Source: Pseudorhodoferax sp. Leaf267
GTDB taxonomy: Bacteria; Pseudomonadota; Gammaproteobacteria; Burkholderiales; Burkholderiaceae_C
Length of the DNA stretch: 64,000 nt
Reading direction: 5' to 3'
Assembly: GCF_001422405.1 (NCBI RefSeq)
Contig: NZ_LMMV01000025.1
Coordinates: 2,107-66,106 of the forward strand
This document shows, in pieces, positions 1 through 64,000 of the stretch. Positions within the stretch are counted from its first letter, which is position 1. Every line of letters starts with the position of its first letter. The notes beneath the pieces were generated by a model. It made no database searches. It saw only the letters and a list, made by a program, of their open reading frames with translations, and was not told where the DNA came from. A program made the position numbers and the translations under genes.

Positions 1-272
1 CGCACCCAGCTGCTGGCGCTGCTGGTGTGCGGGCCCTGGGTCAGCGTCTGGAAGTCAAAGCGGATGCGGATGCGGCCCAGGCGGTCCATGTGGATCTCCT
101 CGGCGCCGCTGGCCTGGGTGCCCATGGCGGCACCGGCCCAGCGCTGCAGCACGCGCACCCAGCTGCTGGCGCTGCTGGTGTGCGGGCCCTGGGTCAGCGT
201 CTGGAAGTCAAAGCGGATGCGGATGCGGCCCAGGCGGTCCATGTGGATCTCCTCGGCGCCGCTGGCCTGGGT
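1..272. repeat. In-frame tandem duplication inside vgrG
   Basis: Bases 1-119 and 154-272 are identical over 119 bases, with a period of 153 bp (51 codons), so the vgrG reading frame is kept. The left copy touches the window edge and may extend further. It duplicates the first strands of the gp5-like OB fold. Confidence 0.93.
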
Positions 273-1586
273 TTCCCCTTGCGGGCCGACCACGGTGGCG
301 GTGAGCATGCCGGGGTACTCGCGCGGCGGTGCGGGCTGCGGGCGCCAGGGCACCTGGGCACGGATGGCCTCGAAGGTGTTGCCGTAGCCGGTGGCGCGGG
401 CCTGGGCGATGAGGGCGGCCGGCAGGCCCTCGCCGACATCGGCGTGGCCTAGTTGCTGCACGACCTGCTCGGCCAGGCTCTGCGGCAGGTTGTTCAGGCC
501 CGCGTGGGTGACGGCGGTGAGCACGAAGCGCTTGTCCTCTTCGGACTGGCCCAGGGCGTCCAGGGCGTCCATATCGCTCTCGGTCAGCTGGAACCAGTGG
601 CCGGCCGTGAAGCTGCGCACGGTGCTGCGGCCCTGCCAGGTCTTGTGGCGCGCCTCGACCGACTGGCGTTGCAGCAGGGCCGCGCGCGCGGCCTGCTCGG
701 TGTCTGCGTGGGCATAGGCGCCGGGCAGCGCGTAGTCCTGAAGCGCCGGGGCGTTGGCGCCGCCCCAGGCGTGCGCCGTGGGGACCTCGGCGGCCACGGC
801 GCGCTTGGCCTGGTAGTCCCAGCTCAGCACGGTGGTGCTGGCCGAGGGCAGCGTGCGCGTGGCGCCGAAGGCCTGGATGGCGTCCTGGTGCTCCTGCGCC
901 CCGCTGGCGTGGTAGCGCACGCCTGCGCCGCCCAGGGCACTGGCGCTGACGACGTCTTGCTCACAGGCCTCGCGCGAGACGCTGTCGGCCAGCAGCACCA
1001 GCGTGCCGTCGGGTGCCACGCGCATGCAGATGCCTTCGCGCGCGAGCAGGCGGGTCAGGAAGGCCAGGTCGCTCTCGCGGTACTGCACGGTGTAGCTGCG
1101 CAGGCCGGCGTTGGTGCTCGTGGCGAGGTGCTGGGCCACGCAAGGCGACCAGCGCCACGTGGCTAGCGGGTACAGCGCGAACAGGCTTTCGACGATCTCG
1201 GTGACGCTGCGCTCCTGCCAGACCTGGCTGCGCGTGGTATGGGCGAGCAGGGCCAGCCAGGGCTCCACCGTTAGGCAGTAGCGCGCGAAGCCGCCGTCGG
1301 CGCTCTCGGCGCGGGCCTCGGTGACCAGGCCACCGCGCGCGAACTCGCTGCCATCGGCCAGCCGGGTGTGCAGCTGCAGCGGCTGGCCGAGCATGGCGTG
1401 CGGGTCCAGGCCGACCTGCGTGGACAGGGTGATGAGCTGCAGCCGCCAGGGCGTGTCCAGCGCCTCTTGCAGGCTCCAGGCCTGGACGAGCAGCGCGTCC
1501 AGCGATCCATCGCCTTGCAGGCGGTACAAGCGCGTGGTGTCGGTGAGCAGGCGCTGGATCTGCGAGGGGATTGGGAGGGAAAGCAT
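1..1586 (-). CDS. vgrG: Type VI secretion spike protein VgrG (3' end outside window)
   Basis: VgrG trimers form the spike of the type VI secretion tail, built like phage gp27/gp5. The frame opens at ATG 1586-1584 and stays open to the window edge (about 528 codons seen). The N-terminal half shows the gp27-like pattern of comamonad Rhs/Vgr proteins, such as LADGSEFARGGLVTEAR, SQVWQERSVTEIVESLF and YTVQYRESDLAFLTRLLARE. The gp5-like OB fold begins around ATVVGPQGETQASGAEEIHMD. There the stretch TQASGAEEIHMDRLG to SASSWVR occurs twice, 51 residues apart, where a normal VgrG would go on to an FIPRIGQEV-like segment. The Shine-Dalgarno is poor. No other T6SS genes are visible, so it may be an orphan vgrG. 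Family confidence is high. Whether the duplicated form works is unknown. Confidence 0.88.
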   Translation of the reverse strand, partial: MLSLPIPSQIQRLLTDTTRLYRLQGDGSLDALLVQAWSLQEALDTPWRLQLITLSTQVGLDPHAMLGQPLQLHTRLADGSEFARGGLVTEARAESADGGFARYCLTVEPWLALLAHTTRSQVWQERSVTEIVESLFALYPLATWRWSPCVAQHLATSTNAGLRSYTVQYRESDLAFLTRLLAREGICMRVAPDGTLVLLADSVSREACEQDVVSASALGGAGVRYHASGAQEHQDAIQAFGATRTLPSASTTVLSWDYQAKRAVAAEVPTAHAWGGANAPALQDYALPGAYAHADTEQAARAALLQRQSVEARHKTWQGRSTVRSFTAGHWFQLTESDMDALDALGQSEEDKRFVLTAVTHAGLNNLPQSLAEQVVQQLGHADVGEGLPAALIAQARATGYGNTFEAIRAQVPWRPQPAPPREYPGMLTATVVGPQGETQASGAEEIHMDRLGRIRIRFDFQTLTQGPHTSSASSWVRVLQRWAGAAMGTQASGAEEIHMDRLGRIRIRFDFQTLTQGPHTSSASSWV

Positions 1587-1611
1587 AGGGCTGCGGCGGG
1601 CAAAGCGGCCA

Positions 1612-1662
1612 AAAGTGTATGCGAACACTTTGTTGCGACACCCCAAGTATTTCGTGAATACT
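1612..1662. repeat. Two adjacent inverted repeats between vgrG and the MocR remnant
   Basis: AAAGTGT (1612-1618) pairs with ACACTTT (1625-1631) across a 6-nt loop. AGTATT (1646-1651) pairs with AATACT (1657-1662) across a 5-nt loop. They lie in an unusually AT-rich 89-bp gap, downstream of the leftward MocR remnant and upstream of leftward vgrG. They could act as terminators, operators or both. No clean U-run follows either stem. Confidence 0.45.
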
Positions 1663-1675
1663 ACCGGTGGAAGCG

Positions 1676-2737
1676 TCAGCCGAACCCGTCGATCACCTGC
1701 GCCAGGGTCTCGAACGCCGGCCCGATCTGCGCGGGCGGCACGCTGGCATAGCCCAGCAGCAGGCCGTTGCGCGCAGCCCGCGCGCTGCTGTAGTAGCCGC
1801 TGAGCGCGCGCACCAGCACGCCGCTTTCCAGGGCTGCCTGGGCCACGGCCAGGTCGTCCTTCAGGTGCGGCAGCGCCAGCACCATGTGCAGTCCCGATTC
1901 GCCGCCCAGCACCGGCAGGCGCTCGCCGTAGCGCGCGCGCACCTGGGCCAGCAGCAGCGCGCGCCGCTCGGCGTACAGGCTGCGCTGGTGCGAGGGCGTG
2001 CAGATGATGAGCCGCGGTGGCCGCGCGCGCTGGCGCGGCCCTGGGTTCATGCCCTCGGCGTCCACCGGGATCGGCACCAGCTTCAGCCCCGAGGACAGCA
2101 GCAGGTTGCGGATGCCCCAGTAACAGGGCTCCTCAACCCAGACCTCGTCGCCCACGTCGCACAGCAGCCGGATCGCCAGGTCCACCGACTGGTGGATGCC
2201 GGTGGTCACGATCACCTGCTCGGGCTGGCAATGAGCGGCGCGCGTCACGCGCAGGTAGTCGGCCAGCGCGCGGCGCAGCGGCCGGTAGCCGCCGCCGGGC
2301 GCATAGGTCATGAGCTCGGGCCGGATCTGCTTGCACATGCGGTTCTGCAGCCGGTTCCAGGTCTTGAGCGGGAACTCGGTCACGTCCGGCACGCCGGGCA
2401 TGAAGGCGCCCCATTGCCGCTTGCCGACGCCGGCCATCTCGATGGTGCGGCGCCCGCGCCGCGACAGGCGCTGGTGGTCGCGCAGCGCGCGCCGGCCCGG
2501 CCGCGCGCCGCCGTCCAGCACGCCGTGCGGGCTGGTGTCGGCCACGTAGGTGCCGCTGCCGGTCTGCGCGTGCACATAGCCCTCGCCCAGCAACTGCTCG
2601 TAGACCTGGGTCACCGTGTTGCGGGCGATGCCCAGGTCGGCGCCGAGCGCGCGCGAGGAGGGCAGCTTCACGCCGCTGGCCAGCCGGCCCGACAGGATGG
2701 CCTGCTGCAGCAGCGCCGCCAGGCGCCGGTGGTGGGC
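1676..2737 (-). pseudogene. MocR/PdxR-type GntR-aminotransferase regulator, 5'-truncated and internally deleted
   Basis: MocR regulators join a GntR winged helix to a PLP-binding aminotransferase-like domain and usually run about 470-500 residues. Only about 350 codons remain. The winged helix is recognisable (QQAILSGRLASG, SSRALGADLGIARNTVTQVY) but begins abruptly at the junction near 2737, with no start codon or first helix. A second lesion lies near 1981-1988: TPSHQ runs straight into RSLYAERRALLL. This removes about 110 residues, including the segment that normally carries the EDDYDSEFRY motif and the PLP lysine, without breaking the frame. An internal ATG at 2671 could start a 331-residue product, but it could not bind PLP normally. 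It was probably divergent from the agmatinase now fused to its 5' side. Decay is inferred from family comparison. Confidence 0.78.
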
Positions 2738-2739
2738 TC

Positions 2740-3018
2740 GAGGTGCGCGCGCAGCTGGGCAGCGAGCCGGTCTACCTCACGTTCGACATCGACGGCATCG
2801 ACCCGGCCTGGGCGCCCGGCACCGGCACGCCCGAGGTGGGCGGGCTCACGAGCATCCAGGCACTGGAGATCGTGCGCGGCTGCCAGGGGCTGCAACTGGT
2901 CGGCGGCGACCTCGTGGAGGTGTCGCCGCCCTACGACCAGAGCGGCAACACGGCGCAGCTGGCGGCCAACCTGCTGTACGAGATGCTGTGCGTGCTGCCC
3001 GGCGTGGCGCGGCGCTGA
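2740..3018 (+). pseudogene. Agmatinase/ureohydrolase, C-terminal fragment
   Basis: Ureohydrolases of this type hydrolyse agmatine or guanidino acids to urea plus an amine, using a binuclear Mn centre. The fragment has the signature FDIDGIDPAWAPGTGTPE, whose aspartates are metal ligands, then GGLTSIQALEIVRG and DLVEVSPPYDQSGNTAQLAANLLYEML, ending at TGA 3016-3018. About 90 of the usual 310-330 residues remain, so the N-terminal two thirds, with the other metal-binding His and Asp motifs, are gone. A GTG at 2743 is the only upstream start. Homology stops at about 2737-2740, exactly where the leftward MocR gene also loses its 5' end. One deletion through a divergent promoter region explains both. 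Confidence 0.82.
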
Positions 3019-3025
3019 ACACCTG

Positions 3026-3604
3026 CTACGGGCAGCCGGCCGGCACCGCGATCTGGTGCTGCCGCGCCAGCTCCTTGGCGCGCGCCAGCACCCTGGGCTC
3101 GGTGAAGCGCGGCCCCAGCACCAGCGCGATGAACTTGTGGTCCACCGGCGCCGTGGCCCCTTCGGCCGCCTGGAACAGCGCGGCCACCATCACCGGGCTT
3201 TTGCACGAGACGCGGATCACGTCCCGGTAGTAGGCGCGCCACAAGCGGCCGAACACGATGGGGTTGAGCTCGCGCGTGATGATCCACTCGTCGAACGCGT
3301 ATTGCCAGTACTTCACCAGGTAGGCGAACTGCGCTGGCTCGGGCATCTCGGTCAGCGTCCAGAAGCGCGCGGGCATGGACGCGCGCAGCGCGTTGAAGCC
3401 CACGCGCAGGTTGCGGAAGGTATCGGCACGCGAGGCCAGCAGCGTGAACGACAGGCCCACGAAGGCCACGGTGGCCGAGCAGGCCAGGATCATGGCCGTC
3501 AGCAGCGGCAGGCTGAGCCAGCCGAAAAACACCTGCGACCCACCGGCCGGCGCCGGGGCACTGGCGGCGATCTGGGCGATGGCGGGAACGGCGGCCGAAG
3601 TCAT
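3026..3604 (-). CDS. Conserved hypothetical protein with one N-terminal membrane segment
   Basis: This 192-residue protein is not one I recognise. An Ala/Pro-rich N-terminus is followed by a hydrophobic stretch around residues 28-55 (LSLPLLTAMILACSATVAFV), then a mostly charged or aromatic remainder with several Trp and Tyr (FWTLTEMPEPAQFAYLVKYW, RLWRAYYRDVIRV). It looks like a membrane-anchored protein with its bulk on one face. The start ATG 3604-3602 fits the start of the hydrophobic-domain pattern. It converges on the agmatinase fragment, with 7 bp between their ends. No function is proposed. Confidence 0.6.
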   Translation of the reverse strand: MTSAAVPAIAQIAASAPAPAGGSQVFFGWLSLPLLTAMILACSATVAFVGLSFTLLASRADTFRNLRVGFNALRASMPARFWTLTEMPEPAQFAYLVKYWQYAFDEWIITRELNPIVFGRLWRAYYRDVIRVSCKSPVMVAALFQAAEGATAPVDHKFIALVLGPRFTEPRVLARAKELARQHQIAVPAGCP

Positions 3605-3660
3605 GGCAGGTGCGTGGAGCGTCCAAAAAAGTGGCCACCAGCGGCCGCTTGGCAGTCATA

Positions 3661-4092
3661 TTAACTGGTTGTTTGTACAGTGTCACGCGTTGGTAAGGCG
3701 CCCGATCCAATGCTTACGCGTGGTTGCACGCAGACTGTGCAGCGGCGCCACAGCGTCACGAAACCGCTGTCCACCGGTTGGTCGATCAGGTCTTTCAAAT
3801 GCATCACCAGGCCGTTGCCGTCCGGGTGCGGCCGGGCGCGCGGCAGCACCCGGCCCTCGGCGCGGGTGGCGCGGATCTGCTCCACGCCCACCTCGTGCAA
3901 CTTGGCTGCGAAATCGCGCCACAGCTTGCGCGAACCGCGGCCCATGAGGCCGTGGACCCAGACCACATTCGGGCTCTCCCAGTTGAGCGTGCAGACCAGT
4001 TGGTAGTCGCTCATGGGCGCTGCGTCGTCCTGCAGGTAAAAGCGCGCGATGCCGGTGGTCGTCCCGGCGGGCATGAACTGGATGCGGATCAT
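3661..4092 (-). CDS. Hypothetical protein
   Basis: This is a 143-residue protein of unknown family starting MIRIQFMPAGTTTGIARFYL. The frame is open upstream to 4332, but the upstream part is low-complexity Arg/Ala-rich and looks non-coding, so ATG 4092-4090 is preferred. No clear Shine-Dalgarno precedes it. The centre (NWESPNVVWVHGLMGRGSRKLWRDFAAKL) looks globular and the C-terminus (WRRCTVCVQPRVSIGSGALP) is less convincing. There are no signal peptide or membrane segments. It sits alone, in the same leftward orientation as its neighbours. This could be a real accessory gene or the remnant of one. Confidence 0.42.
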   Translation of the reverse strand: MIRIQFMPAGTTTGIARFYLQDDAAPMSDYQLVCTLNWESPNVVWVHGLMGRGSRKLWRDFAAKLHEVGVEQIRATRAEGRVLPRARPHPDGNGLVMHLKDLIDQPVDSGFVTLWRRCTVCVQPRVSIGSGALPTRDTVQTTS

Positions 4093-4259
4093 GGAGATGG
4101 ATCGGTGCTGGCGTGGCACATGGGAGATGCCGGCGCGCGTACGGTAGCGAGTCTGGCGCGCGCAGGCCAGCGAGCTCTTGGCAGTTGCGCGGCCTGCGCG
4201 TGCGTAGGGCGCGGGTGTGTGCCATTTGTCGCAGACCGCGCAGCGGGCGCGTGCGGGCT

Positions 4260-5144
4260 TTACGGCGCCACGGCCGCTGCCATGTGGTGCAGCAGGCCCT
4301 CGACCAGCACGTTGTGCACGTCCGCGCGCCACACGCCATAGGCCTCGGACTGCGCCGCCACGCCCGCCAGCGGCCGAAAGACCACGCCCTGCAGGGCGCA
4401 GCGCTGCATGGCCTGCGGCACCAGCCCCACCCCCAGGCCCTGCGCCACCATGGACACCACGGCCAGCCAGTGCCGCACCTCGTGGCGCACCTCGGGCAGG
4501 AAGCCGGCCTGCGCGCAGATCGCCAGGATGCGCTCGTGGTAGTCGGGCGAGGCGGCGCGCGAGAACAGCACGAAGGGTTCATCGCGCAGCGTGGCGGGCG
4601 CGAGCCGCTTGCCCGCCGCCAGCGCATGGCCCTGCGGCAGGCAGGCAACGAAGGACTCGCTGAGCAGCAGCCGGGCCTGCAGGTCTCCCGGCAGGCGCGC
4701 CGTGTGCATGAAGCCCAGGTCCAGCCGGTCGTGCAGCAGGTCGGTGATCTGTTCGGCCGAGTTCAATTCCATGAGGCTGATGCGCACGCCCGCGTGCCGG
4801 GCCTGGAACGCGCGCAGTGCCTGCGGCATGCCGCGGTACAGCATGGCACCGACGAAGCCGATGCGCAGCCGCCCGGCCGAGCCCGCGGCCACGTCTCGCG
4901 CCTCCAGCGCGGCCTCCTCGGCCTGGCGCAGCAGCCGGCGTGCCGATGCGCGCAGCGCCTGGCCGGCCGGCGTGAGCCGCACGCCCTTGCTGTTGCGCTC
5001 GAACAGCCGCGCGCCCACGGCGTCTTCCAGCTGACGGATCGCCACCGACAGCGGCGGCTGCGAGATCGCCAGCCGCTGGGCCGCGTGGCCGAAGTGCAGC
5101 TCGTCGGCCAGCACCGAGAAATAGCGCAGGTGGCGCAGTTCCAT
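4260..5144 (-). CDS. LysR-family transcriptional regulator of the CoA-catabolic cluster
   Basis: This 294-residue LysR regulator has an N-terminal winged helix (MELRHLRYFSVLADELHFGH, AQRLAISQPPLSVAIRQLE, about residues 1-65) and a C-terminal effector-binding domain. Family alignment starts at MELRHLRYF, so ATG 5144-5142 is preferred over the in-frame ATG at 5189. The longer start would also run through the putative operator at 5146-5162. It is divergent from the acyl-CoA dehydrogenase gene at 5249, the classic layout for a LysR regulator controlling its neighbour and itself. The ligand is probably an acid or CoA-related intermediate of the adjacent pathway, which is inference. Confidence 0.9.
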   Translation of the reverse strand: MELRHLRYFSVLADELHFGHAAQRLAISQPPLSVAIRQLEDAVGARLFERNSKGVRLTPAGQALRASARRLLRQAEEAALEARDVAAGSAGRLRIGFVGAMLYRGMPQALRAFQARHAGVRISLMELNSAEQITDLLHDRLDLGFMHTARLPGDLQARLLLSESFVACLPQGHALAAGKRLAPATLRDEPFVLFSRAASPDYHERILAICAQAGFLPEVRHEVRHWLAVVSMVAQGLGVGLVPQAMQRCALQGVVFRPLAGVAAQSEAYGVWRADVHNVLVEGLLHHMAAAVAP

Positions 5145-5145
5145 G

Positions 5146-5162
5146 GATACGAATTCCCTATC
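5146..5162. promoter_or_regulatory. Candidate LysR operator
   Basis: GATA (5146-5149), nine bases, TATC (5159-5162) gives a dyad with the T-N11-A spacing of LysR binding sites. It abuts the preferred start of the leftward LysR gene and lies about 90 bp from the divergent acyl-CoA dehydrogenase start, so it could serve autoregulation. Confidence 0.4.
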
Positions 5163-5248
5163 GATCAAGTCATGAACGATATTGGACACGCATCGTTGCC
5201 GGCAGCACCATCGCGTTTTCCCCCGAGCCTTGCACGCAGGAGACCCGC

Positions 5249-6943
5249 ATGAGCCACGCCCCCGCCGCCCATCCGATCCCGGACCGCCACGGCCAGAACC
5301 TGTTCACCACCGACCTGGAACTGCAGGGCCTGCTGGCGCTGTACCTGCCTGACGCGCTGCGCCGCCACATGCAGCCCCACTTCGAGCGCCTGGGCGCATT
5401 GGCTGGCAGCCGGCTGGACGAGCTGGCCGGCGTCGCCGACCACAACCCCCCGGTGCTCGAATCGCGCACGCGCACCGGGCTGGACGAGCAGCGCATCGTC
5501 AAGCACCCGGCCTACGTGGAGATGGAGCGCCTGGCGCTCAGCGAATTCGGCCTGGGCGCCATGTCGCACCGCGACGAGACGCTGGGCTGGCAAGGCAAGA
5601 TGCCGCCACTCGTCAAGTACGTGCTGACCTACCTCTTCGTGCAGGCCGAGTTCGGCCTGTGCTGCCCGGTCTCGATGACCGATTCGCTCACGCGCACACT
5701 CAAGAAATTCGGCGACGTCGAGCTCGTGGCCCGCTACCTGCCGCGCCTGACCTCGCTGGATTTCGACGAACTGGCCCAGGGCGCGATGTTCATGACCGAG
5801 CAGGCGGCCGGCTCCGACATCGCCGCCACGCAGACGCGCGCCACGCCGCTGGCCGACGGCAGCTGGGCGCTGACCGGCGACAAGTGGTTCTGCTCCAACC
5901 CCGACGCCGATTTCGCGATGGTGCTGGCCCGGCCCGACGATGCGCCGGCCGGCATCAAGGGCGTCTCGCTGTTCCTGCTGCCGCGCCGGCTCGACGACGG
6001 CCGGCTGAACCACTACCGCATCGTGCGGCTCAAGCACAAGCTGGGTACGCGCTCCATGGCCTCGGGCGAGATCACGCTCGAGGGCGCGGTGGCCTACCTG
6101 GTGGGCGAGCGCGGCCGCGGCTTCGTGCAGATGGCCGACATGGTCAACAACTCGCGGCTGTCCAACGGCGTGCGCGCCGCCGGCCTGATGCGCCGCGCCG
6201 TGGCCGAGGCCGAGTACATCGCCAGCCAGCGCCAGGCCTTCGGCAGGCGCCTGGCCGACATGCCGCTCATGCAGCGGCAGCTCGACAAGCTGCGCCTGCC
6301 GTCCGAGCAGGCGCGCAGCATGGTGTTCCAGACCGCGCTGGCGCTGGCGCGTTCGGACGCGGGCGAAGAGGGCGCCTACCCGCTGCTGCGCATCCTCACG
6401 CCGCTCATCAAGTTCCGCGCCTGCCGCGATGCGCGCAAGGTCACGGGCGACGCCATGGAGGTGCGCGGCGGCTGCGGCTACATCGAGGAATGGGCCGACC
6501 CGCGCCTCGTGCGCGACGCGCACCTGGGCTCGATCTGGGAAGGCACCAGCAACATCGTGGCGCTCGACGTGGTCCGCGCCATCCAGCGCGAAGGCGCGCT
6601 GGCCGTGCTGCAGCAGCACTTCGAGGCGCTGCTGGGCGACGCCGGCCTGGCGCCGGCCTTCGCGCAGGCACTGCAGGGCGCGCTGGACCGGGCTGCCGCG
6701 CTCGCTCAGACGGCTGCGGCTGACGGTGGCCACGTGTTGGCGCGCCAGGCTGCATCGGGCCTGTACCACTGCGTGAGCGCCATCGCCATGGCCCACGAGG
6801 CGCAGCGCAGCGGCTCGGCCGACCGGCTGCGCTGGGCCCAGCTGGTGCTGCTGCACCGCGTGCTGCCGCGCGACCCGCTGGCGGTGGGCGACATCCCGGC
6901 GGACTGGGCGTTGGCGGCCAGCGCCGTGCCGGCTTGCGCCTGA
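5249..6943 (+). CDS. Acyl-CoA dehydrogenase, AidB-like subfamily
   Basis: This 564-residue flavin-dependent acyl-CoA dehydrogenase would oxidise an acyl-CoA to its 2,3-enoyl form. The FAD/substrate motif (MFMTEQAAGSDIAATQTRA) lies around residue 190. The C-terminal helical domain carries GGCGYIEEW, then RDAHLGSIWEGTSNIVALDV, where the Glu of WEGT is at the usual catalytic-base position. Length and the GSIWEGTSNI motif match the longer AidB-like branch rather than medium-chain enzymes. A good Shine-Dalgarno (CAGGAG) precedes ATG 5249. It heads a rightward group with a Bug binding protein, a thioesterase and a CoA transferase, which suggests uptake and CoA-dependent breakdown of an organic acid. 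The substrate cannot be read from sequence. Confidence 0.92.
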   Translation: MSHAPAAHPIPDRHGQNLFTTDLELQGLLALYLPDALRRHMQPHFERLGALAGSRLDELAGVADHNPPVLESRTRTGLDEQRIVKHPAYVEMERLALSEFGLGAMSHRDETLGWQGKMPPLVKYVLTYLFVQAEFGLCCPVSMTDSLTRTLKKFGDVELVARYLPRLTSLDFDELAQGAMFMTEQAAGSDIAATQTRATPLADGSWALTGDKWFCSNPDADFAMVLARPDDAPAGIKGVSLFLLPRRLDDGRLNHYRIVRLKHKLGTRSMASGEITLEGAVAYLVGERGRGFVQMADMVNNSRLSNGVRAAGLMRRAVAEAEYIASQRQAFGRRLADMPLMQRQLDKLRLPSEQARSMVFQTALALARSDAGEEGAYPLLRILTPLIKFRACRDARKVTGDAMEVRGGCGYIEEWADPRLVRDAHLGSIWEGTSNIVALDVVRAIQREGALAVLQQHFEALLGDAGLAPAFAQALQGALDRAAALAQTAAADGGHVLARQAASGLYHCVSAIAMAHEAQRSGSADRLRWAQLVLLHRVLPRDPLAVGDIPADWALAASAVPACA

Positions 6944-6970
6944 GACGACTTGAACATCCAGGGGCCGCAG

Positions 6971-7008
6971 AGCCCTCACCCCAACCCTCTCCCAGGGGGA
7001 GAGGGAGC
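6971..7008. repeat. Dispersed palindromic intergenic repeat, copy 1
   Basis: CCCTCTCCC (6985-6993) and GGGAGAGGG (6997-7005) form a 9-bp stem with a 3-nt loop, preceded by AGCCCTCACCCCAA. A second copy with the same flank is at 28354-28400. It resembles a REP-type element and lies between the dehydrogenase stop and the Bug gene. Confidence 0.75.
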
Positions 7009-7040
7009 AAGAACCCCACCCGTTTGAATCTGGAGACCCC

Positions 7041-8009
7041 ATGCGCATCCTCGCCACCCTGCTGACCGCCGCGCTGCTCGCCGCCATGCCCGCCGCCCAG
7101 GCCCAGTCCTTCCCCGACAAGCCCGTCATGCTGGTCGTGCCCTTCCCGCCCGGCGGCCCCACCGACGCCATGGCCCGCACGCTGGCCGCCGAGATGAAGG
7201 ACAAGCTCGGCCAGCCCATGATCGTGGAGAACCGTGCCGGCGCGGGCGGCAACATCGGTGCCGACTTCGTGGCGCGCGCGCCGGCCGACGGCCAGACCCT
7301 GCTGTTCGGCACCTCGGGCCCGCTGGCCATCAACGCCAGCCTGTACCGCAAGTCCACCTACGACCCGGTCAAGAGCTTTGCGCCCGTGATCCAGGTCGGC
7401 CATCTGCCCAACATCCTGGTCGTGCACCCCGGCGTGCCGGCCAAGGACGTGAAGGAACTCGTCGCCTATGCCAAGGCCAACCCCGGCAAGCTCAGCTACG
7501 CCTCGTCGGGCAACGGCGCTTCGTCGCACCTGGCCGGCGTGCTGTTCAACGAGAAGGCCGGCGTGGACCTGCAGCACATTCCCTACAAGGGCACGGGCCC
7601 GGCGCTCAACGACCTGCTGGGCGGCCAGGTGGCGATGAGCTTCACCGACGTGCTGACCGCACTGCCCTATGTGAAGGCCGGCAAGCTGCGCGCGCTGGGC
7701 ATCGCCACGGCCACGCGCTCGCAGGCGCTGCCGCAGCTGCCCACCATCGCCGAGCAGGGCGTACCGGGCTACGACGTGAGCGTGTTCTTCGGCATCGTGG
7801 CGCCCGCCGGCACGCCGCCCGAGCGCATCGCCAAGCTCAACCAGGCCTTCGTCGAGGTGCTGGCCAGCCCCAAGGTCAAGGAGCTGTTCGCTGCCCAGGG
7901 CCTGGAGAGCGCACCCGACCATGCGCCGGCGCAACTCGCCCGGTTCATCGTGGCGCAGAAAGCCAGCTGGGCCGGCGTGGTCAAGCAGTCCGGCGCGCAG
8001 CTCGATTGA
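7041..8009 (+). CDS. Bug-family (TctC-like) periplasmic solute-binding protein
   Basis: Bug proteins are periplasmic receptors for carboxylated or amidated small molecules. They are abundant in Burkholderiales and often lack cognate transporter genes. This 322-residue protein has a signal peptide (residues 1-22, ending AAQAQS) and then the family motif YPxxP-like SFPDKPVMLVVPFPPGGPTD. Later Bug signatures are GAGGNIGADFVARAPADG, YKGTGPALNDLLGGQV and the C-terminal KASWAGVVKQSG. ATG 7041 has a CTGGAG Shine-Dalgarno. Position between an acyl-CoA dehydrogenase and a thioesterase/CoA transferase pair suggests it binds the acid the cluster degrades. No membrane subunits (TctA/TctB) are nearby. Confidence 0.93.
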   Translation: MRILATLLTAALLAAMPAAQAQSFPDKPVMLVVPFPPGGPTDAMARTLAAEMKDKLGQPMIVENRAGAGGNIGADFVARAPADGQTLLFGTSGPLAINASLYRKSTYDPVKSFAPVIQVGHLPNILVVHPGVPAKDVKELVAYAKANPGKLSYASSGNGASSHLAGVLFNEKAGVDLQHIPYKGTGPALNDLLGGQVAMSFTDVLTALPYVKAGKLRALGIATATRSQALPQLPTIAEQGVPGYDVSVFFGIVAPAGTPPERIAKLNQAFVEVLASPKVKELFAAQGLESAPDHAPAQLARFIVAQKASWAGVVKQSGAQLD

Positions 8010-8064
8010 GCGGCCGCGGCACTCGGTTACCCTGCGGATTCGTTCGTTTTCTACTTCCCGCCAG

Positions 8065-8487
8065 ATGACTTTTTTCAGCAACGAAGCCCCCGACACCCTG
8101 TTCAGCCTGCGCATGCCCATGGTCCAGGCCTTTGGCCTGCAGGGCGTGCGCATCGGCGATGACCAGGCCACGGTGTTGATGCCGGCCAACCCGCTCCACA
8201 CCAACAGCCGCGGCGACGTGCACGGCGGCGCGTTCGCGGTGCTGATGGACTGCGTGCTGTCGTGCGCCGCGCGCGCCCACGAGCCTGCGCGCTTCGGCGT
8301 CATCACGGTCGACATGTCGCTGCACTACGTGGCCGGCACGCGTGGCGACGTGGTGGCCACGGCCCGCTGCGAGCGGCGCGGCAAGTCGCTGTGCTTCGTG
8401 CGTGGCGAGGCGCACGATGCCGATGGCAACCTGCTCACGCTGGCCACCGGCACGTTCAAGCTCGTCGAGCGGCAGCCACCGGCCTGA
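8065..8487 (+). CDS. Hotdog-fold thioesterase, PaaI-like
   Basis: This 140-residue single hotdog domain is of the PaaI/YdiI type, which hydrolyses acyl- or aryl-CoA thioesters. The key segment NPLHTNSRGDVHGGAFAVLMD (residues 44-64) contains the HGG motif at the start of the hotdog helix, and VDMSLHYVAGTRGDVVATA follows. ATG 8065 is chosen because the domain starts there. The frame is open upstream to 7921 but overlaps the Bug gene with unrelated sequence. It sits 19 bp before the CoA-transferase gene, so it is probably co-transcribed and either recycles CoA or finishes the pathway. Confidence 0.88.
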   Translation: MTFFSNEAPDTLFSLRMPMVQAFGLQGVRIGDDQATVLMPANPLHTNSRGDVHGGAFAVLMDCVLSCAARAHEPARFGVITVDMSLHYVAGTRGDVVATARCERRGKSLCFVRGEAHDADGNLLTLATGTFKLVERQPPA

Positions 8488-8506
8488 CCTTTCCCCGGAG
8501 AACCCC

Positions 8507-9628
8507 ATGACCACTACCCCCGGCGCGCTCGCGGGCATTCGCGTGCTCGACCTCTCGCGCATCCTCGGCGGCCCGTACTGCGGCCAGATCCTGGGCGACC
8601 ACGGCGCCGACGTGCTCAAGGTCGAGCCGCCCGGCGGCGACGACACGCGCACCTGGGGGCCGCCGTTCCGCGAGGGCGTGGCGTCCTACTACCACGGCCT
8701 GAACCGCAACAAGCGCATCCAGCACCTGGACCTGACCACGCCCGAGGACCGCGAGAAGCTGTTGGCGCTGGTGGCGCAGGCCGACGTGCTGGTGGAGAAC
8801 TTCAAAAGCGGCACCATGGAGCGCTGGGGCATTGGCTACGCGCAGCTGTCGCAGCAGTTCCCGCGGCTGATCTGGGCCCGCGTCTCCGGCTTCGGATCCG
8901 ATGGCCCGCTGGGCGCACTACCCGGCTACGACGCCGCCGTGCAGGCCATGACCGGCATCATGAGCGTGAACGGCGAGGCCGATGGCGGCCCGCTGCGCGT
9001 GGGCCTGCCGGTGGTCGACATGGTGACCGGGCTGAACGCCGTGATCGGCGTGCTGCTGGCGCTGCAGGAGCGCCACAAAAGCGGCAAGGGCCAGTTCGTC
9101 GAGGCCGCGCTGTACGACAGCGGCCTGTCGCTGCTGCACCCGCACGCGGCCAACTGGTTCATGGACGGCCGCGCGCCGCGCCGCACCGGCAATGCGCACC
9201 CCAACATCTACCCCTACGACGCGCTCGCCACCGGCACCGACCCGATCTTCCTGGCCGTGGGCAACGACCGCCAGTTCGCCGCCTTCTGCCGCGTGGTGGG
9301 CGTGCCCGAACTGGCCGAGAACCCTGACTACCGCGAAGCCGGCGGGCGCTCGGTCCACCGCGACGCGCTCAAGGACAAGCTGCAAGCCGCCATGGCCGGC
9401 CTCGACGGCCGCCAGCTCGTCGACGACCTCATGGCCGCCGGCGTGCCGGCCGCCCCCGTGCTGCCCGTGGACGCCGCGCTCACGCATCCGCACACGGTGC
9501 ACCGCGGCATGGTGGTGGAGCTGGAGGGCGGCTATCGCGGGCTGGGGTCGCCGGTGAAGCTGAGCCGCACGCCGGCGAGTTATCGGCATGCGCCGTTGAC
9601 GCCGGGGGCGCAATTCGAAGGGACGTGA
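8507..9628 (+). CDS. CaiB/BaiF (class III) CoA transferase
   Basis: Family III CoA transferases move CoA between carboxylic acids through an aspartyl-CoA anhydride. The 373-residue protein opens with GIRVLDLSRILGGPYCGQILGDHGADVLKVEPPGGDDTR. PGYDAAVQAMTGIMS carries the expected catalytic Asp in GYD, and GKGQFVEAALYDSG and the C-terminal HPHTVHRGMVVELEGG are also family-typical. The start is ATG 8507 with an upstream CCGGAG Shine-Dalgarno. It would activate the acid captured by the Bug protein for the dehydrogenase encoded upstream. Which acid is unknown. Confidence 0.93.
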   Translation: MTTTPGALAGIRVLDLSRILGGPYCGQILGDHGADVLKVEPPGGDDTRTWGPPFREGVASYYHGLNRNKRIQHLDLTTPEDREKLLALVAQADVLVENFKSGTMERWGIGYAQLSQQFPRLIWARVSGFGSDGPLGALPGYDAAVQAMTGIMSVNGEADGGPLRVGLPVVDMVTGLNAVIGVLLALQERHKSGKGQFVEAALYDSGLSLLHPHAANWFMDGRAPRRTGNAHPNIYPYDALATGTDPIFLAVGNDRQFAAFCRVVGVPELAENPDYREAGGRSVHRDALKDKLQAAMAGLDGRQLVDDLMAAGVPAAPVLPVDAALTHPHTVHRGMVVELEGGYRGLGSPVKLSRTPASYRHAPLTPGAQFEGT

Positions 9629-9635
9629 AGGTCCG

Positions 9636-10832
9636 TCAGGGCCGGGCCAGCCTGTCGCGGCCCGCGGCCCTCGCGGCCAGCGATCGGATGGCGGCCGTCA
9701 GGGGGCCCGCCTTCTGCATGGCGGGTTGCTCGATGCAGCGGAACGTGCCGTAGCAGGCCACGACCAGCACGGGCGTCAGCGCGAGCACCGTGCCCCAGTG
9801 CGCCACGGCGGAAAGTTGCCGCGCACCGTCGGGGGCCCGCAGCATCTGGAACGCGAGAAAAAGCATGAGCCCATGCAGCAGGTAGATGCTGTAGGTCATC
9901 TCGCCCAGCAGCCGCGACGTCGGCAGGCGCAGCAGCCCGAAGACCGCACACCCGCCGGCGATCAGGACGAAGGCGCACGCCAGCAGCAGCATCGCGGACG
10001 GTGTGTAGGCGTTGGGGAAGAGCACCACCACCGCCGCCAGCAGCCCGACCACCACGCACGACGTGAGCCGGTGCCGGCACAGTGCCACGAACGCCTGTTG
10101 CCGGACCAGTACCGCCGCCGCCATACCACCGCCGAAGGCGCACAGGTGGAGCAGGACCGGCTGCCACTTCAACAAGCCCAGGAGCGACACGAGCGACAGC
10201 ACGAGCGCGGGCCACGGAGCGCGCCGCCCGGCCAGCAGCGCGATCACGGGCAGTGCCAGGTAGAAGAACCATTCGTAGGGCAGAGACCAGGTCACCCCGG
10301 CCGTCAGCAGGCCGGTGCCGCTCAAGCGGTTGATGTCGGGGCTGCCGAGCACCGTGAACGTCAGCCACCGAGCGGTGTTGCTGGCCAGCTTGGCGACGGG
10401 TTCGTGCAAGGTCCAGTGCGAGGCGTGCATCACCAGCAGCAGCACGAGCGCGATGGTTGCGAAGTAGAGCGGCGCCAGCCGCAGCAGGCGCCCGACGTAC
10501 AGCCGCGTCCAGTCGATGGGCCTCGTCGCCGCGTCCAGGACCTTGGCGTAGAACAGCAGGCCGGTGATCATGAAGAACACCGCCACGCCGCTCTGCCCCA
10601 GATGCGTGTACAGGTGGGAAGGCGGCACACGCCACTGGCCGGTGCGGACATAGAAGTACCAGATGCACGCATGGTGCAGGAACACGAACAGCGCCAGGTA
10701 GCCGCGCAATCCGTCGATCGTTTCGAAGCGGTTGGCGCTCGGCAGCGGCGGGCCCAGCCGACGAATGGCCGCGCACGTTGCGTACGCGACAAGCGTCACG
10801 GCGATGACGGGCAGTGGGCTGGTGGCGTCCAT
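9636..10832 (-). CDS. Acyltransferase 3 (OafA-like) membrane protein
   Basis: This is a 398-residue multi-pass protein of the acyltransferase-3 family, which O-acetylates cell-surface glycans or peptidoglycan. Family signs are the N-terminal ETIDGLRGYLALFVFLHH (with the R-x(n)-H pattern of the first helix), VAVFFMITGLLFYAKVL and a late EMTYSIYLLHGLMLFLAF. About ten hydrophobic helices are apparent. ATG 10832-10830 begins MDATSPLPVIAVTLV, which leads directly into the first helix. It lies 235 bp downstream of the exosortase cassette on the same strand. It may modify a surface polymer related to that cassette, but the gap makes co-transcription uncertain. Confidence 0.88.
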   Translation of the reverse strand: MDATSPLPVIAVTLVAYATCAAIRRLGPPLPSANRFETIDGLRGYLALFVFLHHACIWYFYVRTGQWRVPPSHLYTHLGQSGVAVFFMITGLLFYAKVLDAATRPIDWTRLYVGRLLRLAPLYFATIALVLLLVMHASHWTLHEPVAKLASNTARWLTFTVLGSPDINRLSGTGLLTAGVTWSLPYEWFFYLALPVIALLAGRRAPWPALVLSLVSLLGLLKWQPVLLHLCAFGGGMAAAVLVRQQAFVALCRHRLTSCVVVGLLAAVVVLFPNAYTPSAMLLLACAFVLIAGGCAVFGLLRLPTSRLLGEMTYSIYLLHGLMLFLAFQMLRAPDGARQLSAVAHWGTVLALTPVLVVACYGTFRCIEQPAMQKAGPLTAAIRSLAARAAGRDRLARP

Positions 10833-10860
10833 GGTGATTCGGCTGGCGATGCGGGGGATT

Positions 10861-10882
10861 CGGCGCCGGGCAGCCGGCGCCG
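10861..10882. repeat. Perfect GC-rich inverted repeat
   Basis: CGGCGCCGG (10861-10869), four bases, CCGGCGCCG (10874-10882) forms a 9-bp stem in the 235-bp gap between the glycosyltransferase stop and the acyltransferase start. No T-run follows on either strand, so it is not a canonical terminator. Confidence 0.5.
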
Positions 10883-11067
10883 GATTGTGACGTGTCCACC
10901 GTGCCTTGGGGCAGTCTTTGCGTGCAAGCTGCGTGGCCAAGCCGGCCATCCGCTCATCGTCCGCGTCCTGGTCGTGGGCCGGCCGTGCCTGCGTGGTGGG
11001 GGCGCGGGCGGTGGTGATGTTCGGGCTGCACCGGGCGGCGGCGCGGATGCGGCGGGCCTGATCGTGA

Positions 11068-12321
11068 TCAGTGGGGCTGCGTCGCCGGCAAGGCCTGCCG
11101 CAGGGCGGCGCGTTCGCGTTCGCGCGTGCCCCCGCGCAAGCCCTGGGCCACCCAGCCGGCGCGCGCCAGAGCGGCATCGTCCTGGGCCGCCCGCCGGCGG
11201 GATTCGGCCTCGGGGTTGTGCAGCATGGCCGCCAGCCACACGGCCTGCGCCGGCGCCAGCCGCCGCGCGCCGCGCCCGAAGTGGTGTTGCGCCGCGGCTT
11301 CGGCGCCGCACACGCCGCCGCCCCAGGGCGCGTTGTCCAGGTACAGCTGCAGGATGCGGGCCTTGCCCAGCGTCTGCTCCATCTCCACGGCGTAGAGCAG
11401 CTCGCGCAGCTTGCGGCTGGCGCTGCGTTCATCGCCGGTCACGAGGCGCTTGGCCAGCTGCTGCGTCAGCGTGCTGCCGCCGCGCTGCACCTCGCCGGCG
11501 GACCGGTTGGCGTGCAGCGCGGCCTGCAGCTCGCGCAGGTCGTAGCCCGGGTGTTCGAAGAAGCGCTGGTCCTCGGCCGCCAGCACGGCGCGCGCCAGCC
11601 AGTCGCTACGGCGCAGCCCGCTTGCCGGCCCACAGCTGGAGGCCGCGTGGGCCAGCACCTCGGTGCCCAGGCCTTGCACCGTGAACCCCTCGACCTGCGG
11701 CACCAGGCGCAGCGCGCCGGCCGGCAAGTCCCAACGGGCCTGCAGCGCGACGGTGCCCGTGATGCGTGCCTGGCGCAGCTCGGGCAGTTGCGGGGCCAGC
11801 ACGGCGTAGGCGTCGGCGATGGAGGTGTCGGGCAGGTGGGCGCGCAAGGCCACGCCGCCGCCCTGCAGCCGGCCGCTGAACCAGGCCTGCAGCCGCGAGC
11901 CGTCGGCCGCGCCGGTGCTGGCGCGCAGCGTGCCGTGCAACTGCTCGAAGTCGCGGAACACGGCCAGGTCGAGTTGCGGGACCTGCACCGGGTCGCTGCC
12001 CAGTGCCGGCACCCGCACGCGGCAAGGCGCGCACTGCAGGTGCAGGCTGCGGTCGGCCGCCATCCATTGCAGCCGCACGGGGCCCCAGCGCGTCTGCAGG
12101 CGCAGGCCGTCGAGCCAGTACGCGAACGGCGGTGCGGTTGCCACGCGCAAGACCTGCAGCACGCCGACCTGGGTCGACCACGGGCCGATGCGCAGCGGCG
12201 CCGCCCATTCGCCGGGCTGCGGCGCCAGCGCGCGCACCACCAGCGCGCCGGCCAGCAGCGCCGTGAGTGGCAGTGCGAGCACGCAGGCCAGCAGCAGGCA
12301 CAGCGCGCGGGGCCGGGTCAC
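11068..12321 (-). CDS. Biosynthetic peptidoglycan glycosyltransferase (GT51) with unusual N-terminal region
   Basis: GT51 enzymes polymerise lipid II into glycan strands. The C-terminal half (about residues 215-380 of 417) has all the motifs: EDQRFFEHPGYD with the catalytic Glu, GGSTLTQQLAKRL, RKLRELLYAVEMEQTLGKARILQLYLD and a final GVCGAEAAAQHHFG. There is no transpeptidase domain. Unlike the usual 230-240 residue monofunctional MtgA, about 190 residues follow the N-terminal membrane helix (residues 5-27) before the catalytic domain, with a Cys pair in LHLQCAPCRVRVPALG. The start is GTG 12321-12319, overlapping the upstream stop by 4 bp (GTGA), so translation is coupled to the exosortase genes. 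That linkage suggests a role tied to the sorted surface protein. Confidence 0.83.
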   Translation of the reverse strand: MTRPRALCLLLACVLALPLTALLAGALVVRALAPQPGEWAAPLRIGPWSTQVGVLQVLRVATAPPFAYWLDGLRLQTRWGPVRLQWMAADRSLHLQCAPCRVRVPALGSDPVQVPQLDLAVFRDFEQLHGTLRASTGAADGSRLQAWFSGRLQGGGVALRAHLPDTSIADAYAVLAPQLPELRQARITGTVALQARWDLPAGALRLVPQVEGFTVQGLGTEVLAHAASSCGPASGLRRSDWLARAVLAAEDQRFFEHPGYDLRELQAALHANRSAGEVQRGGSTLTQQLAKRLVTGDERSASRKLRELLYAVEMEQTLGKARILQLYLDNAPWGGGVCGAEAAAQHHFGRGARRLAPAQAVWLAAMLHNPEAESRRRAAQDDAALARAGWVAQGLRGGTRERERAALRQALPATQPH

Positions 12322-12902
12322 GGAAGCGCTCCGCGCGCCAGCGGCACGGCAGTGGTCACGGCCAGCCAGGGGCCGGTGGACTGGTCGCCCAGCGCGGCCC
12401 AGTACCAGGCCGAGGTGTCGGTGAAAGCCTGGCCTTGCGCATCGGTGATGCGCTCGCAAACGCGTAGTGGCGCAGCGCCCGCCCGCGTGGCGACGAAGCA
12501 GCGCCAGCGGCGCTGCTGCGCGTCGTCTTCGAGCCGGATGTCGTCGATGCGGTAGCCCAGCGCGCGGTAGCAGTCCACGGCCGGGTGCAGCATGCGGGTG
12601 GGCGCGTTGACATGGCGCATCACGAGCACATGGCGCTCGTCGGTCAGGCGCGCAAGTTGCCCGGGGAATTGGCGTGCGAAGCGCTGCTCGACAGGGCTCA
12701 GGGCCAGCGGGCGCAGCGCGGCGCCGTCCCATTGCGTGGGCCATTCCCAGGCCGCCGCGTGGGTGGGCTGCGCGTCGGCAGGCCACAGGGCCTGGGCCAG
12801 CGACCACACGGCGCACAGGCCCAGCGCGGCGGCGAAGGCCGTCTTGTGCAGCACGCGCTGCACGAAGCGGTTGGCGAACAGGGTTTCAAGCCGCGTGGGC
12901 AT
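12318..12902 (-). CDS. Putative exosortase-associated protein (EpsI/DUF3485-like?)
   Basis: This 194-residue protein has one N-terminal membrane anchor (about residues 20-40, TAFAAALGLCAVWSLAQALW) and an extracytoplasmic domain. The central HPAVDCYRALGYRIDDIRLEDD recalls the Cys-Tyr segment of EpsI/DUF3485 proteins that accompany exosortases. That similarity is loose and I rate it as a suggestion. ATG 12902-12900 overlaps the exosortase 3' end by 17 bp, and its stop overlaps the glycosyltransferase start by 4 bp, so it is the third gene of a translationally coupled operon. It could assist exosortase folding or substrate processing. Confidence 0.62.
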   Translation of the reverse strand: MPTRLETLFANRFVQRVLHKTAFAAALGLCAVWSLAQALWPADAQPTHAAAWEWPTQWDGAALRPLALSPVEQRFARQFPGQLARLTDERHVLVMRHVNAPTRMLHPAVDCYRALGYRIDDIRLEDDAQQRRWRCFVATRAGAAPLRVCERITDAQGQAFTDTSAWYWAALGDQSTGPWLAVTTAVPLARGALP

Positions 12903-13764
12903 GGCGGGCTCCCGGGGTGAAGGTGCAGGAAGAACGGACCGGCCGCGCCATCCACCAGGCGATGGCGCCGCACACGGCGGCCAGCACGGCCAGGCCCAGC
13001 GCCTCGTGGCCCCAGGCCGGCAGCGGCCGGCCCGCGCCTTCGGCCGCCACCAGCAGGCTGTTGCGCACGATGTTGCCGGCCAGCACCGCCAGGCCCACGC
13101 CCGGCAGGCGCGCCAGCACCGTGCGGTCCGCATGCCGCGCCCACAGTGCCACGGCGCAGGCCGTGAAGTAGCCCAGCCAGACCATCTGCACGCCGGAGCA
13201 GGGCGCGTCCACGATCACCAGCCGGCCGTCGACCAGCAGGGTGCTGCCCTGGCGCCAGACCTCGAAGGCCGGTGCCAGCAGCCAGCGCGAAGCCTCGGCC
13301 GTCAGCACGCGCAGCGGGTAGCCGGCATAGAACTGCAGCGACGACAGCAGCGGCAGCGCCAGCACGGCCAGGCCCAGCACCGGCGTGGCCGCCACCTGGC
13401 GTGGCAGAAAGGCCAGCAGCCCCGCCGCCAATGCCAGCACGGCCAGCAGGCTGGCGAGCAGCGGGGCGATGGGGCCGCGCGCCACGGTGGCGGCCAGCGT
13501 CAGCAGCAGCGCCGCGCCCAGCCATGCGAGGGCGGGCGAGGCGCGCAGGCTGCGGCGGTGCACGCCCACCAGCAGCGCCAGGCCGGCCAGTGCCAGGAGG
13601 CCCAGCGGGTCGTCCGACCCATCGGCCAGCCGGCGTGCCATCCAGGCCCAGGCCGGCAGCAGGGCCAGGGCCTGCAGAGCCATCCAGCTCCAGGACGGCA
13701 GCCGATCGATGGCAATGCCCCAGCGCACGAAGCGCGGGTTGCGAACCAAGGTGTGCGAGTTCAT
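12886..13764 (-). CDS. Exosortase (EpsH family transpeptidase/protease)
   Basis: This 292-residue multi-pass membrane protein has about eight hydrophobic helices. Exosortases cleave C-terminal PEP-CTERM-type signals and are thought to attach the protein to the cell surface. The predicted catalytic residues are all present in order: Cys in VDAPCSGVQMVWLGY (about residue 155), Arg in AGNIVRNSLLVAAEG (about residue 200) and His in LPAWGHEALGLAVLAA. ATG 13764-13762 overlaps the stop of the VIT/VWA gene (ATGA). There is no fused C-terminal EpsI domain, and the next gene may supply it. The immediate neighbour carries a matching sorting tail, so this looks like a dedicated one-substrate enzyme. I cannot assign an Xrt subtype letter. 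Confidence 0.88.
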   Translation of the reverse strand: MNSHTLVRNPRFVRWGIAIDRLPSWSWMALQALALLPAWAWMARRLADGSDDPLGLLALAGLALLVGVHRRSLRASPALAWLGAALLLTLAATVARGPIAPLLASLLAVLALAAGLLAFLPRQVAATPVLGLAVLALPLLSSLQFYAGYPLRVLTAEASRWLLAPAFEVWRQGSTLLVDGRLVIVDAPCSGVQMVWLGYFTACAVALWARHADRTVLARLPGVGLAVLAGNIVRNSLLVAAEGAGRPLPAWGHEALGLAVLAAVCGAIAWWMARPVRSSCTFTPGARHAHAA

Positions 13765-15827
13765 GCCGTGAACCTCCCGGCCTTGGCCCGCCGAGCCCGC
13801 CGATGCAGCATGGCCAGCATCGACAGCACCAGCAGCACGGCGCCCAGCGTCTCGGGCTCCGGTGTGCTCGGCACCTCGGCTCCGGCGACCACGGTGGCCG
13901 TCTCGCCCACGGCCAAAGCGCTCACGCCCTGTGGCAACGGCTGCGGCTGCTGCACGCGGGTGCTGTCGGCCGGGTTGGGGTTGCGCACCACCTGGTCCAC
14001 GGCGATGAAGCTGGTGTAGGGCGTGAGCAGCGTGTAGCGCAGGCCCAGCTGCGTGATGGCGCTTCGGAACGCGTCGCCGCCTTCCAGCGCTTCCTGGTCG
14101 GACAGCTGCGCGATGCGATGCCGCGCCCACAGTGCGGGCAGGGCAGCGCCTTGCGCGTCCGGCATGGCCGGCACGTCGATGGCCTGCTGCCAGGGGCCGG
14201 CGGCCGTGTGGCCTTGCACCAGCAAACGGCCTTGCGGCTGGCCGCGCCACTTGCCGAACACCAGCACCGGGCGCTCGCCCAGCACATCGGGCTGCACGGC
14301 CGGTTCCAGGTCGTACACGTCCAGTCCCTCGAAGCGCAGCTTCACGCTGGTCAGCACGGGCGACTCCACCATCTGGCGAAAGCGCGCCGCCTGCTCGGGC
14401 GCCTGCACCGGGTCCGTGATGATGAAGGGCTCGCCGCGGCCGGCGCGGGCCAGGCCTTCGATCAGCGCGCGGTTCACCGACGAGCCGATGCCGAACGCGA
14501 ACAGGTTGGCCTGGTCCAGGTGCTTGCGCACGAGCGCGAAGGCTTCCTGCTCGACCGTCACGTAGCCGTCGGTCACGACCACGATGCTGCGCGACACATC
14601 GGGCGCCTTGGGCTCGGCGTAGACGCGGCGCAGCGCGGGGATCAGCTCGGTGCCGCCGCTGCCCTGGGTCTGGCCCAGCGCGGCCAGCGCGCGCTCGATG
14701 TTGGCCTGCGTGGCCGGCACGGCCTTGGGCGCCAGCATGCGGCTGCTGCCCGAGAACAGCAGCACGTTGAAGCGGTCGCTGGGCCGCAGGCCACCGATCA
14801 GGCGCTGCAGCATGGCCTTGGCCGTGTCCAGCGGAAAACCGTGCATGGAGCCCGAGATGTCGACCACGAAGATGTATTCGCGCGGCGCGATCTGCGTGGC
14901 GGCCACGGCCTTGGGCGGTTGCACGAGCGCGAGGAAGAAGTTCTCCGCATCCGGCCCCTGGCCCTGCGACAGCATCAGGCCCGCGGCGAGCTGGTCGCCG
15001 GCCAGGCGGTAGTCGAGCACGAAGTCGCGGTTGTTCGCAGGGCCGCGGCCATCGGCCAGCTGGATGGTGGCCTGCGTGGGCTGGTCAGCCGACTGCTGCA
15101 CCTCGATGGCATGCGTGCGCGAGCGGATGTCGTGGATCGCCAGCGGCGCGGCGATCCTGGCCTGCAGTGTGAACGCGCTGGCAGGCGCCTCGCCCTCGCG
15201 CAGCGTGGGCTGCGCGGCCCAGGCGTTGCGGCCGTCGGCCGTGGGCGCGCCGGCATAGCGCGGGCCGACCACGGTGGGGAAGACGAACGCATAGCGGCCG
15301 GCCTCGGGCAGCAGCAGCTCGGTGTAGCGCAGCTCCACCTGCACCTCGTCGCCGGGCAGGATGTTGGCCACGCGCATCTGGAACACGTTGGGGCGCTGTT
15401 GCTCCAGCAGCGCGGCGGTCTTGCCTTCCTGCCTGGCGGCGGCGTATTCGATGCGCGCCTGCTGCTTCTCGCGGATCTGCGCCGTGATGAGCCGGTCGGC
15501 GATGCGCACCTGCATGCCGCCCACGGCCGCGCGCGTGGAGCCCGGGAACACGTAGTCGGCCTCGATGGCGCGCTGGCCCTCGTTGCGGTAGTGCTGCGTG
15601 ACGCGCACCTCGGCGATCACGCCGGAGACCTGCACGTCCACGGCCGTGCGCTTGAGCGGCAATGCGTCCACGCCGGGCAGGCCGCCGCGCACGAAGAAGT
15701 AGGGGCTCTCGGTCTGCTGGCGCGGGCCGGCGTCGATCGCGGCGGCAGGCCGGTGGGACAGGGCGGCGACGACGGCCAGCGCCATCGTGGCGGCCCATCG
15801 CCAGGCGGCGCTTCGGTTGGTGGACAT
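13761..15827 (-). CDS. VIT/VWA domain surface protein with PEP-CTERM-like sorting tail
   Basis: This is a 688-residue exported protein. The order is a signal peptide (about 1-30, ending RPAAA), a vault/inter-alpha-trypsin VIT domain (about 48-180; VSGVIAEVRVTQHYRNEG, EADYVFPGSTRAAV), a von Willebrand A domain with an intact MIDAS (VDISGSMHG near residue 325, then SGGTELIPALRRV and VVVTDGYVT), and a long tail. The last 33 residues read PEPETLGAVLLVLSMLAMLH followed by an Arg-rich end. That is the tripartite PEP motif, hydrophobic helix and basic tail recognised by exosortases. ATG 15827-15825 is preferred over an upstream ATG because it begins the signal peptide. VIT/VWA proteins are known dedicated sortase targets (the TIGR03788 type) and XrtN targets, which supports the pairing with the adjacent exosortase. 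Confidence 0.9.
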   Translation of the reverse strand: MSTNRSAAWRWAATMALAVVAALSHRPAAAIDAGPRQQTESPYFFVRGGLPGVDALPLKRTAVDVQVSGVIAEVRVTQHYRNEGQRAIEADYVFPGSTRAAVGGMQVRIADRLITAQIREKQQARIEYAAARQEGKTAALLEQQRPNVFQMRVANILPGDEVQVELRYTELLLPEAGRYAFVFPTVVGPRYAGAPTADGRNAWAAQPTLREGEAPASAFTLQARIAAPLAIHDIRSRTHAIEVQQSADQPTQATIQLADGRGPANNRDFVLDYRLAGDQLAAGLMLSQGQGPDAENFFLALVQPPKAVAATQIAPREYIFVVDISGSMHGFPLDTAKAMLQRLIGGLRPSDRFNVLLFSGSSRMLAPKAVPATQANIERALAALGQTQGSGGTELIPALRRVYAEPKAPDVSRSIVVVTDGYVTVEQEAFALVRKHLDQANLFAFGIGSSVNRALIEGLARAGRGEPFIITDPVQAPEQAARFRQMVESPVLTSVKLRFEGLDVYDLEPAVQPDVLGERPVLVFGKWRGQPQGRLLVQGHTAAGPWQQAIDVPAMPDAQGAALPALWARHRIAQLSDQEALEGGDAFRSAITQLGLRYTLLTPYTSFIAVDQVVRNPNPADSTRVQQPQPLPQGVSALAVGETATVVAGAEVPSTPEPETLGAVLLVLSMLAMLHRRARRAKAGRFTA

Positions 15828-15954
15828 GGTGGCGGTCACTTTCTTTTCGCTGGGTGCTGGCTGTGCGACGGTGCACGGTGGCAACTTTCGGCGGCGCCTG
15901 CGAAGCGGGTGAGAAGTGATCGCGGCTGTGTGAAGCCTGTGTGAAGTCCGGGCG

Positions 15955-15980
15955 AAAAAAAAAGCCCGCGCGGTGCGGGC
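15955..15980 (-). terminator. Rho-independent terminator of the glycine-zipper gene
   Basis: Read leftward, GCCCGC (15980-15975), a 5-nt loop, GCGGGC (15969-15964) and a run of nine T. It lies 22 bp past the stop of the leftward gene ending at 16003 and separates it from the VIT/VWA operon. Confidence 0.85.
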
Positions 15981-16002
15981 AGGAGGCTAGATGCAGGTCG
16001 GG

Positions 16003-16491
16003 CTACTTGCCGTCGCGGTCCGAATCGCCGGGCACGGCACGCTCGATGGCATCGCTCACGCGCTGCCAGGCGTCGCGCGAGGCATGGCGTGCGTGCTCCC
16101 ACTCCAGCGACGAACGGCCCCGCGCGCTGCTCCAGTCACGGCTCAGCTCTGGTTCCACATCGTCGAACGAGCGGCCGGCGTACTTGCCATACGCCGTCGC
16201 GCCGTGCATGTAGGCGGGGCCGTAGTCGTCGTAGCTGCCGCCGCTGGCGTAGGGCCGGCCGCTGTAGTTGTCGCGCCAGTAGGCATCTTCGGCCGCGAGG
16301 TCGGCGGTCTTGGACAGCCCCTTGCCCGCCATCGCGCCCACGGCGGCGCCGATCACGGCCCCTGCGGCGATGCCCACCGGCCCTGTCACGCCGCCGATGG
16401 CCGCGCCCGCGGCCGCACCGCCGGCCACGCCACCCGTCATGCCGCCGACTGCGGCGCCCAGGCCCGTGGCGGTTTTGTCTTGGTCTTTCAT
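16003..16491 (-). CDS. Glycine-zipper membrane/envelope protein
   Basis: This 162-residue protein has a Gly/Ala-rich N-terminal half (residues 10-60) made of GxxxG repeats such as GGMTGGVAGGAAAGAAIGGV and AAGAVIGAAVGAMAGKG. That is typical of glycine-zipper domains that pack in membranes. The C-terminal half is hydrophilic, rich in Tyr, Asp, Arg and Trp. There is no clear signal peptide. ATG 16491-16489 has a strong CAGGAGAC Shine-Dalgarno. It is monocistronic with its own terminator at 15955-15980. Such proteins are often stress-induced, but nothing in this sequence shows its function. Confidence 0.72.
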   Translation of the reverse strand: MKDQDKTATGLGAAVGGMTGGVAGGAAAGAAIGGVTGPVGIAAGAVIGAAVGAMAGKGLSKTADLAAEDAYWRDNYSGRPYASGGSYDDYGPAYMHGATAYGKYAGRSFDDVEPELSRDWSSARGRSSLEWEHARHASRDAWQRVSDAIERAVPGDSDRDGK

Positions 16492-16595
16492 GTGTGTCTC
16501 CTGGCAAAGTTGAAGATGGTTGACGTTAGGGTCCGCCAGGGAGTGGAGATGCCGGCAGTGTGCCGACCCAGATGTCGGCCAATGCGCCGGCTGCA

Positions 16596-16620
16596 TTGAC
16601 AATCGTATCCATGTAGATAC
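16596..16620 (+). promoter_or_regulatory. Candidate promoter/operator of the toxin-antitoxin operon
   Basis: A perfect -35 hexamer TTGACA (16596-16601) is followed by the dyad GTATC (16605-16609), six bases, GATAC (16616-16620), ten bases before the toxin ATG. A dyad between promoter and gene is the usual site for autorepression by a HigA-type antitoxin. The -10 element is not clear. Confidence 0.5.
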
Positions 16621-16629
16621 AGTTCGACC

Positions 16630-16929
16630 ATGTTCACGGTGCAGCAGACGCAGGGGTTTCAGGCGTGGCTTGATGGCCTGAAAGACGTCAAGGCGCAGCT
16701 CCGCATCGTTGCCAGGCTGCGTCTGGCCGAAGCCGGAAATCTCGGCGACTGGAAGTCGGTGGGCCACGAGATTTCAGAAATGCGTATCGCGTTCGGTCCT
16801 GGCTACCGCCTGTATTGCACGAAGCGCCAGAACATCCTCGTCGTCATGCTTGCGGGCGGCGACAAGTCCACACAGGCAAGAGACATCAAGCGGGCACAGA
16901 AAATCCTGCAGCAACTGGAGCTTGAATGA
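16630..16929 (+). CDS. RelE/ParE-superfamily toxin (HI1419-type addiction module killer)
   Basis: This 99-residue toxin resembles the 'upstream of HI1420' family (TIGR02683), RelE-fold proteins placed before a HigA-like antidote. Visible motifs are FQAWLDGLKDVKAQLRIVARLRLAEAGNLGDWKSVG, EMRIAFGPGYRLYCTKR and the terminal LAGGDKSTQARDIKRAQKIL. The GPGYR and GGDKSTQ segments are diagnostic of this branch. Members probably inhibit translation. ATG 16630 lies just after the operator-like dyad, and the stop overlaps the antitoxin start (ATGA). The gene order toxin-antitoxin is normal for this family. Confidence 0.9.
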   Translation: MFTVQQTQGFQAWLDGLKDVKAQLRIVARLRLAEAGNLGDWKSVGHEISEMRIAFGPGYRLYCTKRQNILVVMLAGGDKSTQARDIKRAQKILQQLELE

Positions 16930-17228
16930 TGGTGACCTCCAAGACGAAGCCGAAGCTTCTTCCCTTCGATGCCGCGCGCTACCTGACCGACGACGCCGCC
17001 ATTGCCGAATACATGACGGCCGTGCTTGAAACCGAGGATACGGATCTGCTGCTGCTCGCGCTCAGTGATGTGGCGCGCGCCAAGGGCATGGCGCAGGTGG
17101 CCAAGGATGCGGGCTTGGGCCGGGAAAGCCTGTACAAGGCCCTGGCCCCAGGCGCCAAGCCGCGGCTGGACACCATCCTCAAGGTGGCGCGTGCGCTGGG
17201 GGTTCGATTCACGGCGCACCCCATCTGA
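16926..17228 (+). CDS. HigA-like antidote protein (HI1420 type)
   Basis: This 100-residue antitoxin has a helix-turn-helix domain (VAKDAGLGRESLYKALAPGAKPRLDTILKVARALGVRF) preceded by the characteristic DAARYLTDDAAIAEYMTAVLE. It matches the family next to HI1419-type toxins (TIGR02684). It neutralises the toxin and represses the operon through the dyad upstream. Two start codons are adjacent (16926 and 16929), and the first overlaps the toxin stop by 4 bp, so the pair is translationally coupled. The motif set is complete. Confidence 0.9.
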   Translation: MMVTSKTKPKLLPFDAARYLTDDAAIAEYMTAVLETEDTDLLLLALSDVARAKGMAQVAKDAGLGRESLYKALAPGAKPRLDTILKVARALGVRFTAHPI

Positions 17229-17244
17229 GGCGTGGTGAAGCACG

Positions 17245-17439
17245 ATGTCCAAAGTGACCAAGCGGCCAACCATCGTCATGCCGACTGTTGCCGAAGACCG
17301 CGCCATCACGGAGACGGCCAAGGCCGACCCGGATGCGCAATCTCTCACGCCGAAGCAGTTGCAAGCCATGACCCCGCTCAAAGCGGTGCGCGGCCGTCGG
17401 GGGCGCCCGCCTGCGCGCGCGATCAACTCTGGATCTTGA
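17245..17439 (+). CDS. Truncated BrnA-like antitoxin (N-terminal half only)
   Basis: This 64-residue frame begins MSKVTKRPTIVMPTVAEDRAITETAKADPDAQSLTPKQLQ. That resembles the start of BrnA/CopG-type antitoxins, which normally continue after a GRP motif into a ribbon-helix-helix of about 35 residues (KERVTLRLSPEVVEYF-like). Here the sequence passes GRRGRPPARAINSGS and stops, so the DNA-binding half is missing. It starts 16 bp after the antidote gene and its end overlaps the convergent Bug gene by 17 bp. It is likely the remnant of a second toxin-antitoxin locus cut by the event that brought the Bug gene next to it. It may still be expressed. Confidence 0.5.
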   Translation: MSKVTKRPTIVMPTVAEDRAITETAKADPDAQSLTPKQLQAMTPLKAVRGRRGRPPARAINSGS

Positions 17440-18400
17440 GCTTCGGAATCAAGTCCTTGTAGAACGCCCGGTCGCGGTCGATGGTCTGCTGGAAGCCGGC
17501 CGCATCGGCATAGGCCAGCCCCAGGTTGGCCTTGGCCAGCGTGTCGCGGAACCCCTGGTCCTCGGCCACCTTGCGGGCGACGTCGGCCAGTGTGGCCACC
17601 ACGTCGGACGGCGTGTCCTTGGGGGCGGCCAGGCCGCGCCACACCGACACCGTGAGGTCGATGCCGCGCTCCTTGAGCGTGGGCACGTTCTCGAAGCCGG
17701 GGTTGCGGATGCGCTGGTCGGCCATCAGCGCCAGCGTGCGCAGCTTGCCGGCCGCCACGTGCTGGGCCACCTCGCCCGGGCTCACGGTCACCGAATCCAC
17801 ATGGCCGCCCAGCAGCGCCAGCACGGCCGGGCTCGCACCCAGGAAGGGCACGTGGTTGAACGCGATGCCGGTCTTGTCGCTCAGCGCCGCGGCCGCGATG
17901 TGCCAGATCGAGCCCGGGCCCGCGTTGCCGATGGTGACCGGGTCCTTGCGCTTGCGCGCATCGGCCAGGAACTCCTCCACCGTCTGCCAGGGCGCGTCGG
18001 CGCGCACGGTGATGGCCGAGGGGTCGGCGTTGAGCCGCGCGATGGGCCGCACGTCGGATGCCGTGTGCTTGGTGATGCCCAGGTTCGGGATGATGGTGAT
18101 CTCGCAGATGATCAGGCCGATCTTGTAGCCGTCGGCCTTGGCGTTGATCACCTCGGCCGTGCCGACCGAGCCGCTGGCGCCCGGCTTGTTCATGACCACG
18201 ATGGGCTGCTGCGGCAGGTAGCGCTTGGCGGCATCGGCGAAGGCGCGGCCCACGATGTCGGTGCCGCCGCCGGCGGCAACCGGCACGATGAGTTCGATCG
18301 GGCGGCTGGGGTAGTCCGCGGCGTGGACGCCGAAGGCCGGTGCGCCGGCCAGCGCGATGGCGCCGGTGGTGGCGAGGAAATGGCGGCGGTTGCCTTGCAT
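17423..18400 (-). CDS. Bug-family periplasmic solute-binding protein
   Basis: This 325-residue Bug (TctC-like) receptor has a Tat-like signal peptide (QGNRRHFLATTGAIALAGAP, cleavage near AFGVHAAD), the only one of this window's three complete Bug proteins with that form. Mature-protein motifs are YPSRPIELIVPVAAGGGTDIVGR, NKPGASGSVGTAEVINAKADG and the late DLTVSVWRGLAAPKDTP. ATG 18400-18398 has an AGGGAGA Shine-Dalgarno. It follows the SDR gene by 32 bp in the same direction, so FAH-SDR-Bug is likely one operon. It probably captures the sugar acid or related acid that those enzymes degrade. Confidence 0.92.
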   Translation of the reverse strand: MQGNRRHFLATTGAIALAGAPAFGVHAADYPSRPIELIVPVAAGGGTDIVGRAFADAAKRYLPQQPIVVMNKPGASGSVGTAEVINAKADGYKIGLIICEITIIPNLGITKHTASDVRPIARLNADPSAITVRADAPWQTVEEFLADARKRKDPVTIGNAGPGSIWHIAAAALSDKTGIAFNHVPFLGASPAVLALLGGHVDSVTVSPGEVAQHVAAGKLRTLALMADQRIRNPGFENVPTLKERGIDLTVSVWRGLAAPKDTPSDVVATLADVARKVAEDQGFRDTLAKANLGLAYADAAGFQQTIDRDRAFYKDLIPKLKIQS

Positions 18401-18432
18401 GGGCTTGTCTCCCTGAACGATGGTGAATGGAA

Positions 18433-19179
18433 TCAGTAGGTGGCGCGGCCGCCCGAGAGGTCGAACACCGAACCGGTGGTGAACGAGTTCTCGCTCGACA
18501 GCAGCCAGGCCACCATCTCGGCGACCTCGGTCACCTCGACGAAGCGCCCGCGCGGGATCTTGGACAGCATGTAGTCGATGTGCTGCTGCGACATCTGCTC
18601 GAAGATCTTGGTGCGCGCGGCGGCGGGCGTGATGGCGTTGACCGCGACATTGTGCTGCGCGGTCTCCTTGCCCAGGCTCTTGGTCAGCGCGATCACGGCC
18701 GCCTTGGACGCGCTGTAGGCCGCGGCGTTGGGGTTGCCCTCCTTGCCGGCCACCGAGGCGATGTTGACGATGCGGCCGTAGTTGCGCGCCACCATGCCGG
18801 CCACGATGGCGCGGTTCACGTGGAAGGTGCCCGTGAGGTTGACCTCGATCACGCGGTTCCATTCGGCGGCGGGGTAGTCGGCCAGCGGCGCATTGGCCCC
18901 GGCGATGCCGGCGCTGTTGACCAGCATGGCGACCGGGCCCTGCTGCGCCTCGCTGGCGCGCACGGCGGCTTCCACGGCCGCCAGGTCGGTGATGTTCACC
19001 TGCTCGGTGTGCACGCCCTCGCCCAGGGTGCCGCGCGCATCGCGCAGTGCGGCGGCGTCGGCATCCCACAGCGTCACGCGCGCGCCGCCGGCCAGCAGCC
19101 GCTGGGCGATGGCGTAGCCAATGCCCTGGGCGCCGCCGGTCACGACGGCATGGCCGCCTTCGTAGTCGTACTGGATCAT
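18433..19179 (-). CDS. Short-chain dehydrogenase/reductase (sugar-acid type)
   Basis: This 248-residue classical SDR has the NAD(P)-binding motif TGGAQGIGYAIA, the NSAGIAG motif (NNAG variant), the catalytic Ser in IVNIASVAG and Tyr-Lys in YSASK. Asp (LWDADAAAL) at the end of strand 2 indicates NAD preference. The sequence resembles 2-keto-3-deoxy-L-fuconate/rhamnonate 4-dehydrogenases. The partner gene encodes a fumarylacetoacetase-like hydrolase of the type that cleaves the resulting diketo acid. ATG 19179-19177 has a CCAGGAATCC Shine-Dalgarno and follows the hydrolase gene by 17 bp. The upstream sugar dehydrogenase, lactonase and dehydratase are absent here, so the substrate remains inferred. 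Confidence 0.88.
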   Translation of the reverse strand: MIQYDYEGGHAVVTGGAQGIGYAIAQRLLAGGARVTLWDADAAALRDARGTLGEGVHTEQVNITDLAAVEAAVRASEAQQGPVAMLVNSAGIAGANAPLADYPAAEWNRVIEVNLTGTFHVNRAIVAGMVARNYGRIVNIASVAGKEGNPNAAAYSASKAAVIALTKSLGKETAQHNVAVNAITPAAARTKIFEQMSQQHIDYMLSKIPRGRFVEVTEVAEMVAWLLSSENSFTTGSVFDLSGGRATY

Positions 19180-19196
19180 GTGGATTCCTGGTGTGG

Positions 19197-20039
19197 TCAG
19201 GCCTGCGCCGTGGTCTGTTGCTGTTCGCCCAGGCCTTCGATGGAGAGGCGCATGGTCTGGCCCGCGCGCAGATACACGGGCGGCTTGCAGCCCATGCCCA
19301 CGCCGGGCGGCGTGCCGGTGGAGATCAGGTCGCCGGGCTGCAGCGTCATGAAGCGGCTCAGGTAGGCGATCAGCTGCGGCACGCGGAACACCATGGTGCG
19401 CGTGTTGCCGTTCTGGTAGCGGTGGCCGTCCACGTCCAGCCACATCGGCAGCGCGTGTGGATCGGGGATCTCGTCGGCCGTCACCAGCCAGGGGCCGATG
19501 GGGCCGAAGGTGTCGCAGCCCTTGCCCTTGTCCCAGGTGCCGCCGCGCTCCAATTGGTAGCTGCGCTCGGACACGTCGTTGACCACGCAGTAGCCGGCCA
19601 CGTAGTCCATGGCGTCGGCTTCCTCGACGTAGCTGGCGGTGCGGCCGATCACCACGCCCAGCTCCACTTCCCAGTCGGTCTTTTCGGAGCCACGCGGGAT
19701 CAGCACGGTGTCGTTCGGGCCGACGATGGCCGAGGTCCACTTATTGAAGATCACCGGCTCGCTGGGCACGGGCATGTTGGACTCGGCCGCGTGGTCGGCG
19801 TAGTTCAGGCCGATGCAGACGAACTTGCCGATGCGGCCCACGCACGGCCCCAGCCGCGGCTGGCCCTCCACGCGCGGCAGCGTGGTGGGGTCTAGAGCGC
19901 GCAGGCGCTGCAGGGTGGCGGCGTCCAGCGTGGCGCCATGGATGTCGTCCACATGGGCGGACAGATCGCGCAATGCGCCGGACGCATCGAGCAGCCCCGG
20001 CTTTTCCTGGCCGGCGGGGCCGTGGCGCAGCAGTTTCAA
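19197..20039 (-). CDS. Fumarylacetoacetate hydrolase family protein (2,4-diketo-3-deoxy-fuconate/rhamnonate hydrolase-like)
   Basis: This 280-residue FAH-domain enzyme has the metal-binding pattern EVELGVVIGRTASYV, preceded by GKFVCIGLNYADHAAESN. The later motifs NDVSERSYQLERGGTWDKGK, TFGPIGPWLVTADEI and LQPGDLISTGTPPGVGMG are also present. The SERSYQLERGGTWDKGKG stretch is typical of the L-rhamnose/L-fucose pathway hydrolases that split a 2,4-diketo acid into pyruvate and lactate or glycolate. ATG 20039 is preceded by CTGGAGAC. It is the first gene of the leftward operon and faces a LysR gene across a 102-bp promoter region with a clear dyad. Confidence 0.9.
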   Translation of the reverse strand: MKLLRHGPAGQEKPGLLDASGALRDLSAHVDDIHGATLDAATLQRLRALDPTTLPRVEGQPRLGPCVGRIGKFVCIGLNYADHAAESNMPVPSEPVIFNKWTSAIVGPNDTVLIPRGSEKTDWEVELGVVIGRTASYVEEADAMDYVAGYCVVNDVSERSYQLERGGTWDKGKGCDTFGPIGPWLVTADEIPDPHALPMWLDVDGHRYQNGNTRTMVFRVPQLIAYLSRFMTLQPGDLISTGTPPGVGMGCKPPVYLRAGQTMRLSIEGLGEQQQTTAQA

Positions 20040-20096
20040 GGCAGGTCTCCAGAGTCAATATGCGAGCGCGCATTGGACGGCCGGCGGCACGGTTTG

Positions 20097-20113
20097 CATA
20101 GTGACGACCTATG
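20097..20113. promoter_or_regulatory. LysR operator candidate between FAH and LysR genes
   Basis: A perfect dyad CATAG (20097-20101), seven bases, CTATG (20109-20113) gives the T-N11-A arrangement of LysR sites. It is 29 bp upstream of the rightward LysR start and 58 bp upstream of the leftward FAH start. Confidence 0.55.
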
Positions 20114-20141
20114 ATCGCCTGATAACAAACTGTCATTACCC

Positions 20142-21098
20142 ATGGTCCCCAGCCTGCCCTCCATCCTGGCGCGCCTGCGCTTTCGCCACCTGTCGCTGCT
20201 GATCGCGCTGGACGAGCACGGCTCCCTGCACAAGGCCGCTCAGCGCACCGGCATGACGCAGCCGGGCCTCACACGCGCGCTGCACGAGATCGAGCTGACC
20301 TTCGGCGCGCCGCTGTTCACGCGCTCGGCGCGTGGCATGGCCGCCACCGAGCTGGGGCAATGCGTGCTGCGCCATGCCCGGCTGATCGCGGCCGACGTGG
20401 GCCAGCTGCGTGAAGAGATCGAGGGCGTGCTGCGCGGCAGCGGCGGGCGCATCGCGGTCGGCGCCATCGCGGGCGCGCTGCACGGCGTGCTGGTGGCGGC
20501 CATCGGCCGGCTGCGCGCGCAGCAGCCGGCGCTGTCGGTCGAGGTGCGCGAGGCCACCAGCGTGGAGCTGCTGCAACTGCTGGGCGAGGGCCGGCTGGAC
20601 CTGGCGGTTTGCCGTACCACGGTGCTGCCGTACCCCGAGCAGTTCCACTACGAGCCGCTGCTGGACGAGCACGTGGCCGTGGCGGCCCACCCGCGCCACC
20701 CGCTGCTGCAGGCCGGCCCTGTCACGCTGGACCAGCTGGCCGGCTGCGCATGGATCTTCTACCCGGCCCATCTGCCGCTGCGCTCGCTGCTGGAGCGTGC
20801 CTTCCACGAGGCCGGCCTGGCGCTGCCGCGCCACGCGGTGGAGACGGCGTCCACCTTCGCCACCATGCTGCTGCTGCGCGAGGACACCCAGGCCGTGGCG
20901 CTGATGACCGAGGCCACCATGGCCTTCTGCGAGCACCACGGCGTCGCCGCGCGGCTACCGATCGCCATCACCGCGCGCCACGAGGGCTACGGCATCGTCA
21001 CGCGGCACGGCGCGCAGTCCTCACCCTTGACCGGCATGCTGGCGCAATGCTTGCGCGATGCGGCGCGCGCGCAGCCTGGGCCCGCTGCACCGGCTTAG
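20142..21098 (+). CDS. LysR-family regulator of the FAH-SDR-Bug operon
   Basis: This 318-residue LysR protein has a winged helix (residues 8-70, FRHLSLLIALDEHGSLHKAA, GMTQPGLTRALHEIELTFG) and an effector domain of the GalA/CbsK-like type (GRIAVGAIAGALHGVLVAAI). Divergent placement from the FAH gene and the dyad at 20097-20113 indicate that it controls that operon and itself. The 3' end overlaps the convergent creC gene by 4 bp (stops at 21096-21098 and 21095-21097 on opposite strands). The ligand is presumably a pathway sugar acid. Confidence 0.9.
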   Translation: MVPSLPSILARLRFRHLSLLIALDEHGSLHKAAQRTGMTQPGLTRALHEIELTFGAPLFTRSARGMAATELGQCVLRHARLIAADVGQLREEIEGVLRGSGGRIAVGAIAGALHGVLVAAIGRLRAQQPALSVEVREATSVELLQLLGEGRLDLAVCRTTVLPYPEQFHYEPLLDEHVAVAAHPRHPLLQAGPVTLDQLAGCAWIFYPAHLPLRSLLERAFHEAGLALPRHAVETASTFATMLLLREDTQAVALMTEATMAFCEHHGVAARLPIAITARHEGYGIVTRHGAQSSPLTGMLAQCLRDAARAQPGPAAPA

Positions 21099-22549
21099 TC
21101 GGGCTTTCGCGCAGGTAGCCCCAGCGTCGCCAGCGCTCCGCCCCCAGCCGCGTTCTCCAGCGTGGCCTTGCCGCCGTGCTGCTGCGCGATCTCCTGCACG
21201 AACGCCAGGCCCAGCCCCGTGCTGCGCTTGCCGCTGGCGGGCCGCGCGAGCGAATAGAACTTCTGGAACACCTGGGCCTGGGCATAGGCCGGGATGCCGG
21301 GGCCGTGGTCGCGCACGGTGATGCGCACACGGCGGCCCGTGGCGTGCAAGCCCAGTTCGATGGCGCTGCCCGCGGACGCGAAGTCCATCGCATTGGCCAG
21401 CAGGTTGGCGACGGCGCGGCGCAGCAGGAAGGGGTCGCCCCAGACCACGGGCTGGTCCTGCAGCGCGAGGTCGAGGCGCAGCCCGCGCGCTGCCGCGGCG
21501 GCCTGGTGGCTGGCGGCCAGTTCCTCCAGCAGCGGCGCCAGCGGCACGGCCTGCGCGTGCTCCAGCACGCGGCGGCTCTCCAGCGCGGTCAGCTCCATCA
21601 TGCGGTCCACGATCTCCTGCACGCGCTGCGTCTCGCGCGTGATGTTGGCCAGGAAGCGCTCGCGGTCGGCCGCCGGCATGGCAGGGTCTTCCAGCAGCTC
21701 GGCCGCACCGCGGATGGCCGACAGCGGGCTCTTGATCTCGTGCGTGAGCGTCTGCACGTAGTCGGCCACCGTGTTGCGGCCGGTCAGCGCGTCGCGCATC
21801 TCGTGCACGCCGCTGCGCAAGGTGGCCACTGCATGGCGCGCCATGGGGCCGGGGCGCAGGCGCGGCTGCGTGCGCGTCCAGGCCAGGTAGTCGCGCACCA
21901 GGCCGAACGGCCGCACCAGCCACACCGACACGATGACGGCCCCCACCAGCAGGGCGAGCGCAGAGCCCACGCCGACCCAGATCGTGCGCCAGCGCGCGTC
22001 CTGCACGAACTTGCCGAAGCTCTGCACCGGCTTGCCCACGCTGACCACGCCGATGGTCACGCGATCGCGGCTGCGGATGGGCGCAGCCACGTACATGACC
22101 GAGCTGGTGGCATCGTGCGCCACGTCGCGCGAGGTGCGCGCGCCGTACAGGCCGTCCAGCGTGTAGCGCACGTCGCGCCATTCGACGAAGTTCTCGCCCA
22201 GGTGCTGGCCCGTGCGCTCGCGCTGCGCGTCGAAGATCACGCGGCCGTCAGCGTCGGTCACGTACAGGCGCAGGTCCACGCGCGTCTTGCGCAGGCCGTA
22301 GATCTCGGCGTCGAACTGGCGCGCGTACAGGTTGCGCAGCAGCGGCTCCAGCCGCGCCGGCTCGATGCGCTCGCCGTGCACGTCCTGCTCGATCAGGCTG
22401 GCCATGAGGTTGGCCGTGTCGACCAGCGATTCCTCGGCCGACTCGCGGTAGCGCGGGTCGATGTCGCCGACCACGCGGACCAGCAGGAAGGCGATGCCGG
22501 CGACGTAGATCGCCAGCATGCCCACGAAGATGCGCGTGCGGCGGCTCAC
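21095..22549 (-). CDS. creC: Sensor histidine kinase CreC
   Basis: This 484-residue membrane sensor kinase has TM1 at residues 6-25, a periplasmic sensor domain with the CreC-type pattern ESLVDTANLMASLIEQDV and MYVAAPIRSRDRVTIGVVSVGKPV, and TM2 around 190-212. The HisKA domain carries the phospho-accepting His in QTLTHEIKSPLSAIRG. The HATPase domain has the N box (NLLANAMDFA), G1 (DHGPGIP) and G2 (STGLGLAFV). The start is GTG 22549-22547, overlapping the creB stop (GTGA). In enterics CreBC responds to carbon and fermentation status. Here it is the last gene of a run with phnA and a Na/Pi transporter, so its signal may differ. Confidence 0.9.
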   Translation of the reverse strand: MSRRTRIFVGMLAIYVAGIAFLLVRVVGDIDPRYRESAEESLVDTANLMASLIEQDVHGERIEPARLEPLLRNLYARQFDAEIYGLRKTRVDLRLYVTDADGRVIFDAQRERTGQHLGENFVEWRDVRYTLDGLYGARTSRDVAHDATSSVMYVAAPIRSRDRVTIGVVSVGKPVQSFGKFVQDARWRTIWVGVGSALALLVGAVIVSVWLVRPFGLVRDYLAWTRTQPRLRPGPMARHAVATLRSGVHEMRDALTGRNTVADYVQTLTHEIKSPLSAIRGAAELLEDPAMPAADRERFLANITRETQRVQEIVDRMMELTALESRRVLEHAQAVPLAPLLEELAASHQAAAAARGLRLDLALQDQPVVWGDPFLLRRAVANLLANAMDFASAGSAIELGLHATGRRVRITVRDHGPGIPAYAQAQVFQKFYSLARPASGKRSTGLGLAFVQEIAQQHGGKATLENAAGGGALATLGLPARKPD

Positions 22550-23286
22550 GGCAAGGTCGCGGGCAGGTTCTCGTGCAGCGCGTAGCCGGTGCCGCGCAGC
22601 GTGCGGATCGGCTCGACCTCCGGCGCCACGGCCTTGAGCTTGGCGCGCAGCGTCTTGATGTGGGCGTCCACCGTGCGGTCCAGGCTCTGCGCGGCGTCGT
22701 CCCAGACCATCTCCAGCAGCTCGTCGCGCGTGTAGACGCGGCCGGCGCGCTGCACCAGCAGGGCCAGCAGGCCGTACTCGTAGCGCGACAGGTCCAGGGC
22801 GCGGCCGTAGTAGCGGATCTGCCGGCGCTCGCCGTCGATCTGGAACACGGGTGGCGTGGCGGCCACCGGTGCCGCGGGCACGCCGCCGCCACGCGCGCTG
22901 CGCCGCAGGATGGTGCGCACGCGCGCCACCAGCTCGCGCGGCGAGAAGGGCTTGGCGATGTAGTCGTCCGCGCCCAGCTCCAGCCCGACCACGCGGTCGA
23001 TCTCGTCGCTGCGCGCGGTGAGGAACAGCATGGGTACGGCGTCGGCGCCGGGCAGCTCGTGCAGGCGGCGGAACAGCTCGAAGCCGTTCATGTCCGGCAG
23101 GCCCACGTCCAGGATGGCCAGTGCCGGCACCTGGGCGCGGAACTGCGCCAGCGCCTCGCCGGCCGTGGCGCACCACACCGGCTCGTAGCCGTCGGCGCGC
23201 AGCACGTAGCGCAGCGTGTCGGCGATGCCGGATTCGTCTTCGGCGATCAGGATGCGGGCGCGGCTGTCGGGGGCGGGCGGTTGCAT
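22546..23286 (-). CDS. creB: Response regulator CreB (OmpR family)
   Basis: This 246-residue OmpR/PhoB-type regulator has a receiver domain (residues 10-125) with acidic pocket EDE, phospho-Asp in LAILDVGLPDMNGFELF, the switch Thr in FLTAR and Lys in DDYIAKPFSPRELVARV. The C-terminal winged helix shows the family end RTLRGTGYALHENL. ATG 23286-23284 begins MQPPAPDSRARILIAEDE. It lies 26 bp after the Na/Pi transporter gene and overlaps creC by 4 bp. The partner pairing is secure from adjacency and sequence type. Its regulon here is unknown. Confidence 0.92.
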   Translation of the reverse strand: MQPPAPDSRARILIAEDESGIADTLRYVLRADGYEPVWCATAGEALAQFRAQVPALAILDVGLPDMNGFELFRRLHELPGADAVPMLFLTARSDEIDRVVGLELGADDYIAKPFSPRELVARVRTILRRSARGGGVPAAPVAATPPVFQIDGERRQIRYYGRALDLSRYEYGLLALLVQRAGRVYTRDELLEMVWDDAAQSLDRTVDAHIKTLRAKLKAVAPEVEPIRTLRGTGYALHENLPATLP

Positions 23287-23312
23287 GCCGGCATGGTACG
23301 GCGCCCGCCACC

Positions 23313-24989
23313 TCAACCGAGGTCGGCAGGCGCCAGGGCCGTGCTGGACGCCGCCGCCTGCAGGCGGCTCGGCGCCAGTGCGCCGGCCGACTCGAGGATC
23401 GGATAGGCCATGGAGCAGATGTGCGAGTTGATGCGCTTGAGCTCGCTGATGAGGTCGATGTGCAGCGAACTGGTCTCGATGCTCTGCGCCGTGTTGTTGC
23501 GCAGGCGTGCCAGGTGCGTGCCGGCGTAGGCGCGCTCCAGGTCGCGGAACCGGGCCTTCTCCTCCAGCAGCTTGCGTGCATCGCGCTCCGTGCCGTGCAG
23601 GAACACGCCCATGCTGAGCCGCAGGTTGCCGACCAGGCGGGCGTGCAGCTCGCAGATCTCGGCCATGCCGGCCTGCGAGAAGCTGTAGCCCTTGCGGATC
23701 TTCTTGTCCTCGATGTCGGTGATCACGCGTTCGACGATGTCGCCGATCTGCTCCATGTTGATCGTGAAGCTGATGATGTCGGCCCAGCGCCGGCTTTCGG
23801 CCTCGGCCAGGGCCTCGCGCGAGATCTTCGTCAGGTAGTACTTGATGGCCGAGTAGAGCGCGTCCACCGTGTCGTCCAGCTGGCGCAGCTCCTGCGCCAG
23901 CCGCAGGTCGTTGCGCTGGATGACCTGCAGCAGCCCGCGTACCATGGTCTCCACCACGTCGGCCTGGTGCAAGGCCTCGCGCGTGGCGCACGCGATCGCC
24001 AGCGACGGTGTCGCCAGTGCGGACGGGTCCAGATGGTGTGGCCGGCCGGCCGCGGGGGCCGGCTCGGGCGGAGGAAGGCACTGCTGCACCCAGCCGGCCG
24101 CCACCTGTGTGAAGCCCAGCAGCAGCACCGCCACCGCCGCGTTGAAGCCGAGGTGGAACAGCACGACCGCCGTGGCATCGTCGCCCAGGGCGGGGCGCGC
24201 ATGGTGCGACCACAGGCCCGCCAAAGGCGCGATGGTCGCGACACCGATCACCTTGAACACCAGATTGCCCAGTGGCACCTGGCGCACCTCCACAGCGGAC
24301 CGGGCGGTGGTCAGGACGGCGAGCAACCCGCTGCCCAGGTTGGCGCCGAGCACCAAGCCGAGCGCCACGTCCAGCGACACGGCGCCCGACGCGGCCAGCG
24401 TGGCGGTCAGCAGAACGATGGCCAGGCTCGAGTACGCAACGATGGCCAGTACGGCGCCCAGCGTGATCTCCAGCAACAGGTCGCTGCCGAGCGAGCCCAG
24501 CATGGCCTTGACCGCGGACGATTGCGTGACGGCGGCGGCCGATGCCGACACCAGCCGCAGCGCCAGCAGCATGAGCCCCAGGCCGATGAGGATGCGCCCG
24601 ATGCGGCCGGCATCCGTGGCCGGGCGGGCGATGAACAGCACCACCCCGACCAGGATGAACAGCGGCGACAGCCACGACAGGTCGAACGAGAACACCACTG
24701 CCATCAGGCTGGTGCCCACGTCGGCGCCCAGCATGACGGCCAGCGCCAGAGGCAGCTTGACAAGGCCCTGGCCCACGAACGACGCCACGATCAGGGCCGT
24801 GGCCGTGCTCGACTGCACCAGGGCCGTGACGGCGATGCCCGAGGCCATTGCCGTGCCGCGGTTGCGGATGCTGCGCGCCAGCACCTGGCGCAGGTTGGTG
24901 CCGAACACGCGCAGGATGCCGGTGCGCACGGTGTGCGTGCCCCAGACCAGCAGGGCGATCGCGGCCAGAAGATTCAACAGGTGCTGCAT
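23313..24989 (-). CDS. Na/Pi-cotransporter family protein with PhoU-like tail
   Basis: This 558-residue protein is of the NptA/YjbB type. The N-terminal ~310 residues hold two inverted Na/Pi-cotransporter repeats with the QSSTA signature (TALVQSSTATALIVASFVGQG and a degenerate second copy, AYSSLAIVLLTATLAASG). GADVGTSLMA and GANLGSGLLAVL follow each. The C-terminal ~230 residues are helical and PhoU-like (VETMVRGLLQVIQRNDLRLAQELRQLDD). Relatives such as E. coli YjbB can export phosphate. It starts 23 bp after the Bug gene in the phnA unit, so removal of phosphate released by phosphonoacetate hydrolysis is an attractive but untested role. Confidence 0.9.
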   Translation of the reverse strand: MQHLLNLLAAIALLVWGTHTVRTGILRVFGTNLRQVLARSIRNRGTAMASGIAVTALVQSSTATALIVASFVGQGLVKLPLALAVMLGADVGTSLMAVVFSFDLSWLSPLFILVGVVLFIARPATDAGRIGRILIGLGLMLLALRLVSASAAAVTQSSAVKAMLGSLGSDLLLEITLGAVLAIVAYSSLAIVLLTATLAASGAVSLDVALGLVLGANLGSGLLAVLTTARSAVEVRQVPLGNLVFKVIGVATIAPLAGLWSHHARPALGDDATAVVLFHLGFNAAVAVLLLGFTQVAAGWVQQCLPPPEPAPAAGRPHHLDPSALATPSLAIACATREALHQADVVETMVRGLLQVIQRNDLRLAQELRQLDDTVDALYSAIKYYLTKISREALAEAESRRWADIISFTINMEQIGDIVERVITDIEDKKIRKGYSFSQAGMAEICELHARLVGNLRLSMGVFLHGTERDARKLLEEKARFRDLERAYAGTHLARLRNNTAQSIETSSLHIDLISELKRINSHICSMAYPILESAGALAPSRLQAAASSTALAPADLG

Positions 24990-25012
24990 GCGCGTGGGGG
25001 TGTCGGCGGTGG

Positions 25013-25978
25013 TCAGTCGACCTTGGCGCCGGAGGCACGGACCACGCCGGCCCAGGCCTTGAGTTCATCGCGCATGAACCTGCCGAACTCGGCCGGCGTG
25101 CCACCGCCCGGTTGCGCGCCGTCGGCCGCCAGCGCGGTGCCGACCGATGGGCTGTTGATGGCCGCCACCGTGGCCTGCGCGAGCTTGTCCACCACAGCCT
25201 TGGGTGTGCCCGCCGGGGCCACCAGCCCGGCCCAGGATGTCACCGAGAAGCCCTTGAGGCCGGCCTCCTGCATGGTCGGAAGGTCGGGCGCCGCCGTGGA
25301 GCGCTCGTCGGACGTGACGCCCAGGCCCTTGAGCTTGCCACTGCGCGCATAGCCGATGGCGCTGGGAATGGTCTCGAAGCCGAACTGCGCCTCGTTGGAC
25401 ATCAGCGCCAGCATGGCGGGGCCGCCACCGCGGTACGGCACATGCTGGACATCGACGTCGACCATCGCCTTGAACATCTCGCCGGCCAGGTGGGCTGGCG
25501 AGCCACTGCCCGACGAGGCGAAGAAGGTCCTGCCGGGGTTGTTCCTGGCGTAGGCGACGAGTTCCAGTACGGTGTTGACCCGCAGCTGCTGCGGCACCAC
25601 CAGCAGCAGCGGGTACTTGGCCACCAGCGCCACCGGCTCGAATGCCGTGGCCGGATCGAAACGCAGCTTGTACAGGTGCGGGTTGATCGCCTGGCTGCTG
25701 ACGGTCGACATGAAGAGCGTGTAGCCGTCTGCCGGCGCTGCGGCCACGGCCTCGGCCGCCAGGTTGCCTGCCGCACCGGGCCGGTTGTCCACGACCACCG
25801 ACTGGCCCAGCAGTTCGGTCATGCGCATCGCCAGCACGCGCGCCAGCTTGTCGGTGGAACCGCCCGCCGCGAAGCCCACCACCAGGCGGACCGGCTTGTC
25901 CGGATAGGACTGGGCTGTGGCGGGGCCGCCAGCGGCCAGCGCGAGGCAGAGCAGTGCTTGGGTGACATGTCGATCCAT
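25013..25978 (-). CDS. Bug-family periplasmic solute-binding protein next to phnA
   Basis: This 321-residue Bug receptor has a signal peptide (about 1-22, ending GPATAQS) and the motifs SYPDKPVRLVVGFAAGGSTDKLAR, NRPGAAGNLAAEAVAAAPADG, VPYRGGGPAMLALMSNE and the C-terminal KAWAGVVRASGAKVD. It sits 61 bp downstream of phnA and 23 bp upstream of the Na/Pi transporter. Bug proteins bind small carboxylates, and phosphonoacetate has a carboxylate, so this may be its periplasmic receptor. That is inference from position. No TctAB membrane genes are nearby. Confidence 0.92.
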   Translation of the reverse strand: MDRHVTQALLCLALAAGGPATAQSYPDKPVRLVVGFAAGGSTDKLARVLAMRMTELLGQSVVVDNRPGAAGNLAAEAVAAAPADGYTLFMSTVSSQAINPHLYKLRFDPATAFEPVALVAKYPLLLVVPQQLRVNTVLELVAYARNNPGRTFFASSGSGSPAHLAGEMFKAMVDVDVQHVPYRGGGPAMLALMSNEAQFGFETIPSAIGYARSGKLKGLGVTSDERSTAAPDLPTMQEAGLKGFSVTSWAGLVAPAGTPKAVVDKLAQATVAAINSPSVGTALAADGAQPGGGTPAEFGRFMRDELKAWAGVVRASGAKVD

Positions 25979-26039
25979 CGTGGTTGTCTCCGGTCGTTGT
26001 GGGTGTGGTGGCCGCTGGCCGTCCAGCAGCGCCGCTGTC

Positions 26040-28261
<2,222 letters not shown>

Positions 28262-28666
28262 CCATCGTCGCGCAGCGCGCTGTGGACAAGGCTGTGGATG
28301 GCAGGACGCACAAGCGGTGGATGGGGTGGGGATGCGGTGTGGATGTTCATCGCCGCAGAGCCCTCACCGCAGCCCTCTCCCAGGGGGGAAGAGGGAGCAG
28401 GTGGCTGGTTCGCCCGGTGCGCCGCCGGACAGGCTCTTGTCCACAGCGTAGAAATTCACATGTGCACCCTGCGGGCCTGCACCAGCGGCATGTGCTGGTC
28501 GCGGTCATACGCGTGGTCGACCGCGCGCCCGGCGGGTCTGCGTACATCACGCTGACTTTGATCATTGCCGGTTGCCGGTGTGGTGGATGGGGCGCCCGTA
28601 TCGGCCAGCACTGACGGCTCGCGTAAGCTGCGGCCCCCGCCCTCGCACGCCACCCGGAGCCCGCCC
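28262..28666. other. 405-bp intergenic stretch
   Basis: No convincing gene. It contains copy 2 of the palindromic repeat (28354-28400) and otherwise unremarkable GC-rich sequence before the hydrolase start. Short frames here show no family features. Confidence 0.5.
28354..28400. repeat. Dispersed palindromic intergenic repeat, copy 2
   Basis: It shares GCAGAGCCCTCACC, then a CCCTCTCCC / GAGGGAG hairpin, with the copy at 6971-7008. One extra G and A in the loop side distinguish it. It lies in the 405-bp gap after the LysR gene. Confidence 0.72.
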
Positions 28667-29533
28667 ATGCCCCCCGACACGCCGCCTGCCGACGATGCCC
28701 AGTTCCAGTACCTGACGGGCCAGGGCCGGCCCCATTTCGCGGCCTTGCTCGAGCGCTTCGAGGCCGACAGCGCCACGGCCAGCGCGGCCGGCCAGCGCGA
28801 CATCCGCTACGGCGAGGCCGCGCGCGAAACCTTCGACTTCTTTGCGGCCCAGGGCACGCCGCGCGCAACGATGGTGTATTTCCACGCCGGCTACTGGCAG
28901 TCGCGCGACAAGTCCCTGTTCCGCTTCATCGCGCCGGCCTTCACGCGCGCGGGCGTGCAGGTGGCACTGGTCAACTACCCGCTGTGCCCGCACGTGTCCA
29001 TGGGTGACCTGCTGGCCGCCACGCGCCGCGCAACGCTGGCCGTGCACCGGCATGCGCGGGCCTTGCCGGGCGGCCCGCTGCCGATGGTTGCCGCCGGGCA
29101 TTCGGCCGGCGGCCACATCGCCGCCGAGCTGGGCCTGTCGGACTGGGGCGCGCACGGCTTTGCCATCGCGGGCGTGCTGGCGCTGTCGGGCGTGTACGAC
29201 CTGGCGCCGCTGCTGGGCGTCACGCTGAATGCGAACCTGGGCCTGGACGCGGCCAGCGCGCGGCGCCATTCGCCGCTGCTGCGTGTGGCCGGCGGCGCGC
29301 CGCCGGCCCTGTTCGCCGTGGGTGGCGCCGAGACGGCGGCCTTCCTCGCGCAGAACGCGGCCATGCACCAGGCCTGGCAGGGCGCGGGCAACCACAGCCA
29401 GGCCCTGGTGGTGGCGGGCGCCGACCACTTCAGCCTGCTGGACGTCCTGATCGACCCCGGCAGCGCCTTGCACCAGCAAGCCCTGGCCCTGATCGCGCAG
29501 GCCGTGGGCGATTTGCCAAGGGAGATCCCATGA
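28667..29533 (+). CDS. Alpha/beta hydrolase, kynurenine-formamidase-like
   Basis: This is a 288-residue alpha/beta hydrolase. The oxyanion motif VYFHAGYWQSRDKSLFRF (near residue 75, the HGGxW type), the nucleophile elbow GHSAGGHIAAELG (near 145), and a late AGADHFSLLD with catalytic His follow the kynurenine formamidase/esterase pattern. ATG 28667 with a CCCGGAGC Shine-Dalgarno is chosen because the frame upstream is low-complexity. Its stop overlaps the RidA start (ATGA). With RidA and no kyn genes nearby, it may act on a formylated or acylated amine, but the substrate is unknown. Confidence 0.82.
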   Translation: MPPDTPPADDAQFQYLTGQGRPHFAALLERFEADSATASAAGQRDIRYGEAARETFDFFAAQGTPRATMVYFHAGYWQSRDKSLFRFIAPAFTRAGVQVALVNYPLCPHVSMGDLLAATRRATLAVHRHARALPGGPLPMVAAGHSAGGHIAAELGLSDWGAHGFAIAGVLALSGVYDLAPLLGVTLNANLGLDAASARRHSPLLRVAGGAPPALFAVGGAETAAFLAQNAAMHQAWQGAGNHSQALVVAGADHFSLLDVLIDPGSALHQQALALIAQAVGDLPREIP

Positions 29534-29931
29534 GTACGCGCATCCGCATCGGTTCCGGCTCCACCTTCGAGGAGCAAATGGCCTATTCACGCGCCGTGGT
29601 CGACGGCCAGTGGGTTTTCGTGTCCGGCACCACCGGCTTCGACTACGCCGCCATGACGATTGCCGACGACATCGTGGCGCAGGCCGACCAGTGCTTCCGC
29701 AACATCGCCGCCGCGCTGGCGCAGGCCGGCAGCAGCCTGGCCGACGTGGTGCGCGTGACCTACGTGTTGCCCGACGCCAGCCTGTTCCCGCAGTGCTGGC
29801 CGGTGATGCGCCAGTACCTGGGCGAGGTGAAGCCGGCCGCGATGATGATCAGCGCCGGGCTGGCCGATCCGCGCATGAAGATCGAGATCGAGGCGACGGC
29901 GCGCCGGCAGGACACCCCAGGCGCAGCCTGA
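29530..29931 (+). CDS. RidA/YjgF/YER057c-family protein
   Basis: This 133-residue RidA-like protein belongs to a family of trimers that hydrolyse reactive enamines/imines or related intermediates. Motifs are MAYSRAVVDGQWVFVSGTTGFD, ADQCFRNIAAALAQAGSSLADVVRVTYVL and the end LADPRMKIEIEATAR. The canonical Arg of true RidA lies in a region that reads LADPRMKIEIEATA, which keeps the Arg before M/V-KIEIE. It is translationally coupled to the hydrolase gene by ATGA at 29530-29533. Its stop directly abuts the convergent Lrp gene with no intervening base. Confidence 0.88.
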   Translation: MSTRIRIGSGSTFEEQMAYSRAVVDGQWVFVSGTTGFDYAAMTIADDIVAQADQCFRNIAAALAQAGSSLADVVRVTYVLPDASLFPQCWPVMRQYLGEVKPAAMMISAGLADPRMKIEIEATARRQDTPGAA

Positions 29932-30408
29932 TCAGGCGTAGCCCAGCGGCAGTGCGGTCGTGAACTTGATCTGCTCCATGGCGAAGCTGGAGCTCACGTC
30001 GGACAGTTCCACCTCGCGGATCAGCCGCTGGTAGACCGCGTCGTAGCCCTTGATGTCGGGCACCACCACGCGCAGCAGGTAGTCGATCTCGCCGCTCATG
30101 CGGTAGAACTCGACGATCTCCGCAATGGCCGTCACCACCTCGGTGAAGCGCCTGGCCCAGGCCTCGTTGTGCTGGCTGGTGCGCACCGAGACGAACACCG
30201 TCACGCCCACGTTGAGCCGGGCCGGGTTCAGCAGGGCCACGCGCTGCAGGATGAAGCCTTCGCGCTCCAGCCGCTGGATGCGGCGCCAGCACGGCGTGGC
30301 CGACAGGTGCACCAGCGCGCTGATTTCCTGCAGCGAGGCCATGGCGTTGGTCTGCAGCGCGTCGAGGATGGCCTTGTCGATCTTGTCCAGGGGCTGGCTT
30401 GAGTCCAT
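29932..30408 (-). CDS. Lrp/AsnC-family transcriptional regulator
   Basis: This 158-residue Lrp-type regulator has an N-terminal HTH (LDKIDKAILDALQTNAMASLQEISALVHLSATPCWRRIQRLE) and a C-terminal RAM ligand domain (VTVFVSVRTSQHNEAWARRF, EFYRMSGEIDYLLRVVVPDI). ATG 30408-30406 starts MDSSQPLDKID, and an in-frame ATG further upstream adds a non-family extension. It is divergent from the cysteine desulfurase-rhodanese gene. The HTH wording SATPCWRRIQRLE is that of the DecR/CysR-like branch that senses cysteine, so control of the desulfurase by cysteine is plausible. Confidence 0.9.
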   Translation of the reverse strand: MDSSQPLDKIDKAILDALQTNAMASLQEISALVHLSATPCWRRIQRLEREGFILQRVALLNPARLNVGVTVFVSVRTSQHNEAWARRFTEVVTAIAEIVEFYRMSGEIDYLLRVVVPDIKGYDAVYQRLIREVELSDVSSSFAMEQIKFTTALPLGYA

Positions 30409-30521
30409 GAGAGTGAATTTTCTCTTGATGTGGCTTTTTGGAGAAGAAGTTTCCATTGACGCACGAGGAAGCGCTGCATTTTGGACCCATGTTGCGCGGC
30501 ATGGCTTGCAAAATTTTGCCC

Positions 30522-32015
30522 ATGGAAATCTACCTCGACGCCAATGCGACCACGCCCGTGCTGCCCCAAGCCCGCGCCGCGGCGCTGTCCACCATGGCCG
30601 ACCTGTTCGGCAACCCCAGCAGCACGCATGGCGCGGGCCTGAAGGCGCGCGCGCTGCTCGATGGCGTGCGCGCCGCCGCGCGCCGCGTGCTGGCCGTGCC
30701 GAGCGGCCGGCTGCTGTTCACGAGCGGCGCCACCGAGGGCATCCAGACGGCCGTGCTGTCGGCCCTGCACGCGCTGCGCCAGCGGCGCGATGCCGGCCAG
30801 ACGGTTCCCGCGCTGCTGCTCTACGGGGCCACCGAGCACAAGGCCGTGCCCGAGGCGATCAGGCACTGGAACGCGCTGCTCGGCCTGCACCTGCGCGTGC
30901 AGGCGATCCCGGTGGGCCTGGACGGCCGGCACGACCTGGCCTGGCTGCGCAGCCACGCCGCGCACGCCGGCCTGGTCTGCACCATGGCCGCCAACAACGA
31001 GACGGGCGCCATCAGCGACCTGGACGGCATCGCCGACGCGCTGGCGGGCAGCCCGGCGCTGTGGCTGGTCGATGGCGTGCAGGCACTGGGCAAGCTGGAC
31101 CTGCAACTGCAGGCGCGCCGCATCGACTACGCGCCGTTCTCGGGCCACAAGCTCTACGCGCCCAAGGGCATCGGCCTGCTGTATGTGCGCGAGGGTGCGC
31201 CGTTCACGCCGCTGCAGGCCGGTGGCGGCCAGGAGGACGGCCAGCGCGCCGGCACCGAGAACATGGCCGGCATTGCCGCCTTCGGCGCGGTGCTGCAGGC
31301 GCTGGACGCGGGCGATGTGTTCGCCGCGCCGGCCGTGCTGCAGGCCCACCGCTCGCAGCTCGCCGCCGCACTGCAGGACGCGTTCCCGGGCGTGGTGTTC
31401 AACGCCCCGTTCGCCACCAGCCTGCCGACCACGCTCAACATCGCCGTGCCCGGTGTCCCTGCGCAGACCTTGATCGGCCTGTTCGACGCCGCGGGGCTGC
31501 GCGTGAGCGGCGGGTCTGCCTGCAGCGCCGCGCGCGCCGAGCCGAGCTACGTCTTGCAGGCCATGGGCTTGCCGGCCTGGCAGGCTGCGTCGGCCGTGCG
31601 CCTGTCGTTCGGCGCGGTGGACGATGCGGCGTTCGTGGCGCAGGCCTGCGACCGGCTGCGCGGTTGCGGTGCCGCCCTGCGTGCGGCGGGTGCGCAGGGC
31701 GAGGCGGCATGCGAGATGGATGCGTCAGCCGTGCGCCAGGCGCTGCAGGCACGGCCGAGCCCGCTGGTCGTCGATGTGCGCGAGGCCGATGAGCAAAGCC
31801 TGCAGCCCGCCGCCGGACTGGCTGCCGAAGCCGTGCCCTTGTCGTCGCTGGACGAGGCGCTGCCGCGCTGGCAGGGGCTGCCGGCCACCACGCCCGTGAT
31901 CTTCGTGTGCCGTAGCGGCCGGCGCAGCGCCCAGGCCGCGGCCGCCCTGCGCCGCCAGGGCCATGCCAACACCTGGAGCCTGGCCGGCGGCCTGGCGCAG
32001 TGGAACGCCGCGTAG
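30522..32015 (+). CDS. Cysteine desulfurase fused to a C-terminal rhodanese domain
   Basis: This 497-residue fusion has an N-terminal ~390-residue class V aminotransferase of the NifS/IscS type: IYLDANATTPVLPQA at the start, HKAVPEAI (His stacking on PLP), VDGVQALGKLDL, the PLP Lys in FSGHKLYAPKGIGLLYV, and the catalytic Cys loop SGGSACSAARAEPSYVL. From about residue 410 a rhodanese follows (PLVVDVREADEQ), with active Cys in VIFVCRSGRRSAQAAAALR and a terminal LAGGLAQWN. The persulfide formed on the desulfurase could pass to the rhodanese cysteine within one chain. ATG 30522 starts at the domain boundary. Other in-frame ATGs lie upstream. It is divergent from the Lrp gene, and the acceptor is unknown. 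Confidence 0.9.
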   Translation: MEIYLDANATTPVLPQARAAALSTMADLFGNPSSTHGAGLKARALLDGVRAAARRVLAVPSGRLLFTSGATEGIQTAVLSALHALRQRRDAGQTVPALLLYGATEHKAVPEAIRHWNALLGLHLRVQAIPVGLDGRHDLAWLRSHAAHAGLVCTMAANNETGAISDLDGIADALAGSPALWLVDGVQALGKLDLQLQARRIDYAPFSGHKLYAPKGIGLLYVREGAPFTPLQAGGGQEDGQRAGTENMAGIAAFGAVLQALDAGDVFAAPAVLQAHRSQLAAALQDAFPGVVFNAPFATSLPTTLNIAVPGVPAQTLIGLFDAAGLRVSGGSACSAARAEPSYVLQAMGLPAWQAASAVRLSFGAVDDAAFVAQACDRLRGCGAALRAAGAQGEAACEMDASAVRQALQARPSPLVVDVREADEQSLQPAAGLAAEAVPLSSLDEALPRWQGLPATTPVIFVCRSGRRSAQAAAALRRQGHANTWSLAGGLAQWNAA

Positions 32016-32050
32016 TGCGCCGCCCGCAGAGCCGTTGACCGCCCCGGCGA

Positions 32051-33385
32051 TCAGCCCAGCGCCGCCTCCACGGCCAGCGCCACGGCCGCCAGCCGCGCGT
32101 CGTCGCCGCGCACCGACGACAGCATCAGTCCCGCCGGCATCGCGCCCGCCTCTTGACACGGCAGGCTGAAGCTGCAGCCGTCCAGGAAGTTGATCGCGAA
32201 GGTGTTGCGCAGCAGCATGCCGTTGGCCTGGAAGAAGGCCTCGTCGGTCGCCAGCGAGGCGATGGGCGGCGCGACGATCGGCACCGTGGGGCACAGCAGC
32301 GCGTCGAATCCCTCCAGCGCGCCTTCCATGCGGGCGATCCAGTCGGCGCGGCGCTGCTGCATGGTGATGTAGTCGGCAGCGCCCACGGTCATGCCCAGGT
32401 CGATGCGCGCCGCCACGCGGCTGTCGTAGCCGGCCCGGCGCGCGGCGATGGTGTCGCGGTGCACGGCCGCGGCCTCGATGGGCGAGAAGCCGCCCGGCGC
32501 GTTGATCTTGGCGATCTCGGCCAGCTCCGCCAGCGTGATGTCGACGATCTGCGCGCCGGCCGCCGAGAGCCTGGACACGGCGCGCTGGAACGCACGGCCC
32601 GTGGGCCGGTCGACGCCGTCGAACATCAGCGTGGCCGGCACCGCCAGGCGCAGGCCCTGCAACGGGCGTCGGCGCACCTGCAGTGGCGCGTCGGCCAGCG
32701 CGGCATCGGCGACCAGGCAGTCCTGCACCGAGCGCGCCATCGCGCAGACCGTGTCCAGCGTCTGCGACAGCGGGAACGCGCCCGTGCGCGGCGTGCGCGA
32801 CTGCGTGCTCTTGAAGCCCACGATGCCGCACAGCGCGGCCGGGATGCGGATCGAGCCGCCCGTGTCCGAACCCAGGCCGACGACCGCCAGGCCCAGCGCC
32901 ACCGACACGGCCGCGCCCGAGGACGAGCCGCCCGGGATGCGCGCGATGTCCGCATCGGCCGGGTTGCGCGGCGTGCCGTGGTGCGGGTTGATGCCCACGC
33001 CGGAGAACGCGAACTCGGTCATGTTGGTCTTGCCCACGATGGCTGCGCCTTGCGCACGCAAGCGCTGCACGGCGACGCTGTCCTGCGCGGCGGGCGGTTC
33101 GCCGCGTCGCACGACGGAGCCGGCCAGCGTGGTCTCGCCGGCCACGTCGTACAGGTCCTTGATGGAGACCGGCAGGCCGGCCAGCGGCGGCAGCTGCACG
33201 CCGGCCTTCGTCGCCGCGTCGGCATGGCGCGCGGCGGCCAGTGCGGCGTCGGCGTAGAGCCGCGTGAAGACGTGCGTCGCTGCCGCTCCGGCCGCGCCGT
33301 CGAGTGCCTGTGTGACGAGGGCTTCGTGCGAGACATGGCTGGCGTCGAGGCGGGCGCGCAGGGCGGCGATCGTAGGGGCGGTCAT
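32051..33385 (-). CDS. Amidase signature family hydrolase
   Basis: This 444-residue amidase-signature enzyme has a Ser-cisSer-Lys triad: Lys in GLPVSIKDLYDVAGETT, cis-Ser in IPGGSSSGAAVSVALGLAVVG and the nucleophile in GSDTGGSIRIPAALCGIVGFK. Substrate cannot be read from sequence. Relatives are annotated as amidases of amides, nitrile products or aryl amides. It lacks the C-terminal domain of AtzF and differs from both AtzE and GatA in this window. It is transcribed leftward, tail to tail with the desulfurase gene (35 bp), and is separated from the ureide cluster by a ParDE-like pair. Confidence 0.88.
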   Translation of the reverse strand: MTAPTIAALRARLDASHVSHEALVTQALDGAAGAAATHVFTRLYADAALAAARHADAATKAGVQLPPLAGLPVSIKDLYDVAGETTLAGSVVRRGEPPAAQDSVAVQRLRAQGAAIVGKTNMTEFAFSGVGINPHHGTPRNPADADIARIPGGSSSGAAVSVALGLAVVGLGSDTGGSIRIPAALCGIVGFKSTQSRTPRTGAFPLSQTLDTVCAMARSVQDCLVADAALADAPLQVRRRPLQGLRLAVPATLMFDGVDRPTGRAFQRAVSRLSAAGAQIVDITLAELAEIAKINAPGGFSPIEAAAVHRDTIAARRAGYDSRVAARIDLGMTVGAADYITMQQRRADWIARMEGALEGFDALLCPTVPIVAPPIASLATDEAFFQANGMLLRNTFAINFLDGCSFSLPCQEAGAMPAGLMLSSVRGDDARLAAVALAVEAALG

Positions 33386-33458
33386 GGGTGTGCTCCGTGG
33401 GGGACCGCATCGTAAACGCGTGCGCGAGGAGACCGGGATCGGCGCCGGCTGGCGTGTG

Positions 33459-33773
33459 TCAGTGGTAGTCCTCTTCGCGCTGGTGCCGGACCGCCAGCAC
33501 GAGCACCCGCGAGGCGTCGGCGATCTCGTACAGGGCGACGTAGCCCGAAGCCCCGAACGGGACGATCAACTCGCGCCGTGTGGGGCTCGCGCCCACTTTG
33601 CGAAAGATGTACGGCGTGGTGGTCAGGCGGGTCAGCACGGCGGCTCGGATGGACTGCATTGCAGCTTCGGCCTGGTGCAGGTCTTCCAGCGTCTCGGCAC
33701 CGTCCAGCAGGAAGTCGTAGAGGCGCTCCAGATCGTCATCTGCTTCCGGGGTGAACAGAACCTGGAAGCTCAT
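33459..33773 (-). CDS. ParE/RelE-superfamily toxin
   Basis: This 104-residue toxin of the ParE type contains FTPEADDDLERLYDFLLDGAETLEDLHQAEAAMQSIRAAV, then RRELIVPFGASGYVALYEI and a terminal VLVLAVRHQREEDYH. The RHQRE ending is the hallmark of the family. The start is taken as ATG 33773-33771, with GGAGG just upstream. An ATG four codons further up (33785) overlaps that site. It follows the antitoxin gene by 39 bp in the same direction. ParE-like toxins poison gyrase, RelE-like ones cleave mRNA, and the sequence alone does not decide. Confidence 0.88.
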   Translation of the reverse strand: MSFQVLFTPEADDDLERLYDFLLDGAETLEDLHQAEAAMQSIRAAVLTRLTTTPYIFRKVGASPTRRELIVPFGASGYVALYEIADASRVLVLAVRHQREEDYH

Positions 33774-33812
33774 GGGGGCCTCCATGCTGGCTTTGGCCGT
33801 GCGGCCCTGGCT

Positions 33813-34085
33813 TCAACCGCCCAATTGGGCTCGCCGGGCATCCAGCTTGGCCTGCAGTCTGGCGAGCACTGCGTCCCCCGGCACGGCCACCCCGCTGCGC
33901 TCGTAGTTCTCCCAGGCGGCCTGACCCCGTGCCTGGAAATGGGCTTGCGCGCGTCGAACTTCCACGGCACGCCGGACCGAGGCCTCGACGAACTCGGACA
34001 GCGTCTCACCTGGCACCAGCACGGTCTCGAGATCAGCCCGCAAACCGGGATCGACACGAACCTGGGGAATCACCGCGGTCTTCAT
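33813..34085 (-). CDS. ParD-like antitoxin
   Basis: This 90-residue antitoxin has an N-terminal ribbon-helix-helix-like segment (AVIPQVRVDPGLRADLETVLVPGETLSEFVEASVRRAVE) and a C-terminal region that should wrap the toxin (FQARGQAAWENYERSGVAVPGDAVLARLQAKLDARRAQLGG). The ending is typical of YlmA/CopG-like partners of ParE. ATG 34085-34083 begins MKTAVIPQ. Order antitoxin-toxin is normal. The promoter must lie in the 90-bp gap shared with the rightward atzF promoter, so the module and the ureide operon are divergent. Confidence 0.85.
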   Translation of the reverse strand: MKTAVIPQVRVDPGLRADLETVLVPGETLSEFVEASVRRAVEVRRAQAHFQARGQAAWENYERSGVAVPGDAVLARLQAKLDARRAQLGG

Positions 34086-34143
34086 GCCGGCCAGTGTATT
34101 GCGTTTGGATTGCAAAAGGCCAGTGCAACGAAGCCATCAGCAA

Positions 34144-34160
34144 TTGGCACATTGCTTGCA
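34144..34160 (+). promoter_or_regulatory. Sigma54-type promoter of the atzF operon
   Basis: TTGGCACATTGCTTGCA matches the sigma54 consensus TGGCAC-N5-TTGCA, with GG at 34146-34147 and GC at 34158-34159 exactly 10 bp apart. The predicted start near 34171 leaves only about 5 nt before ATG 34176. A CTTGTA motif begins at 34167, 7 bases after the TTGCA. Sigma54 fits nitrogen control through NtrC. Confidence 0.68.
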
Positions 34161-34175
34161 TCTCATCTTGTACAC

Positions 34176-35906
34176 ATGAATGGATGCGTCAAAGTGGTGC
34201 AACTCAACCCTTCCCTTCCCGGCCCCTCCGTCACGACCGCCGAGCCCGAGAACGCCTGGATCTCCAGGGCCGCCCAGCCCGTTGCCGGCGCCGCCCGCGG
34301 CCCGCTGGCCGGGCTGGCCTTCGCGGCCAAGGACAACATCGACGCCGCAGGCTTCGCGACCACGGCCGCCTGCCCGGCCTTCGCCTATGAGCCGGGCGCG
34401 AACGCCACGGTGGTGCAGCGCCTGCTCGATGCCGGTGCGGCGCTGCACGGCAAGACCAACCTGGACCAGTTCGCCTGCGGCCTGAACGGCACGCGCTCGC
34501 CCTATGGGCCGGTGCCCAACGCCATCGACCCGGCCTATGTGTCGGGCGGCTCCAGCTCCGGCTCGGCCTATGTGGTCGCGACGGGCCAGGTCGACTTCGC
34601 GCTGGGCACGGACACGGCCGGCTCGGGCCGTGTGCCGGCGGGTCTCAACAACATCGTGGGCATCAAGCCGAGCAAGGGCCTGATCAGCACGCGCGGCGTA
34701 GTGCCGGCCGCGCAGAGCGTGGACTGCGTGTCGATCTTCGCGCGCACGGTGGACATGGCCGCGCGCGTGCTGGCCGTGGCGCAGGGCTTTGACGCGCAAG
34801 ACCCCTACAGCCGCCGCCTCCTGCTGGCCCACACGCCGTTCCCGGCCGCGTTTCGCTTCGGCGTGCCCTCGCTGCTGGCCTTCCAGGGCGACCAGGCCGC
34901 GGCCGACGCGTTCGACCAGGCGATCGCGCAGCTCATGGAGCTGGGCGGCACGCCAGTCTCCATCGACTACACGCCGCTGGCCGGTGCGGCCGACCTGCTG
35001 TACGAGAGCGCGCTCGTGGCCGAGCGCTACGCCGCCGTGCGCGGCTTCGTCGACGCCCACGACGCGCAGATCATCGAACCGGTGCGCGGCATCCTCAACG
35101 CCGGCAAGGCCTACAGCGCGGCCGACCTGGTCGAGGCCCAGACGAAGTTGCGCGCCTTCGGCCAGCAGGCCGCCGCGATCTGGGAGCGCATCGACGTGCT
35201 GCTGGTGCCCACCGCGCCCACGCACTACACGGTGGCGCAGATGCAGGCCAACCCCGTGGTGCTCAACCGCCACCTGGGCACCTACACCAACTTCGTCAAC
35301 CTGCTCGACTACGCCGCCATCTCGGTGCCGAGCAGCCTGCGGCCGGACGGCCTGCCCTTCGGCATCACGCTGATCGGCCCGTGCGGCAGCGACTGGCAGC
35401 TGGCCGACCTGGGCCAGCGCTACCACCATGCCACGGGCCTGGCGCAGGGCGCCACGGGCCTGCCATTGCCACCGCCGCGCCCCATTGCGGCCGTCGCGAA
35501 ACCGGCCACCGTCGATGTCGTCGTGGTCGGCGCGCACCTGGCCGGCCTGCCGCTCAACAGCCAGCTCACCGAGCGCGGCGCCTGGCTCGTGCGCGCGACG
35601 GAAACCGCGCCTGACTACCGCTTCTACGCACTGCCCGGCACCGTGCCGCCCAAGCCCGGCCTACTGCGCGTGGCGCCCGGCCAGGGCCACGCCATCGCGG
35701 TGGAGGTCTGGCGCATGCCGGTCGCGCAGTACGGCAGCTTCGTCGCGCTGATTCCGCCGCCGCTGGGCATCGGCACGCTGCGGCTCGCCGATGGCAGCCA
35801 GGCCCAGGGTTTCGTCTGCGAGCCGCAGGCGCTGCAGGGCGCGCAGGACATCAGCGCCTACGGCGGCTGGCGCGCGTTCCTTCAGGCGCAGGCACAGCAG
35901 CAGTGA
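34176..35906 (+). CDS. atzF: Allophanate hydrolase
   Basis: AtzF hydrolyses allophanate (urea-1-carboxylate) to two ammonia and two CO2, the last step of urea, biuret and cyanurate breakdown. The 576 residues contain an N-terminal amidase domain with Lys in GLAFAAKDNIDAAGFATTAACPAF, cis-Ser in YVSGGSSSGSAYVVATGQV and nucleophile in GTDTAGSGRVPAGLNNIVGIKPSKG. The C-terminal domain (from about residue 455, DVVVVGAHLAGLPLNSQLTE) is unique to allophanate hydrolases. ATG 34176 is the first in the family region. The open frame further upstream is antisense to the toxin-antitoxin pair. No Shine-Dalgarno precedes it, in keeping with a very short leader. First gene of a six-gene operon. Confidence 0.95.
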   Translation: MNGCVKVVQLNPSLPGPSVTTAEPENAWISRAAQPVAGAARGPLAGLAFAAKDNIDAAGFATTAACPAFAYEPGANATVVQRLLDAGAALHGKTNLDQFACGLNGTRSPYGPVPNAIDPAYVSGGSSSGSAYVVATGQVDFALGTDTAGSGRVPAGLNNIVGIKPSKGLISTRGVVPAAQSVDCVSIFARTVDMAARVLAVAQGFDAQDPYSRRLLLAHTPFPAAFRFGVPSLLAFQGDQAAADAFDQAIAQLMELGGTPVSIDYTPLAGAADLLYESALVAERYAAVRGFVDAHDAQIIEPVRGILNAGKAYSAADLVEAQTKLRAFGQQAAAIWERIDVLLVPTAPTHYTVAQMQANPVVLNRHLGTYTNFVNLLDYAAISVPSSLRPDGLPFGITLIGPCGSDWQLADLGQRYHHATGLAQGATGLPLPPPRPIAAVAKPATVDVVVVGAHLAGLPLNSQLTERGAWLVRATETAPDYRFYALPGTVPPKPGLLRVAPGQGHAIAVEVWRMPVAQYGSFVALIPPPLGIGTLRLADGSQAQGFVCEPQALQGAQDISAYGGWRAFLQAQAQQQ

Positions 35907-35955
35907 GCCGCGGCGCGCCGCCATCCATCCACCGTTCGTTCTCAGGGAGAGTCCC

Positions 35956-36954
35956 ATGGTTCCAGCTTCCGCATCCTCCAAGCCCTCGCGACGCCGCGTG
36001 CTGCAACAGGCCGGCGCCGCGCTGGCGCTGCTGGGCGCGCCAGCCGTGCGCGCGCAGGTCGGCCCCAAGATCCGCGTCGGCTACTGGCCCATCGCGGCCG
36101 GCCTGCCGTTCTACGCGGCCGTGGAGCTGGGCTACTTCAAGGAAGCCGGCCTGAACGTGGAGCCGCTCAAGTTTGCCGGTGCGCAGCAGATCATGGAGGG
36201 CATGCTGTCCGACCGCTGCGACGGCAGCGCCAACGGCACGGGCTCGGCCAACATCGCCATCGGCGAGATCGCCGCGCCGGGCACGTTCAAGATCTTCTGC
36301 TCCAACCCCAGCAACGCCAGGCATGTGCTGGACGAGGTCATCGTGCCGGCCGGCAGCAGCGCCAAGGTGATGGCCGACCTCAAGGGCAAGCGTGTGGGCT
36401 CCGGCCCCGGCATCCAGAACGTGACGCTGGCCAAGACCGTGCTCGAGCGCGGCGGCGCCACCGGTGCCACCGTGGTCGAGCTGCCCATCGGCCAGCATGT
36501 CGCGGCCCTGGCCGCGGGCCAGCTCGACGGCTGCTACACGCTGGAGCCCACCGGCACCATCGGCCGCCTGAACGGCACCACCAAGGTGCTGGAGGCCGGC
36601 GTGATCGCCAAGTACGTGCTGGGCGACCCGATGGCACCGTGGTTCGGCGGCTCGGCATCGCTGACCTCGGCCTTCATCAAGAAGAACCCGGCCGAGGCGA
36701 AGAAGTTCATCGCCGCCTACGCCAAGGGCGTGGCCTACGTGCGCAGCCAGCCCGACGCGGCGCGCCAGTACCTCAAGGGCTACACCGCCATCGAAGGCCC
36801 GCTCACCGGCGAGGTGCCGCTGGCCGCCTACATGATGTTCGACGAATTCAAGCCCGCCGACGTCGCGCATTTCCAGAAGTTCTTCGACCTGTTCAGTGAG
36901 AAGGGCATCTTCTCGTCGCGGCTCATGGTCGACTCGATGCTCTACAAGGGCTGA
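35956..36954 (+). CDS. ABC transporter substrate-binding protein (NitT/TauT, SsuA-like)
   Basis: This 332-residue NMT1/SsuA-type periplasmic receptor has a Tat-like signal (SKPSRRRVLQQAGAALALLG, cleaved near AVRAQ). Two lobes follow, with GYWPIAAGLPFYAAVELGYFKEAGLNVEPLKF and LKGKRVGSGPGIQNVTLAKTVLE. ATG 35956 has an AGGGAGAG Shine-Dalgarno 49 bp after atzF. With the permease and ATPase that follow it forms an importer. In AtzE/AtzF clusters it probably brings in a ureide or a related nitrogen compound such as biuret, cyanurate or a carboxylated urea. Which one is not evident. Confidence 0.92.
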   Translation: MVPASASSKPSRRRVLQQAGAALALLGAPAVRAQVGPKIRVGYWPIAAGLPFYAAVELGYFKEAGLNVEPLKFAGAQQIMEGMLSDRCDGSANGTGSANIAIGEIAAPGTFKIFCSNPSNARHVLDEVIVPAGSSAKVMADLKGKRVGSGPGIQNVTLAKTVLERGGATGATVVELPIGQHVAALAAGQLDGCYTLEPTGTIGRLNGTTKVLEAGVIAKYVLGDPMAPWFGGSASLTSAFIKKNPAEAKKFIAAYAKGVAYVRSQPDAARQYLKGYTAIEGPLTGEVPLAAYMMFDEFKPADVAHFQKFFDLFSEKGIFSSRLMVDSMLYKG

Positions 36955-36957
36955 GTG

Positions 36958-37791
36958 ATGGCCGCCACATCACCCGCGGCTGCAAAGCCCTGGACACCGC
37001 CGGCCCCGCAGAGCGGCGCGGGTCACGCGCCCAAGCCGCCGCTGTGGGACAAGTTCCTGCCCGCCATCGGCCCGGTGGTGCTGTTCATCGTCTGGGACCT
37101 GGTGGTGCGCTTCGGCCTCATCAAGGCCATACTGCTGCCCAGCCCGGGCGACACGCTGCTGGTGCTGGTGTCGGGGCTGGCCGGTGGCCCGCTGCTCATC
37201 GACTTCACGGTCACGGTCTGGCGCACAGTGCAGGCCTTCTTGATCGCGGCCGCCGTCGGCATGCCGCTGGGCGTGCTGCTGGGCAGCAACGAGCGCGCCT
37301 ACCGCAGCGTGGAGTTTCTGATCGACTTCTTCCGTTCCACGCCCTCGTCGGCATTGATCCCGCTGTTCCTCATGATCTTCGGCGTGTCGGACGTGAACAA
37401 GGTCGCCATCGCGGCCTTCGGCGCGCTGCTGATCGTGGTGTTCAACAGCGCCTATGGCGTGATCAACGCGCGCAAGCAGCGCGTGATGGCGGCCAAGGTC
37501 ATGGGCGCCACGCGCTGGCAGATCTTCAAGGACGTGCTGGTCTGGGAGAGCCTGCAGCCCAGCTTCGTCGGCCTGCGCTCGGCCGTGTCCATGGCGCTGG
37601 TCATCGTGATCGTGGCCGAGATGTTCATCGGCGCCGACAGCGGCCTGGGCAACCGCATCATCAACTCGCAGCAGGTCATGAACGTGAAGGACATGTACGC
37701 GTCCATCCTGGCCGCGGGCGCGCTGGGCTATGCGCTGAACATTCTGTTCCTGGTTCTCGAACGCCGCATCGTGCATTGGAGTGGAAGATGA
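36958..37791 (+). CDS. ABC transporter permease (NitT/TauT family)
   Basis: This 277-residue BPD-type inner-membrane permease has about six helices. The EAA loop is recognisable (VINARKQRVMAAKVMGATRWQIFKDVLVWESL), as is SAVSMALVIVIVAEMFIG, typical of SsuC/TauC. It starts 3 bp after the receptor gene. A GTG at 36955 is an alternative. Its stop (37789-37791) overlaps the start of a repeat-encoded mini-ORF by ATGA. Together with the following ATPase it forms the translocator. Confidence 0.92.
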   Translation: MAATSPAAAKPWTPPAPQSGAGHAPKPPLWDKFLPAIGPVVLFIVWDLVVRFGLIKAILLPSPGDTLLVLVSGLAGGPLLIDFTVTVWRTVQAFLIAAAVGMPLGVLLGSNERAYRSVEFLIDFFRSTPSSALIPLFLMIFGVSDVNKVAIAAFGALLIVVFNSAYGVINARKQRVMAAKVMGATRWQIFKDVLVWESLQPSFVGLRSAVSMALVIVIVAEMFIGADSGLGNRIINSQQVMNVKDMYASILAAGALGYALNILFLVLERRIVHWSGR

Positions 37792-37877
37792 CCCCCACGC
37801 TTGTCACTACGTGTACTACGCTGCCCCCCGGGGGGGCCCAAGCCCCCTTGGGGCGGCCCGGCGGGGGCTTGTCATGA
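37788..37877 (+). repeat. GC-rich repeat encoding a 29-codon coupling mini-ORF
   Basis: Between the permease and ATPase genes lies a GC-rich dispersed repeat that reads through as ATG...TGA without interruption (29 residues, MTPTLVTTCTTLPPGGAQAP...). It shares ATGA with the permease stop at its 5' end and with the ATPase start at its 3' end. The core CTTGGGGCGGCCCGG (37847-37861) is the exact reverse complement of 42776-42790 in the second ABC operon. Confidence 0.7.
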
Positions 37878-38695
37878 GCGCCGTCCTCAACGCCCCGGCG
37901 TTCGCCGATGTCCCCAAGGCCCCCTTCCAGCCCGGCCCCGCCGGCACGCACATCACCATCCGCGGCCTGACCAAGTACTTCGCGGGCTGGCCGCTGTACG
38001 AGAACTTCGACCTCGACATCCCGAAGCACAAGATCGTGTCCGTGTTCGGCCCCAACGGCTGCGGCAAGAGCACGCTGATCAACATGATCGCGGGGCTGAT
38101 CCCTATCGACGCGGGCGAGATCCTGTTCGACGGCAAGAGCCTGAAGGACACCAAGATCGGCTACGTGTTCCAGAACTACCGCGAGGCCATGTTCCCGTGG
38201 ATGCGCACCATCGACAACATCGCCTACCCGCTGCTGCTCGAGGGCCGCAGCAAGGCCGAGGTGGACCGGCGCATGGCCGAGCTGGTGGCCAGCTTCGACG
38301 TGAAGTTCGACCTGCACCGCTTCCCCTACGAGCTGTCGGGCGGCCAACAGCAGACCGCGTCCATCATGCGCGCGCTGGCGCCCAACCCCGAGGTGCTGTT
38401 CCTGGACGAACCCTTCTCGGCACTGGACTTCGAGATGACCCTCTTCATCCGCGAGAAGCTGCAGGAGGTGTTCATGCAGACCGGCACCACCATGCTGCTG
38501 GTCTCGCACGACCTGGAAGAGGCCGTGTACCTGGCCGACCAGGTGCTGCTGCTGACCAAGCGGCCCACGCGCGTGGCCGAGATCTTGCTATACGAGGACG
38601 CACGGCCGCGCACGGTGGAAACGCTGTCCGAGCCCAGTTTCATCCACGCCAAGAAACGCAGCCTGGAGATCTTCCAGCGCGAGGTGCGGCGTTAG
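37874..38695 (+). CDS. ABC transporter ATP-binding protein (NitT/TauT family)
   Basis: This 273-residue ATPase has Walker A in FGPNGCGKSTLINMIAG, Q loop in GYVFQNYREAMFPWM, signature FPYELSGGQQQTASIMRAL, Walker B in VLFLDEPFSALD and the H switch in LVSHDLEEAVYLAD. The SGGQQQ signature with LDEPFSALD is typical of SsuB/TauB. ATG 37874 overlaps the mini-ORF stop. It energises import by the preceding permease and receptor. Confidence 0.94.
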   Translation: MSAVLNAPAFADVPKAPFQPGPAGTHITIRGLTKYFAGWPLYENFDLDIPKHKIVSVFGPNGCGKSTLINMIAGLIPIDAGEILFDGKSLKDTKIGYVFQNYREAMFPWMRTIDNIAYPLLLEGRSKAEVDRRMAELVASFDVKFDLHRFPYELSGGQQQTASIMRALAPNPEVLFLDEPFSALDFEMTLFIREKLQEVFMQTGTTMLLVSHDLEEAVYLADQVLLLTKRPTRVAEILLYEDARPRTVETLSEPSFIHAKKRSLEIFQREVRR

Positions 38696-38714
38696 CAGCC
38701 ACTGGATCTTCGCC

Positions 38715-38921
38715 ATGACACCCGCCCAAGTCGACGCCTACGTGAGCGCGGCCAGCGCCGCGCTGAACCTGCCGCTGAGCCCCGCGCACCGCCCCGGTGT
38801 CGTCCGCTACCTGGCGCTGGCAGCCGAGTTCGCCGCCATCGTCGAAGCCGTGCCGCTGGGCCCGCATGTGGAGTCCGCCGTGCACTTCACGCCCGTGTCG
38901 CCGAAGGAGAACGAGGCATGA
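38715..38921 (+). CDS. atzG: AtzG-like small subunit (DUF4089)
   Basis: This 68-residue helical protein, MTPAQVDAYVSAASAALNLP, with LSPAHRPGVVRYLALAAEFAA and VESAVHFTP, matches the short AtzG proteins that form a heterotetramer with AtzE. AtzG is required for AtzE stability and activity as 1-carboxybiuret hydrolase and resembles GatC in role. It sits directly before atzE and overlaps it by 4 bp (ATGA). The pairing with atzE makes the call firm despite the small size. Confidence 0.88.
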   Translation: MTPAQVDAYVSAASAALNLPLSPAHRPGVVRYLALAAEFAAIVEAVPLGPHVESAVHFTPVSPKENEA

Positions 38922-40345
38922 CGGCATCGACCTTCCTGCAGCAGGATGCCTTCGCCATGTCCGCGGCGGTGCGCGGCGGCGCCGTCACGGCCGTGGCGCT
39001 CGTGCAGGCCAGCCTGGACCGCATCGCCGACACCGATGGCCGCATCAACGCCTTCACCGACGTGGTGCGTGAGCGCGCGCTGCGCCGTGCCGCCCAGGTC
39101 GATGCCTCGCTGGCCTCGGCCAAGGGCGCACGCACGCGCGAGCTGCCGCTGCTGGGCGTGCCGTTCGCGGTCAAGAACCTGTTCGACATCGCGGGCCTGC
39201 AGACCTTGGCGGGCTCGAAGATCGAAAAGGGCAGCGAGCCCGCGCGCAGCGACGCCACGCTGGTGCGCCGCCTGGAGAGCGCCGGCGCCGTGCTGGTCGG
39301 CGCACTCAACATGGACGAGTACGCCTACGGCTTCACAACCGAGAACAGCCATGTCGGCGCCGTGCACAACCCGCACGATCTCACGCGCGTGGCGGGCGGT
39401 TCGTCCGGCGGCTCGGGCGCGGCCGTGGCGGCCGGCCAAGTGCCTCTGACGCTGGGCTCGGACACCAATGGCTCCATCCGCGTGCCGGCCTCGCTGTGCG
39501 GCGTCTTTGGCCTCAAGCCCACCTTCGGCCGCCTGCCGCGCACGGGCAGCTTCCCGTTCATCAGCAGCCTGGACCACCTGGGCCCCTTCGCACGCTCGGC
39601 GCGCGACCTCGCGCTGGCCTACGACGCGATGCAAGGCCCCGAGGGCCACGGCCCGCACGATCCCGGCTGCGCACAACGCGCCATCGAGCCCACCGCGCTG
39701 CAACTGCGGCACGGCGTCACGGGCCTGCGCATCGGCGTGCTGGGCGGTTACTTCCGCGAACGCGCGCTGCCCGAGGCCGCGAGCGCCGTGGACCGCGTGG
39801 CCGAGGCACTGGGCGCCACCAAGACCGTCGAGCTGCCCCTGGTCGAAGCCGGCCGCGCCGCCGCGTTCCTGGTCACCAACGCCGAGGGCGCGGCCCTGCA
39901 CCTGCCCAACCTGCGCCAGCGCGCGGGCGACTTCGAGCCGCTGTCGCGCGACCGCTTCCTGGCCGGCGCGCTGCTGCCTGCCGCCTGGGTCGCGCGCGCC
40001 CAGCGCGTGCGCCAGCACTATGCCCAGCAGGTCGCCAAACTCTTCGAACGCTTCGACGTGCTGCTGGCCCCGGCCACGCCCTGCGCGGCCACGCCCATCG
40101 GCGCGGAGTGGTTCGAACTGCAAGGCCAGCGCCTGCCCGTGCGCCCCAACATGGGCGTGCTGACGCAGCCGATCTCGTGCATCGGCCTGCCCGTGTGCGC
40201 CGTGCCGGTGTGGGGCGCGCATGCGCAATTGCCCATCGGCGTGCAGGTCATCGCGGCGCCCTGGCGCGAGGACCTCACGCTGCGCGTGGCGGCAGCGCTG
40301 GAAAGCGCCGGCGTGGTGCATGCGCCCGTGGCCAAGCTGGACTGA
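38918..40345 (+). CDS. atzE: AtzE-family amidohydrolase (1-carboxybiuret hydrolase)
   Basis: AtzE with AtzG deaminates 1-carboxybiuret to urea-1,3-dicarboxylate in cyanurate breakdown. The 475 residues show the amidase-signature triad: Lys in GVPFAVKNLFDIAGLQTLAGSK, cis-Ser in RVAGGSSGGSGAAVAAGQVPL, and nucleophile in GSDTNGSIRVPASLCGVFGLKPTFG. The GSDTNGSIRVP and ALNMDEYAYGFTTENSH segments are typical of AtzE rather than GatA. The start ATG 38918 overlaps atzG. No cyanuric acid hydrolase (atzD) or atzH is in this window, so the true substrate could be another carboxylated urea. Last gene of the atzF operon. Confidence 0.93.
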   Translation: MTASTFLQQDAFAMSAAVRGGAVTAVALVQASLDRIADTDGRINAFTDVVRERALRRAAQVDASLASAKGARTRELPLLGVPFAVKNLFDIAGLQTLAGSKIEKGSEPARSDATLVRRLESAGAVLVGALNMDEYAYGFTTENSHVGAVHNPHDLTRVAGGSSGGSGAAVAAGQVPLTLGSDTNGSIRVPASLCGVFGLKPTFGRLPRTGSFPFISSLDHLGPFARSARDLALAYDAMQGPEGHGPHDPGCAQRAIEPTALQLRHGVTGLRIGVLGGYFRERALPEAASAVDRVAEALGATKTVELPLVEAGRAAAFLVTNAEGAALHLPNLRQRAGDFEPLSRDRFLAGALLPAAWVARAQRVRQHYAQQVAKLFERFDVLLAPATPCAATPIGAEWFELQGQRLPVRPNMGVLTQPISCIGLPVCAVPVWGAHAQLPIGVQVIAAPWREDLTLRVAAALESAGVVHAPVAKLD

Positions 40346-40448
40346 GCTGCCCTCAGGGCGGGGCCAGAGCGTCTGTCCAACCGCGCAGAGGCAGGGCGTC
40401 CTCGGCCCGCCCACCCAAGCATCCCGTCCCCACAGCGCCCAAAAACCT

Positions 40449-40485
40449 GGGCATGGAATTTGCACATCCACTTGTATCCAAGTGG
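40449..40485 (+). promoter_or_regulatory. Sigma54-like promoter and dyad operator of the BMP/biuH operon
   Basis: GGGCATGGAATTTGCA (40449-40464) keeps the sigma54 GG (40450-40451) and GC (40462-40463) 10 bp apart and a perfect TTGCA. Seven bases on, CCACTTG (40468-40474), TATC, CAAGTGG (40479-40485) is a perfect dyad over the predicted start site near 40475. Its core TTGTATCCAA is close to the TTGTATACAA type bound by FCD-type GntR regulators, one of which closes this operon. Confidence 0.58.
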
Positions 40486-40537
40486 AAATCCATCATCCCT
40501 GCACCGTTTTGAATCACACCTGACCGGAGAACCCGCC

Positions 40538-41656
40538 ATGCCCTTGCACCATCCCAATCGCCGCGACTCGCTCAAGTCCCTGGCCGCGCTCGGCGCGGTC
40601 GGCACGCTCGGGGGCCTGCACGGCCTCGCGGCAGCGCAGGCGCCGATAACCATCGGGGTGATCTACGTCGGCCCGCGCGACGACTACGGCTACAACCAGG
40701 CCCACGCCCAGGCCGCGGCCGAGGTCAAGAAGATGCCGGGCATCAAGGTCGTCGAGGAAGAGAACGTGCCCGAGACGGCCGCCGTGCAAAAGAGCATGAC
40801 CGGCATGATTGCGCAGGACGGCGCCAAGCTGCTGTTCCCCACCTCCTTCGGCTACTACGACCCGCATCTGCTGGCGCTGGCCGCCAAGTACCCCGACGTG
40901 CGCTTCTCGCACTGCGGCGGCATGTGGACCGAGGGCAAGCACCCCAAGAACGCGGGCAGCTTCTTCGGCTACATCGACGAGGCCCAGTTCCTGAACGGCG
41001 TGGTCGCCGGCCACCTGAGCAAGAGCGGCAAGATCGCCTTCGTCGCGGCCAAGCCCATCCCGCAGGTGCTGCGCAACATCAACGCGTTCACGCTGGGCGC
41101 GCGCTCGGTCAAGCCCGGCATCACCTGCAGCGTGATCTTCACGGGCGACTGGTCCATGGCCGTCAAGGAAGCCGAGGCCACCAACAGCCTGGCCGACCAG
41201 GGTTGCGACGTGTTCACCATGCACGTGGACGGCCCCAAGGTGGTGGTGGAGACCGCCGCCAAGCGCGGCAAGATGGTCTGCGGCTACCACGCCAGCCAGG
41301 CCAAACTCGCGCCGCAGGCCTACCTGACAGGCGCCGAGTGGAACTGGATCACCGCGTACAAGACCATCATCGACGCAGCGCGCACCGGCAAGCCGCACCC
41401 GAACTTTTTGCGCGGCGGCCTGAAGGAAGGCTTCGTGAAGATGTCCGCCTACGGCCCGGCCGTGACCGATGCGGCCAAGAAGCAGGCCGACGACACGAAG
41501 GCCAAGATGCTCGCCGGCCAGTTCGACATCTTCAAGGGCCCGCTCAAGGACAACAAGGGCAAGGAAGTCCTCGGCGCCGGCCAGGTGCAGAAGCAGACGG
41601 ATCTGGCGTTGGAGAACATGAACTACCTGGTCGAAGGCGTGAACGGGTCCTTCTGA
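40538..41656 (+). CDS. BMP-family ABC transporter substrate-binding protein
   Basis: This 372-residue Bmp/PnrA-type receptor has a Tat-like signal (NRRDSLKSLAALGAVGTLGG, cleaved near AAAQA). Motifs are ITIGVIYVGPRDDYGYNQAH, FPTSFGYYDPHLLALAAKYPDVRFSH and IAFVAAKPIPQVLRNINAFTLGAR. PnrA relatives bind purine nucleosides. The Proteobacterial branch near amidases and isochorismatases is usually assigned to ureides or nucleobases. ATG 40538 follows a CCGGAG site. With two permeases and a double ATPase encoded downstream it makes a complete importer, and biuret is the likely cargo given biuH. Confidence 0.93.
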   Translation: MPLHHPNRRDSLKSLAALGAVGTLGGLHGLAAAQAPITIGVIYVGPRDDYGYNQAHAQAAAEVKKMPGIKVVEEENVPETAAVQKSMTGMIAQDGAKLLFPTSFGYYDPHLLALAAKYPDVRFSHCGGMWTEGKHPKNAGSFFGYIDEAQFLNGVVAGHLSKSGKIAFVAAKPIPQVLRNINAFTLGARSVKPGITCSVIFTGDWSMAVKEAEATNSLADQGCDVFTMHVDGPKVVVETAAKRGKMVCGYHASQAKLAPQAYLTGAEWNWITAYKTIIDAARTGKPHPNFLRGGLKEGFVKMSAYGPAVTDAAKKQADDTKAKMLAGQFDIFKGPLKDNKGKEVLGAGQVQKQTDLALENMNYLVEGVNGSF

Positions 41657-41672
41657 CCTACCAGGCTCTGGC

Positions 41673-42767
41673 ATGAACACCCTCGCCAAGGACATCGGCC
41701 TGCCGGTCTTCGCGATCGCCGCGGCCCTGCTGCTGTTCGGCATCTTCGTCGCGTTCGCCGGCGTCGACCCGATCGAGGTCTGGACGCTGCTGTTCAAGGG
41801 CGCGTTCGGCGACTGGTTCAGCTGGCAGAACACGCTGCAGCGCGCCGCGCCGCTGATGCTCACGGCCCTGTGCGTGGCCATCCCCGCGCGCGCCGGCCTG
41901 GTCATCATCGGCGGCGAAGGCGCGCTGGTGCTGGGCGGCCTGGGCTGCGCGGCCCTGCCCTACCTGATGCCGCTGCCCACCAACGTGCTGGGCACGGTGC
42001 TGGTCTGCGCGGCGGGTGCGCTGTGCGGCGCGCTGTGGATCGCGCTGGCCGGCTGGCTGCGCCAGGTGCGCGGCATCAACGAGACCATCAGCAGCCTGCT
42101 GCTGGCCTACGTGGCCATCGGCCTGTTCAAGCATTTCGTGGAGGGCGCGTTGCGCGACCCTGCGAGCCTGAACAAGCCCTCCACGCTGGCGCTGGACGAA
42201 AGCTTGCGCATCGGCGGCATGTTCGGCTCCGACGTGCACTGGGGCCTGGCCATCGGGGTGGCAGCCTGCCTGGCGTTCTGGATCTGGCTGCGCAGCACGG
42301 CCTCGGGCTTCTCGGTGCGCGTGGTCGGCGGCAACCCGCGCACCGCGCAGCTCATGGGCCTGCCGGCCTCCCGGCTGATCCTGCTGGCCTGCGCGCTGGG
42401 CGGGGCCTGCGCCGGCCTGGCGGGCGCGGTGGAGGTCGCGGCCGTGCACACCAATGCCAATGCCTCGCTGATCGCGGGCTACGGCTACGCCGGCATCCTG
42501 GTGGCCTTCATGGCACGGCACAACCCCATCGCCATCATCCCGGTGGCCATCCTGTTCGGCGGCTTCGGCGCGGCCGGCAGTTTGCTGCAGCGGCGCGTGG
42601 GCCTGCCCGACGCCTCGGTGCTGGTGCTGCAGGGCATCGCTTTCGTGCTGATCCTGGCCAGCGAGGCGCTGCGCGGCGTGGCCGGCCAGGCCGTGCTGGC
42701 CAAGCTGTTCGCGCGGCCGTATGAAGAACTCGAACACCGGCCCGCGTTGAAGGGAGCGACTGCATGA
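41673..42767 (+). CDS. ABC transporter permease 1 (BMP system)
   Basis: This is a 364-residue BPD_transp_2 (branched-chain/ribose-type) permease with about ten hydrophobic helices. It contains PARAGLVIIGGEGALVLGGLG, GINETISSLLLAYVAIGLFKHFVEG and VAAVHTNANASLIAGYGYAGILVAFMARHNP, which are typical of the NupP/YufP side of BMP importers. It starts 17 bp after the receptor gene. Its stop (42765-42767) overlaps the repeat-encoded mini-ORF start by ATGA. Confidence 0.93.
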   Translation: MNTLAKDIGLPVFAIAAALLLFGIFVAFAGVDPIEVWTLLFKGAFGDWFSWQNTLQRAAPLMLTALCVAIPARAGLVIIGGEGALVLGGLGCAALPYLMPLPTNVLGTVLVCAAGALCGALWIALAGWLRQVRGINETISSLLLAYVAIGLFKHFVEGALRDPASLNKPSTLALDESLRIGGMFGSDVHWGLAIGVAACLAFWIWLRSTASGFSVRVVGGNPRTAQLMGLPASRLILLACALGGACAGLAGAVEVAAVHTNANASLIAGYGYAGILVAFMARHNPIAIIPVAILFGGFGAAGSLLQRRVGLPDASVLVLQGIAFVLILASEALRGVAGQAVLAKLFARPYEELEHRPALKGATA

Positions 42768-42832
42768 GCGACGCGCCGGGCCGCCCCAAGCAAGCTCGCA
42801 CCGCAGTGCGCAGCACGGAGGTATCCACATGA
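42764..42832 (+). repeat. GC-rich repeat encoding a 22-codon coupling mini-ORF
   Basis: The repeat between the two permease genes reads as [20 protein letters not shown].. (22 residues). ATGA overlaps join it to the upstream permease stop (42764-42767) and the downstream permease start (42829-42832). The core CCGGGCCGCCCCAAG (42776-42790) is the reverse complement of 37847-37861. I recall similar GRPKQART-coding repeats in other comamonad genomes. Confidence 0.7.
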
Positions 42833-43749
42833 CCGAAGACCAATGGGTCGCCCTGGTGGCCGCCATCGTCGGCGGCGCGCTGCGCGTGGGCGTGCCCTTT
42901 CTGTTCGTCAGCCTGGGCGAATGCCTGACCGAGAAATCCGGCCGCATCAATCTGGGGTTGGAGGGCGTGCTCGTGCTGTCGGCCATGGCGGCGTTCGGCG
43001 GCGCGTACTGGAGCGGCTCGCCCTGGGTCGGCGTGTTGATCGGCGCGCTGACCGGTGCCGCGCTGGCCACGCTGCACGGCCTGCTGTGCTCGCTGCCCGG
43101 CGTGAACGACGTGGCCACCGGCATCGCGCTGATGCTGCTGGGCACGGGCCTGGCGTTCTACCTCGGCAAGCCGCTGATCCAGCCGCAGGCCCCGCAGCTG
43201 CCGGCGATCGCGCTGGGCGGCTGGAGCGATTCGCCCGTGGTGCAGGCCGCGCTGCAGGTCAACGCGCTGCTGCCCATCGGCATCGTGCTGGCGCTGCTGC
43301 TGGGCTGGGCCTTCGGCCGCACGCGCGCCGGCCTGCTGGTGCGGCTGGCGGGCGACTCGGCCAACGCCACGCGCGCGCTGGGCTATTCGGTCAACGGCAT
43401 CCGCATCGCGTCCACCGCGGCCGGCGGCGCCATCGCCGGGCTGGGCGGCGCCTCGCTCACGCTGTTCTACCCGGGCAGCTGGAACGAGGGCATCTCCAGC
43501 GGCCAGGGCCTGATCGCCGTGGCGCTCGTGATCTTCGCGCGCTGGAGCCCCATCCGCTGCGTGGGCGCGGCGCTGCTGTTTGGCGGCGCCGGGGCCATCG
43601 CGCCAGCCATGCAGTCCATCGGCATCAGCTACGGCTACCACCTGTTCAACACCGTGCCCTATGTGCTGACGCTGCTGATTCTCGTGATCACCTGCAAGCC
43701 CGGCAGCGTGGCCACGGGCAGCCCCGGCGAGCTGTCGTCGGCACGATAA
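42829..43749 (+). CDS. ABC transporter permease 2 (BMP system)
   Basis: This 306-residue BPD_transp_2 permease is the partner of the preceding one. Characteristic stretches are [62 protein letters not shown] and [31 protein letters not shown]. About eight to nine helices are visible. ATG 42829 overlaps the mini-ORF stop. The two permeases would form the heterodimeric channel. Confidence 0.93.
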
Positions 43750-43763
43750 AAAGGAGCGCAAAG

Positions 43764-44792
43764 ATGAGTGGTCTCGGTGGTTTGAACAAGTCCAAGGCCG
43801 GCGTGGTGCTGGGCCTGGTGCAGCTGCAGCTGCCGGTGGTCGTGACGCCCGCGGATCTCGCGGCGCAGACGCGGCGCATCTGCGAACTGGTGGGCAAGGC
43901 GCGCCGGAACATGGCGACCATGGACCTGGTGGTGTTCCCCGAATACGCGTTGCACGGCCTGTCGATGGACACCAACCCCGAGATCCTGTGCACGCTGGAC
44001 GGGCCGGAAGTGGCGGCCTTCAAGGCGGCCTGTGTGGAACACCGCATCTGGGGGTGCTTTTCCATCATGGAGGCCAACCCCGGCGGCAACCCCTACAACA
44101 GCGGCCTCATCATCGACGACCTGGGGGCCATCCAGCTCTACTACCGCAAGCTGCACCCCTGGGTGCCCGTGGAGCCCTGGGAGCCGGGCAACCTGGGCGT
44201 GCCGGTCTGCGAGGGGCCGAACGGGGTGAAGCTGTCGCTCATCATCTGCCACGACGGCATGTTCCCCGAGATGGCGCGCGAGGCCGCATACAAGGGCGCG
44301 GAGGTGATCCTGCGCACTGCCGGCTACACCGCGCCCATCCGCCACGCCTGGCGCATCACCAACCAGAGCAACGCCTTCCAGAACCTGGCCTACACGGCCA
44401 GCGTGTGCATGTGCGGCAGCGACGGCAGCTTCGACTCGATGGGCGAAGGCATGTTCTGCAGCTTCGACGGCACGGTGATGGTGCAGGGCGGAGGCCGCCC
44501 CGACGAGATCGTCACCGCCGAGTTGCGGCCCGACCTCGTGCGCGAGGCGCGCGCCGGCTGGGGTGTGGAGAACAACCCCTACCAGCTCTGGCACCGCGGC
44601 TACGTGGCGGTGCAGGGTGGCGCGCAGGACTGCCCGTACACCTTCATGCAGGACATGGTGGCGGGGCGCTACCGGCTGCCGTGGGCCGACACGGTGCAGG
44701 TGACCGACGGCACCTCCTGCGGCTTCGCCCCGCCCACGCGCCCCTACGCTGGCGCCGAGCCCGATCCCCTGCCCGTGAGAAAGGTGGCCTGA
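43764..44792 (+). CDS. amiF: Nitrilase-superfamily aliphatic amidase/formamidase
   Basis: This 342-residue CN-hydrolase is closely similar in layout to formamidase AmiF (formamide to formate and ammonia). The triad is visible: Glu in [15 protein letters not shown], Lys in [20 protein letters not shown], Cys in [27 protein letters not shown]. The shared segments [21 protein letters not shown] and [18 protein letters not shown] are characteristic of the amidase/formamidase branch. ATG 43764 has an AAGGAGCG Shine-Dalgarno. Next to biuH it would release ammonia from a small amide. Formamide itself is the best guess but not proven. Confidence 0.88.
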
Positions 44793-44794
44793 CC

Positions 44795-45487
44795 ATGACC
44801 GCACGCCATGTGAACGCCAAGCCCTACGCCTGGCCGTACGACGGCAGCCTGCGCCCGGACAACACCGCGCTGGTCGTGATCGACATGCAGACCGACTTCT
44901 GCGGCAAAGGCGGCTACGTGGACGTGATGGGCTACGACCTGTCGCTCACGCAGGCGCCCATCGCGCCGATCAAGCGGCTGTTCGAGGCGATGCGCCCGCT
45001 GGGCTACACCATCATCCACACGCGCGAGGGCCACCGGCCCGACCTGTCGGACCTGCCGGCCAACAAGCGCTGGCGCTCGCGGCAGATCGGCCAGGGCGGG
45101 CTGGGCATCGGCGACGCCGGCCCCTGCGGCCGCATCCTGGTGCGCGGCGAGCCGGGCTGGGAGATCATTCCCGAACTCGCACCGCGGCCCGGCGAGATCG
45201 TCATCGACAAGCCCGGCAAGGGCTCGTTCTACGCGACCGACCTGGAGATGGTGCTGCGCACGCGCGGCATCGCCAACCTGATCCTCGCCGGCATCACCAC
45301 CGACGTGTGCGTGCACACCACCATGCGCGACGCGAACGACCGCGGCTTCGAATGCCTGCTGCTGTCGGACTGCACGGCCGCCACCGACCCGGCCAACCAC
45401 CAGGCCGCGCTGAACATGGTGACCATGCAGGGCGGCGTGTTCGGCGCGCATGCGACGTCCTCGGCCCTGATCGAGGCATTGGCATGA
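44795..45487 (+). CDS. biuH: Biuret amidohydrolase (isochorismatase-like cysteine hydrolase)
   Basis: BiuH hydrolyses biuret to allophanate and ammonia. The 230 residues agree, from memory, closely with the Rhizobium leguminosarum enzyme: [77 protein letters not shown]. Catalytic Asp (IDMQTDF), Lys (DKPGKGSF) and Cys ([16 protein letters not shown]) are all present. It starts 2 bp after the formamidase-like stop and its own stop overlaps the ATPase start. Its product allophanate is the substrate of AtzF encoded 9 kb away, which ties the two operons together. Confidence 0.92.
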
Positions 45488-47061
45488 TCGCCCCCATCAA
45501 ATCCGCAGCGCCGGCCGAAGGCGCGCTCGCCCTCGAAACCTACAACCTGACCAAGCGCTTCGGCGCCTTCACGGCCATGGACCACGTGAACATGCGCGTG
45601 GACGCCGGCACCGTGCACGCGCTGCTGGGCGAGAACGGCGCGGGCAAGAGCACGCTGGTCAAGTGCGTGGCCGGCTTCCAGCGCGCCGAGGAGGGGGCCA
45701 TCCTCATCGACGGCCGCGAGCGCGACATCGCCAACCCCATCGTGGCGCGCGCACTCGGCATCGGGATGGTCTACCAGCATTTCACGCTGGCGCCCGGCAT
45801 GACCGTGGCCGAAAACCTGCTGCTGGCCGGCGGCGACACGCCCGCCGTGATCGACTGGAAGGCCAAGCGCGCCGAGCTCGAAGCCTTTCTCGCCACCACG
45901 CCATTCCGGCTCGACCTGGATGCCCGTCCCGCCGAGCTGGCGGCCGGCGAGAAGCAGAAGCTCGAACTGCTCAAGCAGCTCTACCTGAAGCCGCGCCTGT
46001 TGATCCTGGACGAGCCCACCTCGGTGCTGACGCCCCAGGAGGCCGACGAGGTGCTGGGCCATGTGCGCGCCTTCGCGCAGAGCGGCCAGTGCACCGTGCT
46101 CATCATCACGCACAAGTTCCGCGAGGTCATGGCCTACACCGACGCCGTGACCGTGCTGCGCCGGGGCAGGGCCGTGCACCACTGCCGCGTGGCCGACACC
46201 GACCCGGCGCGCCTCGCCGCCGCCATGATGGGCGAGGCCGCGACGCCGGCCGAGGTGCTCCACGCGGAGTCGGACCACGGCGCTGCCGCGGCGCGCGCGC
46301 CCGTGCCAGCCGGTGCGCAAGAGGCGCTGCAGGTGCAGGGCCTGAGTGCCATGGGCGACCGCGGCACGCTGGCCGTGCACGACGTGGCCTTGACCGTCAG
46401 GAGCGGCGAGATCCTGGGCGTGGCCGGCGTCTCGGGCAACGGCCAGCGCGAGCTGGTGGAGGCGCTCGTCGGCCAGCGCCCGCGCCATGCCGGCAGCGTG
46501 CGCGTGATGGGCGAGCCCTACGGTGCGCGCCGCGCCGAGAACGGCCGGCTGAAGGTGCGCAGCCTGCCCGAGGAGCCGCTGCGCAATGCCTGCGTGGGCG
46601 ACCTGTCGGTGGCCGAGAACATGGCGCTGCGCGACTACGACCAACCGCCTCTGTCGGCCGGCGGCTGGCTGCGCTTCGGCCAGTGGAAGCGCCGCGCGCG
46701 CGCGTGGATCAAGGAGTACGGCGTGAAGACGCAGGGCGAGGGCGCGCCGATCAAGAGCCTGTCGGGTGGCAACGTGCAGCGCGCCGTGCTGGCGCGCGAG
46801 CTGGCTGGCGACATCAACGTGCTGATCGCGGCCAACCCCGTGTTCGGCCTGGACTTCGCGGCCGTCAAGGAGATCCATGGCCGCATCGTGCAGGTGGCAG
46901 GCAAGGGCGGCGCGGTGCTGCTGGTCAGCGAAGACCTGGACGAGCTGCTGGAGCTGTCCGACCGCATCGTGGTCATGAGCGAAGGCCGCATCGTCTACGA
47001 AACCCCGGCCTCCACCGCCGAGCGGCACGTTCTAGGTGCCCACATGGGCGGCGGGCATTAG
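45484..47061 (+). CDS. Double ABC ATPase of the BMP importer
   Basis: This 525-residue ATPase has two fused nucleotide-binding domains, as in RbsA/YufO. The first has Walker [17 protein letters not shown], an [16 protein letters not shown] signature and Walker [14 protein letters not shown]. The second has [17 protein letters not shown] in place of a good Walker A, a [19 protein letters not shown] signature and a Walker B region [14 protein letters not shown]. The degenerate second site is normal for this type. ATG 45484 overlaps the biuH stop, so transport and hydrolysis genes are interleaved in one operon. Confidence 0.94.
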
Positions 47062-47071
47062 GAGCAACAAG

Positions 47072-47770
47072 ATGAACAGTGGCGAAGTGCGCGACGCGCG
47101 CACCCTCGTGGTCGAGGCCCAGCCCTTCGACTTTCCGTTCGAGGTGGCCAGCACCGCGCTGGTCATCATCGACATGCAGCGCGACTTTATCGAGCCCGGC
47201 GGCTTCGGCGCCAGCCTGGGCAACGACGTGAGCCTGCTCGCGGCCATCGTGCCGGCCTGCCGCACCGTGCTGCAGGCCTGGCGCGCCCAGGGCGGCCTGG
47301 TGCTGCACACGCGCGAGGCGCACCGGCCCGACCTGCGCGACTGCCCGCCGGCCAAGCGCCTGCGCGGCAACCCCAGCCTGCGCATCGGCGATGCCGGCCC
47401 CATGGGCCGCGTGCTGGTCAGCGGCGAGCCCGGCGTGCAGATCATCCCGGCGCTGGCGCCGCTGCCCGGCGAGATCGTGGTCGACAAGCCCGGCAAGGGC
47501 ATGTTCCACGCGACGCCGGTCGACCTGCTGCTGCAGCAGGCCGGCATCCGTACGCTGCTGTTCATGGGCGTGACGACCGAGGTCTGCGTGCAGACCAGCA
47601 TGCGCGAGGCCAACGACCGCGGCTACGAATGCCTGGTGCTGGAAGACTGCACCGAGAGCTACTTCCCGGCGTTCAAGGCCGCTGCGCTGGCGATGATCCG
47701 CGCGCAGGGCGGCATCGTGGGCTGGACGGCCGGGAGCGCCGAGCTGCTGGCGGCGCTGCATTCGGGGTAA
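47072..47770 (+). CDS. Second isochorismatase-family cysteine hydrolase (BiuH/RutB-like paralogue)
   Basis: This 232-residue cysteine hydrolase is related to BiuH but clearly diverged. The triad is intact: Asp in [21 protein letters not shown], Lys in [19 protein letters not shown], Cys in [21 protein letters not shown]. The substrate loop [21 protein letters not shown] replaces the BiuH NKRWRSRQ segment, so specificity probably differs. Candidates are a ureidoacid, triuret or an N-carbamoyl compound, and the sequence does not settle it. ATG 47072 has an AGGAGC Shine-Dalgarno 10 bp after the ATPase gene. Confidence 0.88.
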
Positions 47771-47810
47771 GGTCGGGCTCCCCGCCGTTTTTCCGATCCC
47801 CGAGCGTCCC

Positions 47811-48542
47811 GTGCCCTCCACCGTCACCAAGAAGCCACTGGCCACGCCGGCCCCCGCCTTCCGCTCCCGCGCCGACGAGGTCTACGAACAGCTCAAGCGC
47901 GATGTGGCCGACTTCCAGCTCGTGCCGGGCGACCGCTTCACCGAGAACGAGATCAGCGAGCGCCTGGGCGTCTCGCGCACGCCCGTGCGCCAGGCGCTGT
48001 TCCGCTTGCAGCAGGAGGGCTTCGTCGAGGTGCTGTTCCGCAGCGGCTGGCGCGTGCTGCCGTTCGACTTCGACCAGTTCGAGCAGCTCTACGACCTGCG
48101 CATGGTGTTGGAGACCACGGCCATCCACCGCCTGTGCGAAGACGCGGTGCGCGTGGACCACGCATTGCTCGATGCATTGGCTGCGATCTGGCTCGTGCCA
48201 GCCGCCGCGCGCAGCAGCGACATGGGCCAGATCGCGCAATGGGACGAAGAGTTCCACTGTCAGATCGTCGCGGCTGCCGGCAACCGCGAGATGGCACGCG
48301 TGCACCGCGAGGTGACCGACCGCATCCGCATCATCCGCCGGCTCGATTTCACGCAGCAGCCGCGCATCGACGCGACCTACGACGAGCACGCCAAGATCCT
48401 CAAGGCCGTGCAGCGCAAGCGCGGCGACCAGGCCGCCATGCTGCTGCGCGCCCACATCGAGACCAGCCAGAGCGAGGTGCGCAAGATCACGCTGCACCAG
48501 GTGCACCTGGCGCGCCAGGCGGGGTACAGCGGCCCGCGCTGA
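47811..48542 (+). CDS. GntR-family (FCD) transcriptional regulator
   Basis: This 243-residue FadR-type GntR protein has a winged helix around residues 20-80 (EVYEQLKRDVADFQLVPGDRFTENEISERLGVSRTPVRQALFRL) and an all-helical FCD domain with metal-binding candidates in LYDLRMVLETTAIHRL, WDEEFHCQIVAAAGNREM and YDEHAKILKAVQRKRGDQAA. The start is GTG 47811. The codon has no strong Shine-Dalgarno but lies 40 bp after the hydrolase stop. It closes the BMP/biuH operon and is the natural candidate to bind the TTGTATCCAA dyad at 40468-40485. A ureide is the likely inducer. Confidence 0.9.
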   Translation: MPSTVTKKPLATPAPAFRSRADEVYEQLKRDVADFQLVPGDRFTENEISERLGVSRTPVRQALFRLQQEGFVEVLFRSGWRVLPFDFDQFEQLYDLRMVLETTAIHRLCEDAVRVDHALLDALAAIWLVPAAARSSDMGQIAQWDEEFHCQIVAAAGNREMARVHREVTDRIRIIRRLDFTQQPRIDATYDEHAKILKAVQRKRGDQAAMLLRAHIETSQSEVRKITLHQVHLARQAGYSGPR

Positions 48543-48554
48543 GGCGCGGCGCGC

Positions 48555-50711
48555 TCAGCGCCCGTGGCCCGCGTGGCGCCCGCGGCCCTCGCCCTTGGCC
48601 TGGTACAGCAGCGCATCGGCGCGCGCCAGCAGCTCCTGCCAGCCGGGCAGGGGGTGCGCCCCGTAGGCCGTGCCCACGCTGGCACCGATCTGCAACTGCA
48701 GCGCGCCAAATGCAAACGGTGCGTGCGCCGCCTGCAGGATCTTGTCGGCCACGGCGGCGATCGGCGCCGCATCGCGCACGCCGGCCAGCACCACCGCGAA
48801 CTCGTCGCCGCCCAGCCGCGCGACGGCGTCGGTGGGCCGCACCAGGGCCCGCAGCCGTTCGCCGAACTGGCGCAGCACGGCGTCGCCGGCCGGGTGGCCG
48901 TGCTGGTCGTTCACGGGCTTGAAGCGGTCCAGATCGATGCACAGCATGGCCAGGCCTTCACCGGTCGGGTGCTGCAGCTGCCGGTCCAGCCAGGCCTCGA
49001 AGCCGGCCCGGTTCAACAGGCCCGTCAGCGCGTCGCGCTGGCTCAGGTCCAGCAGCCGCAGTTCCTCGTTGCGGTGCTCGGTGATGTCCTGGCCCACGGC
49101 GACGAAGCCGTCCGGCGTGCCGTTGTCCAGGCGCAGCGGGATGTAGCTCACGGCCAGGTGGACGTCGCCGCGCGTGGGAAAGCCGATCTTGTAGTCGACG
49201 GCTTCGCCGGCCATGGCGCGGGCCAGCCAGGGGCGGGCCGGGTTGTACTCGTCGTGGCCCAGCACCTCGTCCAGGGTCCGGCCAAGCACCTCGGCGCGCG
49301 CGCGGCCGTGCCAGCGTTCGAACGCACCGTTGACGAAGCGGTAGCGGCCGTCGGCGCCGACCACGGCCACCATGGCCGGGATGGCCTCGGCCACCGACTG
49401 CAGCGTGGCCGTCTGGCGCAGCAGGGCGCGGTCGGTCTCGGCGCGCTCGGTGATGTCGATCGCGGTGATGAAGATGCCGCGCACCGTGCCGTCGTCGGCG
49501 ACGTCCGGAATCATCTGGCTGTCCAGCCGGCGCAGCTGGCCGTCGATCTCTTCCTCGAACTCGAAGCGTTGGGCCTGGCCGGCCAGTGCGGCGTCGGTGC
49601 GGGCGCGCACGTCCGGGTCGGTCTCGCGCTGCAGCAGTTCGCTGCGGCTGTGGCCCAGCACCTGGTCGCGCGGCAGATGGAAGCGATCGGCCTGGGCGCG
49701 GTTGGCGAAGCGGTAGCGGTAGGTGCGGTCCATGTACGAGATGCGCACGGGCAGACTGTCGGTGATCAGCCGCAGGAAGCGTTCGCTGGCGGCCAGTGCG
49801 AGCTCGGCCTGCTTGCGCGCGGTCACGTCGCGCCCGACCGAGTGCAGCACGGCGCGGCCCTGCGCGTCGTGGCGGCGCGTGTTGGCCCAGGCGATCCAGC
49901 GCTCCTGGCCGTCGGGCTCGACCATGCGGTTCTCGCCGGTCTGGGTGTTGCCGGTGCGCAGCACCTGCGTGAGCCGCGCGCGCACGCTGTCCCGGTCGGC
50001 CGCTGCGATGTAGTCGTACAGGTTGGCGCCCACGAGGTCCTGCGGTGCGTGGCCCAGGTGGCGCGCATAGGCCGGGTTCACGTAGAGCAGTTCGCCCTGT
50101 TCGCTGGACAGCGAGACCAGCTCGGACTGCCCCTCCACGAGCGCGCGGTGCTGCGCCTCGCTGTCGGACAGCGCCAGCTCGTGCGCGCTGCGCACCGACA
50201 GCGCGCGTTCGATCAGGTCGCGCCGCATGACCAGGGCCTGCGTCACCAGCTCGGCCAACTGGCCGAGCTGGCGCGTCTGCTCCGCCGTGAGCTGACGCGG
50301 CGCGTGGTCGAGCACGCACAGCGTGCCCACGCGCTCGCCGCTTGGCAGGCTCAGCGGTGCGCCGGCGTAAAAGCGGATGTCGGGCGCCTGCGTGACCAGC
50401 GGATTGGCCGCGAAGCGTGCGTCGCAGGTGGCGTCGGGCACCTCCATGACCTGGTCCTGCAAGATGGCATGGGCGCAGAACGCGATGTCGCGCGGCGTCT
50501 CGCGCACGCCCGCGAGGCCGGCCTGGGCCTTGAACCACTGCCGCTCGTCGTCGACCAGGCTCACCAGCGCGATGGGCACGCCGCAGATCTCGGAGGCCAT
50601 GCGGGCCAGCGAATCGAACAGGGGCTCGGGCGCGCTGTCCAGCACCATCAGTTCGCGCAGCCGCGACAGGCGCGCCTGCTCGTTCACGGGCATCGGGGCT
50701 GGGGCGTTCAT
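48555..50711 (-). CDS. GAF-PAS-GGDEF diguanylate cyclase
   Basis: This 718-residue cytoplasmic signalling protein has an N-terminal GAF domain (about 25-165; ICGVPIALVSLVDDERQWFKA) and three PAS regions (about 185-550), each with the recognisable end 'DVTARKQAE / DITERAETD / DITEHRNEE'. A C-terminal GGDEF domain (about 555-715) follows. The active site RLGGDEFAVVL is intact, and RPTD five residues upstream matches the inhibitory I-site. It should make cyclic di-GMP with product feedback. ATG 50711 begins MNAPAPMPVNEQARLSRLREL. It converges with the GntR gene. The ligands of the sensory domains are unknown. Confidence 0.93.
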   Translation of the reverse strand: MNAPAPMPVNEQARLSRLRELMVLDSAPEPLFDSLARMASEICGVPIALVSLVDDERQWFKAQAGLAGVRETPRDIAFCAHAILQDQVMEVPDATCDARFAANPLVTQAPDIRFYAGAPLSLPSGERVGTLCVLDHAPRQLTAEQTRQLGQLAELVTQALVMRRDLIERALSVRSAHELALSDSEAQHRALVEGQSELVSLSSEQGELLYVNPAYARHLGHAPQDLVGANLYDYIAAADRDSVRARLTQVLRTGNTQTGENRMVEPDGQERWIAWANTRRHDAQGRAVLHSVGRDVTARKQAELALAASERFLRLITDSLPVRISYMDRTYRYRFANRAQADRFHLPRDQVLGHSRSELLQRETDPDVRARTDAALAGQAQRFEFEEEIDGQLRRLDSQMIPDVADDGTVRGIFITAIDITERAETDRALLRQTATLQSVAEAIPAMVAVVGADGRYRFVNGAFERWHGRARAEVLGRTLDEVLGHDEYNPARPWLARAMAGEAVDYKIGFPTRGDVHLAVSYIPLRLDNGTPDGFVAVGQDITEHRNEELRLLDLSQRDALTGLLNRAGFEAWLDRQLQHPTGEGLAMLCIDLDRFKPVNDQHGHPAGDAVLRQFGERLRALVRPTDAVARLGGDEFAVVLAGVRDAAPIAAVADKILQAAHAPFAFGALQLQIGASVGTAYGAHPLPGWQELLARADALLYQAKGEGRGRHAGHGR

Positions 50712-50745
50712 GCTCTCCTTTCTGCGCGGCCGCGCCGCACCGGCG

Positions 50746-51537
50746 TCACAGGTTGATGTCGTAATCGATCGTCAACGGCGCGTGGTCGGAAAAGCGCTGG
50801 TCCTTGAAGACCGCGGCCGTGCGCGCGTGCGCGGCCAACGGCGGCGTGGCCAGGTGGTAGTCCAGCCGCCAGCCCACGTTGTTGGCCCAGGCCTGGCCGC
50901 GGTTGCTCCACCAGGTGTAGCACTCGCTGGTCGTCTCCGGATGCAGGCTGCGGTAGACGTCGACCAGGCCGGTCTCGGCCAGCAGCTTGCCCATCCAGGC
51001 GCGCTCCGCGGGCAGGAAGCCGCTGTTCTTCTGGTTGCTGCGCCAGTTCTTCAGGTCGATCTGCTGGTGCGCGATGTTGATGTCACCGCACAGGATGAAC
51101 TCGCGCTCGCGCTTAAGCGCCACGAGGTAGGGGTCGAACAGGTCCAGGAAGCGGAACTTGGCGGCCTGGCGGATCTCGCCCGAGGAGCCGCTGGGGAAGT
51201 AGCAGCTGATCAGCGAGAACTTGCGGGCCGGGGTGTCGAATCGCAGCTCGATGTAGCGGCCCTCGGCGTCGAACTCGGGCGCGCCGAAGCCGATCCGCAC
51301 GTCGCTCGGGGCATGCCGGCTGTAGATCCCCACGCCCGAGTAACCCTTCTTCTCGGCGAAATGAAAGTAGCCTTGCATGTCAGCCAACTGCTCGAAACGC
51401 CCCTGGACGTCGGGCAGCTGGGCCTTGATTTCCTGTACACAAATACAATCCGGCCCCGTTGCCGAGATCCAGGCTTCGACGCCCTTGCTGGTGGCCGAAC
51501 GGATGCCGTTGAGATTCAGGCTGGTCAACTTGAACAA
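50746..51537 (-). CDS. xthA: Exodeoxyribonuclease III
   Basis: This is a base-excision-repair AP endonuclease/exonuclease of the EEP fold, about 263 residues. Motifs are [12 protein letters not shown], the metal Glu in [31 protein letters not shown] (Asp-Asn catalytic pair) and the terminal [13 protein letters not shown] with the catalytic His. Two starts are possible. The family begins at [10 protein letters not shown], and a TTG at 51537-51535 with GGGAG six bases upstream fits better than ATG 51549-51547, which has no Shine-Dalgarno and would add MGAS. The 5' end faces pyrE. Leftward transcription; stop at 50746-50748. Confidence 0.93.
51444..51449 (+). promoter_or_regulatory. Possible -10 element for pyrE inside xthA
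   Basis: TACAAT sits in a locally AT-rich patch (51423-51449) within the xthA coding sequence, 99 bp upstream of pyrE. The patch uses codons rare elsewhere in the window (TGT, ATT, GTA). No good -35 is present at 16-18 bp, so this is weak. Confidence 0.25.
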
Positions 51538-51547
51538 GGAAGCTCCC

Positions 51548-52264
51548 ATGGTGGAACACAGGGCCGGCGCGGCGCGCGGCGGCCAGAACGATGGCTTGGC
51601 CCAGGACTTCGTGCGTTTCGCGGTCGAGGCCGGCGTGCTGCGCTTCGGGGAGTTCAAGACCAAGGCGGGCCGCATGAGCCCTTACTTCTTCAACGCAGGC
51701 CTGTTCGACGATGGCGTCAAGCTGGCCCGGCTCGCGGAATTCTATGCGTCGGCCCTGGAGGCCAGCCCTCTCGAATTCGACATGGTGTTCGGCCCTGCCT
51801 ACAAGGGCATCCCGCTGGCGGCGGCCCTGGCCGTGGCCTTCGCGCGCCGTGGTCGCAACCTGCCGTTCGCCTACAACCGCAAGGAGGCCAAGGCCCATGG
51901 CGAGGGCGGCAGCCTGGTCGGCGCGCCGCTCCAGGGCCGCGTGCTCGTGGTGGACGACGTGATGTCGGCCGGCACCGCCGTGCGGGAATCGATCGCCATG
52001 ATCCGCGCCGCTGGTGCCACGCCGCATGCCGTCGTCATCGCGCTGGACCGCCAGGAGATGGCGACCGAGGACGGCCAGGACGTGCCGCACAGCGCCGTGC
52101 AGTACGTGCAGCGGCAATTGGGCATGGGCGTGTGCGCGATCGCCAAGCTCGAAGACCTGCTGCAGTACCTGGCGGCCGATGGCACGGGCGGCCTGGCCGA
52201 GCACCATGGCCGCGTGCTGGCGTACCGGGAACGCTACGGCGTGGTCGAGGAACGCGCACCGTGA
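51548..52264 (+). CDS. pyrE: Orotate phosphoribosyltransferase
   Basis: PyrE makes orotidine 5'-monophosphate from orotate and PRPP in pyrimidine synthesis. The 238 residues contain [63 protein letters not shown] and the PRPP-binding loop [24 protein letters not shown] 51548 has AAGGAAG eight bases upstream. It overlaps the alternative ATG of xthA on the other strand at CCATGG (51546-51551). Its stop overlaps the next start (GTGA). Housekeeping gene in a typical comamonad arrangement. Confidence 0.95.
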
Positions 52265-52902
52265 AGCGCGCCGCCCGCGCATGGGCCTGCGCCCTGTGCC
52301 TGGGCGCTGCCGGCCATGTGCTGGCCCAGCCAGGCATCTACACCTGCGTCGACGGGCGCGGCAACCGCATCACGTCGGACCGCCCCATCACCGAATGCAT
52401 GGACCGCACGCAGAAGGAGCTCAACCCCAGCGGCACCGTGCGGCGCAATGTCGGCCCCTCGCTGACCGCGGCCGAGCGCGCCCAGGAAGAGGCCCGCGCG
52501 CAGAAGGCCGCCGAGGAACAGGCGCGCAGCAACGAGGAGCGGCGCCGCAGCCGCGCCATGTTGATGCGCTACCAGAACCAGGACGCCCACGACCGCGAGC
52601 GTGCGGCGGCGCTGGCCAACATCGATGCCGTGCTCGCGGTGGCCGACAAGCGGCTGGCCGAGCTGGCCAAGGAGCGCGTCGGCATCGCCAACGAGATGGA
52701 GTTCTACCAGGCCGCGCCCGACAAGGCGCCTGCCAAGCTCAAGCGCCAGGCCGAGGAGAACACCGCGAACGCCACGGCGCAGCAGCGCTTCATCGCCGAG
52801 CAGCAGGCCGAGCGCGCACGCGTCAATGCGCGCTTCGACGAAGAGCTCGCACAGCTGCGCGTGCTGTGGGCCGAGCGCGCCATGCCCGGCCGGCCACGCT
52901 GA
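52261..52902 (+). CDS. DUF4124-like exported coiled-coil protein
   Basis: This 213-residue protein has a signal peptide (residues 1-23, ending HVLAQ) and a short DUF4124-like opening ([30 protein letters not shown]) with two Cys that may pair. A long Glu/Arg/Ala-rich helix follows ([41 protein letters not shown]), likely a coiled coil. GTG 52261 overlaps the pyrE stop by 4 bp, so the gene is co-translated with pyrE. Periplasmic location is inferred. Function is unknown. Confidence 0.83.
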
Positions 52903-52908
52903 GCCGGC

Positions 52909-54402
52909 TCAGCCTTCGAGCTTCTTGCGCAGCAGCGCGTTGACCTGGCCCGGGTTGGCCTTGCCCTTGCTGGCCTTCATGGCCTGGCCCACGAGCGCGT
53001 TGAAGGCCTTGTCCTTGCCGGCCTTGAACTGCGCGACGTTGTCGGGGTTGGCGGCGATCACGGCATCGAGGATGGCGTCCAGCGCGCCGTCGTCGTTCAT
53101 CTGCCTGAGGCCCTTGGCCTCGATCACGGCATCGACCTCCGAGCCCTCGCCATTCCACAGCGCCTCGAACACCTGGCGCGCGGCGTTGTTGGAGATGGTG
53201 TTGTCGGTAATGCGCCCGATCAGCCGGCCCAGTTGCGCGGCCGTGACGGGCGCCGCATCGATGCCGGTCTCGCCCGCGTTCAGTCGGCGCGACAGCTCGC
53301 CCATGATCCAGTTGCTAGCCAGCTTGGCCTGGCCGCTGGCGCGGGCCGCCTCTTCGAAGTAGGCCGCCATGGCCTTGCTCTGCGTGAGCTGGGCCGCGTC
53401 GTAGGCGGGCAGGCCGTAGTCGGCCACGAAGCGCTGGGCCATCGCGCGGGGCAACTCGGGCATGGCGCCGCGCACCTGCTCGACCCACTCGGCCGCGATC
53501 ACCAGAGGCGGCAGGTCGGGGTCGGGGAAGTAGCGGTAGTCGGCCGCGTCTTCCTTGGTGCGCATGGCGCGCGTCTCGCCCGTGTCGGGGTCGAACAGCA
53601 CCGTGGCCTGCTGGACCGCGCGGCCGTCTTCGATCTCGCCGATCTGCCAGCGCACCTCGTAGTCAATGGCCTGCTGCATGAACTTGAAGCTGTTCAGGTT
53701 CTTGATCTCGCGCCGGGTGCCCAGCTTGTCGCCGGGCTTGCGCACCGACACGTTGGCGTCGCAGCGGAAGCTGCCTTCCTGCATGTTGCCGTCGCAGATG
53801 CCGATCCAGGTCACGATCTTGTGCAGCTCGCGCGCATAGGCCACGGCCTCGGCGGACGAGCGGATGTCTGGCTCGGTCACGATCTCCAGCAGCGGCGTGC
53901 CGGCACGGTTCAGGTCGATGCCGCTCTGGCCGATGAAGTCCTCGTGCAGCGACTTGCCGGCGTCTTCCTCCAGGTGCGCGCGCACCAGGCGCACGGTCTT
54001 CTGTTCGTCGCCGAGGTAGAAGCTGACCGTGCCGCCCTGCACCACCGGGATCTCATACTGGCTGATCTGGTAGCCCTTGGGCAGGTCGGGGTAGAAGTAG
54101 TTCTTGCGCGCGAAGATGCTGCGCGGCGCGATCGTCGAGCCCAATGCCAGGCCGAGCCGGATCGCGCGTTCGACCGCGCCCTTGTTCATGACCGGCAGCG
54201 TGCCCGGCAGCGCCAGGTCGACCGCGCAGGCCTGCGTGTTCGGCTCGGCGCCGAAGGCGGTGGACGCGCGGCTGAAGATCTTGCTGGCGGTGGACAGCTG
54301 CGCGTGCGTCTCGAAGCCGATGATGACTTCATAGCCCTGCACCAGCGGGCCAGTGGGGCGGCCGGCTTGCGCGGCCTCGAAGGTGTTGATCGTCTCGCTC
54401 AT
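52909..54402 (-). CDS. gatB: Asp/Glu-tRNA(Asn/Gln) amidotransferase subunit B
   Basis: GatB is the kinase/tRNA-binding subunit of the GatCAB complex that converts mischarged Glu-tRNA(Gln) or Asp-tRNA(Asn) to the amide form. The 497 residues show [54 protein letters not shown] and the C-terminal YqeY-like domain ending [27 protein letters not shown] 54402-54400. It starts 1 bp beyond the gatA stop in the operon order gatC-gatA-gatB. Converges with the DUF4124 gene. Confidence 0.96.
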
Positions 54403-54403
54403 C

Positions 54404-55870
54404 TCAGAAACCCTGCGGCGCACGGAGGTGGAAATCGGTCGCCTGCTGGAAGCGGTGGGCCGCGTTCAGCAGCTTCGCCTCCTGGAAGTAGTTGCCGATC
54501 AGCTGCAGGCCCACGGGCATGCCGCCTTCGCCGAAGCCTGCCGGCAGGCTCATGCCGGGCAGCCCAGCCAGCGAACCGGGCAGCGTGAAGATGTCGGCCA
54601 GGTAATTGGCGACCGGGTCGTCGGCCTTGTCGCCGAGCTTCCAGGCCACCGTGGGCGCCACGGGGCCGGCGATCAGGTCGCACTGCGTGAACGCCTGCTG
54701 GAAGTCGTCGGCGATCATGCGGCGGATCTTCTGCGCCTGCAGGTAGTAGGCGTCGTAGTAGCCGTGGGAGAGCACGTAGGTGCCGATCATGATGCGGCGC
54801 TTGACCTCGTCGCCGAAGCCCTCGGCGCGCGTCTTCTTGTACATGTCCAGCAGGTCGCCGTACTGCGCTGCGCGGTGGCCGAACTTCACGCCGTCGAAGC
54901 GGCTCAGGTTGGAGCTGGCCTCGGCCGGCGCGATGATGTAGTAGACCGGGATGGACAGCTCGGTGCGCGGCAGCGAGATCTCGACCAGCCGCGCGCCCAG
55001 CGCTTCGTATTGCTTGAGCGCGGCGTCGATGGCGGCGCGCACGTCGGGCGCCAGGCCGTCGCCGAAGAATTCCTTCGGCACGCCGATGCGCAGGCCGTCC
55101 AGCGTGTCGTTCAAGTGGCGGCGGTAGTCCTCCGCTGGCAGGTCGATCGACGTGGAGTCGCGGTCCAGGTCGGGGCCGCAGATCGTGGACAGCAGCAGCG
55201 CGCAGTCTTCGGCGCTGCGCGCCATGGGGCCGGCCTGGTCCAGGCTGGAGGCGAACGCCACCATGCCGTAGCGCGACGCGCGGCCGTAGGTGGGCTTGAT
55301 GCCGGTGATGCCGCAGAACGAGGCCGGCTGGCGGATCGAGCCGCCGGTGTCGGTGCCGGTGGCGGCCGGTGCCAGGCGCGCGGCCACGGCGGCTGCGCTG
55401 CCGCCCGAGGAGCCGCCCGGGATGCGCGTGGCGTCCCAGGGGTTGCGCACTGCGCCATAGGCCGAGTTCTCGTTGGACGAGCCCATGGCGAACTCGTCGC
55501 AGTTGAGCTTGCCCAGCGTGACGGCCCCTGCCTGCGCCAGCCGCGCCACCGTGGTCGCGTCGAACGGCGAGCGGTAGCCGTCCAGCATCTTCGAGCCGGC
55601 CGTGGTGGGGAAGTCGCGCGTGACGAAGATGTCCTTGTGCGCGATCGGCACGCCGGCCAGCGGGCCGGCCGTGCCGGCGGCCAGGGCGGCGTCCGCCGCG
55701 CGGGCCTGGGCCAGCGTGGCCTCGGCGTCCAGCGCGACGAAGGCACCCAGCGCCTGGTGGGTGTCGATGCGGGCCAGGAAATGCTGGGCCGCCTCGACGG
55801 CCGACAGTTCACGGGCCTGCAGCCGGGCGGCCAGGTCGACCACCGATGCGTTGTTCAGGTCGAAGGCCAT
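54404..55870 (-). CDS. gatA: Asp/Glu-tRNA(Asn/Gln) amidotransferase subunit A
   Basis: GatA is the glutaminase subunit of GatCAB, an amidase-signature enzyme of 488 residues. The triad is Lys in [24 protein letters not shown], cis-Ser in [20 protein letters not shown] and nucleophile in [43 protein letters not shown] and [26 protein letters not shown] are diagnostic of GatA against the other three amidases in this window. It begins 3 bp after the gatC stop. Confidence 0.97.
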
Positions 55871-55873
55871 GGC

Positions 55874-57420
<1,547 letters not shown>

Positions 57421-57447
57421 CGCGCCACTGACGCACAGGGGACGGCG

Positions 57448-58362
57448 ATGCCACTCGGTACGCTGGACAGAACCCCGCCTCCGTTTTTCAAGCAAGGCCC
57501 GTCGGCCCTCACCAAGCTCACGTTTTTCAGCGCTTTCGCGCTGTTTCTGATGGTGGCCGATGCGCGTTTCGCGATCATGCGGCCGCTGCGGGCGGGCGTC
57601 GCCACGCTGCTGTACCCGCTGCAGCTGGCAGCCATGGGGCCGGTGCGCCTGATCCAGGGCGGCACGGCCTACCTGGACGGCATGGCGGAAATCCAGGCGC
57701 GTGCCGATGCCGCTTCCCGCAAGCTCGTGCAGCAGTCCGAGCGCGCGGGCCAGGTCGAGGTGCTGGCGCTGGAGAACGCGCGGCTGCGCAGCCTGCTGGG
57801 CCTGCGCGAGCAGCTCGCCGCGCCGGGCCAGGCGGCAGAGGTGCTGTACGACGCCGCCGACCCCTACACGCGCAAGGTCTTCGTCGACCGCGGCCAGGCC
57901 CATGGCGTGCGGCCCGGCTCGCCGGTGCTGGACGCCTCGGGCGTGCTGGGGCAGGTCACGCGCGTGCTGCCGCTGGTCAGCGAGGTCACGCTGCTGATCG
58001 ACCGCGACCAGGCCATCCCCGTCCTCAACACGCGCACGGGTGCGCGCAGCGTGGCCTATGGCAACCCGGGTTTCCTGGGGGGCGTGCTGGAGCTGCGCTT
58101 CATGGCCGGCAATTCCGACGTGCAGGCCGGCGACCTGCTGTCCACCAGCGGCGTGGATGGCGTCTATCCCCCGGGCCTGCGCGTGGCCATCGTGGAGACG
58201 GTGGAGCGCCAGGCCGATTCGGCCTTCGCGCGGATCTACTGCCGCCCGCTGGCGCAGCTGACCGGCGTGCGCCACGTGATGCTGCTGCAGCCGCTGACGG
58301 CACCGCCTGCGGCCGAGGGCGCGCGCGACGACGTTCCCGCCGGCAAGGGGGCTTCCCGATGA
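57448..58362 (+). CDS. mreC: Rod-shape-determining protein MreC
   Basis: MreC is a bitopic elongasome protein. The 304 residues show a cytoplasmic tail, one TM helix (about 22-42, TFFSAFALFLMVADARFAIM), a coiled coil (about 70-115, with QSERAGQVEVLALENARLRSLLG) and the beta-rich periplasmic domain (VDRGQAHGVRPGSPVLDASG, GNPGFLGGVLELRF, STSGVDGVYPPGLRVA). ATG 57448 follows CAGGGGAC. Its 3' end overlaps mreD by 4 bp. Confidence 0.95.
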   Translation: MPLGTLDRTPPPFFKQGPSALTKLTFFSAFALFLMVADARFAIMRPLRAGVATLLYPLQLAAMGPVRLIQGGTAYLDGMAEIQARADAASRKLVQQSERAGQVEVLALENARLRSLLGLREQLAAPGQAAEVLYDAADPYTRKVFVDRGQAHGVRPGSPVLDASGVLGQVTRVLPLVSEVTLLIDRDQAIPVLNTRTGARSVAYGNPGFLGGVLELRFMAGNSDVQAGDLLSTSGVDGVYPPGLRVAIVETVERQADSAFARIYCRPLAQLTGVRHVMLLQPLTAPPAAEGARDDVPAGKGASR

Positions 58363-58889
58363 TCATGCGCCGCGGCCAACAGCTGCTGCTGCCGGCCAGC
58401 CCGGTCTTCATCTGGACCAGCCTGCTGGTCGCGCTGCTGCTGAACATGGCGCAGAACATGGGCCTGTGGGGCCGCGCGCCCTGGATCCCGGACATCGTCG
58501 CGGTGGTGCTGGTGTTCTGGACCGTGCACCAGCCGCAGCGCGTGGGCGTGGGCACGGCGTTCGTCTTCGGCCTGTGCATGGACGTGCACCAGGCCTCCTG
58601 GCTCGGCCAGCATGCGCTGTCCTACACCGTGCTGAGCTACCTGGCCATCACCATCCACCGGCGGCTGCTGTGGTTCCCGGTGCCGGTGCAGGCCATGCAG
58701 GTGCTGCCGCTGTTCGCCGTGGCCCACGCCATCGAACTGGTGCTGCGCATGCTGGGTGGGGGCACCTTCCCGGGCCTGTGGCTGCTGCTCGGGCCCGTGC
58801 TCGAGGCGGTGCTGTGGCCCGTGGTCAGCGTGGCGCTGCTGCTGCCGCAGCGCCGCGCGCCCGATCCAGACGCCAACCGGCCGCTGTGA
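58359..58889 (+). CDS. mreD: Rod-shape-determining protein MreD
   Basis: MreD is a small multi-pass membrane protein of the elongasome. The 176 residues have about five hydrophobic helices (ASPVFIWTSLLVALLLNMA, IPDIVAVVLVFWTVH, GTAFVFGLCMDVHQASWLGQ, VLPLFAVAHAIELVLRML, LWPVVSVALLLPQ). GLCMDVHQASWLGQHAL is the most conserved family stretch. ATG 58359 overlaps the mreC stop (ATGA). Confidence 0.94.
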   Translation: MIMRRGQQLLLPASPVFIWTSLLVALLLNMAQNMGLWGRAPWIPDIVAVVLVFWTVHQPQRVGVGTAFVFGLCMDVHQASWLGQHALSYTVLSYLAITIHRRLLWFPVPVQAMQVLPLFAVAHAIELVLRMLGGGTFPGLWLLLGPVLEAVLWPVVSVALLLPQRRAPDPDANRPL

Positions 58890-58917
58890 CCCACGTCATG
58901 CCACCAGAGCCCATGCC

Positions 58918-60930
58918 ATGACCGAACTCAAGGACGTCGAACGCGAGTTGTCGCGCTTTCGCCGGCGCCTGCTGGTCGTGGGCCTGGTGGTGGTGCTGTG
59001 CTTCATGGGGCTGTTCGCGCGGCTGGTGCATCTGCAGGTCGTGCGCCACGACGACCTGCGCGCCCAGGCCGAGCGCAACCGCACGGCCATCGTGCCCGTG
59101 GCGCCCACGCGCGGCCACATCCTGGACCGCAACGGCGTGGTGCTGGCCAGCAACTATTCGGCCTACACGCTGGAGATCACGCCGTCCAAGGTCGGCCCGC
59201 TGGAGCCGGCCATCGACGCGCTGTCCGAGGTCATCGAAGTCTCGGCGCGCGACCGGCGCCGCTTCAAGAAGCTGCTGGAGGAGTCGCGCAACTTCGAGTC
59301 GCTGCCGATCCGCACGCGGCTGTCCGACGAGGAGGTGGCGCGCTTCGCGGCCCAGCGCTACCGCTTCCCGGGCATGGACATCAAGGCCCGGCTGTTCCGC
59401 CAGTACCCCCAGGGCGAACTCGGCGCCCATGTCGTCGGCTACATCGGCCGCATCAACGCCGCCGAGAAGGCGCGCATCGAGGAGACCGACGAAGAGGGCA
59501 ACTACAAGGGCACGGAATACATCGGCAAGCTCGGCGTGGAGCAAAGCTACGAGGCCGAGCTGCACGGCAAGACCGGCGTCGAGCAGATCGAGACCTCGGC
59601 CGGCGGCCGCGCCGTGCGGCGACTGGCCAGCAGCAAGGCCACGCCGGGCAACACCGTCGTGCTGTCGCTGGACATGCGGCTGCAAAAGCTCGTGGAAGAC
59701 CTGTACGGCGACCGCCGCGGTGCGCTGGTGGCGCTGGACCCGAAGACCGGCGAGGTGCTGGCCTTCGTCAGCAAGCCGACCTACGACCCCAACCTGTTCG
59801 TCGAAGGCATCGACCAGGAAAGCTGGAGCGCGCTCAACGAGTCGCTGGACCGGCCGCTCTTGAACCGCGCGCTGCGCGGCACCTACCCACCCGGCTCCAC
59901 CTACAAGCCCTTCATGGCGCTGGCCGCGCTGGAGACCGGCAAGCGCCGGCCCGGCGACATCACCTACGACGCCGGCTCGTGGACCTTCGGCGGCCACACC
60001 TACCGCAGCCATGGCGACGGCGGCCTGGGCGCGGTCGACATGCACCGCAGCATCGTGAAGTCCAGCAACGTCTACTACTACTCGCTGGCCAACGACATGG
60101 GTGTGGACGCCATGTACAACTTCATGGCGCCGCTGGGCTTCGGCCAGATCACGGGCATCGACATCAACGGCGAGGTGCGCGGCGTGCTGCCCAGCCAGGC
60201 CTGGAAGCGCAAGGCCTACCGCCGGCCCGAGCAGCAGAAGTGGTTCGCGGGCGAGACCATCTCGCTGGGCATCGGCCAGGGCTACAACACCTTCACGATG
60301 CTGCAGCTGGCGCAGGCCACGGCCATCCTGGCCAACAACGGCATCAAGCACAAGCCGCACCTGGTGGTGGCGGTGGAAGACAGCGTGCAGGGCCAGCGCG
60401 TGCCGGTGCCGCGCGAGCCGCCCGTGGACCTGGGCTTCAAGCGCGAGAACGTGTCCGTGGTGCGGCGCGCGCTGGTCGGCGTGACGCAGGAGGGGACGGC
60501 CACCAAGGTGTTCTCGGGCGCGGCCTACCTGTCCGGCGGCAAGACCGGCACGGCCCAGGCCGTGACCATCGGCCAGAAGAGCCGCTACAACGCGTCCAAG
60601 CTCGAAGAGCACCAGCGCGACCATGCGGTCTACATGGCGTTCGCGCCCGCGGACGACCCCAAGATCGCCATTGCGCTGATCGTCGAGAACGCAGGCTGGG
60701 GCGCGGAAGCCGCCGCTCCGATCGCGCGGCGCGTGTTCGACTTCTGGGTGGCCGGCGTCTACCCGAGCGAGGCCGACCTGGCCCAGGTGCGTGCCGGCAA
60801 GGGCGGCCCACCGGCTGGCAAGCCGCGCCCGATCTCCGAAGTGCCGGACCTGCCCAGCCCGCCGATGCTCGGCGCGTCGGCCGCCCAGGTGCCCGACAAC
60901 GGCCCGGTCCAGCTCGCCCAGCGGCCCTGA
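58918..60930 (+). CDS. mrdA: Penicillin-binding protein 2 (elongasome transpeptidase)
   Basis: PBP2 cross-links peptidoglycan during cell elongation. The 670 residues have one TM helix (about 17-40), a dimerisation domain with APTRGHILDRNGVVLASNYSAY, and the class B transpeptidase domain with active Ser in YPPGSTYKPFMALA, SxN in VKSSNVYYYSL and KTG in LSGGKTGTAQAV. ATG 58918 is preferred to an in-frame upstream start that would overlap mreD. A disordered Pro-rich C-terminus follows FWVAGVYPSE. rodA is not in this window. Confidence 0.95.
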   Translation: MTELKDVERELSRFRRRLLVVGLVVVLCFMGLFARLVHLQVVRHDDLRAQAERNRTAIVPVAPTRGHILDRNGVVLASNYSAYTLEITPSKVGPLEPAIDALSEVIEVSARDRRRFKKLLEESRNFESLPIRTRLSDEEVARFAAQRYRFPGMDIKARLFRQYPQGELGAHVVGYIGRINAAEKARIEETDEEGNYKGTEYIGKLGVEQSYEAELHGKTGVEQIETSAGGRAVRRLASSKATPGNTVVLSLDMRLQKLVEDLYGDRRGALVALDPKTGEVLAFVSKPTYDPNLFVEGIDQESWSALNESLDRPLLNRALRGTYPPGSTYKPFMALAALETGKRRPGDITYDAGSWTFGGHTYRSHGDGGLGAVDMHRSIVKSSNVYYYSLANDMGVDAMYNFMAPLGFGQITGIDINGEVRGVLPSQAWKRKAYRRPEQQKWFAGETISLGIGQGYNTFTMLQLAQATAILANNGIKHKPHLVVAVEDSVQGQRVPVPREPPVDLGFKRENVSVVRRALVGVTQEGTATKVFSGAAYLSGGKTGTAQAVTIGQKSRYNASKLEEHQRDHAVYMAFAPADDPKIAIALIVENAGWGAEAAAPIARRVFDFWVAGVYPSEADLAQVRAGKGGPPAGKPRPISEVPDLPSPPMLGASAAQVPDNGPVQLAQRP

Positions 60931-60956
60931 GCGCGTTGCGCACGCTGCGCGCGGGC

Positions 60957-60984
60957 AAAAAAAAGCGCCGCATCAGCGGCGCTT
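60957..60984 (-). terminator. Rho-independent terminator (leftward)
   Basis: Read leftward: GCGCCGC (60982-60976), loop TGAT, GCGGCGC (60971-60965), then eight T. It ends a leftward transcript from the 61.1-kb side, probably the small RNA at 60961-61115. The same stem could also help stop rightward mrdA transcription. Confidence 0.8.
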
Positions 60985-61115
60985 GAAGAAAACATCTCGT
61001 CTGGATGCCTGAATTCTGTCGGTTTTGGTTGAAGTGTCTCCTCGGGCCTCTCGCGCCCACTGGACTAGGCCGGTGCGCAACACAAAGGACTGTAGGCATT
61101 TGCGCCGTTTTCTGA
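60961..61115 (-). ncRNA. Candidate small RNA, 6S-like rod with terminator
   Basis: The 215-bp gap between convergent mrdA and the GMC oxidoreductase holds no gene but has a leftward promoter-like pair (61121-61149) and a strong terminator 150 nt on. The transcript would fold as a rod: ATGCCT with AGGCAT, GTGT with ACAC and GGCCT with AGGCC nest around GUCCAGUGGGCGCGAG, with unpaired stretches between. The closing-stem, bubble and apical-hairpin layout and the CUUCAACC segment near the 3' side recall 6S RNA. Primary-sequence identity is from memory and unverified. Confidence 0.42.
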
Positions 61116-61120
61116 ATTAG

Positions 61121-61149
61121 GACTTACCCGCGCGTCAGATTGGTGTCAG
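61121..61149 (-). promoter_or_regulatory. Candidate promoter of the small RNA
   Basis: Leftward -35 CTGACA (61149-61144), 17-bp spacer, -10 TAAGTC (61126-61121), start near 61114. The -35 overlaps the GMC oxidoreductase stop codon (61146-61148). The -10 is a poor match. Confidence 0.35.
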
Positions 61150-62861
61150 GCAGCGGCCCGCAGCGCATCGGTGGCGATCCACTGCGCCGCTTTCTCGGCC
61201 AGCATCAGGGTCGGCGAGTTGGTGTTGCCGCTGGTGATGGTCGGCATGGCGCCGGCATCGACCACGCGCAGCCCGGCCACGCCGCGCACGCGCAGCCGCG
61301 CGTCCAGCACGGCCATGGGGTCGCCGTCGCGGCCCATGCGCGTCGTGCCCACGGGGTGGAAGATCGTCGTGGCGATGTCGCCTGCCAGCTTGGCCAGTTC
61401 GGCATCGCTCTGGAACTGGACGCCCGGCTTCCACTCCTGGGGCGCGAAGCGGGCCAGCGCCGGCTGCGCCACGATGCGGCGCGTGAGGCGCAGCGAATCC
61501 GCCGCCACCTGGCGGTCGGCGTCGGTGCTCAGGTAGTTCGGCGCGATCGCAGGGGCGTCCTCGAAGCGCGGGCTGCAGATCTGCACCGTGCCGCGGCTGG
61601 TCGGGTTCAGGTTGCAGACGCTGGCCGTGAACGCCGGGAAGCTGTGCAGCGGGTCGCCGAACGCATCGAGCGACAAGGGCTGCACGTGGTACTGCAGGTT
61701 GGGGTACGGCTGGGCCGGGTCGCTGCGCGTGAACGCGCCCAGTTGCGAGGGTGCCATGCTCATGGGCCCGCTGCGCCTGAGCGCGTATTCCATGCCGATG
61801 CGCGCCTTGCCCCACCAGCTGGAGGCCAGCACGTTCAGCGTGGGCACGTCCTGCACCTTGAACACGGCGCGGATCTGCAGGTGGTCCTGCAGGTTGGCGC
61901 CGACGCCGGGCAAGTCGTGTTGCACGGGCACCCCATGCTGCTGCAACAGGGCGCCCGGGCCAATGCCCGAGAGCTGCAGGATCTGCGGCGAGCCGATGCT
62001 GCCGGCGCTCAGCACCACCTCGCCGCCATCGGCCAGCCGCGCCTTCACCAATTCGGTCCCGGTCCAGACCTCGGCGCCCGTGCAGCGCAGGGCGCCGGCT
62101 GCGTCGCGCTCCAGCAGCAGGCGCGAGACCTGGGCGTTGCTCCACAGCTCGAAGTTGGGCCGGCCATAGCAGGTCGGGCGCAGGAAGGCCTTGGCCGTGT
62201 TCCAGCGCAGCCCGGCCTTCTGGTTGACCTGGAAGTAGCCCACACCCTCGTTGTCGCCGCGGTTGAAATCCTCGGTGGCCGGGATGCCGGCTTGCTGGGC
62301 GGCCTGCGCGAACGCGTCCAGCACGTCCCAGCGCAGGCGCTGCTTCTCGATGCGCCATTCGCCGCCGGCCTTGCGGTGCGACAGCATCCTCCAGTACGGC
62401 TCGTCGCCGCGCAGCAGCTCGGGCGGTGTGCCCTGGGCGCCGTGCAGGGCGTCCGCGCCCCTGTAGAAGTCCTCGTGCAGCTTGAAATAGGGCAGCGAGC
62501 GCTCCCAGCGCCAGCTGTCGTCGCCCGTGAGGGCGGCCCAGTGGTCGTAGTCCCGCGCCTGGCCGCGCATGTAGATCATGCCGTTGATGCTGGAGCAGCC
62601 GCCCAGCGTCTTGCCGCGCGGGTAGCGCAGGCTGCGGCCGTTCAGGCCGGCTTCGGGCTCGGTCTGGTAGAGCCAGTCGGTACGCGGATTGCCGATGCAG
62701 TACAGGTAGCCCACCGGGATGTGGATCCAGTGGTAGTCGTCCTTGCGGCCGGCCTCGATCAGCAGCACGCGCTGGCTGGCGTTCGCCGAGAGCCGGTTGG
62801 CCAGCAGGCAGCCGGCCGTGCCGGCGCCGATGATGATGGTGTCAAAAATGTGGTCTGCCAT
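61146..62861 (-). CDS. GMC-family FAD-dependent oxidoreductase (choline/alcohol dehydrogenase-like)
   Basis: This 571-residue glucose-methanol-choline oxidoreductase has the FAD-binding opening TIIIGAGTAGCLLANRLSA, then LIEAGRKDDYHWIHIPVGY, GMC signature 1 YPRGKTLGGCSSINGMIYMRG and signature 2 VVLSAGSIGSPQILQLSGIGP. The C-terminal catalytic region is TTIFHPVGTTRMG and PTITSGNTNSPTLMLAEK, with the catalytic His-Asn/His pair. ATG 62861-62859 starts MADHIFDTIII. Substrates of this branch are primary alcohols or polyethylene glycol-type alcohols. It is the only enzyme of its kind here and gives no pathway context. Confidence 0.92.
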   Translation of the reverse strand: MADHIFDTIIIGAGTAGCLLANRLSANASQRVLLIEAGRKDDYHWIHIPVGYLYCIGNPRTDWLYQTEPEAGLNGRSLRYPRGKTLGGCSSINGMIYMRGQARDYDHWAALTGDDSWRWERSLPYFKLHEDFYRGADALHGAQGTPPELLRGDEPYWRMLSHRKAGGEWRIEKQRLRWDVLDAFAQAAQQAGIPATEDFNRGDNEGVGYFQVNQKAGLRWNTAKAFLRPTCYGRPNFELWSNAQVSRLLLERDAAGALRCTGAEVWTGTELVKARLADGGEVVLSAGSIGSPQILQLSGIGPGALLQQHGVPVQHDLPGVGANLQDHLQIRAVFKVQDVPTLNVLASSWWGKARIGMEYALRRSGPMSMAPSQLGAFTRSDPAQPYPNLQYHVQPLSLDAFGDPLHSFPAFTASVCNLNPTSRGTVQICSPRFEDAPAIAPNYLSTDADRQVAADSLRLTRRIVAQPALARFAPQEWKPGVQFQSDAELAKLAGDIATTIFHPVGTTRMGRDGDPMAVLDARLRVRGVAGLRVVDAGAMPTITSGNTNSPTLMLAEKAAQWIATDALRAAA

Positions 62862-62917
62862 GTCTCGTGCGGTGTGCGGCGTTGTTGCCGCAGTGTCGCC
62901 GCAACCGGCAGTCCGGA

Positions 62918-63373
62918 TCAGACGCGCACGGCGCGCTGGCCGGCGAGGCTGGCGCCGGGCTCGGCCCTGAGCTGCTCCTCGGCCAGGAAGTCGCTGATCG
63001 TGAAGTCGTCCTGGCGTTCGAACCGGGCCGCTTCGGCCTCGCGCTTGAGCGTGCGCGCGAGCAGGTTCTTCAAGGTCATCGCGGTGCCCGGGTCCAGCGC
63101 CCGGCCGCACTCTTGCAGCGATTGCTGCAGATCGGCCCCGATGAAATGCGCCTTGCTCTGGTTGCCGTATTCGATGGCGCGGGTCAGCCGCATGGCGACG
63201 CGCCGGGTCGCCAGAAAGTTGCTGCGCGCGAATTCGGGATGCAGCCGGCTCAGCACCAGCGACAGGCCACCCAGCAGGATCTGGATCTCCAGCAGATCGG
63301 AGTGCTCGGTCACCCGCGGCAACAACAGATCCGTGTTCCAGGGGCTTTCGTCGTGCAGGTAGCTTGATGGCAT
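62918..63373 (-). CDS. Conserved hypothetical protein
   Basis: This 151-residue protein, not in a family I can name, starts MPSSYLHDESPWNTDLLLPR at ATG 63373-63371. It is predicted helical and soluble (SDLLEIQILLGGLSLVLSRLHPE, RRVAMRLTRAIEYGNQSK, GTAMTLKNLLARTLKREAEA). The frame upstream (to 63451) is low-complexity. The coding pattern (third-position GC bias and sensible amino-acid composition) supports a real gene. It is leftward, 56 bp upstream of the GMC gene. Confidence 0.6.
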   Translation of the reverse strand: MPSSYLHDESPWNTDLLLPRVTEHSDLLEIQILLGGLSLVLSRLHPEFARSNFLATRRVAMRLTRAIEYGNQSKAHFIGADLQQSLQECGRALDPGTAMTLKNLLARTLKREAEAARFERQDDFTISDFLAEEQLRAEPGASLAGQRAVRV

Positions 63374-63447
63374 GGCGGGCGATTCTAGGGGTGGGCCTGC
63401 GGTCGAAAGCGCTTTGGAAGGCGGGGAAAGCCTGGCATCTGGCCCGC

Positions 63448-64000
63448 TCAATCGATGCGAGCGCCCGAGTCCTTCACCACCTTGGCCCAGCGCTCGATCT
63501 CGGCGTCGATGTGCGTGTCCAAGGCGGCCGGCGTCGAGCCGACCAGCTGGTAGCCGCCGGCCTCCAGCTGGGCCCTGATCTCGGGCTGCGCGACGACGGC
63601 GGCGATCTCGCGGCTCATGCGCTCGACGATGGCCGCCGGCGTGCCGGCGGGCGCCAGCACCGCGTACCAGCCGTTCACCACGAAGCCCGGCAGGCCGGCT
63701 TGCGCCATGGTCGGCACGTTGGCAATCATGGGCAGGCGCGTGTTGCCCGTGACGGCCAGGCCGTGCAGCCGGCCCGACTGCACATGCGGCAGCGAGGTCG
63801 AGGCGCTGTCGAAGCTCAGCTGCACCTCGCCGGCCAGCATGGCATTGACCATGGGCGCGCTGCCCTTGTAGGGCACGTGGCTCAGCTTGATGCCCGCAAC
63901 GCTGGCGAAGTACTCGACCGCGAGGTGGCTGGTGTTGCCGTTGCCGGCCGAGCCATAGGTGATCTTGCCCGGGTTGGCCTTGGCCTCGGCGATCAGCTCG
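63448..64000 (-). CDS. Bug-family solute-binding protein, 5' end beyond window
   Basis: This is the C-terminal ~183 residues of a Bug/TctC-like receptor. It contains ANPGKITYGSAGNGNTSHLAVEYF, HVPYKGSAPMVNAMLAGEVQLSFDSAS and GLPGFVVNGWYAVLAPAGTP, ending ERWAKVVKDSGARID. YKGSAPMVNAMLAGEVQ and the WAKVV-SGA ending are typical of the family. The N-terminus, with the signal peptide, lies to the right of position 64000. It is leftward, 74 bp upstream of the small conserved gene. Confidence 0.9.
   Translation of the reverse strand, partial: ELIAEAKANPGKITYGSAGNGNTSHLAVEYFASVAGIKLSHVPYKGSAPMVNAMLAGEVQLSFDSASTSLPHVQSGRLHGLAVTGNTRLPMIANVPTMAQAGLPGFVVNGWYAVLAPAGTPAAIVERMSREIAAVVAQPEIRAQLEAGGYQLVGSTPAALDTHIDAEIERWAKVVKDSGARID

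Follow-up and report, generated by a model that had tools for sequence, protein, structure and literature searches.

A tagged four-gene exosortase Q cassette and a possible link to CreBC in Pseudorhodoferax sp. Leaf267

The window analysed here, a 64,000-nucleotide stretch of the Pseudorhodoferax sp. Leaf267 genome, carries on its minus strand a cassette of four genes, a predicted regulatory repeat upstream of these, and, farther along, the genes of a two-component system:

11068..12321, minus strand: monofunctional GT51 peptidoglycan glycosyltransferase (417 aa, GTG start), catalytic motifs intact
12318..12902, minus strand: EpsI-like helper (194 aa) with an N-terminal helix, akin to the domain at the C-terminus of exosortase T
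12886..13764, minus strand: exosortase Q (XrtQ; 292 aa), with C189/R234/H253 and a match to the XrtQ profile
13761..15827, minus strand: VIT/VWA protein (688 aa), the predicted sorting substrate, with an N-terminus that looks like a signal peptide by eye and, at the C-terminus, a PEP motif followed by a hydrophobic helix and an Arg-rich tail
15930..15945, minus strand: predicted CreB-binding direct repeat (cre/blr tag), TTCAC-ACAGGC-TTCAC, its 3' end 102 bases upstream of the start codon of the VIT gene
15955..15980, minus strand: hairpin and T-run resembling an intrinsic terminator, just upstream of the tag
21095..22549 (5' end approximate), minus strand: CreC sensor histidine kinase (NF008312, 533.6 bits; cut-off 356)
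22546..23268 (5' end approximate), minus strand: CreB response regulator (NF008296, 305.2 bits; cut-off 273)

The head-to-tail overlap of the four genes, described in an initial annotation of this DNA, was reproduced exactly, both in coordinates and in the 4, 17 and 4 bp shared by successive genes, all on the minus strand. Dozens of loci display the identical gene order, which excludes a chance arrangement. The glycosyltransferase gene lies downstream of those for XrtQ and the helper in 74 of 78 loci (in two, L063 and L096, the VIT gene is out of view on cut contigs), most of these loci being from Comamonadaceae and not independent; that count, together with the occurrence of GT51 on either main branch of the tree, rules out an accidental neighbour. 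Cassettes that retain VIT, XrtQ and helper and have no GT51 are not routine (four loci: L094, L104, L123/G258 and L145/G718), and the spacing between the EpsI-like and GT51 genes ranges from -4 to +672 bp across loci. The coupling to a glycosyltransferase that was first proposed from the window is therefore stable, although the exosortase-VIT pair of the suggested new combination is not new: the exosortase belongs to a named family, XrtQ, and VIT proteins are also paired with XrtT and with XrtQ-like enzymes. Among the papers searched, none dealt with XrtQ and none linked an exosortase to CreB.

The predicted substrate matches the VIT model PF08487 (118.4 bits) as well as VWA models. Its C-terminal tail, postulated in the initial annotation, is recognized by the PEP_CTERM model TIGR02595 at residues 655-679 of 688, with a marginal score (16.6 bits; cut-off 16) that is backed by conservation of the tail among relatives. 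Membership in TIGR03788, the marine proteobacterial sortase target, was rejected (442.9 versus 551.65), the PEP tail replacing LPXTG, and no match was obtained to TIGR04477, the VIT target of XrtN. The exosortase scores 376.6 bits against exosortase_XrtQ (NF012182; cut-off 270), covering profile positions 1-256 of 256, and is not XrtN (TIGR04476; 21.5, cut-off 200). The Cys, Arg and His motifs ascribed to it earlier are fully borne out: C189, G191, N231, R234, H253 and G257 are invariant in all 22 aligned exosortase rows, in agreement with the superfamily motifs Cys-X-Gly, Asn-X-X-Arg and His-X-X-X-Gly as given in PMC1569441.

The third gene had been called an anchored EpsI-like protein; the gene is present and encodes an N-terminal helix, presumably a membrane anchor, but the protein matched neither Pfam (and thus not DUF3485) nor the NCBIfam EpsI models. 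As the only profile it matches is that of exosortase T, over the C-terminal part (34.7 bits), the designation "EpsI-like" is one we infer from that resemblance. Residues H106, P107 and C111 are invariant in 23 rows, and the AlphaFold model has a pLDDT of 90.2; a fold search with the helper returned nothing with E < 0.001.

The glycosyltransferase matches Transgly (PF00912, 153.8 bits) and a fold search places it in GT51 (top match 3nb6, E 5.7e-9). Its motif residues are invariant in 25 of 25 rows, including E250 and E307, which we take to be the catalytic glutamates. It is not MtgA (TIGR02070; 149.4 bits, cut-off 182.65), and carries in addition an N-terminal region composed of a helix and a beta-rich domain with CxxC at 97-100. 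The beta-rich domain has no clear Pfam match (three families, each matched by one of 19 members at E 0.05-0.1), and no match of its own occurs among the best 50 fold matches listed. The domain was found in nine of 399 genomes, seven of them VIT-XrtQ genomes; it is not a unique marker of the cassette, as stand-alone GT51 proteins carry it in G286 and G309 with no VIT or XrtQ nearby.

How many substrates XrtQ serves was addressed by genome-wide counts of PEP-CTERM matches (search at E 0.05, distinct genomes), which started from 48 of 72 loci and 10 genomes, hand-picked, the loci left out being mostly those of Variovorax and of fragmentary MAG contigs. Among 42 XrtQ genomes in which no second exosortase exceeded the EpsH cut-off, 32 had a single match, in every case the VIT tail adjoining XrtQ; nine had none, and one, a MAG, had three. 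The 14 XrtQ genomes with a second such exosortase contained 2-31 matches. The genome of the window belongs with the latter, having 26 matches over the cut-off (VIT and 25 others) and two exosortases. Those 25 proteins would by themselves contradict the original proposal of a one-substrate system, but the second exosortase of this genome is XrtA (347 bits; cut-off 208), and the wider counts support the view that XrtQ behaves like a one-substrate exosortase, and lead us to reject a many-substrate reading.

The initial annotation included neither the tag nor regulation by CreBC. The repeat upstream of the cassette corresponds to the CreB consensus TTCACN6TTCAC, as stated in PMC4689548 and PMC3660660, and binding of CreB to it is predicted. 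One exact match occurs in the 64-kb window against 0.03 expected, and five in the 6.5-Mb genome, where a control pattern occurs once. Within 300 bp upstream of VIT (duplicates removed, L121 being equal to L048 and L122 to L058, and the window included), a perfect tag was found at 71 of 76 distinct loci, or at 38 of 43 when only non-redundant ones are counted; of the remaining five, L103 and L123 have one mismatch, and in L102, L126 and L127 a perfect tag lies upstream of the 300 bp searched. When half-site spacers of 0-14 were tried, 6 alone yielded more than one locus, and the reverse strand yielded none. TTCAC ranks first of the 1024 five-mers upstream of VIT, the runners-up being its overlapping registers. 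A sigma-70 promoter scan at the cassette gave no match. The neighbouring hairpin would insulate the cassette from the gene before it; this evidence is weak by itself, with one such structure found versus 1.4 expected in shuffles of a 5.3-kb stretch.

CreBC itself co-occurs with the cassette. In the order sample CreC is present in all eight VIT-XrtQ genomes versus 50 among all 399 (Fisher p 3.6e-8, a value that ignores the relatedness of genomes), and in 10 of the 10 genomes with XrtQ or a clear XrtQ-like match (>=128 bits). For this comparison six of 16 matches, scoring 19.6-23.7 bits, were dropped as other exosortases (G055, G089, G112, G148, G219 and G244), and none of these six genomes contained CreC. 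Linkage is variable: in the window about 5 kb, with other genes, separate CreBC from the cassette; elsewhere the distance to the VIT gene is about 42 kb (G245) or 15 kb (G168), and in G258 CreBC is on a separate contig. CreC was found in the flanks of at least 51 of 86 sequences, a lower bound because many loci stop short of CreBC. Many XrtQ loci also adjoin wall genes, with Variovorax cassettes beside those for a PBP1A family member and for CreD, a protein of unknown function according to PMC2654508. As reported there, CreBC of P. aeruginosa is switched on by loss or inhibition of PBP4. On the other hand, PMC4689548 describes responses of E. coli CreBC to metabolic signals, and scarcely any beta-lactam response of the S. 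maltophilia creD promoter, so that the signal at the cassette may not be a wall signal. The Burkholderia CreB-type operon treated in PMC5192318, which by that account has no orthologues in Comamonadaceae, was considered and is a different operon.

Because CreBC can respond to peptidoglycan stress, the cassette looks like a CreBC-induced envelope module. Taking together the gene order and overlaps, sorting tail, conserved residues, substrate counts, the conserved tag, and the way the cassette co-occurs with and is linked to CreBC, all directly computed, we favour as probable an envelope module under CreBC control, organized around a one-substrate exosortase. CreC would sense disturbed peptidoglycan, or another of its signals, and phosphorylated CreB would act at TTCACN6TTCAC to yield a single four-gene transcript. 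After export, the VIT/VWA protein would stay anchored in the inner membrane through its C-terminal helix; XrtQ, with the EpsI-like helper, would then use C189 to cleave at the PEP motif and pass the protein to an acceptor. GT51 might concurrently polymerise lipid II, providing a strand for placement of the VIT protein nearby, or a parallel repair of the wall. Since four loci retain VIT, XrtQ and helper in its absence, GT51 is probably dispensable for sorting. The link to CreBC makes a peptidoglycan context more plausible, without identifying the acceptor.

A narrower form of this explanation, in which GT51 is a CreB-induced wall-repair gene mechanistically untied to sorting and the genes share regulation only, is a serious possibility that falls somewhat short of an even chance. 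The separability of GT51 in those four loci, its variable distance from the EpsI-like gene, and the other wall genes adjoining Variovorax cassettes all fit such an arrangement; against it, the N-terminal domain nearly private to cassette enzymes exceeds what a generic polymerase would need. The model of the initial annotation, that XrtQ or a partner transfers the VIT protein to peptidoglycan freshly made by the co-translated GT51, or to lipid II, and so leaves it bound to new wall, draws on the tight gene overlap in the window, the occurrence of GT51 in both main tree branches, and a tag and nearby regulator tied elsewhere to peptidoglycan stress. We nevertheless regard it as unlikely, in that GT51 was lost from, or never there in, four otherwise complete loci, no cassette GT51 is found in the fetched stretches of the XrtQ-like and XrtT loci (L128, L129, L146-L149 and L151), and we know of no exosortase with a demonstrated peptidoglycan acceptor. 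A bolder version, for which we hold out little expectation, has a peptidoglycan-facing XrtQ that under CreBC-sensed stress moves the VIT protein to lipid II or the GT51 strand, the cassette replacing CreD as the main CreBC output in several lineages; if true, such an enzyme would be the Gram-negative equivalent of anchoring by sortase. Direct repeats of 11-bp period are common binding sites of OmpR-family regulators, and CreBC is not adjacent at every locus, which would suit recognition of the TTCAC repeat by a different member of that family. The identity of this repeat to the published CreB tag (as given in PMC4689548 and PMC3660660), and the presence of CreC in every order-sample genome with XrtQ or a clear XrtQ-like match, make a different regulator improbable. 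Finally, an ordinary PEP-CTERM system, with XrtQ as one of two exosortases for the many such proteins of its genome, accords with the window genome by itself but is very hard to credit when the other enzyme there is XrtA and 41 of the 42 genomes lacking a second exosortase show no non-VIT match at E 0.05.

For finding the acceptor and purpose of exosortases in general, a single substrate, helper, lipid II polymerase and stress regulator assembled with XrtQ offer about as simple a system as one could wish for. The CreB tag suggests that sorting of a surface protein is tied to cell-wall stress; the cassette offers CreBC a concrete new target set, and would connect protein sorting with peptidoglycan stress in Gram-negative bacteria.

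Several known systems share parts of this design. The existing model of exosortase Q (NF012182) covers the enzyme alone; its VIT partner, the GT51 gene and the CreB tag are described here. The class GN sortase system acts on a VIT/VWA protein of type TIGR03788 and has a two-component pair to itself, TIGR03785/TIGR03787, and thus has in common with the cassette a private VIT/VWA target and a dedicated OmpR-type two-component system; it differs in that the window VIT protein falls below the TIGR03788 cut-off and is PEP-ended, and its two-component pair is CreBC. Sortases and exosortases are described as unrelated enzymes in PMC1569441. XrtN (TIGR04476) with TIGR04477 likewise joins an exosortase to a VIT-domain target, but the window proteins fit neither model. 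Exosortase T (NF033770) also has a VIT partner, in L149 and L151, and a C-terminal domain like the window helper, yet it is a fused enzyme, with no GT51 in the fetched stretches and no TTCAC tag. With the CreBC-CreD/BlrAB regulon the window shares CreB and CreC over their cut-offs and an exact tag of the creD type (as presented in PMC4689548), whereas its tagged operon encodes a sorting system; CreD had no match in the window's genome. The XrtA/EpsH system has the three catalytic motifs and the plan of the tail in common with the XrtQ cassette, and in the account of PMC1569441 EpsH genes are nearly always found amid exopolysaccharide genes, with PrsK/PrsR proposed as regulators; XrtQ, in contrast, has one substrate and in many loci adjoins genes of the cell wall.

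The four-gene arrangement described in the initial annotation, with genes for a VIT/VWA protein, an exosortase, a putatively EpsI-like helper and a GT51 glycosyltransferase on the minus strand, was recovered exactly, including overlaps of 4, 17 and 4 bp. HMM scans gave a marginal PEP-CTERM match for the VIT/VWA protein (16.6 bits versus a cut-off of 16), and identified the exosortase as exosortase Q (XrtQ; 376.6 bits, cut-off 270) and the fourth gene as a GT51 transglycosylase (153.8 bits); the small helper's sole match was to the C-terminal portion of exosortase T (34.7 bits). Residues C189, R234 and H253 of XrtQ are kept in 22/22 aligned rows, and 25/25 rows retain the GT51 motif residues (E250 and E307 among them) together with C97, C100, C230 and C338. 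The GT51 model (pLDDT 85.6) resembles peptidoglycan glycosyltransferases in fold (best E 5.7e-9), and a fold search with the helper model (pLDDT 90.2) returned no match with E under 0.001. The N-terminal domain of GT51 corresponds to no clear Pfam family and occurs in 9 of 399 genomes, 7 of them with the cassette; in genomes G286 and G309 it belongs to a stand-alone GT51 gene. Stand-alone genes with this domain, at L168:8761-10050 and L169:8560-9879, have no VIT or XrtQ gene within the 18 kb fetched. Downstream of GT51 in the window, in the same orientation, comes an acyltransferase gene (9636-10979), and creB is preceded by a Na/Pi symporter gene (23313-24989).

The proposal that XrtQ serves a single substrate was examined in 58 genome entries, which represent 56 different genomes and comprise 48 of the 72 loci described below plus 10 sampled genomes, by counting PEP-CTERM matches at E 0.05 and exosortases scoring above the EpsH cut-off; control genomes gave no PEP-CTERM match. 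As XrtQ itself scores under the EpsH cut-off, any exosortase over it is an additional one. Fourteen genomes have such a second exosortase, with 2 to 31 PEP-CTERM matches each, and the 42 genomes without one over this cut-off have none (9 genomes), one (32) or three (1, the MAG G442, in which the VIT tail is one of the three). In 32/32 single-match genomes the sole match is the end of the VIT gene adjoining XrtQ, which supports the proposal; for G438 and G446 the match position was compared with locus coordinates of the exosortase scan. The window's own genome has 26 PEP-CTERM matches over the cut-off (25 besides VIT), but it also encodes a second exosortase, an XrtA (347 bits), which likely serves the other 25.

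A scan of genome contigs, built on patterns of the window exosortase and hence biased to near relatives, detected 72 related loci, mostly in Variovorax and also in Pseudorhodoferax, Xenophilus, Xylophilus, Curvibacter and Rhodoferax. Of these, 70 have VIT, 71 have the helper (as a fusion with the exosortase in a few cases, e.g. L034 and L061) and 69 have the cassette GT51; L063 and L096 end before VIT, L080 ends after the exosortase, and GT51 is absent from L094 and L104. The draft genome of L102 gives only truncated matches to VIT, exosortase and GT51, suggesting broken frames. Family searches gave 16 matches (5 over cut-off) in an order sample of 399 genomes and 14 (2 over cut-off, one being the window's own) in a class sample of 370. 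Among fetched regions, G245, G168 and G349 have the full set, the cassette contig of G370 stops within GT51, with the remainder of a GT51 on another contig, and G258 and G718 have the cassette without GT51. In support of the claimed coupling, GT51 is present in 74 of 78 loci, a count that includes the window, omits L080 and the duplicates G318 (= L048) and G159 (= L058), and retains some near-identical pairs, for example L074/L075. Loci with GT51 occupy both sides of their clade's first split (support 97/93) in a 30-exosortase tree, which argues that GT51 is probably ancestral and was then lost about three times, a reading dependent on rooting with an outgroup of XrtT and XrtQ-like enzymes.

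Upstream of the VIT gene lies a predicted CreB site:

15945-15930, minus strand, TTCAC-ACAGGC-TTCAC, predicted CreB tag

It is the sole exact match to TTCACN6TTCAC in the window (0.03 expected) and is identical to the published cre/blr tag, which PMC4689548 and PMC3660660 describe as critical for binding by activated CreB. The window's genome has five exact matches, the other four lying, by eye, within or next to coding frames. Within 300 bp upstream of VIT, 71 of 76 distinct loci have the tag, as do 38 of 43 non-redundant loci chosen blind to it; the reverse strand of the same regions yields 0 loci, only a spacer of 6 among those of 0 to 14 bases tried recovers more than one locus, and TTCAC ranks first among 1024 five-mers. 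The misses comprise L103 and L123 (one mismatch each), L102 (the broken gene, with a tag further upstream), and L126 and L127, where tags lie ahead of a preceding gene. The extra protein encoded there before VIT (L126:4759-5643, L127:3917-4969) shows a weak, sub-threshold VIT-like match, and in L126 two tags stand in tandem ahead of it. Perfect tags also occur in L145, L128 and L129, and none in L146-L149 or L151.

The window encodes the CreB response regulator and CreC sensor kinase, both over cut-offs, about 5 kb upstream of the cassette, and CreBC is directly upstream of VIT in L094, L104, L058 and L145. CreC exceeds its cut-off in 50/399 order genomes and in 8/8 with VIT-XrtQ (Fisher p 3.6e-8), or 10/10 once the XrtQ-like genomes G031 and G075 are included (p 4e-10), the genomes in both comparisons not being independent. 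In many Variovorax loci the genes for CreD and a PBP1A-family protein diverge from VIT; in L048 (501-5789) and others they make up, together with it, a single wall and sorting block. The window's genome gave no CreD match, and CreD is over cut-off in 38/58 genome entries; the cassette may therefore be the main CreBC output in several lineages. CreBC is activated by PBP4 loss or inhibition in P. aeruginosa (PMC2654508) and answers metabolic signals in E. coli, and the creD promoter of S. maltophilia hardly responded to beta-lactams (both PMC4689548).

The simplest reading is that the cassette is an envelope-stress operon, through which CreB would turn on a surface VWA/VIT protein, its dedicated exosortase and helper, and an additional lipid II polymerase. 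Within this operon GT51 might merely repair the wall or might supply the acceptor for sorting; against the latter, the four loci without GT51 suggest that it is not required for sorting.

Literature searches, with subscription literature mostly outside their reach, found no relevant paper naming exosortase Q or XrtQ, and none joining an exosortase with a VIT domain or with CreB (whole words); among the matches listed in further searches none described the cassette. The VIT partner of XrtQ may already be familiar to NCBIfam curators.

Some XrtT and XrtQ-like VIT systems carry the tag with one base changed per half, TGCACN6TGCAC; each such locus has a single copy, close to where the VIT or exosortase operon begins:

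L147:11923, minus strand, TGCACN6TGCAC
L148:5828, minus strand, TGCACN6TGCAC
L151:8127, plus strand, TGCACN6TGCAC
L204:11576, minus strand, TGCACN6TGCAC

The expectation is 0.01-0.04 for L147, L148 and L151, for a pattern picked post hoc; L151 and L204 belong to a single genus, and the exact pattern is absent from L146 and L149. Both L147 and L149 encode a CreBC-like pair scoring under the Cre cut-offs. In L128, L129, L146, L147 and L148 an XrtQ-like exosortase and helper are accompanied by a different, roughly 800-aa protein that ends in a PEP-like tail; a VIT domain was confirmed in both loci tested (L128, L147), and in L147 the protein partially matches the target family of another exosortase, XrtN. 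Exosortase T likewise adjoins a VIT protein whose tail is PEP-like in L149:3360-7035 (637.6 bits) and L151:7910-11965 (618.9 bits), and XrtT may therefore also be a VIT-dedicated exosortase.
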